From: Desulfuromonadales bacterium
Lineage (GTDB): Bacteria > Desulfobacterota > Desulfuromonadia > Desulfuromonadales > BM103
Direction: 5' to 3'
DNA length: 64,000 bases
NCBI GenBank assembly: GCA_030145195.1
Contig: JAQYVY010000014.1
Span: forward strand, 1-64,000
Position numbers and translations under genes: made by a program. This document shows, piece after piece, positions 1 to 64,000 of this stretch; within the stretch, counting starts at the first letter, position 1, and the number at the start of each line of letters is the position of its first letter. The notes under the pieces are model-generated. The model was given only the letters and a program-made list of their open reading frames with translations. It was not told where the DNA came from and searched no databases.

Positions 1-75
1 ATAACCCTGGGAAACAACCAGACTGGCAGCTTCGTGTTTAAACTCTATTGAAAATGATCGTCTGTCTCTTTTCAT
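1..75 (-). CDS. IS3-type transposase OrfA, N-terminal 25 codons, runs off left edge
   Basis: Reading the minus strand from the ATG at 73-75 gives a peptide starting MKRDRRSFSIEFKHEAA, the usual N-terminus of the HTH-containing OrfA of IS3-family elements (pattern K-R-x-R-R-S-F-x-x-E-F-K). A purine-rich GAGAGG lies about ten bases upstream. The frame is open to base 1, so the rest of the element lies outside the window. OrfA normally binds the element ends and is fused by frameshifting to the DDE transposase OrfB. The family call is firm; whether the element is intact cannot be judged. Confidence 0.75.
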   Translation of the reverse strand, partial: MKRDRRSFSIEFKHEAASLVVSQGY

Positions 76-117
76 CAGTGAACACCTCTCTTTGGATGGT
101 AATATACCACCTAAGTT

Positions 118-144
118 GGTGTCCGGTTTCATTGAACCACTACA
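118..144 (-). mobile_element. Probable terminal inverted repeat of the IS3-type element
   Basis: About 40 bases upstream of the OrfA start, the minus strand reads TGTAGTGGTTCAATG and then AAACCGGACACC. This begins with the TG dinucleotide and TGTAGTG pattern common at IS3-family ends. The element boundary is therefore placed near base 144. The other end is outside the window, so the inverted repeat cannot be paired. Confidence 0.6.
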
Positions 145-177
145 TGTCGGGATTCTTGTGTTCCGGGGCCAGGTCTT

Positions 178-237
178 GCCTTGATTCCATTCAATCAAAA
201 TCATAGGAGATCGGGGACACGTACATTATGTCCCCGA
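178..237. repeat. REP-like unit: shared 40-bp leader plus ggggaca hairpin
   Basis: Bases 179-220 (tgattccattcaa, then caaaatcataggagatcgg, then ggacac) recur almost exactly at 1760-1800. They run into a hairpin at 211-237 with arms TCGGGGACA and TGTCCCCGA. It belongs to the family of ggggacac hairpins scattered from 0 to 20.4 kb. It lies just beyond the 3' end of hisF and could act as a transcription end. Confidence 0.7.
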
Positions 238-254
238 ATCCCCACCTGGGACAC

Positions 255-1019
255 CTAAAGATTCACCTGCAGCCCTTTGCCAGCCAGGTATTCCTTAACC
301 TGGCGGATACTAAAGGTGCGGAAATGAAAAACCGAAGCGGCCAGCAGGGTCTGGGCACCGCCTTGCATCACCCCTTCGTAAAAGTGTTCCAAGGTTCCGG
401 CTCCCCCCGAGGCGACCACCGGCAGATCGACGGCATCGGATATGGCGCGAGTGAACGCGAGGTCGTACCCTTTCTTGGTCCCGTCACCATCCATGCTGGT
501 CGGCAGGATCACCCCGGCCCCGAGCGACTGGCACTGTCTGGCCCATTCGACTGCATCCTTGCCGACCGGCTTGTTCCCCCCGGAAACGACCAGTTCGAAG
601 CCAGAAGGCATCGTATCGTTTCTACGGGCATCGATGGCCACCGTCACCTTCTCGGAGCCAAATTTTTGGGCCGCCTGGCGGATCAGATCGGGGTTGCTGA
701 CAGCCGCACTGTTCATCGAAACCTTGTCACCACCGGCCTCCAGCACCGCCTCAATATCCTCCAGAGAGCCGATCCCCCCACCAACTGTCAGCGGGATGTC
801 GATCACCGCAGCAACGTCTTTTACCCACTGTAGCCGTGTCTTGCGGTTTTCTACGGTCGCCGCAATATCGAGCATGGCCAGTTCATCGGCCCCTTCTTTC
901 TGGTAAAACAAGGCATTTTCGATTGGATCGCCGGCATCCTTCAAATCGACAAAATTTACGCCCTTGACCACCCGGCCATCCTTCATGTCCAAGCATGGCA
1001 TAATTTTCACAACACTCAT
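255..1019 (-). CDS. hisF: Imidazole glycerol phosphate synthase cyclase subunit HisF
   Basis: This is the cyclase half of imidazole glycerol phosphate synthase. With the glutaminase HisH it turns PRFAR plus ammonia into imidazole glycerol phosphate and AICAR (histidine and purine pathways, cytosol). The 254 residues have the normal family length and a (beta/alpha)8 pattern. Visible motifs are PCLDMKDGRVVKG with catalytic Asp11, TVGGGIGS, the second catalytic Asp in VAIDARR, TSMDGDGT and ASGGAG. An AAGGAG lies 7 bases before the ATG. No other his gene is nearby and both flanks are repeat-rich, so it is an orphan here. It may be a second copy or a gene separated from its operon. The alternative, a HisF-like paralogue in nucleotide-sugar amination, is less likely because the HisF signatures are complete. 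Confidence 0.92.
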   Translation of the reverse strand: MSVVKIMPCLDMKDGRVVKGVNFVDLKDAGDPIENALFYQKEGADELAMLDIAATVENRKTRLQWVKDVAAVIDIPLTVGGGIGSLEDIEAVLEAGGDKVSMNSAAVSNPDLIRQAAQKFGSEKVTVAIDARRNDTMPSGFELVVSGGNKPVGKDAVEWARQCQSLGAGVILPTSMDGDGTKKGYDLAFTRAISDAVDLPVVASGGAGTLEHFYEGVMQGGAQTLLAASVFHFRTFSIRQVKEYLAGKGLQVNL

Positions 1020-1892
1020 AATTACCGCTCCTTATTGTTTGGCTTTGTTGTCATATCAGTAAGTTGCCAAGGTCAAACCCCGACACATTGAAAGTCTATA
1101 ATCTTATGAATGTTGTTTAAGTACAAGGGAACAATCTTCAAGAGGCAATCTTGCAGGCCTGATTCAGGGTTTTGATTCGTCAATGTGAAACCAGATCAAG
1201 GGCCAACGTGTTTTAAACGGAGACTTGTCCCCTTCCTCTTAGAACCGCCGGACTCGCCCGGCAGCCGAGTGACTTTCTTTGGCTGATCTCAAAGAAAGTC
1301 ACCAAAGAAACGATCTACGCTGCGCTGGGCATTTGTTTTTGCGCAGATGCGGTGTTCTTGCTACCGATTGTGCATTCTGCCAGCTCGGTGCTCCGTGGCA
1401 AAGAGACCAAGGGGGCCTTCCTTCTGGGCCCCCGTTTCTACAATCCGTCATGTAAACGATGATCTTCTCTGCCGTTAAGCTTTGCTCTGGTCTTTGGTGT
1501 TTTACTCGACAGAAATGAATTAATTCAGAGAGAATGCAGCCATCAACAAACCTCATAAACACACAGGGGGCCTTTAAGAACAGGCCCCCCGCCATTGGGT
1601 GCAGACCAGCAGAATCTTACCGCCCAATCAATGAACGTATAAAACCCTGAGCTATTGGTGTACACATGCCCTCCGCAGGAGAAACAAGCTTTTTTGCTTA
1701 CTTTTTTAGCGTTGAAAAAAGTACGTCGCCTGGCAGTGCGAGAACTGCCGGTTTTGACTTTGATTCCATTCAAACAAAATCATAGGAGATCGGGGACACT
1801 TAAAAGGGACACTTGTTTTTAAATGTCCCTGGCATCTACTTTCTCTTGAGCGCATCTTGCCCCGGGCGTAAGAGCCGTGAGAGAATTAAGTC
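1020..1892. other. Repeat-rich intergenic region, no convincing gene
   Basis: This is 873 bases between hisF and selO, which diverge from it. It contains aaacggagacttgtcccc near 1214-1231, which recurs as aaacggagacttgacccc near 8526-8543. It also contains an inverted G/C-rich segment (gggggcc near 1409 and 1566; ggccccc near 1426 and 1583) and the second copy of the 40-bp REP-like leader. The minus-strand frames at 1299-1595 and 1543-1773 are low-complexity, match no family I know and look like repeat translations. The selO promoter should lie near the right end, but no clear -35/-10 pair was identified. Confidence 0.6.
1759..1829. repeat. REP-like unit, second copy of 40-bp leader plus hairpin
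   Basis: The tail end repeats the leader seen at 179-220 and then changes into gggacacttg / aaatgtccc arms at about 1806-1829, with a T-rich loop. It ends 64 bases before the selO start. It is the same hairpin family as the units near 3555, 6056, 7560 and 7874. Confidence 0.65.
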
Positions 1893-3512
1893 ATGAAAGT
1901 AGATGCCCCCATGCAACAAGCCAACCTCTCTCTGGCCGCGCTAAAGTTCGACAACGCCTTCGTCCGTGAACTGCCTGCCGATCCAGAGCTTGGCAATCAC
2001 GTGCGTCAGGTCTACGGTGCCTGTTACTCACGCGTTCAACCGACGCCGGTGGCTGCACCGCAACTGATCGCCTACGCCGCAGAGGTCGCCAAACTGCTCG
2101 ATTTGCAGCCAGCGAGCTGTACAGGAGAGGAGTTCGCCCAGGCCTTTGTCGGCAATCGCCTGCTCCACGGAATGGACCCTTATGCCTGCTGCTATGGCGG
2201 CCACCAGTTCGGCAACTGGGCCGGTCAGTTGGGTGATGGGCGGGCCATCAATCTGGGTGAGATTATCAACCAGCGTGGTCAACGCTGGGCGCTGCAACTC
2301 AAAGGCGCCGGACTCACACCCTACTCACGCGGTGGCGACGGCCTGGCGGTGTTGCGCTCCTCGGTGCGCGAATTCCTCTGCAGCGAAGCGATGTATCACC
2401 TCGGCGTACCAACCACCCGTGCCTTAAGTGTGCTGCTCACCGGCGAGCAGGTGACCCGCGACATGTTCTACGACGGCCATCCTAAACAGGAACCGGGCGC
2501 CGTGGTCTGCCGGGTCGCGCCCTCTTTCACCCGTTTTGGCAGCTTTCAAATTTTCAGTTCACGCAACGAAATCGAGCCATTGCGCCAACTGCTCGACTAC
2601 ACCATCCGCACCGACTTCCCCCACCTGGGCGCGCCCTCGGTGGCTGTTTACCTGCAGTGGTTTGAAGAACTCTGCCGCAGCACCGCAGCGATGATTGTGC
2701 ACTGGATGCGCGTCGGCTTTGTCCACGGCGTAATGAACACCGACAACATGTCGATCCTCGGCCTGACCATCGACTATGGTCCCTACGGCTGGATCGATGG
2801 CTACAATCCCGACTGGACCCCCAACACCACAGACGCCGCCGGCGGTCGCTACCGTTTCGGCAACCAGCCCCAGATTGCCCTCTGGAACCTCGCTCAGCTG
2901 GCCAACGCTATCTATCCGCTGATCGAGCAGGCAGAACCGCTGGAAGCGGCGCTGCAACTTTATTGGGACAGTTACAAACAAGGCTGGCAGGCGATGATGG
3001 CGCAAAAACTTGGTCTGAAGAGCTTCGAGGCAGAGACCGATCTGGCTTTGATCGCTGAGTTGGAAAAAGTGCTGCAGCTGGTGGAAACCGACATGACGAT
3101 TTTCTACCGCAAGTTGGCTGACCTGATCCCGACAAAAGCCCCGGATGATGCCAGCTTACTCGCCCCGCTGCGCGAGGCTTACTACCAGCCAGAAACCTTG
3201 ACCGGGCACAACCAGGAGCAAATTACAGCCTGGTTGCGCAGCTACCTGCAACGGGTCGCAAAAGACCAATGCGACAGCGATGAACGCCAGCAACGCATGC
3301 ATGCAGTCAACCCAAAGTATGTTTTGCGCAACTACCTGGCGCAAATGGCGATCGACAAAGCCGAAGCGGGAGATCACAGTCTGGTCATTGAGCTGCTGCA
3401 AGTGATGCGGCGGCCCTATGCGGAGCAACCGGAATACGAGGAGTTTGCCGGCAAGCGGCCGGAATGGGCACGCCACCGGGCAGGCTGTTCGATGCTTTCT
3501 TGCAGTTCTTAG
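1893..3512 (+). CDS. selO: SelO protein adenylyltransferase (YdiU / UPF0061)
   Basis: SelO is a pseudokinase-fold enzyme that transfers AMP from ATP to hydroxyl side chains of proteins and is linked to redox stress. The 539-residue product shows the family core: YGGHQFGNWAGQLGDGRA, LKGAGLTPYSRGGDG (lysine region), VLRSSVREFL, and HGVMNTDNMS followed by DYGPYGWID, the metal-binding Asn/Asp segment. The C-terminus is GCSMLSCSS. In animal SelO the residue aligned with the last Cys is selenocysteine; here it is a TGC codon. The first ATG is used, although a second lies six codons in. There is no operon partner: repeat hairpins flank it on both sides. It is one of few plus-strand genes in the left half. 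Confidence 0.95.
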   Translation: MKVDAPMQQANLSLAALKFDNAFVRELPADPELGNHVRQVYGACYSRVQPTPVAAPQLIAYAAEVAKLLDLQPASCTGEEFAQAFVGNRLLHGMDPYACCYGGHQFGNWAGQLGDGRAINLGEIINQRGQRWALQLKGAGLTPYSRGGDGLAVLRSSVREFLCSEAMYHLGVPTTRALSVLLTGEQVTRDMFYDGHPKQEPGAVVCRVAPSFTRFGSFQIFSSRNEIEPLRQLLDYTIRTDFPHLGAPSVAVYLQWFEELCRSTAAMIVHWMRVGFVHGVMNTDNMSILGLTIDYGPYGWIDGYNPDWTPNTTDAAGGRYRFGNQPQIALWNLAQLANAIYPLIEQAEPLEAALQLYWDSYKQGWQAMMAQKLGLKSFEAETDLALIAELEKVLQLVETDMTIFYRKLADLIPTKAPDDASLLAPLREAYYQPETLTGHNQEQITAWLRSYLQRVAKDQCDSDERQQRMHAVNPKYVLRNYLAQMAIDKAEAGDHSLVIELLQVMRRPYAEQPEYEEFAGKRPEWARHRAGCSMLSCSS

Positions 3513-3554
3513 TCAAGCGGGTTCTGGCGCACACAACAACCACTTGACTCAAAA

Positions 3555-3632
3555 GGGACACTTGTTTTCAAGTGTCCCCGGCTCTGATCGAGCCTTTCTG
3601 GTTTCAATTGTCCAATGTCAAGGGCTGACCCC
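3555..3632. repeat. REP-like hairpin plus ttgtccaatgtcaagggctgacccc motif
   Basis: A perfect 10-bp hairpin (GGGACACTTG, TTTT loop, CAAGTGTCCC) at 3555-3578 lies 43 bases after selO. At 3608-3632 comes the motif ttgtccaatgtc-aagggctgacccc, which recurs near 5040, 7930, 8207 and 8548, and inverted near 19794 and 20153. The hairpin could end selO transcription, but it lacks a following T-run. Confidence 0.7.
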
Positions 3633-3696
3633 GTTTGTCTAACGTTGATGTGTCTTATCCGCACTACAAAACACCTGATGCTCTCTTGTAAACGGG

Positions 3697-4659
3697 CTAT
3701 ACATGATTACGCAGTTGTAGTTCCAATGGGTGTGGGCTCAGGTAAACCTGCTGCGTCAGGTATGGTTGCTCATATTTCCGGATGAAGTGATTGAGCAGTG
3801 TGATCGGTACGATCAGAGGCATCAGTCCTGAACGATAATCAGTGATGACCTGAAGAACTTCCTGTTTTTCATCGGCCGTGAGCTGTTTTTTGAAGTAACC
3901 AAGGACATGCTGCATGACGTTGACATGCTTCCGTGTGGTTGTCTGCAAGCGCAGCCCTTTCATCAGTAACGCTAGATAGTCCGCATAGATTTGCGCGGTT
4001 TTTACTTCTTTGCCAACAGCTACCAGTTTACCCATGAGACGGTAAATTTCTGGACTGTGGGCGAGCAATAGCAGCTTGTGCCGAGTGTGAAAAACGACCA
4101 GAGCACCACGGGTTTTGCCGTTGGCAATACTTTCCCGCCAGCGTTTCAGGGTAAAGATGATCTCGATGAAATTATCTCTTAAGCCTGGATCATTGAGGCG
4201 CCCATCCTCTTCAACCGGCAACAGTGGAAAATGCTCCATAAAAGCCTTGGCAAACAGACCGATTCCCTGGGTGTTGGGGCTGCCGTTCTTATCATAAAGC
4301 TTGACCCGCTCCATGCCACTGCTCGGCGATTTGGACTTGAAGATAAATCCGCTCAGGTCTTCCTTTTCCAGTTCGGCAACCCGTTTCTTTGCCCAAGCCT
4401 GCATGTTATCAGTGATATCCTCGCCGCTCTTTGAGAAAACCAGGCGTTGGTTGTCCGGTGTGCCGACCAGGCGCAATGTCTCTCGGGGGGTCGGCAATCC
4501 CAACTCAACTTCCGGGCAAACAGGTACGTATTCAACATAACGGCCGAGCGTCTCGGTCAGGAAGCGATCATGTTTATGTCCGCCGTCAAAGCGGACCTTT
4601 TCCCCGAGCAGACACGAGCTAACTCCCAGTCGGATTTTTTCTATAGACTCTGCAGACAT
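3697..4659 (-). CDS. DUF523-DUF1722 fusion protein (YbgA-like C-terminus)
   Basis: The N-terminal part (about 10-150) is a DUF523 domain (LGVSSCLLGEKVRFDGGHK, VPVCPEVELGLPTPRE). The C-terminal part (about 190-305) is DUF1722, the domain of E. coli YbgA. Stand-alone DUF523 proteins include the thiouracil desulfurase TudS, whose [4Fe-4S] cluster uses three Cys. Here Cys16 and Cys48 are present, but the third position reads SKSPSSGM with Ser in place of Cys. As far as I recall this is common in the fused subfamily, so desulfurase activity should not be assumed. Length (320 aa) is typical of the fusion. It is monocistronic and convergent with selO. Confidence 0.8.
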   Translation of the reverse strand: MSAESIEKIRLGVSSCLLGEKVRFDGGHKHDRFLTETLGRYVEYVPVCPEVELGLPTPRETLRLVGTPDNQRLVFSKSGEDITDNMQAWAKKRVAELEKEDLSGFIFKSKSPSSGMERVKLYDKNGSPNTQGIGLFAKAFMEHFPLLPVEEDGRLNDPGLRDNFIEIIFTLKRWRESIANGKTRGALVVFHTRHKLLLLAHSPEIYRLMGKLVAVGKEVKTAQIYADYLALLMKGLRLQTTTRKHVNVMQHVLGYFKKQLTADEKQEVLQVITDYRSGLMPLIVPITLLNHFIRKYEQPYLTQQVYLSPHPLELQLRNHV

Positions 4660-5141
4660 AGGGTCTCCCTATCTAAATAATCGTTTAATCAGTGTAACAG
4701 TTTTCTGCCAGTTGTGTTCACGGAGGAATCTGAGATAATGAATGATAATTAACTGTGAGGTTATTTAAGATCCATTTCAGGGGACGTTGTTGATATATTG
4801 ACATTTGCCAGCATCGCTCCTATTGTCCCCAAATGCCACGCCATGCACGTATAGATATCCCAGGCCTTTTGCAGCACGACAGGGTTATACACGGTCAGCG
4901 GTGAGTCCTGCGTGAGAACGAAGGAAGATTATTTTTGATGGAGCTGAGGTGTTGCGGGACTTGATGAGCTGAATATCACAATAGCGACAACGTCCCGTGT
5001 TCCCTTTTTTTTACTAACCTGGGGAATTTGTTGGCTTGGCTTGTCCGATGTCGAGGGCTGACCCTTTTTTTTATCCCGATTCCCTATCGTTGACCTTGAT
5101 GCCACCATCCAGGTCAATCGAGAGGGAGAACAGTCAACAGG
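4660..5141. other. Intergenic region with repeat copy at 5019-5070
   Basis: No gene was recognised in these 482 bases. A 62-codon minus-strand frame at 4929-5117 translates repeat sequence and is not credible. Bases 5019-5070 (aacctgggg...ttgttggcttggcttgtcc, then gatgtcgagggctgaccc) recur with few changes at 7905-7954, giving a dispersed direct repeat of about 50 bp that contains the ttgtcc-gatgtc motif. Confidence 0.6.
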
Positions 5142-5711
5142 TTATTCTGCACTTGATGCATTAAAGACAAAATCGATGAATTCATTCGACAGGTTCTTAA
5201 GATTGTCCGAGATAGCCTTGCGATCAGAAAAGAATTTCAAGTCATGTGAGATGTAACCGAGACCCAAGACCTTATGCTCTGAATTGAGTACATATTTAGC
5301 CCAGCTGGGCGTAGGCATTGTTTTCTGAACGCGCCACTCCTGCCCAATGAACGTTTGATTACCCATTTGCTGCATTGTCTCGTAGAGATCGCAATCCTCT
5401 TCATAAATCCAAGCGCGCAGAAATACCTTTAACGGTTCGACATGTTGCTGAATTTCGTAGGTAATAAGGCGTACCTTAGGCATTGGCTCACGGAGTTCTA
5501 CCCATAACCCTCCATTGCGAATGTATGCCCGTACATTCATCTTGGGTGAAGATTCTTCGAGTACCACTTTGGCAGAATTCATACCCTCGGCCCAGTGGCC
5601 TTTCCAACTTTTAGCGAAGTCCTTGGATTTTAACCAACTTTCAAGTTTCTCAGGCAATTTGTGTTGCTGTAAGAACTTTTCGATTTCTTCAGTTGTCGTG
5701 TTTTCTGTCAT
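5142..5711 (-). CDS. Hypothetical protein, 189 aa
   Basis: I do not recognise this soluble, mixed alpha/beta protein. It starts with an acidic helical segment (TTEEIEKFLQQHKLP), followed by regularly spaced Trp (ESWLKS, SWKGHWAEG, GGLWVELREP, EWRVQKTM) and a helical C-terminus. There is no signal peptide, membrane segment or clear catalytic motif. GGAG lies about ten bases before the ATG. It stands alone between repeats and close to an IS4-type transposase remnant, so it looks like accessory DNA. Clean codon structure over 189 codons supports a real gene. Confidence 0.6.
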   Translation of the reverse strand: MTENTTTEEIEKFLQQHKLPEKLESWLKSKDFAKSWKGHWAEGMNSAKVVLEESSPKMNVRAYIRNGGLWVELREPMPKVRLITYEIQQHVEPLKVFLRAWIYEEDCDLYETMQQMGNQTFIGQEWRVQKTMPTPSWAKYVLNSEHKVLGLGYISHDLKFFSDRKAISDNLKNLSNEFIDFVFNASSAE

Positions 5712-5840
5712 TAGTTAAATACTCCATAGCCAGCTTTGATAAGTCCTGTGCCGGCCTGTCCTGAGGTTGAACCAAGTTAACATACTATTTTCACAATAAA
5801 AACATCCCAATTTTTGACGCTATAGTCTAATGGCGCTAGT

Positions 5841-6050
5841 TTAAGCAGACTCAGCATGATTTCTGCGTTCTCGCAAAGACTTCTCCATTTCATGTCTCGG
5901 GGAAGTCATTCGAGGATAGGCTTTGGGTCTTCGTTTGACAGCGCGGGGCTCAGTTCTTCCTGGTCGCTGTCTAATCGGTGTGTTGGTTATTGCTTCATAC
6001 AAAGCACTAACCAATCTAAATCGCTCTGCGTGACTAACTTTTGCCTGATT
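5841..6050 (-). pseudogene. IS4-type transposase remnant (C-terminal ~65 codons)
   Basis: The minus-strand frame reads RTEPRAVKRRPKAYPRMTSP and then RHEMEK, the characteristic basic tail of IS4-family DDE transposases (pattern R-x-E-P-R-x-x-K-R-R-P-K, followed by L-T-x-P-R). Everything upstream, including the catalytic DDE core, is missing; the frame begins inside a REP-like hairpin at 6056-6086. This is therefore the broken 3' end of an insertion sequence, not a functional gene. Confidence 0.72.
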
Positions 6051-6055
6051 TGAAG

Positions 6056-6086
6056 TTCGGGGACACATTACTTATGTGTCCCCGAA
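6056..6086. repeat. REP-like perfect hairpin, copy A
   Basis: Thirteen-base arms TTCGGGGACACAT / ATGTGTCCCCGAA are separated by TACTT. The same 31 bases, plus several flanking bases (gaag before, ttc after), occur again at 7560-7590. Palindromic units of this type are typical substrates of REP-associated transposases. Confidence 0.8.
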
Positions 6087-6111
6087 TTCAAGGTTGATCT
6101 TTCCCCTTTTC

Positions 6112-7215
6112 TCAGGCATCAAATAATATTCGTCGGGCGTCAGGTTGACCTTGTCTGGCTGCAAGGCAGAACCACTTGTCAGCTTCGATCTCATCCTGAT
6201 CGACGCCGTCGCCTTGGCGCAGCATCAGGCCGTAATTATACATAGCGAGCGCATTGCCCCCATCTGCGGCCTTGCGCAACCATTCGGCGGCCTCCACATA
6301 GTCCTGCTCGACACCCTCACCATGCAGGTAAATAAATCCGATCGCCGCACAGGCGGTGATGTCTTCAGCCTCCTCCACAGCGACGCGCAAAATACGCAAG
6401 GCCAGGTCGACATTTTTTGGGCCACCCTGGCCATTCTTGACCATGCAGGCGAGCTTGATGCAGACCTCAAGGTATCCTAGTTCAAAAGCCCAAATGAAAT
6501 ATTCACGCGCCTTTGCTTCATCCTTGGGGACACCGTCACCATAAAAGTACACGTTGCCGAGGTTCAAGATCGCCAGATCACAGCCAAGTTGAATCGCTTT
6601 TTCAAAGAAGTGAATCGCCTTTAAAGAGTCTTTTTCATAAAATAAACCCTTCAGATGCATGAGCGCCAGATCGTGGTGCGCTGGAGGGTAATCCTGCTCT
6701 GCTGCAAGATGATACCATTTCGCTGCTTGCTCCAGGTCTGCTTCGACACCATCTGCGAGCCGCAGCATGCACCCCAACTGAAAGGCCGACTCAGCGTTGC
6801 CCTGCTGCGCGGCTTTTTCGAAAAGATCGTAGGCCAGCTCTTTATCAAGGGTGTTGCCGTAACCGAAACAGTAGCTCAAACCAAGCTGGTACTGACCAAA
6901 CTCATAACCTTGATCGGCAGCCAGCTTGAACCAGCTCTCTGCAATGTTGATATCTCGCTCTACGTCTTTACCGCTCTTGTAAAAAAGGCCGAGATTGTAC
7001 TGGGCCTTGCAAAAACCCTGCTCTGCTGCCAGACGGAACCAGCGCAAAGCCTCAACCAGATCTTTCTCAACGATTTTGCCGAAACTGTAACAGTAGCCGA
7101 GACCGTTCTGCGCTTCGGCCACATCCAGAGCAGCCAGCTCTTGCCAGATCTTATAGGCCGTTGCAAAATCATCTGCCATCGCCGCGTTATATGCTTTCTT
7201 AAGTTGTTTCCGCAT
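6112..7215 (-). CDS. Sel1-like repeat protein
   Basis: The protein is about 367 residues of consecutive Sel1-like (SLR/TPR-related) repeats of 36-38 residues. They are recognised by A-x-x-x-L-G-x-x-Y-x-x-G-x-x-V-x-x-D and A-x-x-W-F-x-x-A-A-x-Q-G, for example AQYNLGLFYKSGKDVERD and AESWFKLAADQG; I count about nine or ten. Such solenoids act as protein-interaction scaffolds, and the partner is unknown. A longer frame opens at 7281, but an AAGGAGG eight bases before the ATG at 7215 makes MRKQLKKAYNAA the better start. No signal peptide is seen, so it is probably cytoplasmic. No operon partner. Confidence 0.85.
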   Translation of the reverse strand: MRKQLKKAYNAAMADDFATAYKIWQELAALDVAEAQNGLGYCYSFGKIVEKDLVEALRWFRLAAEQGFCKAQYNLGLFYKSGKDVERDINIAESWFKLAADQGYEFGQYQLGLSYCFGYGNTLDKELAYDLFEKAAQQGNAESAFQLGCMLRLADGVEADLEQAAKWYHLAAEQDYPPAHHDLALMHLKGLFYEKDSLKAIHFFEKAIQLGCDLAILNLGNVYFYGDGVPKDEAKAREYFIWAFELGYLEVCIKLACMVKNGQGGPKNVDLALRILRVAVEEAEDITACAAIGFIYLHGEGVEQDYVEAAEWLRKAADGGNALAMYNYGLMLRQGDGVDQDEIEADKWFCLAARQGQPDARRILFDA

Positions 7216-7552
7216 TCTCTGACCTCCTTGTCCCTTGGGGCCTGCAAGGCAACCCTTGCACAAACAAAAAAACCCATCCATAGGCTTGGAAGGGTCACGT
7301 CACTTTTTTAGAACGTCCACCTTCCCTATCTGCCGGTATTTTAAAATCCGTTGGTATCAGCACCAATCCACAGTGGGCTGGTTGCTGCAACGACATCGGG
7401 CTTGTTCCCTTGGTCGCTATCGATAAGAAGGTTTCAGTTATATTTTAAAGGTTAGTATCAGTCTGTGATGGTGTGGGCCTCCCTGCCCTGTTGCCTTCTT
7501 GCGTTGTGGGTAGCTTGATGTGGTGGTGTGACAGGATAAGTCATAAGTGTGT
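7216..7552. other. Intergenic stretch without recognised content
   Basis: This stretch lies upstream of the Sel1 gene and should contain its promoter, but no strong -35/-10 pair, RNA gene or repeat was identified. The minus strand has a ribosome-binding site for the Sel1 gene at about 7223-7229. Confidence 0.4.
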
Positions 7553-7559
7553 TTAGAAG

Positions 7560-7590
7560 TTCGGGGACACATTACTTATGTGTCCCCGAA
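7560..7590. repeat. REP-like perfect hairpin, copy B
   Basis: It is identical to the hairpin at 6056-6086 over all 31 bases and into the flanks. It interrupts the reading frame of the truncated secreted-protein gene that starts at 7729. Confidence 0.8.
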
Positions 7591-7729
7591 TTCCAAGTGA
7601 GTAAGGCTGCATTTGCTGGTGGACACTTTGCCACCACTGAACGGTTTCAGAATAACCGTCTTTTGCTGCGAGAGCTTGGGATGGGACAAACAATAGAACA
7701 AGAACGAATGCACACAGGACTTTATTCAT
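7591..7729 (-). pseudogene. Truncated gene for a secreted protein
   Basis: A GAGGGG ribosome-binding site precedes ATG at 7729. The frame encodes a textbook Sec signal peptide (MNKVLCAFVLVLLFVPSQALA with cleavage after ALA) and about 25 further residues (KDGYSETVQWWQSVHQQMQP) before running into a REP-like hairpin and stopping. The upstream leader is duplicated near 8048-8179. The most likely reading is a secreted-protein gene cut short by repeat insertion or recombination. A short secreted peptide is an alternative. Confidence 0.5.
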
Positions 7730-7856
7730 TTTCCCCTCTATTCCTCCAAACATTCATAAAACACGTGCAATATAATGATCTTACGTTGTTTTTTTTGTGA
7801 ATTACGTTAAGGGCTAGCGTGGGATCTTATAATCTTATGGACGTCCCGCTTTTCCT
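7720..7856. repeat. Direct repeat of ~130 bp, copy 1 (gene leader)
   Basis: From ctttattcat (start codon region of the truncated gene) to ttatggacgtcccgcttttc, this segment is about 90% identical by eye to 8047-8183. It includes the blocks ttacgttaagggctagcgtg and ggatcttataatcttatgg. On the minus strand it is the 5' leader, with ribosome-binding site, of the truncated secreted-protein gene. Confidence 0.75.
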
Positions 7857-7873
7857 CGGGTGCTGTGGAGATT

Positions 7874-7955
7874 GGGGACACATTAGTAATGTGTCCCCGA
7901 CTCATAACCTGGGGGGTTGTTGGCTTGGCTTGTCCGATGTCGAGGGCTGACCCCT
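7874..7955. repeat. REP-like hairpin plus 50-bp dispersed repeat
   Basis: GGGGACACATTA-G-TAATGTGTCCCC at 7874-7898 is a near-perfect palindrome of the same family as copies A and B. It is followed at 7905-7954 by the 50-bp segment shared with 5019-5070, which ends in gatgtcgagggctgacccc. Confidence 0.75.
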
Positions 7956-8046
7956 TGTTCTAAAAATAGCTCCACAGTGTGTTTTCTGGGGCTATTTCAG
8001 CATATAATTTATATGATTTCAGTTAGTTAACTTGGTCCGACCCCGG

Positions 8047-8183
8047 CACGTCTTTATTCATCTTCCCTCTTTCCTCCAAAGATTCATAAACAACGTTCAA
8101 TATCAGGCGCTTACGTTGTTTTTTTGTGCATTACGTTAAGGGCTAGCGTGGGATCTTATAATCTTATGGACGCCCCGCTTTTC
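8047..8183. repeat. Direct repeat of ~130 bp, copy 2 (gene leader)
   Basis: This is the second copy of the leader at 7720-7856. On the minus strand it again reaches a ribosome-binding site and ATG-aataaag, but identity ends there and the frame stops within about twelve codons in repeat sequence (ggtcggaccaag). The duplicated unit is thus a leader whose coding part has been lost. Confidence 0.7.
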
Positions 8184-8206
8184 TGAGACATTTATTGGTT
8201 TGATTT

Positions 8207-8231
8207 TGTCCGATGTCGAGGGCTGACCCCT
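8207..8231. repeat. ttgtcc-gatgtcgagggctgacccc motif, 3' flank of RAYT
   Basis: This copy of the dispersed 25-base motif sits at the broken 3' end of the RAYT gene. A diverged copy in the same orientation (ttgcccaatgtcaatggctg, then ccccc) sits on its other side at 8548-8572. A transposase gene bracketed by its own repeat is the usual REP/RAYT arrangement. Confidence 0.65.
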
Positions 8232-8236
8232 TTTTC

Positions 8237-8491
8237 TTGGGTGTAGATTCCATTCAAATGTCGCATGAAGCGTGAAAGGTTGCCTCGCGGCGTTTGCACG
8301 AGCAGGTGGTAATGATTCGACATCAAGCAGTAGGCACCGATCTTGACATTCCAAAGCTCGCCCCCGTCACGAAGCAACGCGAGAAAAGTCTCGTAATTTT
8401 CGCTATTCGCAAAAATGTTTTCACCACGGCGGCCACGATTCATGACGTGATACCAGGCCCCTGGATATTCAATGCGTAATGGTCGACTCAT
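8237..8491 (-). pseudogene. REP-associated tyrosine transposase (RAYT, Y1_Tnp), truncated
   Basis: From ATG at 8491 the frame reads MSRPLRIEYPGAWYHVMNRG, then a segment rich in R-G-E-x-I-F, then CLMSNHYHLLVQTPRGNL and FMRHLNGIYTQ. This is the N-terminal half of a Y1/HUH transposase of the RAYT type, with the HUH motif in NHYHLL. Full-length proteins are about 200-300 aa; here homology stops after about 85 residues and the frame enters the gatgtcgagggctgacccc repeat, so the C-terminal half is missing. An upstream in-frame start at 8527 adds non-family residues. It is probably inactive, but it identifies the likely source of the dispersed hairpins. Confidence 0.8.
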
Positions 8492-8547
8492 GATGGGAAG
8501 ACTAGCAAGAGAGAAAACATGTGTCAAACGGAGACTTGACCCCTTTG

Positions 8548-8572
8548 TTGCCCAATGTCAATGGCTGCCCCC
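8548..8572. repeat. Diverged ttgtcc-gatgtc motif, 5' flank of RAYT
   Basis: The sequence ttgcccaatgtcaatggctg plus ccccc lies 57 bases upstream of the RAYT start. Just before it, aaacggagacttgacccc (8526-8543) matches the segment near 1214-1231. Confidence 0.55.
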
Positions 8573-8602
8573 GTTTTCTCTCTGTAACAGTGCAGACTTT
8601 AG

Positions 8603-9610
8603 CTAGAATGCTTCATCAAGATTAGAAGCTTTCTCCAACAGTCGAAGAGCTGTATATCGCGGAGCTTGAGGAGCTTTAACAAGGCCTTTAGGCACCATTT
8701 TAATCGGGCCTATGGGCTTTGCTGACTCTTCAAAATTCAACTTATATTTGTTTGTGTCTTTGTACGGTTCAATCGACTTAACCTGTGCGATATGAGTAAT
8801 TGCTGAAACAGGTGCGACCTGATAAACAGCAATGTGCTTTATTTTGCTTAGCATAGTGCTGTGGATACGAATCTGGTACCAGCAATCCTCACCGACAAAT
8901 ACCTCTTTAAAACCTTCTTCTTGTGCAGGGACCACAATGGTGTCTATCTCAGCAGGGTCAAGGGTTGATGTCTTCGATCCAACTTTAGCTTCGATGATGT
9001 ATCCTTCAGAGGAGACATCACTCAGGAAAGGCTCAAATTCGTAAAGTTTATTACCATTACCTGAGGTGTAGCGTTTGAGCGTCAATATTTCTACGGGGAA
9101 GCGAAACTTTCTTATCAGCACATTCTCTAGTTCGCCTGGGATTTCATCGATGATGACCAATGCATTAAAAGATTCGTCACGAAAAATAATCTCCTCAAGT
9201 AGATAATCAACATTCTCATAATCGTTCTCTTGTGCATATTTGGTACACATAGAGAATGCGGCTTCATCTGCTGAGAGGGCATCTTTCAAGACGCGCTTAA
9301 CTGTTTGTGGAGTAGTCTCGTAAGAAATAGAAAAACTAAGGATTTGCACGGCTATGTGTTTGAGAGGGTCATGCTTGGCGAGTTCATTTTCAACGACATA
9401 TAGTTTCGGCTCTTTTGTGCTCGACAGATCAATCAGGTAAGCATCAGGGATATTTTGAGTGCGTCCCTTTTTGCCAATCAATTTTTTAGTTTCAAGGTAG
9501 ACACGTTCGCTTCCGAAAAGGCTGTTTTTAACCACCTGGATTGCAGATTCAAGATCAGACTCAAGCTCAAACGGCTCTTCATAGTACTGACTCTTTTCAG
9601 ACCAAAGCAT
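8603..9610 (-). CDS. Hypothetical nuclease-like protein, last gene of the defence operon
   Basis: This 335-aa soluble protein is not assigned to a family with certainty. Residues about 53-80 read IPDAYLIDL, then LYVVENELAKHD. That is an acidic residue at the end of one strand and a V-x-E-N-E strand about 20 residues later, followed by a helix with H-x-x-x-Q. It resembles a PD-(D/E)XK core with an atypical E-x-E or E-x-N in place of E-x-K. A basic region (PQAPRYTALRLLEKAS) closes the protein. It starts 25 bases after the preceding nuclease gene ends, with GAGG-type purines before the ATG, so it is probably co-transcribed with the helicase-methylase-ATPase genes. By eye it is more AT-rich than the housekeeping genes, consistent with transfer. 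Its role is inferred from context. Confidence 0.65.
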   Translation of the reverse strand: MLWSEKSQYYEEPFELESDLESAIQVVKNSLFGSERVYLETKKLIGKKGRTQNIPDAYLIDLSSTKEPKLYVVENELAKHDPLKHIAVQILSFSISYETTPQTVKRVLKDALSADEAAFSMCTKYAQENDYENVDYLLEEIIFRDESFNALVIIDEIPGELENVLIRKFRFPVEILTLKRYTSGNGNKLYEFEPFLSDVSSEGYIIEAKVGSKTSTLDPAEIDTIVVPAQEEGFKEVFVGEDCWYQIRIHSTMLSKIKHIAVYQVAPVSAITHIAQVKSIEPYKDTNKYKLNFEESAKPIGPIKMVPKGLVKAPQAPRYTALRLLEKASNLDEAF

Positions 9611-9635
9611 AGCCTCTCCTCAATTTTTTAATGTG

Positions 9636-10514
9636 CTATTTCGGAACTTCCACTTCATCAATGACCTTAATTCCCAAAGTATTTTTTAGACCAATTAAGG
9701 ACTGCGGGAAGAAACCTTCAAAGACCAATAACGATTCTGCGTCTATCGGAATCTGTTGAGCCATCTGAGTTGCTTCAATCAGGGCCTTGTATTTAACACA
9801 CTGGAAAAGGCCTCTACGCAAATCATCATCATTTGACTTGATGGATTTCACTTCTACACCAATCCAAGAATCATTCTGTCTAAAGAGCACATCAACAGAA
9901 TCAGCTGACCAGAACGAATACTCCTCATCTGCGGCTACATTTGAAGGCAACCCAACGACTTGCGGATTGTTCGCAACAAACTGCTTTAAATTCTTGTGGG
10001 CATCACTTTCACCTGAACCGCCAAAACTTGGTGGGTTTGATTTGTTCTTTTTAGTGGAAACAACGAGATTGGTCGAAGGGGGCAAACTGAATTCTTCTAG
10101 GACGTCATCCCAGTAATCATAGGAAAAAGACTTGTGCAGCATTTCCTTCATAATCTGGCGTTTCCGTGAAGGACTTGCTTTCTCATAGTCCTTTTTATTA
10201 GGCACGAACCACTCAAAGCCCTCGCCTGGCAAACCTTTAGACTTATTGACTACCACGCTCTGAATGGGCGGAACTTCCTCGTCCCATTTTTCACCTAGTT
10301 GCATCATGGCGTTGCCAATCGTCCCAAGAACGTAGTTCAGGTTCCTCGGATTTGGCATTCCGAGTTCTTCAGCTAGATCAGAATAGTAAATTTCTTTTTG
10401 AGCCTTGGCCTGCCTTACAAGAATTGGGAAAGCTTGTCGTGCTCTTTCTTGGTAGAGTTTATCGCCTTTTAAAAAGATGTGTTCCGCCTTTTCTCCCGTC
10501 TTCTTCCCAGTCAT
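9636..10514 (-). CDS. PD-(D/E)XK nuclease with N-terminal winged-helix-like region
   Basis: The 292-aa protein has an N-terminal winged-helix-like part (about 20-75, YYSDLAEELGMPNPRNLNYV) and a C-terminal PD-(D/E)XK fold (about 170-270). The core shows Glu/His in ESDAHKNLKQFV, Asp in SADSVDVLF, then WIGVEVKSIKS with the E-x-K pair, and a following helix with Q-C-V-K-Y-K-A-L. This layout is typical of restriction-type nucleases. It sits 16 bases after the small membrane gene and 25 bases before the second nuclease-like gene, all on one strand, so it is likely the effector or an accessory nuclease of the defence operon. The fold assignment is from motifs; substrate and specificity are unknown. 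Confidence 0.75.
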   Translation of the reverse strand: MTGKKTGEKAEHIFLKGDKLYQERARQAFPILVRQAKAQKEIYYSDLAEELGMPNPRNLNYVLGTIGNAMMQLGEKWDEEVPPIQSVVVNKSKGLPGEGFEWFVPNKKDYEKASPSRKRQIMKEMLHKSFSYDYWDDVLEEFSLPPSTNLVVSTKKNKSNPPSFGGSGESDAHKNLKQFVANNPQVVGLPSNVAADEEYSFWSADSVDVLFRQNDSWIGVEVKSIKSNDDDLRRGLFQCVKYKALIEATQMAQQIPIDAESLLVFEGFFPQSLIGLKNTLGIKVIDEVEVPK

Positions 10515-10530
10515 TTACCCCTCCAGTCTG

Positions 10531-10758
10531 TTAAAGCCGACCACACAGGAAAATTATTGCAGTTGTCAATAAGGCTGCCAATCCCACAAGTGTTGACAGC
10601 ATTGCCCAGTTTGTTTTGGGACGAAAATACTTTTTCTTGATTGCTCTGAGATAGCCCCCAGGAGGAGCATTTTTTGCCATTTCCTGAAGTTGACTATTTA
10701 GGAGTTCCAACGTCTTGGTTCGTTGTTCCATTTTTTGAATTTCATTCTGTTTGTTCAT
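10531..10758 (-). CDS. Small protein, coiled coil plus C-terminal membrane segment
   Basis: This is a 75-residue product. Residues 1-30 are heptad-like and charged (QKMEQRTKTLELLNSQLQEM), 35-50 are basic (LRAIKKKYFRPK), and 50-72 form one hydrophobic helix (MLSTLVGLAALLTTAIIFLC). It resembles a tail-anchored membrane protein with a cytoplasmic coiled coil. It lies 20 bases after the ATPase stop and 16 before the nuclease gene, within the same transcription unit. The family is unknown. A membrane anchor inside a DNA-targeting operon is unusual. Confidence 0.65.
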   Translation of the reverse strand: MNKQNEIQKMEQRTKTLELLNSQLQEMAKNAPPGGYLRAIKKKYFRPKTNWAMLSTLVGLAALLTTAIIFLCGRL

Positions 10759-10778
10759 AGCTCTTTTAACCAGGTTAA

Positions 10779-12440
10779 TTAAACTTGTAGTAATTTTTCA
10801 AAACGATCTATCAAGCGGATTGCTTTCTTTACTTCAAGATCATACAGCGGCTCCGTACCACCATGAGTAGCGGGATTAAGCACACGTGCTGTTTGCTGAA
10901 GGATTTGGTCCAGCAACTCAACATTTTTCATCTGTTGCCAGTGGTTGTCTTTTAGTAATGTTCTTAAATTTTCCCTCTGATTTTTCAGCTTACCTTTTTG
11001 TCCCGGGGATAAAGTTCCATCGTTATCAATATCTGTGTCATCTACAGGAACAATCTTGTCTAAGTCTTCACGAAGCAATCCTTTGAGAACCCTTTGATAA
11101 AGTTTCGTTGGCATTTGTGCTAGAAGCTTGTTTTTTGCCTCACGTAAATTATCAGTCAAAGAATGAAACTCACCTACTCTAAGATTTTTTCCAGTTAACC
11201 ATTGCTTGTACAATGAAGCTGTCTTTTCGGCAGCCTTTCGTAGTCTGATGGCAGCCTCTTCCAATTCATGGCGATGCAGATGGTCTTGTGCCATTTGTAG
11301 ATCTGTTTTTTCTTGGCGCAGGCCAATCCCAAATTGCGGTGTACCGCTAAATCTCTTAAAGCACCAATCCGTATGGCTTGCCCCAAGATTTCGTCTGAAC
11401 TCCTGAAAAAACCCTATCTTATGTGTAAGGATAATTTTCTGATAATTAGCAAAATCATCGCCAAGAATGATATCGACCACCTTCATGCGGTTGCTCATGT
11501 CAAGGCTGATCAGTAGATCGTCGAGAACCAACAGCTTCAGAGGTGCATCCTGCAGGTTAGACAAGGTGGCAGCCAGGCGAATGGAAATGGCAATTTGAGA
11601 CAGTTTTCCCTCATTGAGGAAAGTCTGAGGCTTGGTAATTTCAGTACCACCGATTCGGATGCCCAAGCCGATCGCTGGCTTGGCCGGTTTTCTTTTCTGT
11701 CGGTCATAGGATGGTTCACGGATCAGGCCGACTCTCAATTCAAGTTCAGGCTCCGATGACTCCTGAAAATGCTTATTATAAAAGGTTTGAGCTGTGGTTG
11801 TGAGTGTGCCCAGAATTTCATTCATCGCGTGGATAAATTGATCGCAATTAGCATCATATTGATCATAAAGCCAAGCCGCATTTGGACCTCGCCAGTACCT
11901 TCGCTGCACCTCTCGAAACGGATTCTTCTTAATTTTCTGCCATAGCCCAAAAACATCCTCATGCAAGGAAGATCGACAGAAAGGCAGGATTTCCTGTTCA
12001 AAGACCGGCCAGAGATCGATGGTCTGAGAATTGCTGAAATGAAAAAAACGGTACAGAACACGATATGTAATGAAGTCACTGGCCAGGTTGGCTTTGAGGA
12101 TGTCGGGGATGTTTGCGGTGCCGTGCTGATCTTTGGCAATCGCATAGCTATGGGTGACGCTGCCATCATCGTTCTGCAGGGTCAGGTTAATTTCCCCTTC
12201 CGTGTCGGCGGCTGTGTGCAAATTGAGAAGGTTTTCTTTGTGAGCCGGATCGAAATATTTCTGAACTTGGTCAGCCGACTTGCCTGCGCTTTGCAACATG
12301 GTGTAGAGCGCCCAGTACAGAGAGGATTTGCCCGATCCATTGGCGCCGTAGGCGAGCAGATGCCGCCCGGCAAGATTGACATTGAGATTCTGAAAGGCTT
12401 TGAAGTTTTTGATCTGGATCTTCTTGATCCGCAAGCTCAT
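10779..12440 (-). CDS. RecF/SMC-like AAA ATPase of the Hma-type system
   Basis: This 553-aa ABC-type ATPase has N-terminal LRIKKIQIKNFKAFQNL and Walker A GANGSGKSS (32-40). A signature-like FLNEGKLSQIAISIRLA precedes Walker B LKLLVLDDLLISLD, and the C-terminal domain (about 380-550) is helical and rich in charge. It resembles RecF/OLD/SMC-type ATPases that sense DNA and couple ATP hydrolysis to nuclease partners; there is no TOPRIM domain. Its start overlaps the methylase stop by four bases (ATGA), giving translational coupling. In helicase-methylase-ATPase (Hma) defence loci this is the third core component. Family-level function is firm; the role in this system is inferred. Confidence 0.85.
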   Translation of the reverse strand: MSLRIKKIQIKNFKAFQNLNVNLAGRHLLAYGANGSGKSSLYWALYTMLQSAGKSADQVQKYFDPAHKENLLNLHTAADTEGEINLTLQNDDGSVTHSYAIAKDQHGTANIPDILKANLASDFITYRVLYRFFHFSNSQTIDLWPVFEQEILPFCRSSLHEDVFGLWQKIKKNPFREVQRRYWRGPNAAWLYDQYDANCDQFIHAMNEILGTLTTTAQTFYNKHFQESSEPELELRVGLIREPSYDRQKRKPAKPAIGLGIRIGGTEITKPQTFLNEGKLSQIAISIRLAATLSNLQDAPLKLLVLDDLLISLDMSNRMKVVDIILGDDFANYQKIILTHKIGFFQEFRRNLGASHTDWCFKRFSGTPQFGIGLRQEKTDLQMAQDHLHRHELEEAAIRLRKAAEKTASLYKQWLTGKNLRVGEFHSLTDNLREAKNKLLAQMPTKLYQRVLKGLLREDLDKIVPVDDTDIDNDGTLSPGQKGKLKNQRENLRTLLKDNHWQQMKNVELLDQILQQTARVLNPATHGGTEPLYDLEVKKAIRLIDRFEKLLQV

Positions 12441-15400
12441 ACCTTCCCCTCTTTTTTGATCACAGCCAGTAGGTCTGGGCTGTCACTGGTGATACGCATC
12501 AGCCGGTTACGGATGGTATGATCGGGGGCGTTGGCCTGTTCGAAGAAGACAACCACAGCTCGCCATTGGTCAGCTTCGTTGAGCGAGTCAAGATCGACCG
12601 GCAGCAGCGGGCGCACATGATCCATCAGATCGAGCTTGCGTTCTCGCATATGTTCAGCGAAATAGATTTCCATAACACAGGCGTCGATGACTTCCTCAAG
12701 GAAGCTGGCGACCACTTTTGGTGCTGGGGTTACCCCTTCGATCCAGCGCTTTGCTAGTTGTACAGCGGTGACCAGTGAATCAAAGAAGTCGGCTGTCTCT
12801 GGAACCGGCTTTTTTATAGGGATTTTTTCAAAAAAGACCTTTTTTACCCTATATGCATTCCCTTGATTCACCGGAAAATTGTCCTTGAAACATGCCCGGA
12901 ATAAATGTGAGTTTAAAAGGGACAAGAGGTACTTAAGGTATCTATCCCCAGTGATTATATAACAAGTATCATTGGTGTACGTTCCAGTTTCATCGTAAAA
13001 GAAGGGTATTTTTTGGGCTATTTCTTGGTAAATAATTTTATTTTTAAGGAATTCATTTTTATATGCAATTGTATCTTGGATTTCATACCATTCATAACTT
13101 CCAGTTTTTCGACCACCCCAACTGCCCCCTTTATATCCCAGAGGTTTTGGTTCTAGCTTTTTCCGAATCAAAGATAGCCTTGCCATTAATTTAGGATATT
13201 TCTCAATATTTATATTTTGGCTGGGAAATGTCGCTATCAACCAGGTCCCGTCCCAGTCCTGCCTCCAACGCTTAACATGCCGACCTCGCAACAACGGCAC
13301 CAACAATTTCTCAGCATGAGGCTCACTGGCAACAAGTTCATCCCGTTCCGCCTGAGTCAGATAAAACGCCTCATTAAGGCCAGTCAAAACACCTCGATAG
13401 ATATTAATATCCCACTCTTTGAGCGGTACGCCCTGTTCTGCCACAAGCTGCTTGATACGGTAAACCTGCGGCGACACCATCACCCACGATTGGCCGCCAA
13501 GCCCATCCATCACAACCGCGTTTTGCTCGAAATAGCCCTCAGGGTCAGCCATGGCCAGCCGATCGTCAGCGGCGTAGCAACATTGGGTAGTTCCGACAGA
13601 TTCTTGCCGGTTGAAGTGCAGGATACAGGTGTAGGTTGTGGCGCTACCAAAGTTCTGCGCCATGCCGAAATCGAGAACAGAGGTGGTGTTGACCTGCGTC
13701 GCGAGAAATTCCCGTAGCGCCTCGCCATAGTCGGCGCGCATCCACTTATTTGAGGTTATATAACAGAGGTGCCCACCAGGCTTGAGCAGTTTGGCGCCGC
13801 GTTCGTAAAAGAGGCAGTAAATATCGCCGGAGGCAGCGTAGGTCTTGAAATTCTGAGCGACCCACTCATCCTTTTTATCTTTAGGAAACGTCTGAATCTG
13901 TTTGTATGGCGGGTTGCCGATGAGGATGTCGAAACCTGTCTTGACCTCGGGGAAGAAGTAGCGGATATCGAAGAAGCGAACAAAGTCGTTACGCCGTGCA
14001 AAGAGGTTGCGGTAACTCTCCCAAAGGGCGATCTCGTACTCCTGCCGGGCGACGGCCGCCTGGTTGCGCTTGGCCAGCTCCTTGCGATGGCTGGCAACGG
14101 CCAGATCAGTGCCTCTCTGCTGTGCCAAAGTTTTTTCGTTTTGGTCGATCTTCTCTTCGATCAGCGACTCAATCTGCTCACGCAAGCGGGTTTTCTCTTT
14201 GGGGCTTTTGACAAAGAAAAAGTCTTCCGTCGCCTGGGCAAAGCGCTCAAAGAATGGGTCAGAGAACAGACCCTCCTCTGCTTCGCCAGGGGGCTTGATC
14301 AAGCTGTCGGCAGCGACAAATTTGAAAGCGAGGTTTGGCAGGGCCGGCACACCTGAGTTCTCCTCATCAGTCTTGATCTCAAAATCGACCAACAAGGAAA
14401 TAAAGCAACGCAACTTGGCGATCTGCACCGCGATCGGCTGGATATCGATACCGTAGATACAGTTCTGGATCAAACCGAGCTTCCAGCTGTATTCGGCGCT
14501 GCTGCGATCGAGAAGTTTACGGGTTTCATCGCGCATGGCCGCCGGGGTGTCATGCAGAATACGTTCTTTCCAGCGATCATGGTGATGATCTAGCTTATCG
14601 AGCACGTAGAGCAGCTTCTGCAAGGTACCGATGGGAAAGGCACCAGAACCGCAGGCAGGGTCGAGGACTTTGATATCGTAGATGGCATCGACCAGCGCTT
14701 GCTGTTCCTGCGCGGTGAAAGGATGCTCTTTCTCAGTGTAGGCAAAGAGGATATCGAGCCCGACCTGGGCGTCCTCAGCCGTCACGTTGGATAGTTTCTC
14801 GGTCAGCTTCTGCGACAGATAGGCCTTAAGTGATTCGTTGACCATGTAGTCGACGATAGTTCGCGGCGTATAAAATGAGCCGGTTTCTTTACGGGCGGTC
14901 TTTTCAGTTTCAGGATTATATTCTGCTAGCAGGTTCTCGAAAATGCGGCCCAACAATTCGGGGTCAAGGGCGATTTCCTCTTCAATCGGAGTATTCTCAG
15001 TAACGGTAAACTTGTAATCGTTGAGAATATGAATCAGTCCGTCAATTTTTGCCGAGGCTTTCTTTTTTCCCAATTCGGCGCTCAAATCTGCCGCCATCTC
15101 CCGTCCAAAGAAGAGAGCATCAGGAACATGCAGCGGGTTTTTGGGATGATCGGAAAAACCGTCAACACGGACTTCGCAATGGAATGCACCACGGGTTTCG
15201 CGGTAATCGAGACATTCAAACAGACCGCCGTTGAGAAAAGGAATTTTTTCGAAGAGTTCTACCGGGGCCGTGACATCCTTAAACAGTGCGGCATAACGCA
15301 ACCGGCTGTGATCCATATAGTGCTTGTTTTTGCCATGAAAACGGCGCTCTGTGCGTAATTTTCGTTCATCGATAGGAATTGACAGCGTAGGGAAAAAGAG

Positions 15401-16336
15401 ATTCTGCAAAATAGCTTTATAGTAGCTGTCCTTTTCCGACGTTTCAGGATCAAAGTCGTTAAGGCATTTTTTAGCGAAAGATTCTTCAAACATTGCCTCT
15501 GGAATCAGGCCCTTTTCCTTCGCAAACCAGCAGAAGATAATGCGAGTTAGCAGGCGGATTACGGCGATGCGGTTGCGCTGTTGTTCGTCAGCCACGCCCC
15601 CATCGGGAAAACGGACCTGGTGAACAGCAAAGAAAAACCATTCAGCAATGCGCTGGTAGAACTTCTTGTTGAGCAACTCGATATTGAGAACTTCGCTCCA
15701 AGCACGGTGCAGTTCATCAAAACTAGTAATTGAGCGACTTCCACCTAGTCCCTCAAACGAGAGACTGGCTAATATCTCAAGATGGCCACGATGTGGTTGT
15801 GCGAGGTTGATATCCTGTATCAGGGTGACCTTTCCAAGAACATCTTTCGAAATGTCACGCTTGTGATGGCGGCGGTTGATTATGGCGATGCTAAGCCGAG
15901 CGTCGTAAACAAAAAACACCATTACCGGCATGGGAAACACCCGATTGAGCTTGCGAGTGATCTGGGCGAGTTTGCCACGCGGATAACTATGGTTTTTGAG
16001 CTGAATGACAAAGAAGATGTATGATTCAAACAGTCCAGCTTTGACCTCATTGGTTTGGAATAGATTGAGGGTGCTGCCAAGCTCATCGTCGGTCAGTTGA
16101 AAAAGAAGATCAGCGGCTTTCCACTCAGCAAAGAGGGCTTTTTCTTGATCGAAGCTCTCATCACCACCTACCTCGTTAAGCAAATCAAGTAAGGCTTGTG
16201 GGTTTGCATTGGGTATAGGGTTAATTTTCTCGCTCGTATAACCGAGGATATTCAAAAGATGCAGTGAAGAATTACGAACGTCATCAACATCGAAGCTATT
16301 AAGTGCTGACTTTATTTCATACCGGATATCAGTCAT
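12437..16336 (-). CDS. Eco57I-like adenine DNA methyltransferase (Hma-type)
   Basis: This is a 1299-aa class I N6-adenine methyltransferase. Motif X/lead-in GSFYTPRTIVDYMVNESL is at about 487-503, SAM-binding motif I VLDPACGSGAFPIG at 557-570, and catalytic NPPY in DILIGNPPYKQ at 808-811. Residues 1-460 form a large N-terminal region of unknown fold. The C-terminal region after about 940 (LVPLLRGRHVKRW, NILIATFPS-like segment) looks like a TaqI-type target-recognition domain. No clear N-terminal PD-(D/E)XK site was identified, so a self-contained type IIG enzyme is not shown. The start overlaps the helicase stop (TAATG), with AAGGAG inside the helicase end. It probably marks self DNA. Confidence 0.88.
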   Translation of the reverse strand: MTDIRYEIKSALNSFDVDDVRNSSLHLLNILGYTSEKINPIPNANPQALLDLLNEVGGDESFDQEKALFAEWKAADLLFQLTDDELGSTLNLFQTNEVKAGLFESYIFFVIQLKNHSYPRGKLAQITRKLNRVFPMPVMVFFVYDARLSIAIINRRHHKRDISKDVLGKVTLIQDINLAQPHRGHLEILASLSFEGLGGSRSITSFDELHRAWSEVLNIELLNKKFYQRIAEWFFFAVHQVRFPDGGVADEQQRNRIAVIRLLTRIIFCWFAKEKGLIPEAMFEESFAKKCLNDFDPETSEKDSYYKAILQNLFFPTLSIPIDERKLRTERRFHGKNKHYMDHSRLRYAALFKDVTAPVELFEKIPFLNGGLFECLDYRETRGAFHCEVRVDGFSDHPKNPLHVPDALFFGREMAADLSAELGKKKASAKIDGLIHILNDYKFTVTENTPIEEEIALDPELLGRIFENLLAEYNPETEKTARKETGSFYTPRTIVDYMVNESLKAYLSQKLTEKLSNVTAEDAQVGLDILFAYTEKEHPFTAQEQQALVDAIYDIKVLDPACGSGAFPIGTLQKLLYVLDKLDHHHDRWKERILHDTPAAMRDETRKLLDRSSAEYSWKLGLIQNCIYGIDIQPIAVQIAKLRCFISLLVDFEIKTDEENSGVPALPNLAFKFVAADSLIKPPGEAEEGLFSDPFFERFAQATEDFFFVKSPKEKTRLREQIESLIEEKIDQNEKTLAQQRGTDLAVASHRKELAKRNQAAVARQEYEIALWESYRNLFARRNDFVRFFDIRYFFPEVKTGFDILIGNPPYKQIQTFPKDKKDEWVAQNFKTYAASGDIYCLFYERGAKLLKPGGHLCYITSNKWMRADYGEALREFLATQVNTTSVLDFGMAQNFGSATTYTCILHFNRQESVGTTQCCYAADDRLAMADPEGYFEQNAVVMDGLGGQSWVMVSPQVYRIKQLVAEQGVPLKEWDINIYRGVLTGLNEAFYLTQAERDELVASEPHAEKLLVPLLRGRHVKRWRQDWDGTWLIATFPSQNINIEKYPKLMARLSLIRKKLEPKPLGYKGGSWGGRKTGSYEWYEIQDTIAYKNEFLKNKIIYQEIAQKIPFFYDETGTYTNDTCYIITGDRYLKYLLSLLNSHLFRACFKDNFPVNQGNAYRVKKVFFEKIPIKKPVPETADFFDSLVTAVQLAKRWIEGVTPAPKVVASFLEEVIDACVMEIYFAEHMRERKLDLMDHVRPLLPVDLDSLNEADQWRAVVVFFEQANAPDHTIRNRLMRITSDSPDLLAVIKKEGKV

Positions 16337-19300
16337 TACGGCTCCTTAATAACCAACCACGACACAAGCTCAAAATCTTCTTTCCCTGAAGCCTGTTTGC
16401 TTTGATCGATAAGCTTGCCTCCTCGACCCGACAACAAGCTGGTCAGTGACCTTTTCTTGAACGTATGCACGATTGCAGAAACCGCCTTAGAGAGAAGGTC
16501 ATCATAATGTGACATATCACCACCGTTGCTGGTTTCCGAATTGAACAGATCACATAGTTTATCTAATGGATTGGAATGGCCTGACGCAACGAGACGGAAC
16601 ATCTCTAAAATTTGTTTGGCCTGTGTGAAGTTGAAACGCACCTGCCCATCATCCCGCAAATAAACCAGATAGTGTGGTTGCAACGGATTGACACGCTCAT
16701 TTCCAGCGGTATCTCCAGTCTGCTTCAGGCAGAAAACGACACCAGGCTGCACGATTTGATAGCGTGGGTCGTCTTTGGGTGGTGGCGGCACAACAGCATA
16801 CAACCCTTGGGGGGCTTCTTGTAGCTTCTGCTTATTGGATTCGAGATAATTGGTAAGCTCAATTCTGAAATCATCTAAAGTGAATTCAGAGAGAGAAACA
16901 TTGTCCGACACATCTTCGAGATCGAGGATTTCGTCTTTGAGCTTTTTTAGCTGTTTATCTCGATACTTGAGATCACCCTCAATAAGATCGTGAATGTCCT
17001 TTTCCAAGAGATTGTCTTCGCTCGTTGCGGCAATATCAACGAGTGCCATCCGAGCTTCAACACGGTCTTTAAGGCTGATGTAATTATCCAGATCTTTGGT
17101 TGGCCAGAAGTTAACCAAATGAACACTCTTGTTGCGGCTACCGATTCTATCAATTCGGCCAAAACGTTGAATGATGCGCACTGGATTCCAGTGGATATCG
17201 TAGTTGATCAAACAATCACAATCCTGGAGGTTTTGGCCTTCGGAGATACAGTCTGTGGCGATGAGCAGATCGATTTCTTCTTCTTGCGGCAGGCTGCTTA
17301 TCTTGGCACGACTCTTAGCTCTTGGGGAAAAGTTCGTCAGAATATGGTTGTAGTCGTTTTTGCCCAATGTTGTGCGATTCTCGACTTGCCCGCCGGTTAC
17401 AAGCCCTACATGAATACCTAGCTCCCCTCTAGCCCATTCCTTCATGGCATCATAAAGGTACAATGCTGTGTCTGCAAAAGCTGTGAAGATAAGAACTTTT
17501 CTGTTTTTCTCTCCGTCTTTGTTGATAGTAGGGTTTTTAACTTTGTTCTGTATAAGTTCCTTTAGCAAACCAAGCTTGGCGTCGCGATCAACTGTTACTT
17601 CGCGAGATACATTGTAAAGACTTCTCAGTTGAGCACTATCGTTAGCCAAATCCTCAAGCCACTTATCCAGATCCAAATGCCTAAGTTTAAACTTTATTTT
17701 TCCACCAACTTGCCAAGCATCGACAAGGTCCATATCTTCTGAATCTGTTACTTCCAAGTCATCGAAGTCGAGATCTTCTCCGTTCATTTTCGCTTCTTCA
17801 AGCAACTGAAATGAACGTATCCGTTTTTCTAAAAGTTCGATTTTGTCGACAGTTCTTTTCATCGAAATGGCAAAGGATCGGATGGAACTTTCCAAACGCT
17901 TCAGAAAATTCACTTTCATCATGCCAATCAAATAATACTCGCGGCTAGCTTGTGAAAAGTTTGGCACATTCATAGCCGAGTAATGGTCGCGGTGCTCGTC
18001 TTTTATATAGGCTGATGGGTTAAAAAGAGCCAGTTTGTATTTTTGAATTTCCTGGTTAAGTTGATCGTAAGAAAGAAATTGCCCTTCTAAATCGATAGGA
18101 GGATAGACCGACTTAGGTTTTTCCCTTTTCGGAAATTCGCCGACTTGGTGGATGCTGTCCTTGTAAAAACGCAGGAGATGTTTACGAGAGCGCGCAATCG
18201 TCAATTCATCAAGCAACTTAAAAAATGCGGAGTCGAGTTTTTCGAGCAAATCGCGCACATCTCTCTCAGACTTTTTAGACCATTGTGTAAATACACCTTG
18301 AGCGGATTTGAGGGTTTCAGCCAAGCTTGTAACTTTAAGCGTTTCACTGAAAGCGCTATCTGAGCCTTCTGTAATAAAATAGAACTGATTGCGTAAATCT
18401 CTAAGATTATTATTGACGGGAGTCGCGGACAACATGAGAACACGTGTTTTTACACCACTCTTGATGATGTCATTCATCAATCTTTCATAGCGGCTAATAC
18501 TTACGATGTTCCCCTCTTCGTCTCTCTTGCCTTTGGTGTTGTTTCGGAAGTGATGTGACTCATCAATCACGACCAATCCGAAGTTCCCCCAGTTAACCGT
18601 AGACAAATCAATATCGCCAGACTTCCCTCCATCGCGACTAAGATCTGTGTGACTCATCACGGTGTAACAGAAGCGGTCTTCACGAAAAAGATTAAGTTCA
18701 GAAGGGTTTGCCGCCTGATAGATTGTCCAGTTCTCGCGGAGCTTCTTCGGGCAAAGGACAAGAACGTTTTGATTGAGAAGCTCAAAATATTTTATGACGG
18801 CAAGAGCTTCGTAAGTTTTACCGAGGCCAACACTGTCGGCGATGATGCAACCGTTGTGCTTGAGGATTTTATTAATCGCACCACGTACACCATCTTTTTG
18901 AAAATCGAAAAGGGCTTTCCAAATGTTGGTGTCAGCAATATTGGTGGCTTCGTCAAGCAGGCCACCTTTCTCTTGGTCTTCCAAAAACTCCTTGAAAATT
19001 TCATAGAGCGTTTTGAAATAGATAAATTCTGGTGAATTCTCCATATAGAGTTGCTCAAGATATGTGAGGACATCAGCCTTCACATCCTCAACAAGATCAT
19101 CGTTATTCCACAATTCATCAAACCAACGCTTAAGGTCTTGTCGATCACGATCATCTGCGACCTCTAAGTTCAACTCAACATTGGGGATACTTCCATACCC
19201 AAGGCCTCTTACCGTAAAGTTCGAGCTGCCCATGATAGCTTTTTCGATACCGTGGTTATCAATATGATACATCTTGCCATGGAGAAGATTTGATTGACGG

Positions 19301-19656
19301 ATGGTACGAATATCGACCTTCTTTTCAATCCAAGTTGCACAGTCTTTGGCGACAGCTTTTTGTTGTATTTGATTAGAGAGAACTAGCTTCTCATCCATCA
19401 TCTCGAATGCTTTTTTGTCTATTTTCTCTGGGTCGAGGCTTTTCAGAAAAGAGGGTTCACCAAAGAGAAAATCGAGGTGGTCAATTTGGTTGAGAGAGTT
19501 TCTAAGGCGCTCGTAGGCGTAGATAGTGAAATACGCCGAGACAATGGAGAGTTTAGAGCCTTCCTTTATAGCATCAGCAAGGAAGTCTCCGACTTTTCCT
19601 CGGCCTTGATTATCTCGAATTGCTGAAGGTGGGAGTTGCTGCATTTCTTGCCCCAA
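16336..19656 (-). CDS. PLD-domain SNF2-family helicase (Hma-type)
   Basis: This is a 1106-aa fusion. The N-terminal phospholipase-D-like nuclease domain (about 30-200) has one HKD-type site: LLHGKMYHI (H126, K128) and GSSNFT (143-148). The SNF2/RapA-like helicase follows, with motif I DSVGLGKTYEA (K280), motif II VVIDESHHF (364-370), motif III LSATPVNNN and the second RecA lobe KVLIFTAFAD. Motif V/VI is ATDCISEGQNLQDCD and then QRFGRIDRIGS. The listed start is TTG; an ATG four codons later (19644) is a plausible alternative. It is the first gene of the six-gene operon. Such helicases probably translocate on foreign duplex DNA, possibly cutting with the PLD site. The DISARM and BREX helicases differ in domain content. 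Confidence 0.88.
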   Translation of the reverse strand: MGQEMQQLPPSAIRDNQGRGKVGDFLADAIKEGSKLSIVSAYFTIYAYERLRNSLNQIDHLDFLFGEPSFLKSLDPEKIDKKAFEMMDEKLVLSNQIQQKAVAKDCATWIEKKVDIRTIRQSNLLHGKMYHIDNHGIEKAIMGSSNFTVRGLGYGSIPNVELNLEVADDRDRQDLKRWFDELWNNDDLVEDVKADVLTYLEQLYMENSPEFIYFKTLYEIFKEFLEDQEKGGLLDEATNIADTNIWKALFDFQKDGVRGAINKILKHNGCIIADSVGLGKTYEALAVIKYFELLNQNVLVLCPKKLRENWTIYQAANPSELNLFREDRFCYTVMSHTDLSRDGGKSGDIDLSTVNWGNFGLVVIDESHHFRNNTKGKRDEEGNIVSISRYERLMNDIIKSGVKTRVLMLSATPVNNNLRDLRNQFYFITEGSDSAFSETLKVTSLAETLKSAQGVFTQWSKKSERDVRDLLEKLDSAFFKLLDELTIARSRKHLLRFYKDSIHQVGEFPKREKPKSVYPPIDLEGQFLSYDQLNQEIQKYKLALFNPSAYIKDEHRDHYSAMNVPNFSQASREYYLIGMMKVNFLKRLESSIRSFAISMKRTVDKIELLEKRIRSFQLLEEAKMNGEDLDFDDLEVTDSEDMDLVDAWQVGGKIKFKLRHLDLDKWLEDLANDSAQLRSLYNVSREVTVDRDAKLGLLKELIQNKVKNPTINKDGEKNRKVLIFTAFADTALYLYDAMKEWARGELGIHVGLVTGGQVENRTTLGKNDYNHILTNFSPRAKSRAKISSLPQEEEIDLLIATDCISEGQNLQDCDCLINYDIHWNPVRIIQRFGRIDRIGSRNKSVHLVNFWPTKDLDNYISLKDRVEARMALVDIAATSEDNLLEKDIHDLIEGDLKYRDKQLKKLKDEILDLEDVSDNVSLSEFTLDDFRIELTNYLESNKQKLQEAPQGLYAVVPPPPKDDPRYQIVQPGVVFCLKQTGDTAGNERVNPLQPHYLVYLRDDGQVRFNFTQAKQILEMFRLVASGHSNPLDKLCDLFNSETSNGGDMSHYDDLLSKAVSAIVHTFKKRSLTSLLSGRGGKLIDQSKQASGKEDFELVSWLVIKEP

Positions 19657-19988
19657 AAATTACATACCAGTAGAAGGAAAACCTAAAATAAAAAGCGAAA
19701 TTTGATAGCTGCTCGAAAAATGACATATTACACTTTTTGATACCTGTTTTAAACTTTCTTGAATACAAGGGAACTATATTACTAGGGTAAACGGGGTCAG
19801 ACCTTGACATTGCGAGTTCCGGGGACACCTCACTTAATTACTATCTTTCTGCTAAACCAAGAAGTTCTCTCAATTCTAAACATCTGTTCCTAATTATGTG
19901 AGGTGTCCCAAGAACTTCCAGACCAACGATGAAAATAAAAACTTGATCTTGTTAACTAAGACTTTCAATGAACATTCATGTAACAAAC
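19657..19988. other. Upstream region of the defence operon with REP-like inverted repeat
   Basis: This 332-base AT-rich stretch must hold the operon promoter (minus strand), but no confident -35/-10 pair was chosen. It contains ggggtcagaccttgacattg (19794-19813), an inverted copy of the dispersed motif. It also contains a long inverted repeat with arms GGGGACACCTCAC (19819-19831) and GTGAGGTGTCCC (19898-19909), separated by about 66 bases. Confidence 0.55.
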
Positions 19989-20141
19989 TCACTGTTTCTC
20001 TTCTGGGGGTAGCTCATTCATATATGACCATTGGGTTTCTGCATTTTTTTTTAGGTCAGCCACAGAAAGATTATATTTAATAAAGAGCACATCAAGCATA
20101 GCGTTTATAGCTTCATCACATTTTTTTACATGAGACTTCAT
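19989..20141 (-). CDS. Small hypothetical protein, 50 aa
   Basis: On the minus strand an ATG at 20141 opens a 50-codon frame of natural composition. It starts MKSHVKKCDEAINAMLDVLF and continues through NLSVADLKKNAETQW to a TGA at 19989. The predicted peptide is mostly helical and charged. Immediately upstream is a copy of the dispersed repeat (gacccctttgttctgac), so the frame may be the surviving part of a longer gene. It precedes the helicase operon by about 330 bases in the same direction. It could be a small regulator or antidote, but nothing shows this. Support is from codon-like composition only. Confidence 0.4.
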   Translation of the reverse strand: MKSHVKKCDEAINAMLDVLFIKYNLSVADLKKNAETQWSYMNELPPEEKQ

Positions 20142-20378
20142 GTCAGAACAAAGGGGTCAGCCCTTGACATTGGACATTCCAATCACCAAACCCCAAGAAT
20201 CAATAAACCCTCTTCCAAAAATCAAGGGACACAATACCTATTATGGTGACACACCATCTTACTTCTTAAACAACAGAATCAAAGGGGTCAAATCTTTATT
20301 GTTGACAGATTGCACCATTCAATACCTGACCCTCAAAACCATATCCTGGTGACACGATAGTAATGTGTCACCGGAACT
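20142..20378. repeat. Cluster of REP-like motifs
   Basis: It holds the inverted motif ggggtcagcccttgacattg plus gaca (20154-20177), a related ggggtcaaatctttattg plus ttgaca (20284-20307), gggacac / gtgacac pairs near 20226-20250, and a hairpin with arms GGTGACAC / GTGTCACC at 20348-20372 just beyond the NERD gene. No gene was seen. Confidence 0.6.
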
Positions 20379-21320
20379 CTAAAGATTCTTATGAAACAAC
20401 TTCGAAGTTTCGCACTTGGCACATTCTAAAAAGAAGCTTTCCTTCTGCTTTCTAACACGCAACTTATCCTTGCAGGTGGGGCAACTTTTCCGAATAGCAG
20501 TGTTCTGATCACACTCTTTACACTTGATGTAATAACCATACTTACCATAAGCAACTTCAACGCTAGTACCGTTGCACTTGTCACAACTCGGCCAGGCCGA
20601 TGCCGCTAATGGAGCACTCTTCACAGCGTTTTTTTGTTTGACCACAGGTTGCCGCGTAGTACCACTGGTCAACGGCTTGTGCCTTTTCAAAAGGAACTGG
20701 CTGGTATTTTTACGTGCTGATTCACCTAAGCAATAGGGTGTTTTGAAGGAAAGCCTCAGCAGAGCATCTTCTTTTTTATATTTGGTCAGTATCTCTTCAA
20801 TTTTATCAGCGACTTGATCCGCTTTACGGATGTAATTCAATTCATCAACATGTTTTTTCGGCCTGGCGATGATGCCTTGATCGGAGATTGCGACGATTAG
20901 ATCGATTGGCATCTTGTCGAATTTAAGCTGTATCCCTATGACCTTTTTTAAGAGGACATCTGTGAACGGCGTCAAGTAGCTCTTCAGAAAATCTGCCTGC
21001 CTTTGAGCCTGTTTCACAGGTGAAGGTATCCCTTGAGCTTTCCCATCAACTGACCTCACCCATTCTCCGTATTCGTTGACAGCAACCTTAGTAGAGACGC
21101 TCTTGCTCTCAATGATAATCATGCCGTATTCATGCAAAATCAAATGATCGATCTGTGCAGCATCTCCTAACTTTTCTAGACGCAAAGAGTTGATCACCAA
21201 AACATTTGCTTCGCTACCGAAGGCTCTTTTTAAATAAAAAGCCATCTGTTTTTCTGCAGCAAGACCGGCCTTTTGATATTTATCTAGTACTTTCTGATCA
21301 TCGACATCTTTGAGAATCAT
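20379..21320 (-). CDS. NERD-domain nuclease-related protein with C-terminal zinc ribbons
   Basis: This is a 313-aa protein. Residues about 12-130 form a NERD domain with a PD-(D/E)XK-like core: AAEKQMAFYLKRAF helix, DAAQIDHLIL (Asp), MIIIESKSVS (E-x-K) and a Q-A-x-R-Q-A-x-F-L helix. The C-terminal third carries topoisomerase-type zinc ribbons: C-D-K-C with C-K-E-C, and C-P-T-C with C-A-K-C. NERD plus zinc-ribbon proteins are thought to process DNA or RNA; no exact substrate is known. GGGG lies shortly before the ATG. It lies on the same strand just upstream of the defence operon but is separated by repeats, so it is a neighbour rather than an operon member. Confidence 0.82.
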   Translation of the reverse strand: MILKDVDDQKVLDKYQKAGLAAEKQMAFYLKRAFGSEANVLVINSLRLEKLGDAAQIDHLILHEYGMIIIESKSVSTKVAVNEYGEWVRSVDGKAQGIPSPVKQAQRQADFLKSYLTPFTDVLLKKVIGIQLKFDKMPIDLIVAISDQGIIARPKKHVDELNYIRKADQVADKIEEILTKYKKEDALLRLSFKTPYCLGESARKNTSQFLLKRHKPLTSGTTRQPVVKQKNAVKSAPLAASAWPSCDKCNGTSVEVAYGKYGYYIKCKECDQNTAIRKSCPTCKDKLRVRKQKESFFLECAKCETSKLFHKNL

Positions 21321-21368
21321 TTTTCACCCCAAAAATCGAAAGTCCCCTGGTTTAAATACATCACCACC

Positions 21369-21761
21369 TCAATACCCCATCTTCCCCGGCACACACCCTC
21401 TCACCCCACCCCGCGGCTCCTCAACATCACCCTCCCGCCGCGGAATCAGATGAATATGCGCATGCATCACCGTTTGACCGGCCACCTCACCGCAATTCAT
21501 GCCAACATTGAAACCTTGCACACTCGGATCATCCACGAGGATCTGCCGCTTCAACACCGAGAGCAACGACTCGGCATCACGCTTTTCGTTGTAACTCATG
21601 TTGAAATAATCGCTGATATGCCGCTTGCTGATCACCAGAAAATGACCTTCGGTGACCGGAAACTTATCGCGAATCGCAAACACCGAACCGTATTCGACCA
21701 CCATGCGGTTCTTAGCGACACATTCGCAGAAGGGGCAGATTGTATCCTCGGGTGTTGTCAT
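21369..21761 (-). CDS. HIT-family (histidine triad) nucleotide-binding protein
   Basis: This small nucleotide hydrolase/transferase has the triad motif HAHIHLIPRR near the C-terminus and an N-terminal CPFC zinc knuckle with GSVFAIRDKFPVTEGHFLVI, as in the Hit/HinT group. Typical substrates are AMP-lysine or Ap4A-type dinucleotides. The open frame extends to 21791 (140 aa), but the ATG at 21761 has GAGG five bases upstream and gives MTTPEDTICPFC, the usual family start (130 aa). A GEMM-like riboswitch and terminator lie about 200 bases upstream on the same strand, but a repeat-like stretch separates them. No direct partner gene. Confidence 0.9.
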   Translation of the reverse strand: MTTPEDTICPFCECVAKNRMVVEYGSVFAIRDKFPVTEGHFLVISKRHISDYFNMSYNEKRDAESLLSVLKRQILVDDPSVQGFNVGMNCGEVAGQTVMHAHIHLIPRREGDVEEPRGGVRGCVPGKMGY

Positions 21762-21951
21762 ATCGACCTCAAGCATGTTAGCCACTACCAAAAGTAGGCG
21801 CCTTCAGGCGAGACACGAAGACACCAAGAACACCTTTTACAGGGTTAAAACATTGATATCGAGCTTACAATTTAGACGTTTAAGGAAAACCACAAGATCT
21901 TACTTCGCGTCTTAGCGACTTCGTGGCTAACCTTTGCTTTTGTTAGAGGTC

Positions 21952-21995
21952 TAAAAACAAAAAGAGAGCGTACGCGATCAGCGCAACACTCTCCC
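21952..21995 (-). terminator. Intrinsic terminator after GEMM-like riboswitch
   Basis: On the minus strand, arms GAGAGTGTTGCGC and CGCGTACGCTCTC (imperfect) are followed by TTTTTGTTTTT. Flanking GTTAGAG / CTCTAAC bases can extend the stem. It is placed about 30 bases after the aptamer, where an expression platform would be expected. Confidence 0.65.
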
Positions 21996-22025
21996 TCTCT
22001 AACCTCAATCAATATATTGCATATT

Positions 22026-22109
22026 CGATAACCCGGCGGTCCCTCCCGGCCTGGCCGAAATGGATCCGTAGCTTTGCGTCACCGGGTTACCCCGGCTTTG
22101 CCTTTATCG
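22026..22109 (-). ncRNA. GEMM-I riboswitch candidate (cyclic dinucleotide)
   Basis: The minus strand matches the GEMM-I pattern. Outer stem CGATAA / TTATCG is followed by AAAGGCAAAGCC, a CCGGG stem capped by a GTAA (GNRA) tetraloop and CCCGG. Next come the hallmark TGACGCAAAGCTACGG, a variable second arm, and the closing GCCGGGTTATCG. GEMM-I RNAs bind c-di-GMP, and a Geobacter-type subset binds 3',3'-cGAMP; which one cannot be decided here. A terminator follows. The next minus-strand gene is the HIT protein about 260 bases on, an unusual target, so the switch may have lost its original gene. Confidence 0.82.
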
Positions 22110-22185
22110 TTAAATCTCGGTACGTGGGACGCGGCACAAGGGACGTGGAAACCTTTATGCTGCCCTTAGGGCCTGCGACCTGCGT

Positions 22186-22575
22186 TCAATAACTAAAAAC
22201 CTCACCATCTTTGAATTGATCGATAATCACTTGATCGACCTTGTCGTGCATCGCACAATAATCCTGCCACAAGGCCTTGCCCTCATCGGTCAAAAACAGG
22301 CTATGGGCTTTACCTTTCGGCACAATCCGGATCAGGTTGTAACCTTGCAGCGCACCCGCCTCATCAACAGTCTGACCGAGAGTGCGGATTTTACGCGACA
22401 GGGTCTGTTGCGGCATCTGCAGCTGCTCAACCAGTTCGGGCGTCGTCACACCTTCGGCCATGGCTACGGTTAAAAACACCAGCCACTCGCGACTGTTCAA
22501 CACGTAAGTCGGATGATTGGTCAGAAAGACTAGCAGCTCTCTGGTGCGCATTTTAACCAGTTCAGAACTCGACAA
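22186..22575 (-). CDS. MarR-like winged-helix regulator
   Basis: This is a 129-aa single-domain DNA-binding protein. The helix-turn-helix lies around residues 42-65 (GVTTPELVEQLQMPQQTLSR followed by KIRTLG), and the wing around 75-100 ends with FLTDEGKALWQDY, a typical MarR ending. It probably represses a nearby gene or itself; no ligand can be inferred. The start at 22575 has a second possible ATG eight codons in. It is upstream of the riboswitch on the same strand and has no close operon partner. Confidence 0.72.
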   Translation of the reverse strand: MSSSELVKMRTRELLVFLTNHPTYVLNSREWLVFLTVAMAEGVTTPELVEQLQMPQQTLSRKIRTLGQTVDEAGALQGYNLIRIVPKGKAHSLFLTDEGKALWQDYCAMHDKVDQVIIDQFKDGEVFSY

Positions 22576-22761
22576 GTGTCACCCACCTTTGAGTTAATAC
22601 TCCTGAAAGATTCACAATACAGCAAAGGTTAACAATCTACAATGTATTACTCTGGTAAATTCGAGAAATTTTGAGGAGTTACCTCACTTCGATGCTCGAC
22701 TGATCGAACCTTCTGAGGGTAAGGCCTAAGGAAGCGACCGGGCGTACCGTCTGGCTGGCGG

Positions 22762-23598
22762 CTAACCCAGCCCCCAGCTCGACATCACAATCGGCATGAT
22801 CGGCTCACCCTCTTCACGCTGGGCAACCGCTTCGAGGCGAGGGCGAATGCTGGCGGCATATTCGGCGAAGGGCCATTGAGCGAGGATGCGCACCGCGTTC
22901 TCCGGGGTACTGGGGATGATTCGTTCGATATCGTAGACAACCGGGTCGGTGGCGGCGATCGCTAAATTGGCAAAGCCAGCCGCGACGGTTTCGAACAGAT
23001 CACACTCTTGCTGGCTATCGAGAGACTCAAGCCAGGAGAGATAAAACTCAATTACGGCCGCGGTCAAAAGACTACCGCGACATTTGATCAGAATTTCAAC
23101 TTCCTCAAACTCGAGCTCGCGGCAAGGTGCGGTCAACAGCGCCAGAATACGCCGGTCACCGCTAGTGAGGAGCCCACCCAGAACCGCCAGGCCGTTGGCT
23201 AAGGCGCCGCGTTCATATAAGTCGAGCAGTTCACAAGCACCTGCGGTTGCACCCTCTGTGGTTGAAGGGGCTAGCACCGCGTAGTCGAGCGCCGCCGGTG
23301 AAGCCACCGGACGGGCCGGATCGCAGCACACAAAGGGCATCAGGGCGTGCACTCCGCCCTCCCCGGCCAGCACCATATCGACGGTAAGCTGATAGTTGTG
23401 CACCCGCTGAGCCGGATGACTCCGGGTCACGTAGTGGCGATAAAGCAGCATGATCTTCTCCACCAGCTCGGGCGAAGCCGTGGCGGCATAAAGCTTGACC
23501 GCGCCCATGGTGGCGGCATCGAGCTGCTCGTCGCTTAAGCTGAGAGCCTTCTCCGGGTTATCGAGTACTTCATTGAGCTGCACGTCCTTCTTACCCAC
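22762..23598 (-). CDS. Unrecognised helical protein (HEAT-like), 278 aa
   Basis: The frame opens at 23640, but an AAGGAGG lies inside it, directly before a GTG at 23598. That GTG is the better start and gives GKKDVQLNEVLDNPEKALSL. The protein is largely helical with repeated A/L-rich segments (LLDLYERGALANGLAVLGGL, LLTAAVIEFYLSWLESL, GFANLAIAATDPV). It has several Cys but no CxxC pairs, no signal peptide and no membrane span. Helical-repeat scaffolds of this kind often bind proteins. I do not recognise the family. The upstream DNA is the tandem repeat array. Confidence 0.62.
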   Translation of the reverse strand: MGKKDVQLNEVLDNPEKALSLSDEQLDAATMGAVKLYAATASPELVEKIMLLYRHYVTRSHPAQRVHNYQLTVDMVLAGEGGVHALMPFVCCDPARPVASPAALDYAVLAPSTTEGATAGACELLDLYERGALANGLAVLGGLLTSGDRRILALLTAPCRELEFEEVEILIKCRGSLLTAAVIEFYLSWLESLDSQQECDLFETVAAGFANLAIAATDPVVYDIERIIPSTPENAVRILAQWPFAEYAASIRPRLEAVAQREEGEPIMPIVMSSWGLG

Positions 23599-23644
23599 GG
23601 TTTCCTCCTTGTTGATGCGATTAGTAGATAACTCTGCCATATAT

Positions 23645-25415
23645 TTTGGACACAGGCAAACCCTGACAACTACTAGACAAAATCAAAAGCGGCCTCACGC
23701 AGAGACGCAGAGCTCGCAGAGAGAGACCAATCAAGACCAGGCGTATTTTTTTTCTCTGCGTTCTCTGCGTCTTGAGTGAGCGAAGCGAACGGGCGAGAGG
23801 CCGGTTGTGTGTTTTGATCATCTGAACGTATGAACCACTAAAGATACTGTTAGAACCGAATCGAAAACCGTAATTAGCTTCACGATTACAAAGATTTAGG
23901 ACCTTATAATCAGGTAAACCCGGACAACTGCTAGTCATAATCAAAAGCTGCCTCACGCAGAGACGCAGAGCTCGCAGAGAGAGACCAATCAAGACCAGGC
24001 GTAGTTTTTTTCTCTGCGTTCTCTGCGTCTTGAGTGAGCAGAGCGAACGGGCGAGAGGCCGGTTGTGTGTTTTCCCTGTTAAAGGGGCTCTTTGAACGTA
24101 TGAACCACTAAAGATACTGTTAGAACCGAATCGAAAAACGAAATTAGCTTCACGATTACTTCACGATTATAAAGATTTAGGACCTTATAATCAGGTAAAC
24201 CCGGATAACTGCTAGTCATAATCAAAAGCGGCCTCACGCAGAGACGCAGAGATCGCAGAGAGACCAATCAAGACCAGGCGTAGTTTTTTTCTCTGCGTTC
24301 TCTGCGTCTTGAGTGAGCGAAGCGAACGAGCGAGAGGCCGGTTGTGTGTTTTCCCCGTTAAAGGGGATCATCTGAATTTATGAAGCACTAAGGCACGAAA
24401 AGAACCGAATCAAAAAACGTAATTAGCTTCATGATTACTTCACGATTACAAAGATTTAGGACCTTACAATCAAGTAAACCCTGACAACTGCTAGTCAAAA
24501 CCAAAAACTGCCTCACGCAGAGACGCAGAGATCGCAGAGATCGCAGAGAGACCAATCAAGACCAGGCGTAGTTTTTTTCTCTGCGTTCTCTGCGTCTTGA
24601 GTGAGCGGAGCGAACGGGCGAGAGGCCGGTTGTGTGTTTTCCTTAAAAGGGATCATCTGAACTTATGAACCACCAAGGAGAACAAGAAAACCGAATCGAA
24701 AACCGTAATTAGCTTCACGATTACTTCACGATTATAAAGATTTAGGACCTTATAATCAGGCAAGCTCAGACAACTGCTAGTCAAAATCAAAAGCGGCCTC
24801 TCGCAGAGACGCAGAGATCGCAGAGAGACCAATCAAGACTAGGCGTAGTTTTTTTCTCTGCGTTCTCTACGTCTTGAGTGAGCGGAGCGAACGGGCGAGA
24901 GGCCGGTTGTGTGTTTTCCCTGTTAAAGGAGATCTTCTGAACGTATGAACCACTAAAGATACTGTTAGAACCGAATCGAAAACCGTAATTAGCTTCACGA
25001 TACTTCACGATTACAAAGATTTAGGACCTTATAATCAGGTAAACCCGGATAACTGCAAGTCAAAATCGAAAGCGGCCTCTCGCAGAGACGCAGAGCTCGC
25101 AGAGAGACCAATCAGAACCAGGCGTAGTTTTTTTCTCTGCGTTCTCTGCGTCTTGAGTGAGCGGAGCAAACGGGCGAGAGGCCGGTTGTGGGTTTTCCCC
25201 GTTAAAGGGGATCATCTGAATTTATGAAGCACTAAAGATACTGTTAGAACCGAATCGAAAACCGTAATTAGCTTCACGATTACTTCGAGATTATATCAAG
25301 ATTATAAAGATTTAGGACCTTATAATCGGGTAAACCCGGATAACTGCTAGTCAAAACCAAAAACTGCCTCACGCGGAGCGAACGGGCGAGAGGCAGGTTG
25401 TGTGTTTTCCTAGTT
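23645..25415. repeat. Tandem array: seven ~280-bp units, six with a long hairpin
   Basis: Anchors cgcagagacgcagag (or its variant) occur at 23698, 23956, 24237, 24516, 24802 and 25081, with a deleted unit at 25372, spaced 258-291 bases apart. Each full unit has four parts: gaaccactaaagatactgtt-type text; gtaattagcttcacgattac and aaagatttaggaccttata; a hairpin with arms GACGCAGAG..CGCAGAG and CTCTGCG..CTCTGCGTC (about 17 pairs, T-rich loop); and gagtgagcgaagcgaacggg, then cgagaggccggttgtgtg. Units are about 90% alike by eye. The last unit has lost the hairpin between acgc and ggagcg. Open frames across it are translation artefacts. No repeat-spacer pattern, so it is not a CRISPR array. Confidence 0.9.
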
Positions 25416-25445
25416 AAATCGGGTTATCTGCTCACAGCAAACAAA

Positions 25446-26222
25446 TCAACCAAAGGCCCGGGACGACTTGGAGTTCATATGCACATGCACGCTCGGAGTG
25501 AGTCCTTGTTCAATTTCGATTTGACCGACGGTGTAATCATATTTGCTGGCATATTGATCCAGCGCATAAGCGCTTTGAATGCCCTTGATCAGCACCCGCT
25601 GACCTTTGGTGAGGGTCTCCAGATTCTCCAGCAGCTCGACTAATTTATCTTGTCCATCAACACACTGCTCAATAACCACCGTCACGCTGGGGGTCACCGA
25701 CATTGACACCTTGATGTCACCGACAATAAAGCCGCATTTTCTCAAAAACGGCTCAAGCGTCTTGATCTCTTCCAGGGCTGTTGCCACCCACTCAAGCGAT
25801 TTATCTTTGGCGAGACTCAGGGTATCAGTCGACGCGGCTTTGGCTTTTTGTACCAAACCTTTCAAGCGGGAGGTCTGGCTGGTGTCTTCTGGCGCAGCAG
25901 CGGTCAACGCATCGGCCTCAGGCGCTACTTCGGGTACTACAACAGGTGCTGCTTGGGGTGCCGCGACTTCTGCGGCGACAGCAGGCTCGGCAACGGCAAC
26001 AGGAGCTGCAGGCTCAGTGGCTGAGATGTGAGCTGCCAGCAAGCTGTGAATTTTCTCGAGCTTGTCGATATTTTGTTTCGCTTTCGCCGCAACAGTCTCA
26101 TCGCTAGCCATCAGTTGCTGGTCAAAACGAGCCTTCATGGCACGGGTTTTCTCATCCAATTGAGCGAGAGTCGCATTCGCATCCAGGCCCATGGCCGTAA
26201 AAAATTTATCCAGTTTTTCCAT
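25446..26222 (-). CDS. Unrecognised protein with Ala/Pro-rich linker, ~258 aa
   Basis: The frame opens at 26321. The ATG at 26222 (MEKLDKFFTAMGLDANATLA) seems the likelier start, because the first 33 codons are unlike protein, but its ribosome-binding site is weak. The N-terminal part (1-75) is a helical coiled coil. Residues about 75-115 are an Ala/Pro/Val-rich linker (AEPAVAAEVAAPQAAPVVVP). The C-terminal domain is alpha/beta with two similar strands (VSMSVTPSVTVVIEQCVDG and IEIEQGLTPSVHVHM), suggesting an internal duplication. No signal peptide. I do not know the family. It borders the repeat array. Confidence 0.6.
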   Translation of the reverse strand: MEKLDKFFTAMGLDANATLAQLDEKTRAMKARFDQQLMASDETVAAKAKQNIDKLEKIHSLLAAHISATEPAAPVAVAEPAVAAEVAAPQAAPVVVPEVAPEADALTAAAPEDTSQTSRLKGLVQKAKAASTDTLSLAKDKSLEWVATALEEIKTLEPFLRKCGFIVGDIKVSMSVTPSVTVVIEQCVDGQDKLVELLENLETLTKGQRVLIKGIQSAYALDQYASKYDYTVGQIEIEQGLTPSVHVHMNSKSSRAFG

Positions 26223-26494
26223 AAAATCAATCTTCGCTTCAGCCGAAGCGCTCCTTGGTAACCTGCACTTACCCTGTTGTGAGTTAGAACTCATAATGCG
26301 GGACAGCTTAACACAACTCAACCACTAAGACACGAAGGACCCGAAGTTTAACGTAGTAATGTCAAAGGTTTTCTTAGTGTACTTAGGGCCTTGGTGTTTA
26401 TTAAAGCCCTTCGATTCGATTAAAATACTTTACTTTTGTCCCCGAGCTAAGTATTTTTAGAACTTCACATGGTGCTTCTGAAGCATCGTGTTTG

Positions 26495-26533
26495 CCCTTG
26501 GACCATCCCCTCCGGTCCAGGGGCCTTTTTTTT
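26495..26533 (+). terminator. Terminator-like hairpin without a visible plus-strand gene
   Basis: CCCTTGGACC / GGTCCAGGGG arms are followed by CC and eight T on the plus strand. No plus-strand gene precedes it. A small palindrome (tgcttctgaagca) lies just upstream, so a short transcript or gene remnant is possible. Confidence 0.55.
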
Positions 26534-26564
26534 GCACAAAACGAAAAGCCTCTCAACCTGCCAA

Positions 26565-26602
26565 CAAAAAAAGAGCAACAAAGGTTTTACCCTTTGCCGC
26601 TC
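26565..26602 (-). terminator. Terminator of tRNA-Pro
   Basis: On the minus strand GAGCGGCAAAGG-GTAAAA-CCTTTGTTGCTC is followed by seven T, starting nine bases after the tRNA 3' end. Confidence 0.85.
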
Positions 26603-26611
26603 TCTTAAATA

Positions 26612-26688
26612 TGGTCGGGATGACAAGATTCGAACTTGCGACCACTTGACCCCCAGTCAAGTGCGCTACCAGGCTGCGCTACATCCCG
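26612..26688 (-). tRNA. tRNA-Pro(GGG)
   Basis: The 77-base minus-strand sequence folds as a cloverleaf. The acceptor arm CGGGATG pairs with CATCCCG and is followed by an encoded ACCA end. The D arm lies around GCGCAGCCTGGTAGCGC. The anticodon stem CTTGA / TCAAG carries loop CTGGGGG, giving anticodon GGG (proline, codon CCC). The T arm has GTTCGAATC. It is monocistronic, with its own terminator 3' of it. Confidence 0.95.
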
Positions 26689-26791
26689 AAGGACTCGGAT
26701 TATTATGTATCTACCTGCTTTTGTCAAGCACTAAAGCCGGACCTTGAACTAGCTATTTTACCTATAAGAATCAAACAGTTAAGTTGTAAAA

Positions 26792-28108
26792 TCAACCTTT
26801 TCTCCGGTCGATAATGCGATTGGCTTTGCCTTCGTGACGGGTGATAGCAGAAGGCTCAACCAGCTTGACCTTGGCGTGCAGTCCGATATTGGTGGCCAAG
26901 CGTTTTTCCAGCGACTCGACAAAGGCCCGTTGCTTGCGCATCTCATCAAAGAAGATGTTCTCATTGACCTCCACCTGAACCTCCAGGGTATCGAGGGTAC
27001 CTTCCCGCTCGATCACCAACTGGTAGTGCGGCTCGCAGCCTTCGACCTGGAACAAGACCTCTTCGATCTGAGTTGGGAAGACGTTGACCCCTTTGATGAT
27101 CAGCATGTCATCACTGCGACCCATGGTCTTATCCATCCGCACCAGAGTCCGACCACACTCGCATTGATCGTAATGCAGGCGGGTGATGTCACGGGTCCGG
27201 TAGCGGATCAGCGGAATCGCTTCCTGGACGATGTTGGTCAAGACCAGCTCGCCCTTCTCGCCGGGAGGCAGCACTTCGCCGGTTTCAGGGTTGATGATTT
27301 CGGGCAGAAAATGATCTTCGAAGATATGCATGCCGTTTTTGCAGAGGCATTCACCCGCCACACCGGGGCCGACGATCTCGGAAAGCCCATAGTTGTCGGT
27401 CGCAATAATGTTAAGCCGCTCTTCAATCTCGCGGCGCAAGCCTTCGCTCCAGGGCTCACCACCGAACAGGCCGACCTTGAGGCTGAGATAAGTCCGCGGG
27501 TCGTGGCCCATGCGCTCAATCCGGTCAGCCAGGGTCAAGGCGTAAGACGGGGTGCAGACCAGCGCGGTGGCGCCATAATCCTTGAGGATCATGATCTGGC
27601 GTTCGGTGTTGCCGCCCGACATCGGAATGACGGCGGAACCGATCAATTCGGCACCGTAATGCAGGCCGAACGCGCCGGTAAAGAGGCCGTAACCAAAGGC
27701 GATATGCACAATATCGTCGGCCACCACGCCAGCAGCGGTCATAAACCGGGCCACCAGACCTGACCAGTCATCAAGGTCTTTGCGCGTATAGCCGACCACG
27801 GTCGGTTTGCCAGTTGTTCCAGAGGACGAATGAATCCGCACAACGTCACGCATCGGTACCGCGAACATGCCGTACGGGTAATTCAGCCGCAAGTCCTCTT
27901 TGGTGGTGAAGGGCAGCTTGGCCAGATCATCCAGCGTATGAATGTCGTTGACGCTCACCCCGGCCTGCTGAAACTTTTCCTGATAGCAGGGTACATTGGC
28001 GACCCGGTCCAGAGTGGTGCGCAGGCGCTCCAACTGGAGACGTTCCAAATCGCTTCGGTTCAGGCATTCGTGTAAGGGATCCCAGATCTTATGACTCAAT
28101 TGACTCAC
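26792..28108 (-). CDS. paaK: Phenylacetate-CoA ligase family protein (PaaK), copy 1
   Basis: This AMP-forming arylacetate-CoA ligase makes arylacetyl-CoA from an aromatic acid, ATP and CoA in the cytosol. The 438-aa protein has the P-loop [17 protein letters not shown] (about 92-108), the adenylate motif [23 protein letters not shown] and the C-terminal lid with catalytic Lys in [10 protein letters not shown]. The length is typical. It is the last gene of the iorA-iorB-paaK-ACT-paaK cluster, with a 67-base gap after the ACT gene. Having two paralogues suggests different acids, such as phenylacetate and indoleacetate or hydroxyphenylacetate; which is which is unknown. Confidence 0.92.
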
Positions 28109-28175
28109 TATATTTTCCCAGAATTGACTTTAAAGAGTGGCTCTATCTATCGATAACCAAAAGCAACGACGAACA

Positions 28176-28607
28176 TCAAAGCCCGTAAATATGATCTCCG
28201 GGGAGGATGCTGATGCCCTTTTGCTGCAAGACCTTGATCGCATCATCGGTCTCGTCGAAACGGAAGATAATCACGGCATTGCCGGCATTGCGCTCGACGA
28301 ACGCATACATATATTCGACATTAACCTTCGCCTCGTCGAGAACCCCCAGGATGCTGGAAAGACCACCGGGCTGATCGGGGACTTCGACCGCGACCACTTC
28401 GGTCTTACTGACGGTGAAGCCGCTCGCCTTGAGAATATCCTTGGCGACATCTGTGTTGTCGACAATCAGCCGCAGGATGCCAAAATCAGAGGTATCTGCC
28501 AGCGACAAAGCGCGGATGTTCACCCCTTTTTCGCCCAAAACCCTGGCCACCTCGGCCAGACGACCGGACTTGTTCTCGATAAAGATGGAAATCTGCTGGA
28601 CTTTCAT
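28176..28607 (-). CDS. Tandem ACT-domain protein
   Basis: This 143-aa protein is made of two ACT domains: residues 1-70 ([20 protein letters not shown], with G-x-L at the ligand interface) and 72-140 ([20 protein letters not shown]). ACT domains bind amino acids. Genes like this are regularly found next to paaK/ior genes in deltaproteobacteria and may sense aromatic amino acids to regulate the ligases. It lies 17 bases after the upstream paaK, clearly in the same operon. No DNA-binding domain is present. Confidence 0.88.
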
Positions 28608-28624
28608 AATCTTTCCTCTCCGCT

Positions 28625-29926
28625 TTATTTCGGGCGGTTATCGATGACCCGCTGGGCTTTACCTTCACTGCGGGCGATGGTTTTCGGTTCAACCAGACGA
28701 ATCCGGCAACTGATTCCCAAAAGATCCTTGATCTCCTTCTCGATCGTGCGGCTTAAGCTTTGCAGCACCTTGACCTCGTCGGAGAACGTCTGCTCATTGA
28801 CTTCCACCTGAACTTCGAGAGTGTCGAGGTTGCCGTCGCGATTGACGATCAGCACGTAATGCGGCTCGACCCCTTCGATATCCATCAACACACTTTCGAT
28901 CTGCGACGGGAAGACGTTAACGCCGCGGATAATCAACATGTCGTCGGTGCGGCCGCACATGCGGGCCAGGCGGCGATGGGTGCGGCCACAGATGCAAGGC
29001 TCAGCAATAATCCGGGTAATGTCGCGCGTGCGGTAGCGCAGCATCGGGATGCCTTCTTTGGTGATGGTAGAGATGACCAGCTCGCCTTGCTCACCATCCG
29101 GCAGGATATCGCCGGTATTGGGATCAATAATCTCCGGGATGAAGTGGTCTTCCCAGATATGCAGGCCGTTTTGCGCTTCAATACACTCGATGCCGACGCC
29201 GGGCCCGAGAATCTCGGAGAGGCCATAGATGTCGATGGCCTTGATGCCGACCTTCTCCTGAATCTCGTCACGGAGCTTTTCGGTCCAGGGCTCGGCCCCA
29301 AGGATGCCGACCCGAAGCTTGAGCTTGCGGATGTCAATGCCCTCTTCCGCGGCAATTTCGGCGAGATAGAGGCTGTAAGAAGGTGTGCAGGTCAACACCG
29401 TCGAACCGAAATCCTGCATAATCATCAGCTGTTTCTTGGAGTTGCCACCCGACATCGGAATCACCGAGGCGCCGATGGCTTCGGCGCCGTAGTGCGCACC
29501 CAGACCGCCGGTAAAGAGGCCGTAACCATAGGCGTTGTGAATGATGTCGCCGCGACTTGCCCCGGCAGCGACAAAGGAGCGCGCCATCATCTCGGTCCAG
29601 TTGTCGATATCACGCCGGGTATAGCCGACCACGGTCGGCTTGCCGGTGGTGCCGGAAGAAGCATGAATTCGTACAATCTCATCCAACGGCTTGGCGAACA
29701 GCCCGTAGGGATAGTTGTCACGCATATCCTGCTTGAGGGTGAAAGGAATCCGTTTCAAGTCATCAAGCGACTTGATCTGATCCGGCTTGAAGCCAGCTTT
29801 GTCAAATTGCTTCTGGTAAAACGGAACCGTAGCGTAAACCCGCTCTGCCGTCTGTTGCAAACGTTTTGCCTGCAGGGACGCAATCGCTTCACGTGGCAGA
29901 GTTTCAAACTCTTCATTCCAGATCAT
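28625..29926 (-). CDS. paaK: Phenylacetate-CoA ligase (PaaK), copy 2
   Basis: This 433-aa paralogue of the ligase at 26792-28108 has [40 protein letters not shown], a Cys-x-Cys-x-R-T-H zinc-like knuckle ([10 protein letters not shown]) and the Lys-containing [10 protein letters not shown] ending. It converts arylacetic acids to CoA thioesters, or could run in reverse to conserve ATP-equivalent energy from the arylacetyl-CoA made by IorAB. It starts 28 bases after iorB ends, so it belongs to that operon. Confidence 0.93.
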
Positions 29927-29954
29927 CGGTCTTTTTCCTTCGGACGAATAAACT

Positions 29955-30542
29955 CTAAGTATGAATGGTACGACCTAACTCAAAGGCCTTCAGGTTGACT
30001 TCGAGGAACCGTTCCGGCACCAGATTTTTGATCGCTGCGACCCATTGCTCTTGGGTTGGTTCAAGGGCGTTGGACAAGGCCCCCAGCAACACGGTGTTGA
30101 CCGTTCGCGGGTTGCCAGCCTCTTCGGCCAACTGTTGGCCCTCGACCAGCTGGACATTTTTAACGTGCCCTTGCAGCTTGTCAGCGATCTCTGCCGGATA
30201 GGTCCGTTGGCCCAAAGCCACGGATGGCGGCGCAATCCGCAGATTATTCACCACCACTGTGCCTTCAGGCTTGACCAGTGACAGGTAGCGATAAGTCTCA
30301 AGCAGCTCAAAGCCAAACAAAACGTCGGCCTCACCTTCGGGAATAATCGAGGAGAACACCTTCTTGCCAAAACGGACATGAGAAACCACGCTACCGCCGC
30401 GCTGAGCCATGCCGTGGACTTCGGCTTTTTTGACATCATAGCCAGCCTGCATCAGGACTTCCGACAGAATCTCACTGGCCAGCAGGGTTCCCTGACCGCC
30501 AACCCCGACCATTAATATATTTGTTACCACATCACTTTTCAT
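29955..30542 (-). CDS. iorB: Indolepyruvate:ferredoxin oxidoreductase beta subunit
   Basis: This is the gamma-domain subunit of the 2-oxoacid:ferredoxin oxidoreductase that, with IorA, oxidatively decarboxylates aryl pyruvates to arylacetyl-CoA and reduces ferredoxin. The family N-terminus is [36 protein letters not shown] follows at about 50-66. An open frame extends to 30659, but that part overlaps iorA coding. The ATG at 30542 ([13 protein letters not shown]) has GGAG upstream and overlaps the iorA end by 11 bases, giving about 195 aa, the normal length. Cytosolic. Confidence 0.93.
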
Positions 30543-32298
30543 CACAGACTCCAAACGCACCAAATTTACAGGTCTGCATGCAGACGCTGCAGCCCATACA
30601 CAACAAACGATCAACCTTGGCAAAGCCCTTGGACTCACCCTCACCTGGCGACCATTCAATCGCCGGACAACCGAGTTTCAGGCACGCCTTACAAGCGGTG
30701 CATTTGTCGGCATCGACACAGAGCGGTGGCCTTTTTTCCAGCACATCGTGCTTAATCAGGACACAGGGCCGGCGGGTAATAATCACCGAGACTTCGGGTC
30801 GGGCCATCTCTTCGCGGATCAGGTTCCGGGTCTCATCCAGCAGGTAGGGATCAACCGTGTGGACATGCTTGACCCCGAGCGAGCGGCAAAGGGCTTCCAG
30901 GTCAACCTGATAGGTTTTTTGCCCGGACAAAGCATATCCGGACGCTGGATTATCCTGGCGACCGGTCATGCCGGTGGTGCTGTTGTCGAGAATAATCACG
31001 GTCGCGGTCGAATCTGCATAGACCATGTCCATCAAGCCATTGACACCGGTGTGCAAAAAGGTCGAATCACCAATCACGGCGACAACCTTCTGTTGCTCCT
31101 CAGCCTTTAAGACCTTGGCCAGGCCAGTGGCGTTACCGATACTGGCGCCCATACAAATGCAGCTGTCCATGGCTGAAAGCGGCGGCATGAAGCCCAGCGT
31201 GTAGCAGCCGATATCACCGGTCACAAACGCCTTGAGGCGGTTCAACCCATGAAAGACCCCGCGATGCGGACAACCGGGACACATGTTCGGCGGTCGTGGC
31301 GGCAACGGCTCATCAATCTCGGCGAGTTCTAACGGGTTGAGGTCAAAGGCTTTGCGCAGGCGCCAGGGGGTCAGTTCGCCACAGATGGGCACTTTTTCTT
31401 TGCCAATCACCGGGATGCCCATGGCTTTGACCTGTTCTTCGATAAAGGGGTCGAGCTCCTCGATCACATAGATGGTTTTAAACCGCGCCGCAAACTCTCT
31501 AATCAAGCGCTTGGGCAATGGATGTACCAGGCCCAGCTTGAGGATCGGGGCGTCCGGGAAGACTTCGCGGGTATACTGATAGGCGACTCCGGCGGTGATG
31601 ATGCCGATCTCGCCCTCGCCTTCTTCGATTCGATTAAACGGCTGATCGCAGGCCCATTCTGCCATCTCTTCAAGGCGCTGCTCGATCAGCGGGTGACGAA
31701 TCCGGGCGTTGCCTGGCAGCATGACAAATTTGCCGGGATCGCGTTTGAGGCTGGTTTCGGCAAGTTCTGCGACCGGGGTGCCGAGGGTGACAACCGACTT
31801 GGAGTGCGAGATGCGGGTGGTGCTGCGCAACAGGACCGGGGCATCGAACTGCTCACTGACGTCAAAAGCCAGGCGGGTGAAATCAAGGGCTTCCTGACTG
31901 TCAGCTGGTTCGAACATCGGGACTTTGGCGAACTTGGCGTAATTCCGGCTATCTTGCTCGTTCTGGGACGAATGCATCTCCGGATCATCAGCCACCACCA
32001 GCACCAGGCCACCGCGAACTCCGGTGTAGGCCAGGGTAAAGAGCGGATCGGCCGCGACGTTGACGCCGACGTGTTTCATCGTCACTAACGCTCTGGCACC
32101 ACCGAAGCAGGCGCCGATACCGACCTCGAGGGCGACCTTCTCATTGGGCGACCAGGACGCGTCAATGCGCTGGTACTGGGTGATGTTCTCAAGAATTTCC
32201 GTGGACGGGGTTCCCGGGTAAGCGCTTGCAACCTGGACCCCAGCCTCGAATGCGGCTCGGGCGATGGCCTCGTTACCCGATAAAATTGTTTTCTGCAT
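30532..32298 (-). CDS. iorA: Indolepyruvate:ferredoxin oxidoreductase alpha subunit
   Basis: This is the catalytic thiamine-diphosphate subunit (588 aa) for oxidation of indolepyruvate, phenylpyruvate and related 2-oxoacids to acyl-CoA. The N-terminal pyrimidine-binding part has AYPGTPSTEI. The TPP-binding part (about 360-450) has GDIGCYTLGFMPPL and VIGDSTFLHTG with NSTTGMTG. Two C-terminal 4Fe-4S clusters are CTACKACLKLGCP and CMGCSVCMQTC. It is first gene of the cluster, with a 97-base upstream gap to ppx that should hold the promoter. The products feed the PaaK ligases downstream, pointing to fermentation or respiration of aromatic amino acids. Confidence 0.95.
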   Translation of the reverse strand: MQKTILSGNEAIARAAFEAGVQVASAYPGTPSTEILENITQYQRIDASWSPNEKVALEVGIGACFGGARALVTMKHVGVNVAADPLFTLAYTGVRGGLVLVVADDPEMHSSQNEQDSRNYAKFAKVPMFEPADSQEALDFTRLAFDVSEQFDAPVLLRSTTRISHSKSVVTLGTPVAELAETSLKRDPGKFVMLPGNARIRHPLIEQRLEEMAEWACDQPFNRIEEGEGEIGIITAGVAYQYTREVFPDAPILKLGLVHPLPKRLIREFAARFKTIYVIEELDPFIEEQVKAMGIPVIGKEKVPICGELTPWRLRKAFDLNPLELAEIDEPLPPRPPNMCPGCPHRGVFHGLNRLKAFVTGDIGCYTLGFMPPLSAMDSCICMGASIGNATGLAKVLKAEEQQKVVAVIGDSTFLHTGVNGLMDMVYADSTATVIILDNSTTGMTGRQDNPASGYALSGQKTYQVDLEALCRSLGVKHVHTVDPYLLDETRNLIREEMARPEVSVIITRRPCVLIKHDVLEKRPPLCVDADKCTACKACLKLGCPAIEWSPGEGESKGFAKVDRLLCMGCSVCMQTCKFGAFGVCDEK

Positions 32299-32395
32299 AT
32301 TAATAAAACCTCAAAAACTTTGATATATCGAAGGATTGAATGAAAACTCAAGCGACGAAAAGAGTTAGGATAATAACGGAGATGGACGCGGATTG

Positions 32396-33331
32396 TCAAC
32401 GTGATGACGACTCTATTGGGGAACTTTCCAGGCTCAGCAACAGACCTTCCAGCAGACCAAAATCACTGACCCATAAATCCTCCGCGTCAAGCAGGGTCAT
32501 GAGCTCCTGGATAATTTCAATGCCCGCCATGATCAGGTCGCCTCGCCCAGACTCCATACCCGGAAGCGTTTCACGTTGAGCAGGCGGCAATAACCTCAAA
32601 GTGTCCTGCCACGCGTCGATGCAGGCGGCTGTCATGCGGTAATTATTGACCCGTCGCCAATCATACTCGGCCATCTGCAGATCGAGAGCTGCCAGGGTGG
32701 TCACGGTCCCCGCAGTTCCGACCAGGGCTAACGTGTCGGTACGGATTCCGGCCTCTTCACAGACCTGAACCAGCTCAGTCTTGATCGACTCAAGCTGTCG
32801 GCTAATCCAGTGACGCCGCAGATCGCAATCAGGATAACCCTCGGTGAGCCGGACCACTCCGAGCGGCAGGCTGACGGCCCAAAGGACTTGCTCTCCGGCC
32901 ACCAGAACCAGCTCGGTGCTGCCGCCGCCAATATCGACAAGCAAGGCTTGTGCTGGCCGAGGATTGAGGGCGCTCAAAACACCCGAGGCCATATACTCTG
33001 CCTCCAGTTCCCCGGTGATGATATCCAAAGGCAACTGAGTCTGCTGCCTGATTTGTCGCATAAAGTCAGGGCCGTTCACCGCCATGCGAAAAGCGGCTGT
33101 TCCGACGGCGCGAATACGCTCGACACCAGCTAAAGAGCAACTCTCGGCAAAGTCCTGCAACGCAGAGAGGACCCGTTGCCGCGAGGCGGCAGACAGACCC
33201 TCGGTGACGGTAAAGTCTCCTGCCAGACGGCAAATGTGGCGCTGGTAGCTCTCGGGACGAACCTCTCCCGCCACCACCTCACCGATCAACAAACGCAGCG
33301 TGTTGCTGCCGACATCTACTGACGCTAACAT
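32396..33331 (-). CDS. ppx: Exopolyphosphatase / pppGpp phosphatase family (Ppx/GppA)
   Basis: This 311-aa protein has the ASKHA-type phosphatase fold. Phosphate-1 motif ASVDVGSNTLRLLIGEV is at the N-terminus, catalytic Glu lies in GELEAEYMASGV, and phosphate-2 motif LLVDIGGGSTELVLV is at about 130-144. It is the short, two-lobed form without the extra C-terminal HD-like domain of E. coli Ppx. It removes terminal phosphate from polyphosphate or pppGpp. It starts in a TAATG overlap with the Na/Pi transporter gene, so phosphate import and polyphosphate turnover are coupled. Confidence 0.92.
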   Translation of the reverse strand: MLASVDVGSNTLRLLIGEVVAGEVRPESYQRHICRLAGDFTVTEGLSAASRQRVLSALQDFAESCSLAGVERIRAVGTAAFRMAVNGPDFMRQIRQQTQLPLDIITGELEAEYMASGVLSALNPRPAQALLVDIGGGSTELVLVAGEQVLWAVSLPLGVVRLTEGYPDCDLRRHWISRQLESIKTELVQVCEEAGIRTDTLALVGTAGTVTTLAALDLQMAEYDWRRVNNYRMTAACIDAWQDTLRLLPPAQRETLPGMESGRGDLIMAGIEIIQELMTLLDAEDLWVSDFGLLEGLLLSLESSPIESSSR

Positions 33332-35022
33332 TATTTTATCCCAACTACGGCCTTGGCCAGGTTGTAGGTGTGATCACCGATCTTTTCGAAATTATGCAGC
33401 ATATCGATAAAGATAAGACCTGAGTTCACACTGCACTCACCGGTGTTGAGCCGATGAATGTGGTTGTTGCGCAGCTGTTCTTCCATGACGTCGATCTCTT
33501 CCTCCAGAACATTGGCCTCATCGAAGATCTCGGTATTCTTCTCGTCCAGAGCGCGAACAATCGTATCAAGAAATTCTCGCGTCAGTTTGGAAATATCTGC
33601 AATTTCACGTTGCGCCTTGTCGGAAAAAGTGATGCCCTGATCCAGCTTACGCTGGCACAGGCTCCAGAGGTTTTCGCAATGATCACCGACCCGCTCTAAG
33701 TCGTTGATCATGTTCATCATTGAGGCAATTTCCTTGGAGGTCTCGAGGGTGATCGATTTTTGCGACAGGGAAACCACAAAATCGGTGATTTCCTTCTGCA
33801 GCAGGTCGGTCAAATCTTCCTTGTTCTGGAGCGCTGGTATCCGCTTCAGATCATTGTCCTGAAGAAAAAGTTGTGTTTCCACAACCATTTCCTGGGCGGT
33901 GTTCGCCATCCGTTTAATTTCGGAACGGGCCTGAGCAAGCGCAATCGGCGGAGTATTGAGAACCCGGGTATCAAGATATTTCAGACGAAACTCAACCTCT
34001 GTGTCACGGCCCCTGACCACAGCGGTGCTCAGTTTGGCCAGAATGCCAACCAGGGGCAGGAAGATCAGGGTATTGATGATATTAAACAGGGTGTGAGTGT
34101 TGGCAATATGGCGGGCAATAAAGGGTTTATCGCCGATTGAGCCCCCCATGCGTGCCACCTGATCTTGCGTCTGGATCACAAAGTCAGCCTCTCCGGGAGT
34201 TATCGACGCAATAACGTTGGTAAAGAACGAGAAGAAGACCAACATGTAGCAAACGCCGATGGAGTTAAACAGGAAATGCGCCAGGGCGGTTCGTCGCGCC
34301 GCCAGGTTGGTGCCGATGGCGGCGATGTTAGCGGTGATAGTGGTACCGATATTCTCTCCGAGAATCAGGGCGACACTGGCCTCGAAAGAGAGAATGCCAG
34401 TGGATGCCAGGGCCAAGGTAATGCCGATCGTGGCGCTGCTGCTTTGCACGATCATCGTCAGCACGGCGCCAATCAGGACTCCCATGAGATGGTTGTTGCC
34501 AACGTACATGAAGATTTGCCGGAACTCTTCGCTGGTCTTAAGCGGATCGAAGGCCTGTTTCATGACGTCCAGACCAAAAAAGAGCAGGCCAAAGCCAAGC
34601 AGGATTTCGCCGAAGTAGCTCCATTTTCTATTTTTCGCAAAGATCTTAAAGCCTACACCAAGCCCGATCGCTGGCAGGGCGTACTTGGTAATCTTGAAAG
34701 CAATCAGTTGAGCGGTCACCGTAGTGCCAATGTTAGCGCCAAGGACAACGCCAATCGCCTGGACCAGCGACATCAAGCCCGCATTGACAAAACCAACAAC
34801 CATAACTGTGGTTGCGCTAGAGGATTGAATGATTGCGGTTACGCCGATACCGACCAACATGCCGACGCAACGATTGTTGGTCAGCGCGGCCAGGATTTTC
34901 CGCATGCGACTGCCAGCAATCTTCTGCAAGCCTTCCGACATCACCTTCATGCCAAAAAGGAAGAGACCCAGACCGCCCATCAGACCAAAAATGAGCTTCT
35001 GGTTCAATATCAAGTCAAGCAT
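33331..35022 (-). CDS. Na+/phosphate cotransporter with PhoU-like tail
   Basis: This is a 563-aa inner-membrane protein of the PNaS (NptA/YjbB) family. Two inverted transport repeats contain the signature Q-S-S-S-A-T: VTAIIQSSSATTVMVVG (about 62-78) and LTMIVQSSSATIGITLA (about 188-204). Roughly eight hydrophobic segments end near residue 330. The C-terminal third is a soluble PhoU-like helical bundle (DLERVGDHCENLWSL and MLHNFEKIGDHTYNLA, with the E/D-x-x-x-D-H metal motif). It imports, or possibly exports, phosphate with sodium. First gene of a two-gene operon with ppx. Confidence 0.92.
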   Translation of the reverse strand: MLDLILNQKLIFGLMGGLGLFLFGMKVMSEGLQKIAGSRMRKILAALTNNRCVGMLVGIGVTAIIQSSSATTVMVVGFVNAGLMSLVQAIGVVLGANIGTTVTAQLIAFKITKYALPAIGLGVGFKIFAKNRKWSYFGEILLGFGLLFFGLDVMKQAFDPLKTSEEFRQIFMYVGNNHLMGVLIGAVLTMIVQSSSATIGITLALASTGILSFEASVALILGENIGTTITANIAAIGTNLAARRTALAHFLFNSIGVCYMLVFFSFFTNVIASITPGEADFVIQTQDQVARMGGSIGDKPFIARHIANTHTLFNIINTLIFLPLVGILAKLSTAVVRGRDTEVEFRLKYLDTRVLNTPPIALAQARSEIKRMANTAQEMVVETQLFLQDNDLKRIPALQNKEDLTDLLQKEITDFVVSLSQKSITLETSKEIASMMNMINDLERVGDHCENLWSLCQRKLDQGITFSDKAQREIADISKLTREFLDTIVRALDEKNTEIFDEANVLEEEIDVMEEQLRNNHIHRLNTGECSVNSGLIFIDMLHNFEKIGDHTYNLAKAVVGIK

Positions 35023-35072
35023 TAAGAACTCCCTGAACAGGGTGTATTTTACAGATGTTATACAAATGGAAA

Positions 35073-35091
35073 CGCCTCCGAAGCGGAGGCG
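35073..35091 (-). terminator. Terminator-like hairpin after the lipoprotein gene
   Basis: Arms CGCCTCCG / CGGAGGCG are followed on the minus strand by TTTCC. It lies 19 bases beyond the stop of the 35110 gene. The short stem and weak T-tract keep confidence moderate. Confidence 0.5.
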
Positions 35092-35109
35092 CAGGCATTC
35101 TCGAAGTCT

Positions 35110-35745
35110 TTATTTCTTTACAGCAAAAGAAAAGCTGGCGATCGGTTCACCGGTGGCCTCAGCCGTCGGGAAGATGAAGACTTCCGCTCGATCCGTTCTT
35201 TCCAGGTCGGCGATAAAATAAACCAGCCCGGCAACCTTTGATTGTTTCAGAATCGGGCCTTCCGGCAGAGCTTGAGTGAAGAGGTCTTGGGGATGATATT
35301 CAGCATAAAACGGTTCGGAACTAGAGAAGGTGTCAGAAAAGGAAACCAGCGCCTGATCCTCAAGATAATAGTAACCGACATAAGGGTACGGAATCAGGTA
35401 CACCGTATCTTTGCTGACAATGTCCCGAACCCGTTCCGGAGTGATTGATCGATACTGACGGCTAGCGCCATCCTTTAAAACAAAATGCTCGCTCGGATAC
35501 GAGATCGAGGTGTCGGTTTTGTTCTCAATCACCACATAAAAAGAGGTGATATTGTCAACCATTTGATAGGGAGCAACCGACAGGGTGTCCAGCTTAACTG
35601 TGAACGCAACATCATTGCGGGTTTCGGTAATGGAGTTGTCGGCAAGGTTAATGGTGCCAGTGGGGGATGCAATAGGCGAGACATTGACGCTGCAAGCAGA
35701 ACATATACAGGCGATAAGAACTGTTAGGAACAATTTTATCTTCAT
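35110..35745 (-). CDS. Hypothetical lipoprotein
   Basis: The N-terminus MKIKLFLTVLIACICSACS is a lipoprotein signal, with either LIAC or CSAC supplying the acylated Cys. The remaining roughly 190 residues are beta-rich (FTVKLDTLSVAPYQM, SFYVVIENKTDTSISYPSEH), like an immunoglobulin-type domain describing an envelope protein. No enzyme motif. A GTG two codons earlier is in frame, but the ATG at 35745 has GGGGTG at better spacing. It follows the cNMP-binding gene by 25 bases and is probably co-transcribed. Family not recognised. Confidence 0.7.
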   Translation of the reverse strand: MKIKLFLTVLIACICSACSVNVSPIASPTGTINLADNSITETRNDVAFTVKLDTLSVAPYQMVDNITSFYVVIENKTDTSISYPSEHFVLKDGASRQYRSITPERVRDIVSKDTVYLIPYPYVGYYYLEDQALVSFSDTFSSSEPFYAEYHPQDLFTQALPEGPILKQSKVAGLVYFIADLERTDRAEVFIFPTAEATGEPIASFSFAVKK

Positions 35746-35770
35746 AATCACCCCGGTGTCTTCAGGAAAT

Positions 35771-36247
35771 TCAGGATTTTTGCATCGACCAAATCAACAT
35801 GTCGCGATATTCTTCGTTTGCTTCACGAACCCGCTTGCTGAAAACACGCACAATATTACTGACCAGTTTCAGCGCCAAATGAGCATCTTCGTTGCGGAGC
35901 TTTTCCAGATCTTTTTTCTTCAAGCTGATCAGTTCGGCATCTTCTGCGACCCTGGCGGTCGCGGAACGCGGCAGACCGTCGATGACGGCCATCTCACCAA
36001 AGATGTCTTCAGGCCCCAGAACAATCAAGGTTTTTTCATCACCCTCAGCAAACATCTTGGAGATACGGATGGTTCCTTTCTTGACCAGGAACAGCGACTC
36101 CCCGGGCATGTTCTCGATAAAAACCGTGGTTCCTTCTGCCATCTCACGTTTATCACAAACAGCGGCAAGATTTCCCAAATCTTCATCAGTAAAACCTTGT
36201 AGCATGACACTGTTCTTTATCGTGGAGAAATCATCAGCATTGATCAT
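35771..36247 (-). CDS. Cyclic-nucleotide-binding domain protein (no DNA-binding domain)
   Basis: This is essentially a single CRP-type sensor domain. Beta-roll residues MAEGTTVFIENMPGESLFLV lead to the phosphate-binding cassette GEMAVIDGLPRSATARV, followed by a C-terminal helix (FSKRVREANEEYRDM). No helix-turn-helix follows, so it is not a CRP-like activator by itself; it may act through protein contact. The frame opens at 36298, but the residues before the ATG at 36247 are hydrophobic and unlike the family; MINADDFSTIKNS fits family starts. The nucleotide ligand is unknown; the cassette has Arg-Ser as in cAMP binders. Confidence 0.85.
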   Translation of the reverse strand: MINADDFSTIKNSVMLQGFTDEDLGNLAAVCDKREMAEGTTVFIENMPGESLFLVKKGTIRISKMFAEGDEKTLIVLGPEDIFGEMAVIDGLPRSATARVAEDAELISLKKKDLEKLRNEDAHLALKLVSNIVRVFSKRVREANEEYRDMLIWSMQKS

Positions 36248-36318
36248 GGCTCTGGAGTATCTCCTATGAATGCAAAAAAGGAATAATAAGATGAACACAA
36301 AAAACGTCTTAATAGAAT

Positions 36319-36999
36319 CTACCGGTTCACGTAGTCGGGGTCAAGTTGACTGAAAGATCCCGAGGATGGCGCCGATACTGCACCAATCTTTTCCATGATG
36401 GCCTGTTCGATCGTCAGGGCGTCAATGACAGGTTTGTCAGAGAAGGACTTGGCCATCTTCGGTGCCGGCAATGGCAACTCTATCTCTTTGGCAATGGGGC
36501 TACGGTACGGCACCGGCAATGGCAATGGCAATGGCAACTCAATCTCTTCGGCAAGCCGTAATTTCTTTAAAACCGAAGGCTGATCATAGACCGCAATTTC
36601 AACCCGACGCTCCTTATCGTAATCATCTAATTTCGCACGTAAATCCCCGTAACCAGTCAAGGTGATTTCAGCCTCACAGCCTTTGGCCGCAATGATCTCG
36701 GCGATAGTGCGGGCACGGAACATCGACAAATGCATATTGCCTTCGCCACTGCCCTCCGGGCTCGAGTAACCTTCGACTCGGATCAAATGACCATTGGCTT
36801 GCAATTTGCGCAGGGTCGCCATGACCCGCGAAATCTGGTCATGTTCACTTCTATGCAGGGCCGCAGTGTTGGCCGGGAAGTAGATGGTTGCGATAACTTC
36901 TCGACTATCGATGAAAGATTCAAAAAGTGCATCGTCAGCTTTGAGCTCGCCGGGAAGACTAACAGCCAAAAGAACCAGTATGTAAATCAGGTGTCGCAT
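36319..36999 (-). CDS. OmpA-family protein with Pro-Leu linker
   Basis: It is secreted: the signal peptide MRHLIYILVLLAVSLPGELK ends near an alanine. Residues about 30-135 form an OmpA-type peptidoglycan-binding domain (IATIYFPANTAALHRSEHDQ, RVEGYSSPEGSG, LSMFRARTIAEII, ERRVEIAVY). A Leu-Pro repeat linker follows (EIELPLPLPLPVP, then EIELPLPAP), encoded by a ggcaat hexamer tract at 36513-36535. The C-terminal tail (IDALTIEQAIMEKIGAV, then GSFSQLD) also occurs in the upstream OmpA gene. The start at 36999 has GGAGG just ahead; the longer frame to 37044 is less likely. Second gene of a pair. Confidence 0.82.
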   Translation of the reverse strand: MRHLIYILVLLAVSLPGELKADDALFESFIDSREVIATIYFPANTAALHRSEHDQISRVMATLRKLQANGHLIRVEGYSSPEGSGEGNMHLSMFRARTIAEIIAAKGCEAEITLTGYGDLRAKLDDYDKERRVEIAVYDQPSVLKKLRLAEEIELPLPLPLPVPYRSPIAKEIELPLPAPKMAKSFSDKPVIDALTIEQAIMEKIGAVSAPSSGSFSQLDPDYVNR

Positions 37000-37018
37000 G
37001 AGCTTCCTCCATCGAAAA

Positions 37019-38683
37019 TCATTGTGGCGTCTTCTGACCTTCAACAGTGTCGATTTGGCTAAAGGCGCCAGCTGGCTTGGCTGTCACCGAACCCGTTTTC
37101 TCCATGATCGCCTCTTCTATGGACAAAGGGTCAATCGTCGGGCTATCAACCACGGTCGCATTATCTGCGCCCCTTAACGGCAAGGTTTGCCCTTGAGGAA
37201 TCTCCTTAGGAATGACCTCGAGTTCAACCTCTTCAAAACCTTCAGGCACCAGAAGCAGCAATTCGATCCGGCGGTTTTTGGCGCGACCTTCGTCAGATGC
37301 GTTGTCGGCAATAGGTGTGCTTTCGCCGAAGCCCTTGACAAAAATCCGGGCCGGATCCAGACCATCACGTAAGACCAAGTGGGTTGCTGCCGCCACGGCA
37401 CGCTTAAAAGAAAGATCCTGATTATAGGCTTCGGAGCCAACATTATCAGTGTGTCCCTCAATACTGAGGATAAAGTACTCACCCCTTTGGCGCAGTTCTT
37501 CTGCAACCAGAGAAAGTGCCTTACGCCCTTCCTCAGACAGATCCCATTGATTGTATTCAAAGGTAAAGTCAGGCAAGCGGAAGCGCCGCTTTACTTTTGC
37601 CACAAACGGTTCTTGCGGCAACGCTGAGTCACTGACAGGTCTGAGTGTTCCGACCGAACTGACCGGTGAAATCTCAAGGGCAGAAAGTTCTGGCGATTTG
37701 AGGCGACTGGCTGGATCAACAAAAACTTGCTGATTCGGATCCTTGAGCGGAATCTCCAGATGACTGATCGGCGATGGTGTCATTGGAGCTTTTGAAAGCA
37801 AGGGGGTCAGAAGTCTGATTTTGCTGACCTTGACCGGCTCGAGGGGTTCATCGACAACATCCGGGTCAACCAACCTGGGGACCGGGCGGTTAAAAGTACC
37901 GACCCCCTGGCAGGTAGTGAGGCCAAAGATGGCCCGCCAGTTGGGGCTACCGTCTGAAAGCCCCATAGCGCCGCCAAGATTCAATGTCAGATGCGGGGTT
38001 ATGAAATACTGAAAGCCAATCGTGGCCTCAGTCGGACCTTCCATGCCGGCAAGCTTTCCGGTTTCATAGCTGAATTCGGCAAGCAAGCGCAAACGTGTCA
38101 CCGGAAAATACTCCAGGCCACCGCCAAACAACATCTGGTCATCATATTTGAGGGTAGATGGCGAATCGTTGGAAGCGTAACCGGCGTTGGCGTGAATACC
38201 GATCTGGTCTAGGTTGTAACTGGCAATGACCCGACCAACATAATCAGTCAAACCATCAAAGTCGGTATTATCAGAGACCAGACGTCGTGCCTGGGTATCA
38301 ACCGCAATGCGAAAGGCGTCCGATCTTTTGCCGAAAACCCGCAATTTGAAGCCGGCGTTGGCATAACCGCGACCGCTGGTATCCTCATCGCCATTAAAAA
38401 GCAGGTTCGGGTAGGAACCGTAGGATTCGATAAAGGTGCCCAAACCCATGGTTATAGTGGTCGGGATAATTAAGCTGCCACCCGTGTTGCCAGTTCCAGT
38501 ATCAACGCCATCAGAGCAGTTAGCCCACAGTCCCACGCAGATATTGCCCTCATTCAGGGTTTGCGCAACGGGTTGTGACAACAAACCCGAATCACCAAAC
38601 TGGCCGGGATTTGCCATGGACTCTGCAGAGACAAACAGCAAGAACATCAGCAGCAATAATAAGCAGTTCAAAAGACGCGGCAT
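37019..38683 (-). CDS. OmpA-family outer-membrane protein with N-terminal barrel
   Basis: The signal peptide is MPRLLNCLLLLLMFLLFVSA. Residues about 60-270 look like an outer-membrane beta-barrel (alternating strands such as GYANAGFKLRVFG, GGGLEYFPVTRLRLLAEF, YFITPHLTLNLGGAMG). A Pro-rich linker follows. The OmpA peptidoglycan-binding domain lies at about 375-480 (FEYNQWDLSEEGRKAL, ILSIEGHTDNVGSEAYN, ARIFVKGFGESTPI, NRRIELLLLV). The C-terminal tail shares IDPLSIEEAIMEKTG and AFSQID with the gene downstream. The frame opens at 38752, but the signal peptide fits the ATG at 38683. It links outer membrane and cell wall. Confidence 0.85.
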   Translation of the reverse strand: MPRLLNCLLLLLMFLLFVSAESMANPGQFGDSGLLSQPVAQTLNEGNICVGLWANCSDGVDTGTGNTGGSLIIPTTITMGLGTFIESYGSYPNLLFNGDEDTSGRGYANAGFKLRVFGKRSDAFRIAVDTQARRLVSDNTDFDGLTDYVGRVIASYNLDQIGIHANAGYASNDSPSTLKYDDQMLFGGGLEYFPVTRLRLLAEFSYETGKLAGMEGPTEATIGFQYFITPHLTLNLGGAMGLSDGSPNWRAIFGLTTCQGVGTFNRPVPRLVDPDVVDEPLEPVKVSKIRLLTPLLSKAPMTPSPISHLEIPLKDPNQQVFVDPASRLKSPELSALEISPVSSVGTLRPVSDSALPQEPFVAKVKRRFRLPDFTFEYNQWDLSEEGRKALSLVAEELRQRGEYFILSIEGHTDNVGSEAYNQDLSFKRAVAAATHLVLRDGLDPARIFVKGFGESTPIADNASDEGRAKNRRIELLLLVPEGFEEVELEVIPKEIPQGQTLPLRGADNATVVDSPTIDPLSIEEAIMEKTGSVTAKPAGAFSQIDTVEGQKTPQ

Positions 38684-38981
38684 AAAAAAGGTACAGTCCT
38701 CAAATCGATAAATAATTCCCGTGGTTCTACCATTATGGAACGACAAAATCAACTTATCCTTTGGCGGCAGAGTCAGGCCATCAGCATTAGATATCAGGGC
38801 TTTCAGGGCCTATCAAAACCTGCCGCTCGGATGAAAACAGAGGAAACCTATTGATAATTAAACAATTATCGTGCCATAACCGCTACCAAACCAGAGATTC
38901 TTCCGAACCGATAAAAGGCTAACCTTTTCAGTCAATTACAGTGACACAAACAGCTATGGCCCAGCTTCACAAATAAAAGAC

Positions 38982-39022
38982 AAAAAAAAGCCGGGAAAAC
39001 ACTTAGGTGTTCCCGGCTTTTA
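38982..39022 (-). terminator. Terminator of the HU/IHF-like gene
   Basis: On the minus strand AAAAGCCGGGAACACC-TAA-GTGTTTTCCCGGCTTTT is followed by a T-run, 22 bases after the HU/IHF stop. The symmetric A/T ends would also allow use in the other direction. Confidence 0.88.
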
Positions 39023-39043
39023 GACTGTTGCTGCGCAAACGAG

Positions 39044-39325
39044 TCAGGCTTTACCGTTGACCTTCTCACGCAATTCTTTGCCGACCTTGAAAAATGGCAA
39101 TTTTTTCGGACGAACCTTAATGACTTCGCCGGTTTTCGGATTCCGACCCATGTAGGCCTGGTAGTCCTTGACGACAAAACTGCCAAAGCCGCGGATTTCG
39201 ATCCGTCCACCCGTCGTCAGGGTCTCTGCCATTGAGTCGAAAACAATATTTATGATCTCTTCGGATTTTTTGTAAGTAAGCCCATTACGGGCGGCCAAAG
39301 CCTCAACCAATTCTGACTTATTCAT
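39044..39325 (-). CDS. HU/IHF-family DNA-bending protein (IhfB-like)
   Basis: This 93-aa histone-like protein has the core IEIRGFGSFVVKDYQAYMGR and then NPKTGEVIKVRPK, the beta-arm with the intercalating proline in RNPKTG. The N-terminal MNKSELVEALAARNGLT resembles the IHF beta subunit more than HU. It bends DNA and shapes nucleoid and sigma-54 promoters. GGAGG is seven bases before the ATG. Monocistronic with its own terminator. HU versus IHF beta cannot be fully separated from sequence alone. Confidence 0.92.
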   Translation of the reverse strand: MNKSELVEALAARNGLTYKKSEEIINIVFDSMAETLTTGGRIEIRGFGSFVVKDYQAYMGRNPKTGEVIKVRPKKLPFFKVGKELREKVNGKA

Positions 39326-39485
39326 AATACCTCCGGAGCATTTTATCTTCTGCTGCCTGGTTCGATTTGCGGCAACATAAACAGCAAACTCAAGACAATA
39401 TTACTGTGTTGTTCCCGTGTGTCAAGAACTTCAACCAGTATTTTCAAAGGTTTGTGAGGTTTCTTCTGTAGAGACAACAAAAAGA

Positions 39486-40052
39486 TCAGATCGTTGTAAA
39501 GGGAGATAATGTCCAAATAATACGGGCATCACCATCGCCAACGTTGTCCCAGCGGTGCGGCAGGTGTGATTTAAAAGAGAGACTGTCTCCAGAAGAGAGG
39601 TTGTAAACCTCAGTAGCGATGGTCACTTGCAGCTGCCCTTCAAGGAGAAAAATCAGTTCATCCCCTGGGTGGTGCATATGTTTATCGCCACTAGTCCCGT
39701 GCTTGGGGACAGTACAGAGAAAGGACATGAACTGCGGGTCTCTCAGCCCGGATGTGAACGATTCCGTGTGCATATTATCACTGTCATCATAAACGGTTGT
39801 GTCCCTCTCCCCAGGAGAAGAATGCACGATTTCATGCGTCGTCGAGACCTCTTCGACAAAGTAATTTATGCTTTTATCGAAAACAACAGCCAGCTTCATC
39901 AATATTTCTACCGACGGAATTGTCAGTCCGCGTTCGATTCTGGAAATCATATTTGAAGACACTTTAGATCGAGCGGCAAGATGCTGGATAGTCATGTCGT
40001 TATTCAGTCGAATCGCTTTGAGCTTTTTACCAACTATTTTTTTTAATTTCAT
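39486..40052 (-). CDS. XRE-family regulator with cupin domain, copy 1
   Basis: This 188-aa regulator has an N-terminal XRE helix-turn-helix (about 8-65, MTIQHLAARSKVSSNMISRI followed by ERGLTIPSVEIL) and a C-terminal cupin_2 sensor (about 115-185, HMHHPGDELIFLLEGQLQV, DSLSFKSHLPHRW). The cupin retains several His, so it may hold a metal or bind a small acid or amino acid, as in the PuuR/MngR group. It is paralogous to the next gene (same length, same layout), probably a local duplication. Upstream of bioB; the target is unknown. Confidence 0.88.
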   Translation of the reverse strand: MKLKKIVGKKLKAIRLNNDMTIQHLAARSKVSSNMISRIERGLTIPSVEILMKLAVVFDKSINYFVEEVSTTHEIVHSSPGERDTTVYDDSDNMHTESFTSGLRDPQFMSFLCTVPKHGTSGDKHMHHPGDELIFLLEGQLQVTIATEVYNLSSGDSLSFKSHLPHRWDNVGDGDARIIWTLSPFTTI

Positions 40053-40175
40053 ACCAACAATCTTCCAGGGTAAATTTGTTTGTCTGCGGAAACCCTATCT
40101 ATCAATCAAGTTTTACCGAACAGTCACTTATTCAAAGCCAGCCTGATGCTGGAATGCTATTCTAACAAACTGGGC

Positions 40176-40739
40176 TCAGTTGAGACTTGGGGCGGGAGAG
40201 ACAACCCACAACACGCGGGTTTGCCCATCACTCAAGTTACACCAACGGTGCGGGAACGAGGCCTTGAAGACGATGGAGTCACCCTCGGCGAGCTCATAAC
40301 GGGCCTCATCGACGATAAACTCCAGGCTGCCTTCGAGAACCAGAGCAAATTCTTCGCCCGTATGAACCATCCCACCGTCGCCGCTGTTGCAATGAGGTTC
40401 AAGCGTGTCGCAAAAAACTGTAAAGTTCGGATCTCTCAGTCCTTGGGTCAAGCTGACAATCTGATGCTTGTCTTCAAAGAAAAAGATGGGTTCTCCCTGC
40501 CCCTTACGAGTATGAATCACCGTTGTGCCTTTTTCTGCTTCCTGAACAAAGTAATTTATACTCATGCCGAAAGACCCTGCCAGCTTAACCAGGATCTCAA
40601 CAGAAGGCGTTGTGAGACCACGTTCTATTCTTGATATCATGTTTGACGAGACACCAGAATCTGTAGCTAACTCCTGAATAGTCATGTCATTGCGTAGACG
40701 TGTAGACTTTAATTTCTTCCCGATCAGTTTCTTAACCAT
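40176..40739 (-). CDS. XRE-family regulator with cupin domain, copy 2
   Basis: This 187-aa paralogue of the preceding regulator has an HTH (MTIQELATDSGVSSNMISRI, then ERGLTTPSVEILVKL) and a cupin (MVHTGEEFALVLEGSLEFIV, DSIVFKASFPHRWCN). It starts within 190 bases of bioB and is transcribed away from it, so the shared region could carry its operator; a TATACCA / TGGTATA palindrome lies there. It may regulate itself, the other copy or bioBD. Ligand unknown. Confidence 0.88.
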   Translation of the reverse strand: MVKKLIGKKLKSTRLRNDMTIQELATDSGVSSNMISRIERGLTTPSVEILVKLAGSFGMSINYFVQEAEKGTTVIHTRKGQGEPIFFFEDKHQIVSLTQGLRDPNFTVFCDTLEPHCNSGDGGMVHTGEEFALVLEGSLEFIVDEARYELAEGDSIVFKASFPHRWCNLSDGQTRVLWVVSPAPSLN

Positions 40740-40813
40740 TTCCAGTTGACTCCAATTACAGTAAAAATGAAATATTGTTTTATCAGTTAGAAGCAGAGTC
40801 TGTCAATGCATTA

Positions 40814-40840
40814 TATACCAAATATCACATAAATGGTATA
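40814..40840. promoter_or_regulatory. Inverted repeat TATACCA-N13-TGGTATA, candidate operator
   Basis: A perfect 7-bp inverted repeat lies between the divergent XRE-cupin and bioB genes, 75 bases upstream of the regulator start. Position and symmetry suit an operator for the HTH regulator; binding is not shown. Confidence 0.5.
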
Positions 40841-40846
40841 AAAGTA

Positions 40847-40877
40847 TTGTCAACTCATCAACGCGGCTGGTTGACAA
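40847..40877. promoter_or_regulatory. BirA-like biotin operator
   Basis: TTGTCAAC-N15-GTTGACAA is a perfect 8-bp inverted repeat. It resembles known BirA sites (TTGTAAAC with about 14-16 bases and GTTTACAA) in arm sequence and spacing. The right arm overlaps the -35 box of the bioB promoter, as expected for biotin repression by BirA. Confidence 0.75.
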
Positions 40878-40899
40878 CATCTGTATGATAGCCGATAAT
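40871..40899 (+). promoter_or_regulatory. bioBD promoter
   Basis: -35 TTGACA (40871-40876), 17-base spacer, -10 GATAAT (40894-40899), a near-consensus sigma-70 promoter 33 bases upstream of the bioB ATG. A ribosome-binding site (caGGAGttcata) follows. It overlaps the BirA-like operator. Confidence 0.78.
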
Positions 40900-40931
40900 C
40901 CTGAAGCGAAAACGACCACAGGAGTTCATAA

Positions 40932-41921
40932 ATGATATACAACGATAAAGCAGCAGCGCTGCTCAGGCAAGTCAAAGCAGGCCAGGCACCAACACGCAAT
41001 CAGGGCGTGGAGCTGATAAATGCACGCGGAGCGGAATATACGGCTTACATGGCGGGGGCACACCATCTCAAAGAAGAGATTTTCGGCGACAGAGTCCTCC
41101 TCTGCTCGATAATTAATGCTAAGTCCGGCAAGTGCAAGGAGAACTGTACTTTTTGTGCGCAATCGGCGCATTACGCAACCAACACCCCGGTTTATCCGCT
41201 GAAGACACACCAGGAAATTATGGCAGGGGCGAAGCAGGCCCAGCAAGAAAACTCTCATTGTTTCGGCATTGTAACCAGTGGTACCAAACCGAAAGAGGGA
41301 GAGGAGTTCGACACAATTCTTGGGGCTTTGCGTGAAATCAGCGCCAACTACGCCATTGAACCATCCGCTTCACTGGGTCTGTTAACCGAGGAGATGGCCA
41401 AGGAACTCGCGGCAGCAGGCTGTGTCACCTACCACCACAACCTCGAAACATCACGCTCTTTCTTCCCGGAAATATGCACGACCCATGATTATGAAGAAGA
41501 TGTGGTCACAGTTAAGCGAGCCAAAGCGGCTGGCATGAAAGTCTGCTGCGGCGGAATTCTGGGCCTGGGCGAATCCGCACTTCAAAGGGTTGAGCTCGCC
41601 GAAACGCTACGCCAACTTGATGTCGATTCGGTGCCACTGAACTTTCTCAACCCGGTGGCAGGCACCCCTCTTGAGGACAGAAGGGTCTTGACCCCAATGG
41701 ACTGTCTGCGTGCCATCACCATGTTCCGCTATTTTTTACCAAAGAAGCCGATCAGTGTCTGCGGTGGTCGTGAGACCAACCTCCGGGAACTCCAGTCCTG
41801 GATTTTTATGGCTGGAGCCAGCGGCACAATGACTGGCAACTATCTAACAACTTCTGGAAGAGACAAAAGCACTGACATGCAAATGTTCAGGGACGTCGAG
41901 GTCAACACACATGCTTGCTGA
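40932..41921 (+). CDS. bioB: Biotin synthase
   Basis: This radical-SAM enzyme inserts sulfur into dethiobiotin to form biotin. The 329-aa protein has the SAM cluster CKENCTFCAQS (C-x3-C-x2-C, about 67-77). Conserved GIVTSGTKP-like and ASLGLLTEEMAKELA segments follow, then YHHNLETSRSFFPEICTTHD, GGILGLGE and the late Arg and NYLTTSGR that bind the second cluster and substrate. First gene of bioBD, behind a near-consensus promoter with a BirA-like operator; ends overlapping bioD by 11 bases. No bioA, bioF or bioC is in the window. Confidence 0.96.
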   Translation: MIYNDKAAALLRQVKAGQAPTRNQGVELINARGAEYTAYMAGAHHLKEEIFGDRVLLCSIINAKSGKCKENCTFCAQSAHYATNTPVYPLKTHQEIMAGAKQAQQENSHCFGIVTSGTKPKEGEEFDTILGALREISANYAIEPSASLGLLTEEMAKELAAAGCVTYHHNLETSRSFFPEICTTHDYEEDVVTVKRAKAAGMKVCCGGILGLGESALQRVELAETLRQLDVDSVPLNFLNPVAGTPLEDRRVLTPMDCLRAITMFRYFLPKKPISVCGGRETNLRELQSWIFMAGASGTMTGNYLTTSGRDKSTDMQMFRDVEVNTHAC

Positions 41922-42657
41922 TAAAAATTGCCCGGCCCTCTTTATTTCTGGCACCGATACCGGGATTGGCAAAACGATTGTCACCGCTGCTCTGGCACGA
42001 CACTTTTCGCTCAAGGGCCTAAAAGTCGGGGTCATGAAACCGATAGAGACCGGAGTCGCCGACCCTGAACAGCTTGGCAACGATGCGACCCTGCTGCGTT
42101 GGGCTGCCGAAAGCAGTGATCCTGACGAGCAAATCTCACCCTATCGCTACCCCCTCCCCCTGGCACCCTGTCAGGCGGCTGATCTTGCCGGACGCCAGAT
42201 CGACGTCGACGAGATCATCACTGCCTACAATAAACTCCGGCAAGACAAGGAGCTCGTTCTGATCGAAGGGGCTGGTGGCTTGATGGTGCCGATTCGAGGC
42301 GGTTTTCTCATGGCAGACCTGGTCGGCAAGCTTCAACTGCCGCTCTTGATCGTAACCCACCCACGACTGGGCACCCTCAACCACACGCTATTGACAACCT
42401 TCACAGCCCAGGCTATGGGTCTTTCAACTGCAGGCGTTATCATCAACAAGATGCCAGAGAAACCGGATCAGGCGGAAAAGTCAGCACCCCACCTACTCGC
42501 ATCTCTGGCCTCGGCTGATGTCCTCAGCGTTTTCCCTGAAGTCGAGGGCACTGACCAACAAAAAGTCGTGCAGCTGGCTAACATTATCGAGCAACATCCC
42601 GCCTATCGCTGGCTGGTTAGCGCCATGGGCCTGGTTGATCACCCGGCGCTCAGATGA
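41911..42657 (+). CDS. bioD: Dethiobiotin synthetase
   Basis: This ATP-dependent enzyme closes the ureido ring from 7,8-diaminopelargonic acid and CO2 in the step before BioB. The 248-aa product has the P-loop ISGTDTGIGKTIVTAALA, VGVMKPIETGV, LIEGAGGLMVPI and VIINKMPE, all typical. It is slightly longer than E. coli BioD. It starts within the last codons of bioB, giving translational coupling, and ends before a strong hairpin. Confidence 0.95.
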   Translation: MLADKNCPALFISGTDTGIGKTIVTAALARHFSLKGLKVGVMKPIETGVADPEQLGNDATLLRWAAESSDPDEQISPYRYPLPLAPCQAADLAGRQIDVDEIITAYNKLRQDKELVLIEGAGGLMVPIRGGFLMADLVGKLQLPLLIVTHPRLGTLNHTLLTTFTAQAMGLSTAGVIINKMPEKPDQAEKSAPHLLASLASADVLSVFPEVEGTDQQKVVQLANIIEQHPAYRWLVSAMGLVDHPALR

Positions 42658-42708
42658 CCCAAACAGAGTCAACGTCTTGCAGCCGACTCATGTCACTGCC
42701 TTCGTTAT

Positions 42709-42747
42709 CAAAAAAAACGGGGTGGCTCTATTAAAAGAGCCACCCCG
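42709..42747 (-). terminator. Terminator between convergent bioD and prc
   Basis: Stem GGGGTGGCTC / GAGCCACCCC with an eight-base loop is followed on the minus strand by eight T. It is a strong terminator for the protease gene; on the plus strand the same stem follows bioD but lacks a T-run. Confidence 0.88.
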
Positions 42748-42770
42748 GTCTAATCTCGTATACCCTTCGT

Positions 42771-44933
42771 TCAGCGGCCTTGCTTGACGACCTCGACCTC
42801 AGGAGTTATCAGGTCGGTTAGAATCGCCATCGATTCCTGAGTGTAAGCATCCTTTAGTACCGCCTCAATCAATTTCTGCTGATCATCCTTCTCTTCAGCC
42901 TCCGGTTCTTCAGCCTCGGAATTCTCGTCGGTAGACTCTTCCGCTTCGGCCAGGGAACCACTGCCATGGGGACTGTCCATTCCCTGGAAGTCAGCTCTTT
43001 CCTGGATGACTTTATCGATACGCAATGACTGCCGGGTATCTTTAATCCGCTCGCCCAGGACATCGGCAATGCGCTGTATTTCCTTGAAGTCTTCGCTGCT
43101 TTCAACCCTTAAGCGGCTATTTGAGTTCAGACGCGCATAATCCAGGGGCGTGGTCCAGTGTTTGTGATCTACCGCAGAGATGGTGTCCCAGGGCAAACTA
43201 TAATCGAGGTAACGCTCGCCAAACTTGTTGTTCTGGCCGCGATCCGGCAAGATAATATCAGGGACAACACCTCGATATTGGGTCGAATCGCCACTCACAC
43301 GATAGAATTTCTGGGTTGTGATTTTCAATGCTCCCAACGGCATATACTGGCGCATATTTCGAAGCGTCAGGCTCTTGTCCAGATCCATGACGACCTGCAC
43401 CGTACCCTTGCCATGGGTATGTGCGCTGCCAACAATAACCGCCCTCCCGTAATCCTGTAGTGCTCCGGCAACAATTTCCGAAGCCGACGCACTGAAGTGG
43501 TTGACCAAGACAACGACGGGACCGTGATAAGCGACCTGGGGATTATAATTGAAGAGCACCTCGGGTTTGGCATCTTGGCCGCTACGAACCTGAACGACAG
43601 GCCCCTTGCCCACAAACAACCCGGTGATGCCGACCGCGTCGGTTAAGGCTCCACCACCATTGTTACGCAAATCGAGGATCAGCCCCTGATGCTGCTGTTT
43701 ATCAAGCTCTTTCAGCGCGGCACGAACATCATCGGTTGAGTTGCGACCTTTGCCGCCATTGCGGGTCGTTTCAAAGTCGCGATAGAAGCTTGGCACTTTG
43801 ATATAACCAAAGCGTTTTCCCGACACGGGATCAACGACCAATGCTGACTTGACAAACGATTCCTCGATAATCACAACATCGCGTACAATCGGGATAACGA
43901 AAGGCGTGTGCCCCAGGCGTCTGATCGTCAAGCGCACCTCGGTCCCCTTGTTGCCTCGAATCAATGAGACCGCATCGCGAAGACGCATGTCAGTAATATC
44001 GACAGGCTCGTCCTCACTCTGGGCAACAGCAAGGATCACATCATCGGCTTGAAGTTGACCCTGTCGATCCGAAGCGCTGCCAGGGATAATTTTGACAATC
44101 TTGATATATCCGTCCTCTTCGCGCAGAGTTGCACCGATCCCTTCCAGAGAGCCGCGCATACTGATGTCGAAGTCTTCCTTCGACTGAGGAGGCATGTAAG
44201 TCGTATGCGGGTCAAATGCCCGTGAGAAGGCATTCAGGTAGCGATCGAAATGGTCGTTGAGGGTCTCTTTCTTCAGACGACTGAAATACTCAGAGTACTG
44301 TTTGCGTACCTTTTCTCGTGCTTCCACCTCCGCTTCTACCAGTTTTTCGGCCGTTGCTTTCAGCGGGTCATCAAAGCCAGCATCTTTGAGCAGGTTCAGG
44401 TAGCGATTCAAGGTACGATACTTGAGATCCAACCGCCAACGTTCAACCAGATTCGATTCCGTTTTGCAGAATTCGAGCTTTTCGGGGTCCGTTTCATAAT
44501 CTTCATCAACGCTGAAATCAAAAGGCCCGGCAAAAATTTTCTCAACAGCTTTCTCGGCCCTGGCAACGCTATTTTCGAGCAAACGGAAGGTAAACGGTGC
44601 AAGAACTACGCGGCCGCTCAAGATTTCATCATCAATGCGATCTTCAAAAACTGCTAACTGTTCCACTTCGGCAAACAACAGTAAACGCTTTTGATAATCA
44701 AGTTGCTTAATATAGAGATGGAAAGCCGCCTTGGAGAGTTCGTTGTCTATCTCCTTGCCACTGAAATGTGATTCGGTCTGGTGTCGCAGCACATAAGAGA
44801 GCAACCGGTTTCGGTTCTGATCGAACGCGTCAGTGATGGCGGCCTTCATTGCTGTCGGGCAAAGCAACAAGCCGACCAAAATCAACATCAAGCTTAAAAT
44901 GGCCGGGCGCAGCCAGGGTCTGTTTCTAAACAT
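42771..44933 (-). CDS. prc: C-terminal (tail-specific) processing protease, Prc-type
   Basis: This periplasmic S41 serine protease clears or matures proteins by their C-terminal ends. The frame opens at 45011; ATG at 44933 (MFRNRPWLRPAILSLMLILV) starts at the signal/anchor segment. The N-terminal region (about 40-220) is helical, as in E. coli Prc. A PDZ domain (about 220-310, GIGATLREEDGYIKIVKIIP) follows. The catalytic domain (about 330-560) has LILDLRNNGGGALTDAVGI, SASASEIVAGALQDYGRAVI with the Ser nucleophile and HTHGKGTVQ with the Lys. The C-terminal tail is acidic (AEESTDENSEAEEPEAEEK). Total about 720 aa. Confidence 0.92.
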   Translation of the reverse strand: MFRNRPWLRPAILSLMLILVGLLLCPTAMKAAITDAFDQNRNRLLSYVLRHQTESHFSGKEIDNELSKAAFHLYIKQLDYQKRLLLFAEVEQLAVFEDRIDDEILSGRVVLAPFTFRLLENSVARAEKAVEKIFAGPFDFSVDEDYETDPEKLEFCKTESNLVERWRLDLKYRTLNRYLNLLKDAGFDDPLKATAEKLVEAEVEAREKVRKQYSEYFSRLKKETLNDHFDRYLNAFSRAFDPHTTYMPPQSKEDFDISMRGSLEGIGATLREEDGYIKIVKIIPGSASDRQGQLQADDVILAVAQSEDEPVDITDMRLRDAVSLIRGNKGTEVRLTIRRLGHTPFVIPIVRDVVIIEESFVKSALVVDPVSGKRFGYIKVPSFYRDFETTRNGGKGRNSTDDVRAALKELDKQQHQGLILDLRNNGGGALTDAVGITGLFVGKGPVVQVRSGQDAKPEVLFNYNPQVAYHGPVVVLVNHFSASASEIVAGALQDYGRAVIVGSAHTHGKGTVQVVMDLDKSLTLRNMRQYMPLGALKITTQKFYRVSGDSTQYRGVVPDIILPDRGQNNKFGERYLDYSLPWDTISAVDHKHWTTPLDYARLNSNSRLRVESSEDFKEIQRIADVLGERIKDTRQSLRIDKVIQERADFQGMDSPHGSGSLAEAEESTDENSEAEEPEAEEKDDQQKLIEAVLKDAYTQESMAILTDLITPEVEVVKQGR

Positions 44934-45226
44934 TTTCGTTGTCAACTTTCTACCTTTATGTGCATGCTTTTTAAAATGAAGAGAGTCAATGGCCTGCACT
45001 CTCGAACTCAATCAGAATTCACGGATTCAGACATTATCCTGCGTAATGGGGGAGAGCCATAAGCTTAAATCGTACTTTCTCAATGTACCCCAAAGCGATG
45101 GCCCATGGCAATCGAATGTAAAATTTATCATGACACTCCTCACCAAAGCGCCAAGTTTCTTGACAAAGCTCATGCGACGCGTTATCAAAACTTAAATCTC
45201 ATAAAGAATCAACTTAGATCGGACCT

Positions 45227-45670
45227 ATGAATAAAGCGCAAGAAGGTGACACCGTCACCGTCACATTACAGGGGTTATTGGAAGACGGCAGCGTCTTTAA
45301 TTCCTCTGATGAGAACGCCCCGCTCACCTTCGTGCTCGGTGAAAATGAAGTTCTGCTCGGCCTCGAACTGGCAATCATTGGCATGGAGATCGGCGACCAG
45401 AAAACCATCACTCTCCCCCCGGAACAGGGCTACGGCGTTCGCCAACCCAAGCTGGTGGAAGAGGTCAACATCGACACCCTACCCAAAGGGCTCGACCTGA
45501 GCATCGGCAATCAGCTTGAAGTCACGACTGAGAGTGGAACCGTATTTCAACTCTTCATTGTTAAGCGCAAAGACCAGACCATCGTTCTTGATGCAAACCA
45601 CCCGCTCGCCGGACGCTCTCTGACATTTCGTATCGAGCTGGTGTCCATGGATCGACCGACCATCAATTGA
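45227..45670 (+). CDS. FKBP-type peptidyl-prolyl isomerase, SlyD-like, copy 1
   Basis: This 147-aa FKBP catalyses Xaa-Pro isomerisation and acts as a folding chaperone. Typical segments are GDTVTVTLQGLLEDGSVFNS, PLTFVLGENEVLLGLELAII, GMEIGDQKTITLPPEQGYG and ANHPLAGRSLTFRIELV. The insert-in-flap domain (about 72-125) is present. The His-rich metal-binding tail of E. coli SlyD is absent. It stands alone on the plus strand, 90 bases before a 62-aa gene that may share its transcript. A second SlyD-like gene lies at 52750-53178. Confidence 0.9.
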   Translation: MNKAQEGDTVTVTLQGLLEDGSVFNSSDENAPLTFVLGENEVLLGLELAIIGMEIGDQKTITLPPEQGYGVRQPKLVEEVNIDTLPKGLDLSIGNQLEVTTESGTVFQLFIVKRKDQTIVLDANHPLAGRSLTFRIELVSMDRPTIN

Positions 45671-45760
45671 AGATTGTCGGAGCCGGGAGCTTTGCTTTTG
45701 TGTTTATTCTGCAGACAATGTGATACAATGTAGCACTACAAAGCATAAGGAGCATTTGCC

Positions 45761-45949
45761 ATGATGATCAGAATTATGTACAGCGACGGAAATTTTGACA
45801 TGGTCAGGCCGAACATGCTTGATGACCTGCTGGAAAAGCAGAAGGTAACAAGTTTCAAGAGGTCTAGCGGCTGGGCTGTGGTCGGTCGTGATCAGATCCG
45901 AAGCAAGGGCGGATCACATTACCGCGGCAGCGAAAAACGGATGACTTAG
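45761..45949 (+). CDS. Small conserved-type protein, 62 aa
   Basis: An AAGGAG lies nine bases before the ATG. The product starts MMIRIMYSDGNFDMVRPNML and has SSGWAVVGRDQIR with a charged end (YRGSEKRM). It resembles a family of very small Geobacter-type proteins often labelled after GSU3473; this is from memory and tentative. No signal, membrane segment or catalytic motif. It looks like a compact beta-rich domain. Followed by a probable terminator. Confidence 0.7.
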   Translation: MMIRIMYSDGNFDMVRPNMLDDLLEKQKVTSFKRSSGWAVVGRDQIRSKGGSHYRGSEKRMT

Positions 45950-45999
45950 GTCACTCTATCAGCGACTAGACGCTCGTTCAAACGGCTCTACCGACACGG

Positions 46000-46041
46000 C
46001 GACACGACGATTTCAACGGAGTGTCGTGTTGTGTCTTTTTG
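46000..46041 (+). terminator. Probable terminator after the 62-aa gene
   Basis: Arms GACACGAC / GTCGTGTTGTGTC (near GACACGACG pairing) are followed by TTTTTG on the plus strand, about 50 bases after the 62-aa gene stop and just before the convergent addA stop at 46059. Confidence 0.6.
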
Positions 46042-46058
46042 TATCAATGGCCCGACAC

Positions 46059-49000
46059 CTACGCCTGACCAGGCGAATTCATCTCCAGCCAGCCATCAAC
46101 CATCGGAAAATAGATTGCCGCACGAATTTCACGGTTCGGTTCGAGTTGTTGAAAAAGAGTGTGGTACGTCTGCAGCTGCCCTTGGTAGCGAGTCAACTCC
46201 CGCAGCATAAACGCGTCCGGATCCTCGCCGTGACCAGGCTGACTGGTTTTATAGTCAACAACCCAGCGAAGACCCTGTTCATCAATAAAAGTACGATCAA
46301 CAACAGCATGCATCAGCTTATTGTCGATCAAACCATTTAAGCCAAGCTCACAAGACGCTACGGCACGTGACTGCAACAACCAGCGACCTCTTTCGCTTTC
46401 GAGCGAGTTCACCAAACATTGCAAAGCTTTATCGACACACACCTTAAGCCGACTCGTGGGAATCCCGTGACTGCACAATTCCGTCTCAAGAGCTTTGGTG
46501 GAATTCGCCAAGGCTGTCTTGGACCAGAGCTCTAAACCATCGCCAGCAATCCGTTCCAGCCAGGCATGAACCAAGACGCCAACAACGCGACCTGTTTCAG
46601 CAGACCGGTTTTCAATTGCCTCCATTTTGTCGTGTCCACCACTAGAAGCTTGTGTGAACTCCTGCACGGGGGCAGATCGTCGTTGCGGAACGGCTGGAGC
46701 AGACCAGGCAAGCGGCAGACGTTTGAAATCAAGCTTGCGATCAAGCAACGGTCTGTCGGCAGTCTCTTCCGCTAGTGAAGAAATAAAATCAAGCTCCAGC
46801 GACGGCCAGACCATCTCCAGCAATGAACCTGATGCGGGCGCGGGCGCTTGGTCGCGCCCTGGCTTTAAGTGGCCCAGCAGGTGAAGTTTTGTCTTGGCTC
46901 GGGTCACCGCAACGTACAAAAGCCGTAACGATTCCAAGGTCTCTTTATCGGTCAGAATCGAACCGATGGCCTGATACGTCGGCTCTGGAAGAGCTTCGGC
47001 GATCGGTGGGATCGGTGCCAGGAGCAGTTCGTAGTCGGGGTGTTCCAACCAACGCAACAGGGGGCGCTCTTGCGCACGTACACTGCGACCAAGCCCAGGC
47101 AGAATGACCGTATCAAATTCAAGCCCCTTGGCTTTATGTATGGTCATAACTTGCAGCTCTGGACCCGCCAGGGGGTCAGGTGCGGCGAAGAGCTTGCCGA
47201 GCTGTTCTTCAAGAGCTTCCAATCGCTCCAGGTCGCCCCCCTCGTCCAGTGCATCAAGCAGCATAAACACCTGTTCGGCATCGGCTAGATCCGTCTCATC
47301 AATGCAGGCGGGTCCGTGCAGGGCAAGCCAGGTGGTTTCAACCAATCGTCGTAGGGGCAAACGCCCGCGCTGCGTTATGGCTCGCTCAAAGATGGGCTGC
47401 AAACGCTGTAACCGCTCATGGCCATCGACCGAGATGGTATCGAACATTTCCGTTTGCTCGTGCGGACGGGTCAATAGCTGCCAAAGAGTAGAGCGGGCAT
47501 CGTTATCGCAGAGCGTGGCAAGATCATTGAGGGTCAAGCCACACCAGGGTGCTCGCAGTACGGCGAGCCAGGCCACCCGATCGGCCGGATGCAATAAAGC
47601 GCGGGTCAGTGCCAGAAGATCCTGAGCCACCTGACGTCTGGCCAGAGGATCAACATCTTGAGCTTGAAACCGAAGACCGGCCTGTTTGAAGCATTGCACG
47701 ATCATTCGCAGATGATTACGTGACCGGACCAAAACGGCGATGGTCCCGGCCGGGTCGACCTGACGCGCCTGTCGCACCAACTTTAGTACGACCGCGGCTT
47801 CGGACTCATCGTGCCTTTCGATAAAACCGTGGCAACTGACTGCAACGCCTGTTTGCTCCGGCTTAATCGACACCGCTGGAGCAAAGCAAACGGCTCCACG
47901 CACCGCGTCTTCCTCCGTGGGGAAGATATCGCCAAAGGATTGATTCACCCATGCAACCAGGTTGGCCTGAGAGCGAAAATTTGCCCGAAGTACAATCTTT
48001 TCAAGTTGGAGGCCAGAAAGCCCGCGTTCACAAACCCGCAGGTACAAGCCAACATCGGCTTCGCGAAAGCGATAAATAGACTGCATGGGATCGCCGACGA
48101 TAAAGAGGCTGCGGCCATCACCAGGCTCCCAACCGGAGGTCAGTAGCTGCAACAGGTCATACTGGGCATACGAAGTATCCTGAAACTCATCAACCAGGAT
48201 GTGACGCAGACGACTGTCAAGTTGCAGCAGCAGCTCTTCGGGAGCACCGGCCTGGCCAAGGGCAGCGTGCGCCGCACCGGCAATTTCCATAAAATCGACT
48301 TGTCCACGAGCGCGAAAGACGTCCTGCAATTCAACCACGGCAAGAGGCAAAAGCTCGATCAGGGCCTTGAGCGTCTCCCACTGGTCGGATGAATATTTGG
48401 TTTTTGGCAGGGCGCGCAGTGCGGCCAGGGCAGCGACGACAGGCTGGCGCTGTTGCAACAGTTCGAGGAGGTCAAGCATTCGGGACTTCATCTCGACCGC
48501 CGAAGAAGCTTTGTCGGCAGGGAACCCAACGCGTTTGTCGACACTTTTGCGCAACGACCCAGCGTGAGTCAGTGTCAGGTGAGCCAGAGCCAGCCACGGG
48601 TCCAGTCCTTCACCCCGAGGGGGCAGATCACCCTGAAGCAGAGGCAAAAGCTGATGCACGGGCTTCTCGACAGAGAGACACTTGGCCGCATAGGAACCAA
48701 GCTCAAACAATTCGCAACCCAACGCATCCCCCATAACATCATGAACTCGGCAAAGAGCAGTCGAGACATAAGCGCTCAATCCGGATTCGAGGAGCTGACG
48801 GGCAGCGTCGGTCCTTTGCGCCATGAGATGTCGTAACCATTGATCCCGTTTGCCGAGCATATTGACCAACATGTCACGCAACAGGGTCATCCGGTTATCC
48901 AGATGTCGCAGCAACCGTTCGATGGACTCCTGCCCTGCTCCACCCCGGTCAACGCGCGCGATCAAGCGTTCGGCAGCCAGGCGGTAGAGTTCAGAGGGGT

Positions 49001-49448
49001 CGTTAGTAACCTGTGGCTGGTCGCCGAAACGGGCCAACCATGGCATTCTGCGGGTCAGGAAGGCGCAGAGGCTGTCTATGGTCATCAGTTGCAGACGTGA
49101 GGGGTTTTCCCGTAAGCCCCAGCCCTGCTTCTGGTCACGAGCCAACACCGAACGAGCCCGCTGCCAGGTTTCGTAGGCATGGAGTTGTTCAGGCGGAAGG
49201 TCGTTTTCGGCACGTTCTAAAGCTTCAAGCAAACGCACGCGCATTTCACCAGCGGCCTTGCGGGTAAAAGTGATGGCCAGAATTTCCTCAGGGGTCTCGG
49301 CAACCGCCAGCAAGGCAAGAATACGCTGAATCAGGAGCTCCGTTTTGCCAGAACCAGCCGGGGCCTGTACAATACAGGAGCGGTTGATATCAACCGCTTT
49401 TTGTCGTTCATCCCAATCAATGGGTCGGTTTGCTGGCTGCTCAAGCAT
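46059..49448 (-). CDS. addA: UvrD-type helicase-nuclease, AddA/RecB-like
   Basis: This 1129-aa DNA-repair helicase has Walker A IVQAPAGSGKTELLIQRILA (28-47), ITFTRKAAGEMRVR, Walker B HILVDEFQDTSYAQYDLL (about 410-428), VMTIHKAKGLEFDTVILPGL and RLLYVAVTRAKTKLHLLG. A C-terminal RecB-type nuclease has RWVVDYKTSQPG, the D-x-K/T motif. With its partner it unwinds and trims double-strand ends for recombination, and it can destroy unprotected phage DNA. It overlaps the preceding nuclease gene by eight bases. AddA and RecB are not fully separable without a tree; the AddB-type partner favours AddAB-like. Confidence 0.85.
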   Translation of the reverse strand: MLEQPANRPIDWDERQKAVDINRSCIVQAPAGSGKTELLIQRILALLAVAETPEEILAITFTRKAAGEMRVRLLEALERAENDLPPEQLHAYETWQRARSVLARDQKQGWGLRENPSRLQLMTIDSLCAFLTRRMPWLARFGDQPQVTNDPSELYRLAAERLIARVDRGGAGQESIERLLRHLDNRMTLLRDMLVNMLGKRDQWLRHLMAQRTDAARQLLESGLSAYVSTALCRVHDVMGDALGCELFELGSYAAKCLSVEKPVHQLLPLLQGDLPPRGEGLDPWLALAHLTLTHAGSLRKSVDKRVGFPADKASSAVEMKSRMLDLLELLQQRQPVVAALAALRALPKTKYSSDQWETLKALIELLPLAVVELQDVFRARGQVDFMEIAGAAHAALGQAGAPEELLLQLDSRLRHILVDEFQDTSYAQYDLLQLLTSGWEPGDGRSLFIVGDPMQSIYRFREADVGLYLRVCERGLSGLQLEKIVLRANFRSQANLVAWVNQSFGDIFPTEEDAVRGAVCFAPAVSIKPEQTGVAVSCHGFIERHDESEAAVVLKLVRQARQVDPAGTIAVLVRSRNHLRMIVQCFKQAGLRFQAQDVDPLARRQVAQDLLALTRALLHPADRVAWLAVLRAPWCGLTLNDLATLCDNDARSTLWQLLTRPHEQTEMFDTISVDGHERLQRLQPIFERAITQRGRLPLRRLVETTWLALHGPACIDETDLADAEQVFMLLDALDEGGDLERLEALEEQLGKLFAAPDPLAGPELQVMTIHKAKGLEFDTVILPGLGRSVRAQERPLLRWLEHPDYELLLAPIPPIAEALPEPTYQAIGSILTDKETLESLRLLYVAVTRAKTKLHLLGHLKPGRDQAPAPASGSLLEMVWPSLELDFISSLAEETADRPLLDRKLDFKRLPLAWSAPAVPQRRSAPVQEFTQASSGGHDKMEAIENRSAETGRVVGVLVHAWLERIAGDGLELWSKTALANSTKALETELCSHGIPTSRLKVCVDKALQCLVNSLESERGRWLLQSRAVASCELGLNGLIDNKLMHAVVDRTFIDEQGLRWVVDYKTSQPGHGEDPDAFMLRELTRYQGQLQTYHTLFQQLEPNREIRAAIYFPMVDGWLEMNSPGQA

Positions 49449-52125
49449 GCTCGCCCTCTTTCAGAGTCATAATCTCCTCAACGTCCAGAATCCGGCAAAA
49501 AGAGGTTAAATCGCAATATTGGCAAGTCCGTTCTGGGTCGACGGGATCAACCGCCGCTTCGCCATCAGCAAAAGCGTTGCCCAAAAGCGGTAGCGCCTGA
49601 TCCCAATGGCTCAAAACGTCATCGAAGCTGGCCAGCCCCTTTTCCTCCATAAGAGCACCCAAAGTTCTCTGGCCTGCGCCAGGCCAACCAGAAGCATCCC
49701 GAGCCAGCCCGCGAAACCCACATTCTTTCTCTTTTGTTCGAACGGTGGCAAACATCACCGCGCCGACCTGATCTTTGCTTCGACCGAGACAATAGAGCGG
49801 CAACTGCGGTTCGGTGATCCGTTGCTCCAGCCACTGTGACGGATCAGGGCGACCGGTCTTGTAGTCGATAATCGCATCCTGATCATGGTCCAATGAATCG
49901 ATACGGTCGATTCGGGTACGAATAGTCAGTTTCCCGACCGCAACCTGGTGGTTGATCTCGGAAGCCTTAACCCGAAACGGTGGTCGCTTCTTTTCGAGCT
50001 CCAGCCATTGACGAGCGAGCCGGACCAAACGCTGCGATTCAATCCGGCGTTGCCGAGTCGGCAGGTCGCACCGCTGCTCTTTTTCAAACCGGCACAGCGC
50101 TTGCTCCGCAGCCTGTTCGAGCCGTTGCATCAAGCTTTGCTCATCTAAAGCCAATAAGGTTGACTGGTCTATCGTCATGTTCCAGAAGATCTCCAGCACC
50201 GTATGAGCCAGGGTGCCACGCGCCATATTATCAACTCCGATTTCCGGAGCATCGAGTCCCACGGCCCGCAGTCGATGATGAGCAAAGGCGCGAAACGGAC
50301 AGAGCGCCTGGTCTTTGATGATGCCAGTGCCACCGGTAAAAGACTTCTTCGAAATCAAGGGGTTGACACGACAATCATCAAGCGTTTTCAGAAGCGGCCG
50401 AGACAACCACATCTGCATGGATGGACTCTGCGATTCAGCCAACAACGGCTCCCCTTCGCTGATATCGGTGATAAACGGACTGGGCCGATGTTCACTGCCG
50501 TTAACCTGACGCGGCCAGCTTAAAACGATTTCCGGTGCTGCGAGAAACAGCCGCTCGGCGATTTGTGCCGCGAAGTGCCGCTCTCGCTCGGCATCAACGC
50601 GTTTCATTTTATACTGTCGCTGTACTGGCAGAGGAATAAAAGGATTGGGGCTCGGCGGTTGCGGTAATGCCGCATCGTGCAAACCGAGCACCCAGAGATA
50701 ATCAAAAGTCATGCCGCTCGCTTCAAGTTCGCCAAGCACCTGAATCGTGCAGTCGCTTCCTTCCGGCTGAAAATCCGCAGAAGAAACGAGTCGAGCAAAA
50801 ACTTTGAGTGCCTCGACGCGGTTCAAGGGTGCAGTCACACGGTCCAGGCTGGCAAGCTCGCCCAAGACGCCGTTGAAGTGCTGGATCGCCTGGTATTCGC
50901 GGCTCGACAGGACACGATCACCGGGCCAGCCAAGTTGTCGTAGCAGCTGGAGAAAAGACTCGGCCCATTCACTCGGCATTCGCTTTGCGTTATTTTGCAA
51001 TGCGTCTTGGAGCGTTGCTATGATTTTGGCAAACTGCAAGCCATCAGGATGAAACTTCTTTCCCAGGGTGTCGATTGTTTTCACGAGACGGTAGGATGAC
51101 CATTCGGCCAGACCGCAGCGACGCAGTTCACGGTCAGTCTGAGCTCTGGCGTCACGTTCAGCTGCGGCCGGTCCAACATAGGGCGAACGAAGCAACCAGC
51201 CGACTTCGTCGAGTGACAAAACCTTACCGACCCGCAACAGACGCAAGGCGGCGCAAACCGGACCTTCACGATCGAGTCGATGCCCCAAGGAAAGGTTGAA
51301 AACCGTTGGCACCTCATCGCCGTCAAGAACTGCAGACGGGTCGAGTTCAGTCGGAAAGATATTCTCGACCAGCGGCTGGTAAATCTCCATCTGCGGCGCA
51401 ACCACACCGATAGCAGCGGCCGGGTTCGTTTCGAGGATATGGTTTATCCACCGCGCACAGCGACGCACTTCATCAGCGGGGTCGTGAGCTGCAACCCGTT
51501 GTCGCTGCGCCTGCTGGAAAGGTGCGGGATGCCATGCGGTTACCACCGTGCCATGATCGGTCATAACCTGACACAGCTGGCGTACATCGGGGGTCATGTC
51601 ATCGAACCCGGCCATAATCACGTGCGTCGGTACCGGCACCCGTCCAGCAATGATTGCGGCAGCAATTAACCAGGGACGTTCAGCGCTGTCTTGCCAGCCA
51701 TGCTGCACCAACTGTTGCCGCCAAACACTTCGCCAGCGCAAAAAAGCCCGATGGTCTTCGGCCCCCTCAGACGCACGAAAATCTGCCGCATACTGAACCA
51801 ATAATTGATGGGCCTGGTAGGCACGTTGTGCCGTCGGCTTCACCTGCAGGAGATAATTACCGGTCTGCTCCAGATCTGCCTCGATGATCATCTCCCAAAC
51901 ACGTAAGCACTGAACCTTACTAAGGAAATCAGGCCGTTGCGAAAGCCGTTGCACCTGCCGGGCCAGCCACGCAGTCAGGCTCTGGATCTCCGGCCGCAAC
52001 CATGCGCTCAACCCACTTCCCTGCTGGGCAAGGTCGTATTGTCGAAGCAGATGCCGAGCCAGACGGTCATTCACGGTAAGAATAGTGTGGCCCTGACGGG
52101 CAGCATCAAAAATCAAATTATCCAC
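49441..52125 (-). CDS. addB: PD-(D/E)XK nuclease / DNA repair protein, AddB-like
   Basis: Partner of the AddA-like helicase, about 894 aa. It starts ILTVNDRLARHLLRQYDLA rather than with a strong P-loop, and continues with a PAAAIGVVAPQM-type helicase-like region. A C-terminal nuclease (about 660-890) has DAIIDYKTGRPDPSQWLEQR and a Cys cluster C-x2-C-x5-C (CQYCDLTSFC) that probably holds a 4Fe-4S, as in AddB. The open frame reaches 52188, but a GGGGAG lies nine bases before a GTG at 52125, which overlaps the VanZ gene end by eight bases. It fits the 'probable DNA repair protein' class better than Bacillus AddB. Confidence 0.8.
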   Translation of the reverse strand: MDNLIFDAARQGHTILTVNDRLARHLLRQYDLAQQGSGLSAWLRPEIQSLTAWLARQVQRLSQRPDFLSKVQCLRVWEMIIEADLEQTGNYLLQVKPTAQRAYQAHQLLVQYAADFRASEGAEDHRAFLRWRSVWRQQLVQHGWQDSAERPWLIAAAIIAGRVPVPTHVIMAGFDDMTPDVRQLCQVMTDHGTVVTAWHPAPFQQAQRQRVAAHDPADEVRRCARWINHILETNPAAAIGVVAPQMEIYQPLVENIFPTELDPSAVLDGDEVPTVFNLSLGHRLDREGPVCAALRLLRVGKVLSLDEVGWLLRSPYVGPAAAERDARAQTDRELRRCGLAEWSSYRLVKTIDTLGKKFHPDGLQFAKIIATLQDALQNNAKRMPSEWAESFLQLLRQLGWPGDRVLSSREYQAIQHFNGVLGELASLDRVTAPLNRVEALKVFARLVSSADFQPEGSDCTIQVLGELEASGMTFDYLWVLGLHDAALPQPPSPNPFIPLPVQRQYKMKRVDAERERHFAAQIAERLFLAAPEIVLSWPRQVNGSEHRPSPFITDISEGEPLLAESQSPSMQMWLSRPLLKTLDDCRVNPLISKKSFTGGTGIIKDQALCPFRAFAHHRLRAVGLDAPEIGVDNMARGTLAHTVLEIFWNMTIDQSTLLALDEQSLMQRLEQAAEQALCRFEKEQRCDLPTRQRRIESQRLVRLARQWLELEKKRPPFRVKASEINHQVAVGKLTIRTRIDRIDSLDHDQDAIIDYKTGRPDPSQWLEQRITEPQLPLYCLGRSKDQVGAVMFATVRTKEKECGFRGLARDASGWPGAGQRTLGALMEEKGLASFDDVLSHWDQALPLLGNAFADGEAAVDPVDPERTCQYCDLTSFCRILDVEEIMTLKEGEHA

Positions 52126-52558
52126 GGTGTCGATCTCCCCTGTTGCGATGTAACAAGGATGACTGTTTGATATGACGAAATACGACACAAGCGATCAACG
52201 CACCGAGAGCATCGGCAAAAAGATCACCCCATTCAGCGAAACGACCGGTCTGCAGTGAAACCTGCAAAACTTCCAGTAAAGCACCGTAAGCGACGGTGAG
52301 TATCCATGCGGTCAACCAGGGTCGTTTAATGCGCGCAGGCCACCGCAACAGGACCAAAGCGACCAACAGAGTCAATAATGCATAAGCACACGCATGCAGC
52401 AATTTGTCCCAACCAAAGATTCCAGGGAGTTGCGGCGGATTTGGCATCAATGACAGAGTGAGGATACCGGCAGCCCAAAGCACCAGGAGCAACAAACAGA
52501 GCTTGAAACCGGCAGGACGAGGAGGTAGAGAACTGGATTTTTTCAGGGGATTGATCAT
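52118..52558 (-). CDS. VanZ-like membrane protein
   Basis: This 146-aa protein has four hydrophobic segments: LCLLLLVLWAAGILTLSLMP, LLHACAYALLTLLVALVLL, TAWILTVAYGALLEVLQ and GALIACVVF. The VanZ signature D-K-x-x-H-x-x-x-Y followed by E-x-x-Q and D-x-x-x-D is visible in GWDKLLHACAYA, ALLEVLQ and EWGDLFADALG. VanZ-type proteins sit in the inner membrane; their biochemical role is not settled. Its end overlaps the downstream nuclease gene, so it is co-transcribed with addBA though functionally unrelated. Confidence 0.85.
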   Translation of the reverse strand: MINPLKKSSSLPPRPAGFKLCLLLLVLWAAGILTLSLMPNPPQLPGIFGWDKLLHACAYALLTLLVALVLLRWPARIKRPWLTAWILTVAYGALLEVLQVSLQTGRFAEWGDLFADALGALIACVVFRHIKQSSLLHRNRGDRHRG

Positions 52559-52749
52559 GCTGCACAGGTTACATTGAATTGACGATTTTAAAAAGCCTGA
52601 ATCAGGATTTTATAGGGACCGGTTATTTAAAGGAAACGGGGTAGAAACTCAATTCAAAGTGTGGTTAAGCGCCAACAAAAGTGGCTCCGAACAGAAGCAG
52701 AGATTGTGTTGAGACTGATTAAACTACCACGATTCTGGACTGTCACCGT

Positions 52750-53178
52750 TTAGTCGATCGACACCAGCTGCAGCGCGAAAGTCAGATCACAGCCAGCAAG
52801 GTCGTGATTGCCATCAAGCAACACCTGCTGCGCATCGACATTGCGAACCCGCATCACCCTTTGTTCGGCACCACCGAGTTCAAGGCTCAGTTTCTCACCG
52901 ATACGCAACTCACGTTCGACAGGAAACATCTGCCGCGAAACTTGCAATAGGTTTTCATCAAGGCGCAGTCCGTACGCCTGCGCCGCCAAGATATAAATAT
53001 TCTTCACCTCACCGATGACCATACCGATGATGTCATGTTCCAGACTGGAGAAAACCTCCCCGGCACCAAGGGTGAATGTAAGTGGCTGCTCATCATCGCG
53101 CTGATCGAATATGCGGCCGTTGTCGAGTGTACCGATGTAATGGACCGTAACGCGGTCACCGGTTTTTGCGCGTTGCAT
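52750..53178 (-). CDS. FKBP-type peptidyl-prolyl isomerase, SlyD-like, copy 2
   Basis: 142 aa: GDRVTVHYIGTLDNGRIFDQR, PLTFTLGAGEVFSSLEHDII, GMVIGEVKNIYILAAQAYGL and the late GNHDLAGCDLTFALQLV are SlyD/FKBP motifs with an insert-in-flap domain. No His-rich tail. It shares the layout of the plus-strand copy at 45227-45670 but is clearly diverged. Foldase in the cytosol. It stands alone with AGGAGT before its ATG. Confidence 0.9.
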   Translation of the reverse strand: MQRAKTGDRVTVHYIGTLDNGRIFDQRDDEQPLTFTLGAGEVFSSLEHDIIGMVIGEVKNIYILAAQAYGLRLDENLLQVSRQMFPVERELRIGEKLSLELGGAEQRVMRVRNVDAQQVLLDGNHDLAGCDLTFALQLVSID

Positions 53179-53332
53179 CTTATGACTCCTTAATTATCGC
53201 AATGACTGCGGCATGATCGTGCTCAAATAGCTACGGCTATTACTCTCAAAAGAGCTAAAATATGGTCTCAAACATTCAAATTTTCGCTTCAGCCCTGATA
53301 GTCCGACAAGCTGCTAGAGGTCTGTTGTGATT

Positions 53333-53635
53333 TCACGCATCGCCGACGCCTGTTACCTCCTGCATCACCGAGACCAGAAAATCGAATACATCTTCACGGC
53401 TTCGGATAAACTTCGGCATCTCATCACCAGCCAATTCTTCCAAGCGGTGCAACACGTTAGCATCAAGACAATGAAGTTCATCCATAACCGCTTCGAGCAT
53501 TGGGATCACATCGTAGAGGTCATCCCGGTCGTAGAGGCTTTTATCCGGTTTACCGGTAAATTTCGCTTCGTCACGAAATTCTTTATTGCGACGATACTTG
53601 TAATACAGATCTGACGGCTTGATTTCGATCCCCAT
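53333..53635 (-). CDS. Unknown dra-operon protein, 100 aa
   Basis: The frame opens at 53692, but GAGG precedes the ATG at 53635 (MGIEIKPSDLYYKYRRNKEF). The product is acidic, helical and has no Cys pair, signal or membrane segment: KFTGKPDKSLYDRDDLYDVI and then MLEAVMDELHCLDANVLHRL. It starts 17 bases after the 80-aa gene and lies in the draT-draG operon. I do not recognise the family; function may relate to nitrogenase or its switch-off, inferred only from position. Confidence 0.65.
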   Translation of the reverse strand: MGIEIKPSDLYYKYRRNKEFRDEAKFTGKPDKSLYDRDDLYDVIPMLEAVMDELHCLDANVLHRLEELAGDEMPKFIRSREDVFDFLVSVMQEVTGVGDA

Positions 53636-53652
53636 GGTTATGACCTCACTCT

Positions 53653-53895
53653 TCAGCTGCAGCCACCGCCGCAAGCATGTTTCTTCGCGCAACCGCTCGC
53701 ACAGACGTCAGCAACTTTTTTGCCGCCGGTCTTTGCCAAAAGAGCCTCAAGGCTCTGGCTATCGACCATCCAGGTGCCCTCTTCTTCAACGGCTTGCAAC
53801 AGGTTCCGTTTGATGTGTATCAAGACGTTCAGCGGGGTTGTGTTCATCTTTTCTGCGACGATTGTAATGGGCAGTCTGGGCTTTTGTTCATGCAT
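53653..53895 (-). CDS. Small protein with Cys-rich tail in the dra operon
   Basis: This is an 80-aa product. Residues 1-55 look like a winged-helix or helical unit (LPITIVAEKMNTTPLNVLIH, then IKRNLLQAV, WMVDSQSLEALL). Residues about 62-80 carry five Cys in CASGCAKKHACGGGC plus Ser, a possible metal or Fe-S ligand set. AAGGAA lies ten bases before the ATG. It follows draG by 27 bases and precedes the 100-aa gene by 17. Not recognised; could be a redox or metal sensor for nitrogenase control. Confidence 0.65.
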   Translation of the reverse strand: MHEQKPRLPITIVAEKMNTTPLNVLIHIKRNLLQAVEEEGTWMVDSQSLEALLAKTGGKKVADVCASGCAKKHACGGGCS

Positions 53896-53922
53896 AATAT
53901 TTCCTTTTTGTCTGTTCGTTGA

Positions 53923-54855
53923 TTATTCGAGCCGGGAACAGCCCCAGGGCGAGAGTTTAACCAACCTGCTGGCTTGCGCCTCAACCTCTTCGCGAACCTC
54001 GCGGTTTAACTTCTTCAACCACCGCGCAGGGATTTCCTCCAGTCCATAAAAGGCTCCGGCAATCATCCCGGCAATGGCGCCGGTCGTATCCGCATCACCT
54101 CCCTGGTTAACCACCCCGATCAGGCATTCTTCAAAGCTACCGGTGGTAAAGAGGTAATGGAAAACTGTCTGTAAAGTATCAACAACGTAAGAGCTGGCAT
54201 TTCCACGATAATTGTTAAATCGAAAGGTGTGATATTCAGCCACCAGTTCACGAGTCAGCTCATGCAACTCGAACCGGTTGCAGCCAAAGATCGAGCGGTG
54301 CACCATGCGACCAATAACCAAACATGCAGCATCTGACAAGACATGATTATGGGTCAGATGCGCCTGTTCTTTGGCATAGCGACTTAATAGTTCATCATGA
54401 CCCAGAGTGAACAGCGCAACCGGCATCATCCGCATGGCTGCACCGTTGCCAGCATCCCAATCGTTGTAGGGCGTCTCCAGCTGCCCCTTGAACATGTAAT
54501 CGCGAATTCCCCGGCGACAAGTTGCCCCGATATCAACCGGCTGGCTCCTCATCCAGGCAAGGAAATTATCGGCAATACCCTTGCGATCCCAAGCTTCAGA
54601 GGCGAGCAAAGCACGCCCCAACGCCAACGACATCTCGGTATCATCAGTGACCTGACCTGGCTTAAGATAGAGCCAGCCACCACCAATAATTTTGCGGTGT
54701 ACCTTGTAGGCCACCTTGATCTCCCCCGGTGTCATAAACTCGGTCGTCGCCCCCAGCGCATCACCAATCGCCAGCCCAAGATATGCGGCACGGGCCCGGT
54801 TTAAGACATGGGGTTGACTTTTGGCTTCGTTTTTTAGGCTTTCGCTGTTACCCAC
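53923..54855 (-). CDS. draG: ADP-ribosyl-[dinitrogen reductase] hydrolase DraG
   Basis: This enzyme removes ADP-ribose from the nitrogenase Fe protein (NifH) and so reactivates nitrogenase. The 310-aa protein has the ADP-ribosylglycohydrolase motifs YLGLAIGDALGATTEF, GQVTDDTEMSLALGRALL (D-D-T-E metal ligands) and QGGDADTTGAIAGMIAGA. The start is GTG, overlapping the draT end by eight bases. Paired with draT, it shows post-translational control of nitrogenase. A general ADP-ribosylhydrolase is less likely because of the draT partner. Confidence 0.92.
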   Translation of the reverse strand: MGNSESLKNEAKSQPHVLNRARAAYLGLAIGDALGATTEFMTPGEIKVAYKVHRKIIGGGWLYLKPGQVTDDTEMSLALGRALLASEAWDRKGIADNFLAWMRSQPVDIGATCRRGIRDYMFKGQLETPYNDWDAGNGAAMRMMPVALFTLGHDELLSRYAKEQAHLTHNHVLSDAACLVIGRMVHRSIFGCNRFELHELTRELVAEYHTFRFNNYRGNASSYVVDTLQTVFHYLFTTGSFEECLIGVVNQGGDADTTGAIAGMIAGAFYGLEEIPARWLKKLNREVREEVEAQASRLVKLSPWGCSRLE

Positions 54856-55642
54856 CAGTCAACACCTTGACCTCATACTCACCACCGATAACCAACGCCT
54901 CACCCTCTCCTTTGAAAAGAGATTTCGGCAAGAGCCCACCCATAAAAAACACCTTAGTCAAAGGAACCTCGGTCTGAAGCACCCGGCTGCCAAACTCCCA
55001 GGCTTTTTCGAAATCATCAGTAAAGGAGTTCAGATTGTTCAGCCTTAAGAGATAATGGTTTTTCTCCAATGGCTCAATAATCTGATGTTCGGAAAAATCG
55101 TAGATGCCACGATAAAGCATCAGATGCGTTTGCCCCGGGAATCGGCGTGCAAGCTCGTATTGGACGAAGGCGTAGAGCAGGTCAAATTGTGGCAGAATAG
55201 CGTTGGTTCGAGCCGAGCCATTCATCCGATCAACCGTATAGCGGAAATAGGCCTCCGCGTGTATGTCGTCAATCGGCTCACGGTGAAAAGTCGGCGCCAG
55301 CCCGAGACGCGATTCAACCCAACCCTTCAAAACCGCGCCTTCGACGGAATTGCTGTCAAACAGCCAGCCACGCAAAAACCGCAGATAACTGTTTTTCAGG
55401 CTTTTACGACTATTGGGTGTCTCTTCTCGTTGCCACTGGTGCAACTGGAAACGCACATCCATAAAATCGTGAAACTGCGTCCCTCGCAGATCAGGGTCAT
55501 CCAAAGTATCCAGTTTCTCAAACAGGGGGCGACCATTATGACGCACGCCCTGGATTTCCAAAACCTTGGGTTGCCGGTTGTAGTAGCGTGAGGCAATAGC
55601 CCAAGGAGGAAGGCTGCATCGATTTATTGTTGTCGGATACAT
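54848..55642 (-). CDS. draT: NAD+-dinitrogen-reductase ADP-ribosyltransferase DraT
   Basis: 264 aa, the usual DraT length. It transfers ADP-ribose from NAD+ to an Arg of NifH and switches nitrogenase off in ammonium or darkness. The sequence has family segments FHDFMDVRFQLHQW, SYLRFLRGWLFDSN, SVEGAVLKGWVESRLGLAP, LYRGIYDFSEHQI, LLRLNNLNSFTDD and TKVFFMGGLLPKS. First gene of draT-draG plus two small genes. No clear ribosome-binding site before the ATG, and no plain sigma-54 promoter could be confirmed upstream. Confidence 0.93.
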   Translation of the reverse strand: MYPTTINRCSLPPWAIASRYYNRQPKVLEIQGVRHNGRPLFEKLDTLDDPDLRGTQFHDFMDVRFQLHQWQREETPNSRKSLKNSYLRFLRGWLFDSNSVEGAVLKGWVESRLGLAPTFHREPIDDIHAEAYFRYTVDRMNGSARTNAILPQFDLLYAFVQYELARRFPGQTHLMLYRGIYDFSEHQIIEPLEKNHYLLRLNNLNSFTDDFEKAWEFGSRVLQTEVPLTKVFFMGGLLPKSLFKGEGEALVIGGEYEVKVLTGG

Positions 55643-56188
55643 TTATTCTATAAACCAATACAATAAGAGGTGTTCTTTTCCAAAAGCCGGAAAGGTGCTC
55701 AATCATTGAAATCAACTTGCCTACTTTTTTTGCGCTCAATCAATCGATGTTTTAGGGCCGACAACAAACAACCGGACCGACAACAAAAATAAACTCATTA
55801 GTTACAGATACTTAGAAAGATTGCTACATTACTAAATCTAACAAACAACAGTGTATTTCTGACATCGCCTGTAACTTACTGCATTGAGTTTGCATCGAGG
55901 ATGCCAACTGATCTTTACGGTGCTCAGATTGATAGAAACCAGAGCCTCGAAGAGATTGGGGCGACAACATGCAGAAGGGCCTTGTTAGAGAATTAAAAAC
56001 GGCACAAAACAGAAGATCAGGCTCCTCTTGCGGGGAGCCTGATCGGTTTGAACCTTATTCTGGAGAAGTGCTTATTTGGTGCCGTGATCCAGAATCTTCT
56101 GGATTCATTGAGTATGGAGGGACGAAGTCTAACCGTTATTGACCATCACCTATGGACAATCACCTAGCATATATATGGGTAGCAATAG
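55643..56188. other. Intergenic region upstream of draT; inverted repeat near 56015
   Basis: No gene was seen in these 546 bases. GATCAGGCTCC / GGAGCCTGATC arms at 56015-56044 form a strong hairpin, with a weak T-tract on the minus strand after it. A smaller palindrome (atccagaatcttctggat) is near 56089-56106. The single TGT-N10-ACA at 55748-55763 is too short to prove a NifA site. Confidence 0.5.
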
Positions 56189-56773
56189 CTATTTCTTTGG
56201 TTTCCCCTTGGAGCCAGGACCCTTCTCCAGGGCGCTATTCTGTCGGTCTGCTTTTACCTTTTCGAGGAGTTCATCAGCCTTTGTTTTCTTTTGCTCTCTT
56301 TTGCCGTCAGGAGACTCTTCATCATCAGATTCAACCGAATCACCCTTAGACTTTTTCTTTGCCTTTGACTTTTCATCAGACACATCAGACTCACCATCTG
56401 AATCATCTTTTATTTTTTTCAATTTCTTTTGTTTCACACTTTCATCGGACACGGTATCAGCGTCTTCGTCTTTATCTCCTTTGTGCTGACGTTTTTCCAT
56501 GTCTTGATCTTGATCCATCTCTTGATCCATCTCTTGAACCTTGTCTCTATCACGGTTCTTGTCTTTGGGTTTATCCGCGTCCTCTGACGTTTGCCCCTGT
56601 CCGCCCAGCCAGTCATCACCGCGCATAAAGCGGGCATTATCCGAGGCATTTTCATAAGCAGAGTCACTCGGCGAAGGGCTCTGTTTTTTCCCTTTCCCTC
56701 CGGCCTTTGCCCAGATTGTTGCGGGGGCAAAAACCAGGCAAAAAACCAAAAGGACAGCGAGTAAAGATTTCAT
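56189..56773 (-). CDS. Secreted, highly charged low-complexity protein, 194 aa
   Basis: The signal peptide is MKSLLAVLLVFCLVFAPATI and ends before WAKAGGKG. The mature part is almost all Asp, Glu, Lys and Ser: a D-Q-E-M-D-Q-E-M-D-Q-D-Q-D tract, DGESDVSDEKSKAKKKSKG, and a Gly-Lys-Pro end. It is likely intrinsically disordered. Such polyampholytes bind cations, minerals or the cell surface; nothing shows which. GGAG lies seven bases before the ATG. No family recognised. It may be lineage-specific. Confidence 0.72.
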   Translation of the reverse strand: MKSLLAVLLVFCLVFAPATIWAKAGGKGKKQSPSPSDSAYENASDNARFMRGDDWLGGQGQTSEDADKPKDKNRDRDKVQEMDQEMDQDQDMEKRQHKGDKDEDADTVSDESVKQKKLKKIKDDSDGESDVSDEKSKAKKKSKGDSVESDDEESPDGKREQKKTKADELLEKVKADRQNSALEKGPGSKGKPKK

Positions 56774-56851
56774 GAATTTCTCCTTGATGATTTGTAAAGA
56801 TATATTGCTATCAGTAAAGCAGAATTTGACGAATACTCAACGGGCCAAACG

Positions 56852-56878
56852 AAAAAAGGACGGCCGAAGCCGTCCTTA
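56852..56878 (-). terminator. Terminator of apgM
   Basis: AAGGACGGC-TTCG-GCCGTCCTT on the minus strand is followed by TTTT, 25 bases after the apgM stop. The TTCG tetraloop makes it stable. Confidence 0.9.
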
Positions 56879-56902
56879 ATCAGAATCCATGTCAATGCTG
56901 CC

Positions 56903-58117
56903 TTAAGAAAATTGACCGCTGACCATAATGGACATCAGGGTATGCCCAGGGTCGACACTCAAAGCGGAAGCTTTGGCGCAAGGTTCGGAATACTCTGAAG
57001 CTCTATAGGAGGAATTAAACTCATTTTCAGAGCCATAGAGCACGAATGGCACCGGATCCTTGGTGTGTGTCATTTTCTCGACCGGGGTTGGATGATCAGG
57101 GAGCAACAGAATCCGGTACTCTCCGAGACTTCCGATCTTGGCCATGACTGTACCGACAACATCCTTATCAAAACGCTCAATAGCCTCAAGTTTATCCTGC
57201 AAGCTACCACCATGAGCAGCCTCATCGGGGGCCTCAACGTGCAAGTACACGAAATCTCGTGTTTTCAAAGCTTTGATGGCCGCTTCTGCCTTGCCCAGGT
57301 AATTGGTATCAAGGTATCCCGTTGCCCCAGGCACCTCGATAACATCCAGGCCCGCATAAATGCCAAGCCCTTTGATCAGATCAACCGCCGAGATGACCGC
57401 ACCGCTCAAACCAAATTTTTCATGCAAAGTCGGCATCTGGGGCCTCTTACCCTGGCCCCAGAGCCAGATCGAGTTAGCCGGAGGTTTGCCTGCCGCTTCG
57501 CGTTTACTGTTGACCGGGTGATCCTTGAGCAACAGTTGCGCCGAGGTGGTGATTTGCATCAACGGCATAGCTTCCGCTGTTCGCAAGAGTTGATCGAGGA
57601 CACTCTGGTTGGTCAGATCATGTGGCGGTGCAATCTTCAGATCATCGCGCCCCCCACGCCAGACCATAAGATGCCGATAGGAAACCCCTGGGTAAAATTG
57701 GAATTCATCATCACCCAATTCGTCTTGAAGGCATTGGATCAGTTCTTTGGCTTCTGCTGTGGAGATATGACCCGCAGAAAAATCCTGCATATAGATGTCT
57801 CCACCAGCCTGTCCAAGAGTGACCAGGTTCAGACGAAAAGCGACATCTTCAGGGCCAAGCTCAACGCCCATACTGGCAGCTTCAAGAGGAGAACGGCCGG
57901 TGTAGCAGGAGGCAGGGTCATAACCGAAAACCGACAGGTTTGCGACATCTGAACCGGGATGAAAAGCATCGGGAACGGTCGCTGCCAGACCGATGGTCCC
58001 TTGTTGCGCCAAACGGTCCATATTGGGAGTGTGTGCCGCCTGCAACGGGGTTTTGCCGTTGAGTTCTGCGATCGGCTCATCGGACATACCGTCACCGAGT
58101 AAAATGATATATTTCAT
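56903..58117 (-). CDS. apgM: Cofactor-independent phosphoglycerate mutase, archaeal type
   Basis: This enzyme interconverts 2- and 3-phosphoglycerate in glycolysis/gluconeogenesis without 2,3-bisphosphoglycerate. The alkaline-phosphatase-like fold shows IILLGDGMSDEPI (metal site with Asp), HTPNMDRLAQQG, HPGSDVANLSVFGYDP with the nucleophile Ser, HVEAPDEAAHGG and LLPDHPTPVEKMTHTKDPVP. About 404 aa, normal. The ATG at 58117 is chosen; another ATG two codons earlier is equally close to the purine stretch. Monocistronic, with its own terminator. Confidence 0.95.
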   Translation of the reverse strand: MKYIILLGDGMSDEPIAELNGKTPLQAAHTPNMDRLAQQGTIGLAATVPDAFHPGSDVANLSVFGYDPASCYTGRSPLEAASMGVELGPEDVAFRLNLVTLGQAGGDIYMQDFSAGHISTAEAKELIQCLQDELGDDEFQFYPGVSYRHLMVWRGGRDDLKIAPPHDLTNQSVLDQLLRTAEAMPLMQITTSAQLLLKDHPVNSKREAAGKPPANSIWLWGQGKRPQMPTLHEKFGLSGAVISAVDLIKGLGIYAGLDVIEVPGATGYLDTNYLGKAEAAIKALKTRDFVYLHVEAPDEAAHGGSLQDKLEAIERFDKDVVGTVMAKIGSLGEYRILLLPDHPTPVEKMTHTKDPVPFVLYGSENEFNSSYRASEYSEPCAKASALSVDPGHTLMSIMVSGQFS

Positions 58118-58216
58118 AATCATCCGCTAAAAGTTAAAGGTTTCATCGATAGATAGTCTGGAACAGTCCCTTGCTCGCCTTACGCTCAACTCCGCACCCA
58201 GCACTCAGCTCTGATT

Positions 58217-59104
58217 TCAGCCTCTAGGGTGATGTTGCGCATGGATCTTCCGCAAGCGCTCGCGAGAAACATGAGTATAAATCTGGGTTGTTGAGATATC
58301 TGCATGGCCGAGCATCGCCTGAACCGAACGTAAATCTGCCCCATTCTCCAACAAATGGGTGGCAAAGGAATGACGCATGGTGTGAGGCGTAATGTTTTTT
58401 GTGATACCGGCTTGTAACGCGCGGCGTTTAATAATCTTCCAGAAGCCCTGACGTGTCAAGCCCTCGCCTGAACGGTTCAGAAAAATAAACTGACTCGTTT
58501 GCGTCTTGTCGAGCAGAGGACGACCGTGGCGTAAATATTCGCGTAATGCGGCAAGGGCTTCCCCGCCAAGGGGGACAATGCGCTGTTTGCTGCGTTTACC
58601 AAAAGCCGTCAAGTAACCGACATCCATTTGCAAATCAGTGAGTCGCAAGGTGACCAGTTCAGAGACTCGCAATCCGGTCGCGTAAATAATTTCAAGCATC
58701 GCCCGATCGCGCCACGCCAGAGGGGTATTGCCCTTGGGCCCAGTCAATAACCTTTCGACATCTGCGGGTGAAAGGGTGTGCGGCAGCGTGGAGAGACTTT
58801 TAGGCGCGGTGATCTGGTCGGTTGGGTTGCTGGTGGCAAATTTTTCCCGAGTCAAAAATTTGTGAAAGGTCCGGATCGCGGCCAGGGCCCGGGAACGACT
58901 GCGTGCGGAGAGGCCCTTCTGCTTCAATTGATTCAAGAAACGCAGAATCAGCGCAGACGTAATTTTATCGGGTGAAGCAACCCCGCCAGCTTCCAAAAAC
59001 TCAAGGTAGCGCACCAGATCCCGGCCGTAGGCATCCAGAGTGTTCTGCGCCAAGCCTCTTTCCACCGCTAAGTAGTTCATGAAATGGTCGAGATAGTCAT
59101 GCAT
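58217..59104 (-). CDS. xerD: Tyrosine recombinase XerD-type
   Basis: This site-specific recombinase resolves chromosome dimers at dif with XerC and FtsK. 295-298 aa with an N-terminal SAM-like DNA-binding part (LDHFMNYLAVERGLAQNTLD) and a catalytic domain. Its residues are Arg in ATGLRVSEL, Lys in FGKRSKQR, H-x-x-R in HTMRHSFATHLL, His in MLGHADISTTQ and Tyr in IYTHVS. A GTG at 59113 overlapping the glnD stop is an alternative to the ATG at 59104. No integron or phage signals nearby, so a housekeeping Xer rather than an integrase. Confidence 0.93.
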   Translation of the reverse strand: MHDYLDHFMNYLAVERGLAQNTLDAYGRDLVRYLEFLEAGGVASPDKITSALILRFLNQLKQKGLSARSRSRALAAIRTFHKFLTREKFATSNPTDQITAPKSLSTLPHTLSPADVERLLTGPKGNTPLAWRDRAMLEIIYATGLRVSELVTLRLTDLQMDVGYLTAFGKRSKQRIVPLGGEALAALREYLRHGRPLLDKTQTSQFIFLNRSGEGLTRQGFWKIIKRRALQAGITKNITPHTMRHSFATHLLENGADLRSVQAMLGHADISTTQIYTHVSRERLRKIHAQHHPRG

Positions 59105-59109
59105 ACGGC

Positions 59110-61809
59110 TCACACCTGCTCTGACATGCTCTTCAGTAGTGCCCGCCTGACATCTTCGCGCTTCTCGGCGTCGTTGATCGGTTGACCAAAAATATCCTTA
59201 ACATAAAAGGTGTCGGTTACCTGGTCAACTTTAGTCGATATTTTTGCCACATGTATATACAGACCAAGCTCCGCCAGAGTTCTGGTAATACGATAAAGCA
59301 AACCAATCTGGTCGTGGGTAAAAATATCGATAACGGTATGCTCACGGGATACATCACAATCAAAATCGACACGATCAGGGAAGCGCTGTATCTTCTGTGT
59401 TGGCAGAGGAGAAGACTTTTGTCGTTTTGCAACCAGAGAGCTGACTTTTAACCGCCCCTCAAGAACTGACTTCAGGTCGGAGAGAACCTTGTCCCATTTG
59501 TTCTGGTCGTCCAAAATGCCGCCAATCAATTTATTGACGTGCAGAATATCCAGGGCGAAGCCGTTGGTACGAGTGTAAATCTGGGCACCGAGGATATTGA
59601 TCCCGTTGGCAGTCATGACTCCGGTTATCATACTGAAGAGGCCCGGTACGTCCAGAGTTGAAATCGTGACATTGGTGTACTCGGCATCGACATCGTGAGT
59701 GACCTGCATGGCGACAGTTTCATTGCCGCGCGACAACTCAAGAGCGACATGCTCCTTGATTTCCCATGAACGGAGGGTCAACAGGTAACGCAGGCTCATT
59801 GAACGTAGCCAACGTTTTACCCGGTTTTCGTCAAAATCATCTTTGAGCGCAGCCAGAACCTTGCGTTTGCGGTTACGGACTCTTTCAGAACGCAGACCAC
59901 TCATAAAGTTGCCACGTTCAAGGGTCTCATAAGTTTTTTCGTAAAGCTCTTGCAGAAGATGGCCCTTCCACTCAGACCAGACATCCGGTCCGACCGCCTT
60001 AAGATCTGCGAAGGTCAACATATATAGCATCTTCAGAGTTTCAACCATCTCCATGGTATTGGCAAAGTCCTGAATCAGGCGGATATCATTCAGGTCACGT
60101 CTTTGCGAGATATGAGCCATGTCCAGGTGGTGACGGACCAGAAACTCGAGACGCTTGCTTCCTTCCTTGGAAAGGTTCAAACGGCGAGCAATCTTGGGTA
60201 TCATATCCGCGCCGTTATTGGAATGATCTTTACCTTCACCTTTGCCAATATCATGAAACAGCACCGCCAGCACAATAATTTCCGGCATGCCAATATCGGC
60301 GGCAACACGGGTGAGCAGAGGTTTGGCTTCCTGGTAGACTCCGGACCAAAGCTTCTCTATCTCCTCGACAGCAAAGATCGAATGAATATCAACGGTGTAA
60401 ACGTGGTAGGCGTCGTGTTGAACCTTGCAGTAAATTCGTTTGAACTCGGGAATGTATTTGTTCAGGAACGCCAGATGATGCATATCACGCAGACTCTGGG
60501 CGACGCCTGTGGGCCCACGCAGAATTTCCAGGAACATCGCCGAGACTTTACGATTGCGCCGAAAACCGTCATTAACCAGGAACAGGTTATCGCGTATTTG
60601 GCCCTTAACGTCTGCACTCAGAGCAAGCTTGTTCTGCTTGGCCAGCAGAAAAGTCTGCATCATGGTCTCTGGAAGATTGACAAAAAGGTTTTTGGTGCTC
60701 GTTTTCAACTCACCGCGATAACTGAAAAAATTTTCATCTATAGTGCGTCGGCCAAGATAACCAAAAATCCCTGTTGATGGGTCTTTATCCTTGAAGGCGC
60801 TAAAGATTAAAGTGGAAGCCAAATGTTCGGTCCGAGTGGCTTGCGCATAATAGTCCTGCATGAATTGCTCTACCGAAAGGGCTTTTTTACTGTCTTTGTA
60901 GCCAAGGAAAGCCGCTATCTGCACTTGCTGTTCGTACTGAATTTGATCGGTTTTGCGCTTGGACTGGAAATGCAGTTCATTGCGAATTCGCCAGAGATAG
61001 TCGTAAGCCGCCTCTATCTCCATCATTTCATGGTTTGAAATAACCCCTTTTTTCAAGAGATCGCGGAGGTTCTTCGCCTTAAATTTGACGCGAGCCATCC
61101 AGACAGCGGTGTGCAGGTCGCGGAGGCCACCCTCGCCTTCCTTGATATTGGGTTCGAGCATGTAAACTGAAGAACCATATTTGGCCAACCTGGTTTCATT
61201 CTCTTCGTATTTTGCCTTCAGAAAATTCTGACTCCCCCGACTCAGCAGATTCTTCATGACCTGGCGTTGGAACTCGTCATAGAGAACCTCATCACCAGCC
61301 AGGAAACGCGTGTCCAACATAGCCGTACGGATCGTAATGTCCTGCTGGGCCAGCGTCAGACATTCGGATGAAGTCCGCACACTGTAGCCAACATCAAGGT
61401 TCAGATCCCACAAAAGGTAGAGGACCCGCTCGGCAATTTTCTCAGCAAGGTCCTTGTTCATGTCACTGCAGTAGAACATCACGTCAATATCAGAGAGCGG
61501 ATTCAATTCTGCTCGGCCGTAACCTCCGAGAGCTATGACAGCAGAACAGACCTTCCCTTCCGTGGGGAAGTCGGCCGAGGCACACTGATAAAGGCTGTAT
61601 ATCAATTCGTCGGCCATTGCTGTGATACACGCAACGACCTCACGACCACTACCGCCAGCATTGTGAACAGCGTGACAGAGCTTGCGACGGAACTCCAGGA
61701 AGCCCCGCGCTGCATCCAGCAGGAATGAGCGTCTCTCTTCAAAAGAGACATCCCCGGCCATCATTAACTCTGTGGCAAAAAAATCGGTATGAGTATCGTC
61801 TGGTTTCAT
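59110..61809 (-). CDS. glnD: [Protein-PII] uridylyltransferase/uridylyl-removing enzyme
   Basis: This sensor of glutamine uridylylates or deuridylylates PII proteins. 899 aa with four domains: nucleotidyltransferase (GGYGRAELNPLSDIDVMF, about 90-107), PII-UTase helical region, HD phosphohydrolase (AVLFHDIGKGEGKDHS, about 510-525), and two ACT domains (VTISTLDVPGLFSMITGVM; DIFTHDQIGLLYRITRTLA). All catalytic residues are visible. It lies between amidase and xerD, stop overlapping xerD's GTG. It links to the same nitrogen status that DraTG acts on. Confidence 0.95.
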   Translation of the reverse strand: MKPDDTHTDFFATELMMAGDVSFEERRSFLLDAARGFLEFRRKLCHAVHNAGGSGREVVACITAMADELIYSLYQCASADFPTEGKVCSAVIALGGYGRAELNPLSDIDVMFYCSDMNKDLAEKIAERVLYLLWDLNLDVGYSVRTSSECLTLAQQDITIRTAMLDTRFLAGDEVLYDEFQRQVMKNLLSRGSQNFLKAKYEENETRLAKYGSSVYMLEPNIKEGEGGLRDLHTAVWMARVKFKAKNLRDLLKKGVISNHEMMEIEAAYDYLWRIRNELHFQSKRKTDQIQYEQQVQIAAFLGYKDSKKALSVEQFMQDYYAQATRTEHLASTLIFSAFKDKDPSTGIFGYLGRRTIDENFFSYRGELKTSTKNLFVNLPETMMQTFLLAKQNKLALSADVKGQIRDNLFLVNDGFRRNRKVSAMFLEILRGPTGVAQSLRDMHHLAFLNKYIPEFKRIYCKVQHDAYHVYTVDIHSIFAVEEIEKLWSGVYQEAKPLLTRVAADIGMPEIIVLAVLFHDIGKGEGKDHSNNGADMIPKIARRLNLSKEGSKRLEFLVRHHLDMAHISQRRDLNDIRLIQDFANTMEMVETLKMLYMLTFADLKAVGPDVWSEWKGHLLQELYEKTYETLERGNFMSGLRSERVRNRKRKVLAALKDDFDENRVKRWLRSMSLRYLLTLRSWEIKEHVALELSRGNETVAMQVTHDVDAEYTNVTISTLDVPGLFSMITGVMTANGINILGAQIYTRTNGFALDILHVNKLIGGILDDQNKWDKVLSDLKSVLEGRLKVSSLVAKRQKSSPLPTQKIQRFPDRVDFDCDVSREHTVIDIFTHDQIGLLYRITRTLAELGLYIHVAKISTKVDQVTDTFYVKDIFGQPINDAEKREDVRRALLKSMSEQV

Positions 61810-61810
61810 A

Positions 61811-63556
61811 TTATTTGGAGGCTATAAGTTTATTACTGACCGCGTAGTTCTTTACGGCCATGGCAATTGCTTTAGCGGCTGATTTCTGGAATGCCTTACT
61901 AACCAGCCGCTTCTCTTCGCGAGGGTTGCTGAGGAATCCCGTTTCCACCAAAACAGAGGGCATAGTGGCACCCAGGAGAACATAGAAGGGACCCTGCCTG
62001 ACACCAAGGTCTCTGACGTTGCTGTATTGACGACTGACCTGTTTAACCAGGGTCTTTTGAATTTCCGTAGCGAGGCGGCTCGATTCATTAATTTTCGAAT
62101 TAGCCATCAGATCGAATAGAATCATCTCCAAATCGGACACCTGCTTGAGAGAGGTGCCGTTTTCACGGGCAGCAACTGCGGCGGCTTTGTTATTTTTTGA
62201 AAAGTTGAGATAGTACGTTTCAATCCCATAGGCTGTGCGGTTTTTGTTGGCATTGGCGTGTAAGGAGATAAACAGATCGGCGTCAACCTTGTTGGCAATA
62301 GCTGTCCGCTCTTCCAGAGGCAGATACACGTCACTGCTGCGAGTCAGAATAACTTCGCAGTGAAGAAGTGTGCGCAGCTCTTGGGCCAACTGTTTAGCCA
62401 GCTTAAGCGTAACATCCTTCTCCAGAACCTTGCTGGGGCCAACCGCTCCGGGGTCTTTGCCGCCATGACCGGCATCAACGACAATCCGGCGCAGAGTCGG
62501 AGATAACGGGGCTGCGGGAAGATGCAATGGCGGTTGATCCTTGGGGACGTCATTCAGGACTTTAGCAATGGCATCGCGGTCGGATTTAGGCAAGGTGCGG
62601 ATTTCTGGTTCACGCCGTTTCAATTCGACCGATTTATCTCCAGAGATATCAATGACGATTCGGCAGGGATCACTCAACGGGAACACCTTGTAATCGCCAA
62701 TACTATCGAGGTCGAGCACCACCCGCACTGTCTCTGGAACCGGCAATCCGGTACGAATCTGGCGCAGTAAACCGTCATCGACAACTTTAGGTTCCATAAG
62801 CGCTTCATCGAGAGCCGTCTTTTCAATGTCGACATAGATACGCGGAGGTACATTTCCTGCGACCTCAGGGGCAAGATAGTGTGCCGAGAATTGAGCTTCG
62901 GCAGAGACATCCAGCACGATCCGGGTATAGCCAGGATTAGACCAGTAACGAATTGCCGTGAGGCTGCGACCGGGCACTAGCGTCTCTGGGCTTGGATCCT
63001 TATCGGCCTTGACCGTTGGCGCTACAACAACGACCGGGGACTTTTCTATCGGTGCATGTTCAGCCAGAGCAACCAGTCGGAGCTTCGCCTTGCCAGTCAT
63101 ATCTCCGGCAGGGGTTCTGTTCACCAGACGCTGATAAACCAGATAGGCTCGTGCTGGATCACCAAGATTGTTTTCAAGCAGTTCTCCGGCCTGAAAGAGA
63201 GCATCATCAGCCAGGTTGCTTTTGGGATAGGTTGCGGCCATCTGCTCGAACAGTTCAACCGCACGCTCGGCATCTTTTGCGATTCGGCTGATGCCATAGA
63301 GACCAGAGGTGGCTTTGCCGCACATAAAGAGGGAATCACCACCACGCTTGGTCTTGGGAAAGTGGTCGTACACGCCCTTGAACTGCGAGATAACTCGATC
63401 CCAGTTTTCACGATACATCTGTTTGCGTGACGAATTCTGTAGCGAGTAATAGGATTTGCGGGCTTTTTGGTAAGCCTGTTCAGACGTCTCCGCAGCGCCG
63501 ACGGGGAGAGGCAACAGGCTGACAAAGATAATGATAAAAAGGGCAATACGGGTCAT
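61811..63556 (-). CDS. N-acetylmuramoyl-L-alanine amidase with AMIN domain
   Basis: This periplasmic zinc amidase (581 aa) cleaves the peptide from MurNAc during daughter-cell separation. The signal peptide is MTRIALFIIIFVSLLPLPVG with cleavage near AAE. Residues about 25-170 form a TPR-like region (helices with Y-Y/F-x-L-Q and G-D-x-L-F-x-x-G), then AMIN (about 200-310) and Amidase_3 (about 355-575). Zn ligands and catalysis are VVDAGHGGKDPGAVG, Glu in EKDVTLKLAKQL, His in ISLHANAN and Glu in ETGFLSNPREE. AmiC-like with a TPR extension. Its stop is one base before the glnD start region. Confidence 0.9.
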   Translation of the reverse strand: MTRIALFIIIFVSLLPLPVGAAETSEQAYQKARKSYYSLQNSSRKQMYRENWDRVISQFKGVYDHFPKTKRGGDSLFMCGKATSGLYGISRIAKDAERAVELFEQMAATYPKSNLADDALFQAGELLENNLGDPARAYLVYQRLVNRTPAGDMTGKAKLRLVALAEHAPIEKSPVVVVAPTVKADKDPSPETLVPGRSLTAIRYWSNPGYTRIVLDVSAEAQFSAHYLAPEVAGNVPPRIYVDIEKTALDEALMEPKVVDDGLLRQIRTGLPVPETVRVVLDLDSIGDYKVFPLSDPCRIVIDISGDKSVELKRREPEIRTLPKSDRDAIAKVLNDVPKDQPPLHLPAAPLSPTLRRIVVDAGHGGKDPGAVGPSKVLEKDVTLKLAKQLAQELRTLLHCEVILTRSSDVYLPLEERTAIANKVDADLFISLHANANKNRTAYGIETYYLNFSKNNKAAAVAARENGTSLKQVSDLEMILFDLMANSKINESSRLATEIQKTLVKQVSRQYSNVRDLGVRQGPFYVLLGATMPSVLVETGFLSNPREEKRLVSKAFQKSAAKAIAMAVKNYAVSNKLIASK

Positions 63557-63559
63557 AAG

Positions 63560-64000
63560 TTAAAGCATCTTCTTAAGTTCATCGAGCAGATTAAGAGCTT
63601 CAAGAGGCGTCAGGACCGAAACATCCAGATCCTCAATCCGTTGTCTAAGCGGATCCGCCTGTTCAAAAAGTCCGAGTTGTGGCGTTGCGACCTGACGGTT
63701 AACATTTTTGCTGCGAGCCAGTCGCGGTGCTCCGGCAACATATTCGCCCGACTCCAGATTCTGCAGCACCTCTTTGGCCCGAGTAATCACCGCTGCGGGC
63801 AACCCGGCCAGGCGAGCAACCTGAATCCCATAGGAGTGGCTGGCGCCACCTTTGACAATCCGGCGCAAGAAGATAATCTGGTCGTTCCATTCCTTGACCG
63901 CCACATTGTAGTTCTGCACCCGTTCCCGGGTTCGGGACAGATCAGTCAATTCATGATAGTGGGTCGCAAAGAGCGTCTTGGCTGCAACCGGTGCATGATC
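63560..64000 (-). CDS. mutS: DNA mismatch repair protein MutS, C-terminal part
   Basis: The frame remains open to the right edge. It begins (as translated at the edge) [20 protein letters not shown], the conserved end of the MutS ATPase domain (signature of the H-loop T-H-Y-H-E-L). Next come [20 protein letters not shown] and then a charged tail with an [20 protein letters not shown] motif, the C-terminal dimer/tetramer helix. It recognises mismatches with MutL. The N-terminal three-quarters lies outside the window. It ends 3 bases before the amidase gene starts. Confidence 0.95.

Follow-up and report, generated by a model that had tools for sequence, protein, structure and literature searches.

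What kind of DNA forms the ordered array of hairpins that lies between two genes without a recognised family in a Desulfuromonadales genome, and how could it have arisen? Comparison of the array with other loci in its genome, its order, and beyond, carried out on the 64,000-nucleotide stretch that contains it (the window), indicated that it is probably a tandem amplification of gene-less, MITE-like derivatives of a palindromic cassette carrying a GxxExxY gene, with the cutting, the mobility, and the recognition of the arms being putative properties of such a cassette.

Tandem Repeats Finder placed a single tandem array at 23816-25378 (period 279, score 2305, 87% matches) and manual alignment resolved it into seven head-to-tail units of ~279 bp spanning 23651-25432, confirming the seven-unit array of ~280-bp repeats described in the earlier note. 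The features of the array and its flanks were:

22762-23640, - strand: gene on the left flank, 292 aa, without a family match
23651-23908, + strand: unit 1, hairpin at 23693-23801
23693-23720, + strand: unit 1 left arm, outer stem followed by tandem CGCAGAGA repeats
23754-23801, + strand: unit 1 right arm, CTCTGCG repeats followed by the END motif AGTGAGCGAAGCGAACGGGCG (23775-23795) and the outer stem
23909-24189, + strand: unit 2, hairpin at 23951-24059
24190-24468, + strand: unit 3, hairpin at 24232-24338, single-strand DNA fold z -5.4
24469-24754, + strand: unit 4, hairpin at 24511-24626, left arm with one additional 9-bp repeat
24755-25033, + strand: unit 5, hairpin at 24797-24903
25034-25324, + strand: unit 6, hairpin at 25076-25182
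25325-25432, + strand: unit 7, inner hairpin deleted, outer stem remaining at 25367-25394
25446-26321, - strand: gene on the right flank, 291 aa, without a family match, sharing its strand with the left-flank gene

A long hairpin was present in units 1-6 with a stem exceeding the ~17 pairs first attributed to it, as tandem CGCAGAGA repeats pair with CTCTGCG repeats to form an inner stem of ~19 pairs interrupted by a small bulge, and the outer stem GGCCTC/GAGGCC contributes ~10 more pairs. RNA folding of these six hairpins gave -57.1 to -61.7 kcal/mol and unit 3 folded as single-stranded DNA at -33.7 compared with -17.9 +/- 2.9 for shuffled sequences, a value equalled by 0 of 200 shuffles. The clean loss of the hairpin claimed for the last unit applied to the inner hairpin, while the outer stem was kept with a matched change (CTGCCTC/GAGGCAG). 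The left arm of unit 1 was a short form without a counterpart of the END motif found in symmetrical copies of the element. Identity among units 1-6 was 96% in the hairpin and 89% in the linker, and all units including unit 7 were 81-95% alike; as units 1-6 differ to this degree, they are not exact duplicates introduced by an assembler. By eye, relatedness among the units was mosaic (e.g., a linker variant common to units 3 and 6), as would be expected from unequal crossing-over or gene conversion.

Several standard identities were rejected for the array. A CRISPR array was ruled out by the 279-bp unit and by linkers that are 89% identical, compared to repeats of 24-48 bp with unique spacers, and a known RNA family by the lack of an Rfam match above the gathering score in the array, the Rfam matches of the window (one tRNA and two riboswitches) all lying outside it. 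A sigma-70 promoter reading was unsupported, with 0 promoter-like sites in the array vs 2.3 expected. Terminator-like sites numbered 6 vs 2.3 expected, all located at hairpin left arms, an excess that is due to the repeat itself. The flanking genes stayed unrecognised as first described, neither having a match in Pfam at E 0.01 or in NCBIfam at E 0.001, and the left-hand gene had no octamer-motif cluster in its flanks of up to 1.5 kb in eight fetched loci of relatives. A search of the window for a GxxExxY remnant found none, and the array had no close empty site for comparison.

Other features of the window were recorded in passing. The two riboswitches are a c-di-GMP-I riboswitch on the - strand at 22024-22112, near the array-flanking genes, and a SAM riboswitch at 7323-7429. 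A 1106-aa SNF2-like helicase is encoded at 16336-19656 and showed partial similarity, far under the cut-off, to anti-phage helicases including DISARM DrmD. A further repeat at 53226-53321, apparently partly palindromic, was common to contigs C61, C71, and C92 (80-90% identical).

Searches with the array located its element elsewhere. The whole array matched its own genome 41 times, including the array itself, and the matches outside it covered the hairpin parts. The right arm runs on into the motif AGTGARYGNARNGAACGGGCG, named END, which at up to 1 mismatch occurred 22 times in the window's genome (six in this array and five in a second tandem array with 164-bp spacing on contig C50) and 20, 15, 5, and 1 times in four relatives, compared to 0 occurrences of the reversed pattern used as a control in all five genomes. 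The search of the unit across genomes that had been proposed was run with a longer exact pattern in one genome per species for 84,980 species, a sampling that may omit very near genomes, and returned 11 stretches that were all titled as Desulfuromonadales or Desulfuromonadaceae metagenome-assembled genomes. Several of these were symmetrical, with END and octamers at both ends, compared to the asymmetrical window copy whose left arm is without the END part; the asymmetrical form was also found at L155 and L158. Target-site duplication was not evident by eye at the few symmetrical copies viewed (L085-L087). A further tandem array with ~153-bp spacing was present in Desulfuromonadaceae STCSWMC_67, and two genomes (G041 and G043) had END motifs and no PF13366 match. 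The presence of similar text in other genomes was thus borne out, both by these searches and by the arms of GxxExxY loci.

The arms of the window's units are those of a GxxExxY cassette in relatives. In STCSWMC_67, one window-type element within the tandem array (L083) encloses a single ORF that is a GxxExxY gene (PF13366, E 7e-43; TIGR04256, E 1.6e-44). GxxExxY is a small PD-(D/E)XK-family protein of ~125 aa and the full cassette carries this one gene, no second gene being found inside the frames read: the left arm of tandem 8-9-bp repeats is followed by the gene and then by a right arm of the same repeats inverted. Of 116 GxxExxY genes, 12 had END (up to 4 mismatches) no more than 400 bp away and nine of these had it on both sides; its density was 36 matches in 92 kb of GxxExxY flanks compared to 5 in 300 kb of control DNA. 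Since the remaining 104 loci had no END nearby, the window's arm type is a minority type. The gene was flanked by tandem units of the window type in L262 and L140, where the sequence was read, and lay between such units in L224 as judged from END spacing; L139, a locus of another arm type in the window's genome, had a tandem frame from which, by eye, most of the gene was missing. Within 700 bp, a locus's own arm recurred in extra copies at 37 of 95 loci, compared to 0 of 95 when the arm was tried on another locus. As tandem window-type units flank genes and extra arm copies recur, the window array is best read as the cassette arrangement minus its gene, and its units are likely gene-less derivatives of the GxxExxY cassette. 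The suggestion in the earlier note of an amplified mobile unit was therefore close, with movement being the part that is inferred. Points against this reading include the lack of a GxxExxY remnant in the window, the END motifs of G041 and G043 in genomes without a PF13366 match, and the lack of evident target-site duplication.

The framing of GxxExxY genes extended far beyond this arm type. Within the order, at least one GxxExxY gene was present in 84 of 136 genomes. Framing was scored as the best local inverted match between the 400 bp upstream and the 400 bp downstream of the gene for 118 loci (9 + 29 + 80), of which two were dropped for short flanks; here and in the later set the loci were high-scoring among the matches listed and not random draws. 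An initial control that mismatched the partner flanks placed 7 of 36 loci of the first set above its 99% point (medians 17.75 vs 9.5). It was strict, because the arms of different loci resemble each other, and control ORFs of the same genomes served as the control afterwards. The median score was 17.5 for the 116 GxxExxY loci vs 9.5 for 208 control ORFs, which were taken from 20 stretches in 20 of these genomes, at round positions picked by hand and not at random. A score of at least 14, a threshold fixed after viewing the first set and then left unchanged for the later one, was reached by 95 of 116 loci and by three of the 208 control ORFs (Fisher test, p 1e-56), leaving 21 loci below it. The later set of 29 loci drew on 29 genomes, with L308 the sole locus from the window's class and the other 28 from outside it; after one was dropped for a short flank, 25 of 28 scored at least 14 and three fell below. 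By eye, the inverted matches were mostly tandem 8-9-bp repeats such as ACCACAGAGGCACAGAGACACAGAGAA, with further arm types built of CACCAAGG, CGCAAAGG, CACGGAAA, CACGAATG, and CGCAGATGAA, and L296, L297, and L313 had inverted repeats of other kinds.

Plasmids and viral contigs also carried the gene. Among eight plasmid records, those from Gemmatirosa, Bernardetia, and Bacteroides were clearly framed by score, so that framed plasmid loci include Gemmatimonadota and Bacteroidota, and the Fusobacteria, Treponema, Prevotella, and Persicobacter loci (four of the eight) scored 10.5-12, within the control range. The Sphingomonas plasmid locus scored 12 because the annotated gene end extends into the right arm, and its arms were visible in the alignment of occupied and empty sites: compared to the empty fabD-fabG junction of S. 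paeninsulae, the gene plus its arms sit between both genes. Three viral contigs with a good match were framed, scoring 16.5-23.5; in one of the three the gene contains a stop. A fourth, with a weak partial match, was unframed, and the L083 protein had no match in 50,697 phage records. On the Fusobacteria plasmid (L181), the stretch CAGATTTAATCCGTGTACCTAT was directly repeated on both sides of the gene, possibly a duplication at insertion. In L139, L144, L162, L167, L170, and others, the open frame of GxxExxY reaches upstream into the arm repeats (HHGDTEK, HHRGHGGHRE, NHRGTETQRK). Predicted start sites of the family may be wrong for this reason and need care.

Arm sequence tracks protein subfamily rather than host genome. 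This was measured at 102 of the 116 loci, the 14 with a framing score <13 being left out. With syntenic loci included, protein identity correlated with shared arm 6-mers between genera (r 0.46), and the nearest protein of a foreign genus shared more arm sequence than same-genome siblings did in 53 cases vs 6, with one tie. Outer flank sequence was common to 123 locus pairs, so part of this pattern is vertical inheritance. The analysis was redone after exclusion of the 184 between-genus pairs whose flanks showed similarity of any degree under a looser cut-off and gave r 0.41, a value reached in 0 of 5000 permutations; at 60 loci with siblings in the same genome, more arm sequence was shared with the nearest protein of another genus than with the siblings in 47, less in 10, and the same in three. 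The correlation is consistent with inheritance and transfer of the gene and its arms as a whole unit and is not by itself proof that the protein reads the arms.

Differing cassettes also occupied one and the same site. Both flanks were conserved at 13 sites holding at least two of the loci, some of which look vertical as subfamily and arms are alike and others of which do not. Between one gene pair, L170, L176, and L251 contained three subfamilies with three arm types. After gmd (identified by its C-terminal motif), L157, L241, L247, and L262 held three clearly different subfamilies with four arm types, and L151, L155, and L158 held one further related type. The fcl motif was found downstream in six of these seven loci, and the fetched stretch of L262 was too short to tell. 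The gmd-fcl pair of the window's own genome (L033; gmd model match of 599 bits, cut-off 415; fcl match of 487 bits, slightly short of its 500-bit cut-off) had no cassette. One intergenic site contained a GxxExxY cassette in 11 loci (L144, L141, L173, L222, L240, L243, L246, L268, L271, L275, and L285), which belong to several families of the order and have at least three arm types.

Alignment of 22 GxxExxY proteins showed G22, E25, Y28, D66, E76, K78, Q90, and Y94 to be invariant in 22 of 22, which we take to be the motif set of RecB/Cas4-type PD-(D/E)XK nucleases, and weak Cas4 profile matches to the proteins agree with this set. D66, E76, and K78 are putative catalytic residues, and a nuclease action is predicted from family membership. 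A sequence search of solved structures with the GxxExxY protein found no relative (best E 0.23) and a structure model had a pLDDT of 51, too poor to use. Four proteins scanned with PADLOC gave weak and partial matches (best E 8e-5). Passages of three papers name GxxExxY or PF13366 in passing and without mention of repeats (PMC8934634; PMC12085832; PMC9756366). A search of open PMC text, a scope that leaves preprints and most subscription journals outside, returned no link between GxxExxY and repeats, including in the passages found of PMC3543383, PMC2700814, and PMC3733652.

Three other explanations were weighed against these data. Hairpins of this kind might be REP- or TIR-type elements moved by an IS200-like Y1 transposase (RAYT or TIRYT), as known in many bacteria. 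For such systems the passages seen describe TIR repeat families, TIRs that border RAYT-like genes, and clusters of REPs tandemly repeated with flanking DNA (PMC3733652). The window's genome has five Y1_Tnp matches, one inside the window, and on contig C7 a RAYT-like gene adjoins a real half-element. Yet the CORE or END motif (END with up to 3 mismatches) was present at just 2 of 26 Y1_Tnp loci in five genomes, namely the five of the window's genome and 21 in four relatives, and END stands far above background in the flanks of GxxExxY instead. RAYT/Y1 transposase was consequently rejected as the general partner, and this origin of the hairpins is highly improbable. An unlikely explanation is that the arms are host sites, bound by regulatory or nucleoid proteins or acting as mRNA-stabilizing hairpins, among which insertion of GxxExxY is merely tolerated. 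Paired opposite-strand tandem-repeat sites of Geobacter metallireducens have been proposed, in the text consulted, as sites of global regulators (IHF/HU; PMC2700814), and GxxExxY was in sense with both neighbors at 24 of 30 loci having both in view vs 80 of 226 control triplets of unfiltered ORFs, which may understate co-direction, suggesting that arms would often lie within transcripts. Host sites would not account for arms that follow the protein subfamily and not the genome, nor for one site holding differing sets of gene plus arms.

The repeated occupation of the same sites, together with the weak Cas4-like and defence-candidate profile matches, would also suit a reading in which GxxExxY cassettes are the cargo of an unknown recombinase that recognizes the sites or the arms, the nuclease being otherwise employed, e.g., in defence. 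Against this reading, which is judged quite unlikely, the frames read contained a single gene, gene-less copies retain the same arms, and the PADLOC matches were weak and partial.

Repeats near Y1_Tnp genes were noted separately. Contig C7 (L042) has two 305-bp direct copies (95%) containing the half-element at 1217-1521 and 3609-3913, one preceding the RAYT-type gene and the other an AAA_14/DUF4143 gene. On contig C26, both flanks of a Y1_Tnp gene match window positions 4780-4996, where they are juxtaposed (102 bp at 89% and 128 bp at 81%); the stretch appears to derive from that RAYT-type element by loss of the gene. A ~135-bp direct repeat, 90% identical, lies at 7720-7854 and 8052-8183 beside the Y1_Tnp match at 8237-8458.

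If the array does descend from the GxxExxY cassette, a tentative mechanism of folding, cutting, and repair may be proposed for the arms and their nuclease, although we consider it somewhat doubtful. Arms would fold into a hairpin once single-stranded, e.g., at a replication fork, the cognate nuclease would cut at or near the folded arms, and repair against another copy could spread, exchange, or tandemly duplicate the unit. Gene-less units might result from deletion between arms, with tandem growth possible afterwards. In the window, one gene-less copy plus ~170 bp of linker would have been amplified head-to-tail into the array, and amplification of the same kind also took place on contig C50 and next to GxxExxY genes of relatives. 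The window copies would require the nuclease to be supplied in trans. Three GxxExxY genes were found in the window's genome, none with window-type arms, and as no nuclease of the matching type was found there the array is probably an orphan now changing solely by slippage and unequal crossing-over.

A broader proposal, with about an even chance of being right, is that GxxExxY cassettes are a distinct and phylum-spanning class of minimal selfish DNA. Its members would encode a Cas4/RecB-like nuclease recognizing its own arms, settle in sense between genes of operons, exchange units at shared sites, and shed gene-less palindromes that include the window array and many CGCAGAGACGCAGAG-type repeats of environmental genomes. 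This would connect two things without an explanation found in open PMC text, namely the inverted tandem-octamer repeats of environmental genomes and a protein family named by its motif. If true, a nuclease without an adjacent transposase or integrase spreads via its own folded arms, and the repeats and the GxxExxY protein are both directly testable. The novelty of this tie is limited to the open PMC literature.

The gene-less units can be compared to the MITEs of DDE insertion sequences, which are short and gene-less with long terminal inverted repeats common to a gene-bearing partner. Both share inverted arms with such a partner, whereas the partner gene here is of a nuclease family and the few copies viewed by eye had no evident target-site duplication. 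Free-standing homing endonuclease genes are lone nuclease genes in tight intergenic sites. The cassette resembles them in its lone nuclease-family gene and in the same sites being occupied across genomes; it differs in its inverted arms, which frame the gene and vary together with the protein, and its nuclease action is putative. A homing endonuclease would cut the empty site and repair would copy the gene into it; for the cassette, occupied and empty sites were both seen. The family TIGR04256/PDDEXK_3 PF13366 provides the gene within full cassettes, and in the text available it is named by its motif only with no repeat association described. The G. metallireducens repeat sites, compared by passages and legends, differ in being described as regulator sites; its class 4 sites were rejected as a match on the legend motif CCYTC, class 2 being nearer (PMC2700814). 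Parallels in organization are the REP/BIME and TIR systems with RAYT or TIRYT (REPtrons and TIRtrons), which in the passages seen likewise combine intergenic palindromes, gene-less copies, tandem clusters with flanks, and one small enzyme gene (PMC3733652). Palindromes of REP/RAYT elements bear a GTAG or CGTC tag at one end, and the outer ends of the window's hairpins read GGCCTC/GAGGCC. The enzyme there is an HUH Y1 transposase, in contrast to the PD-(D/E)XK-family GxxExxY protein and the mostly inverted tandem 8-9-mer arms of the cassettes from which the window array probably derives.
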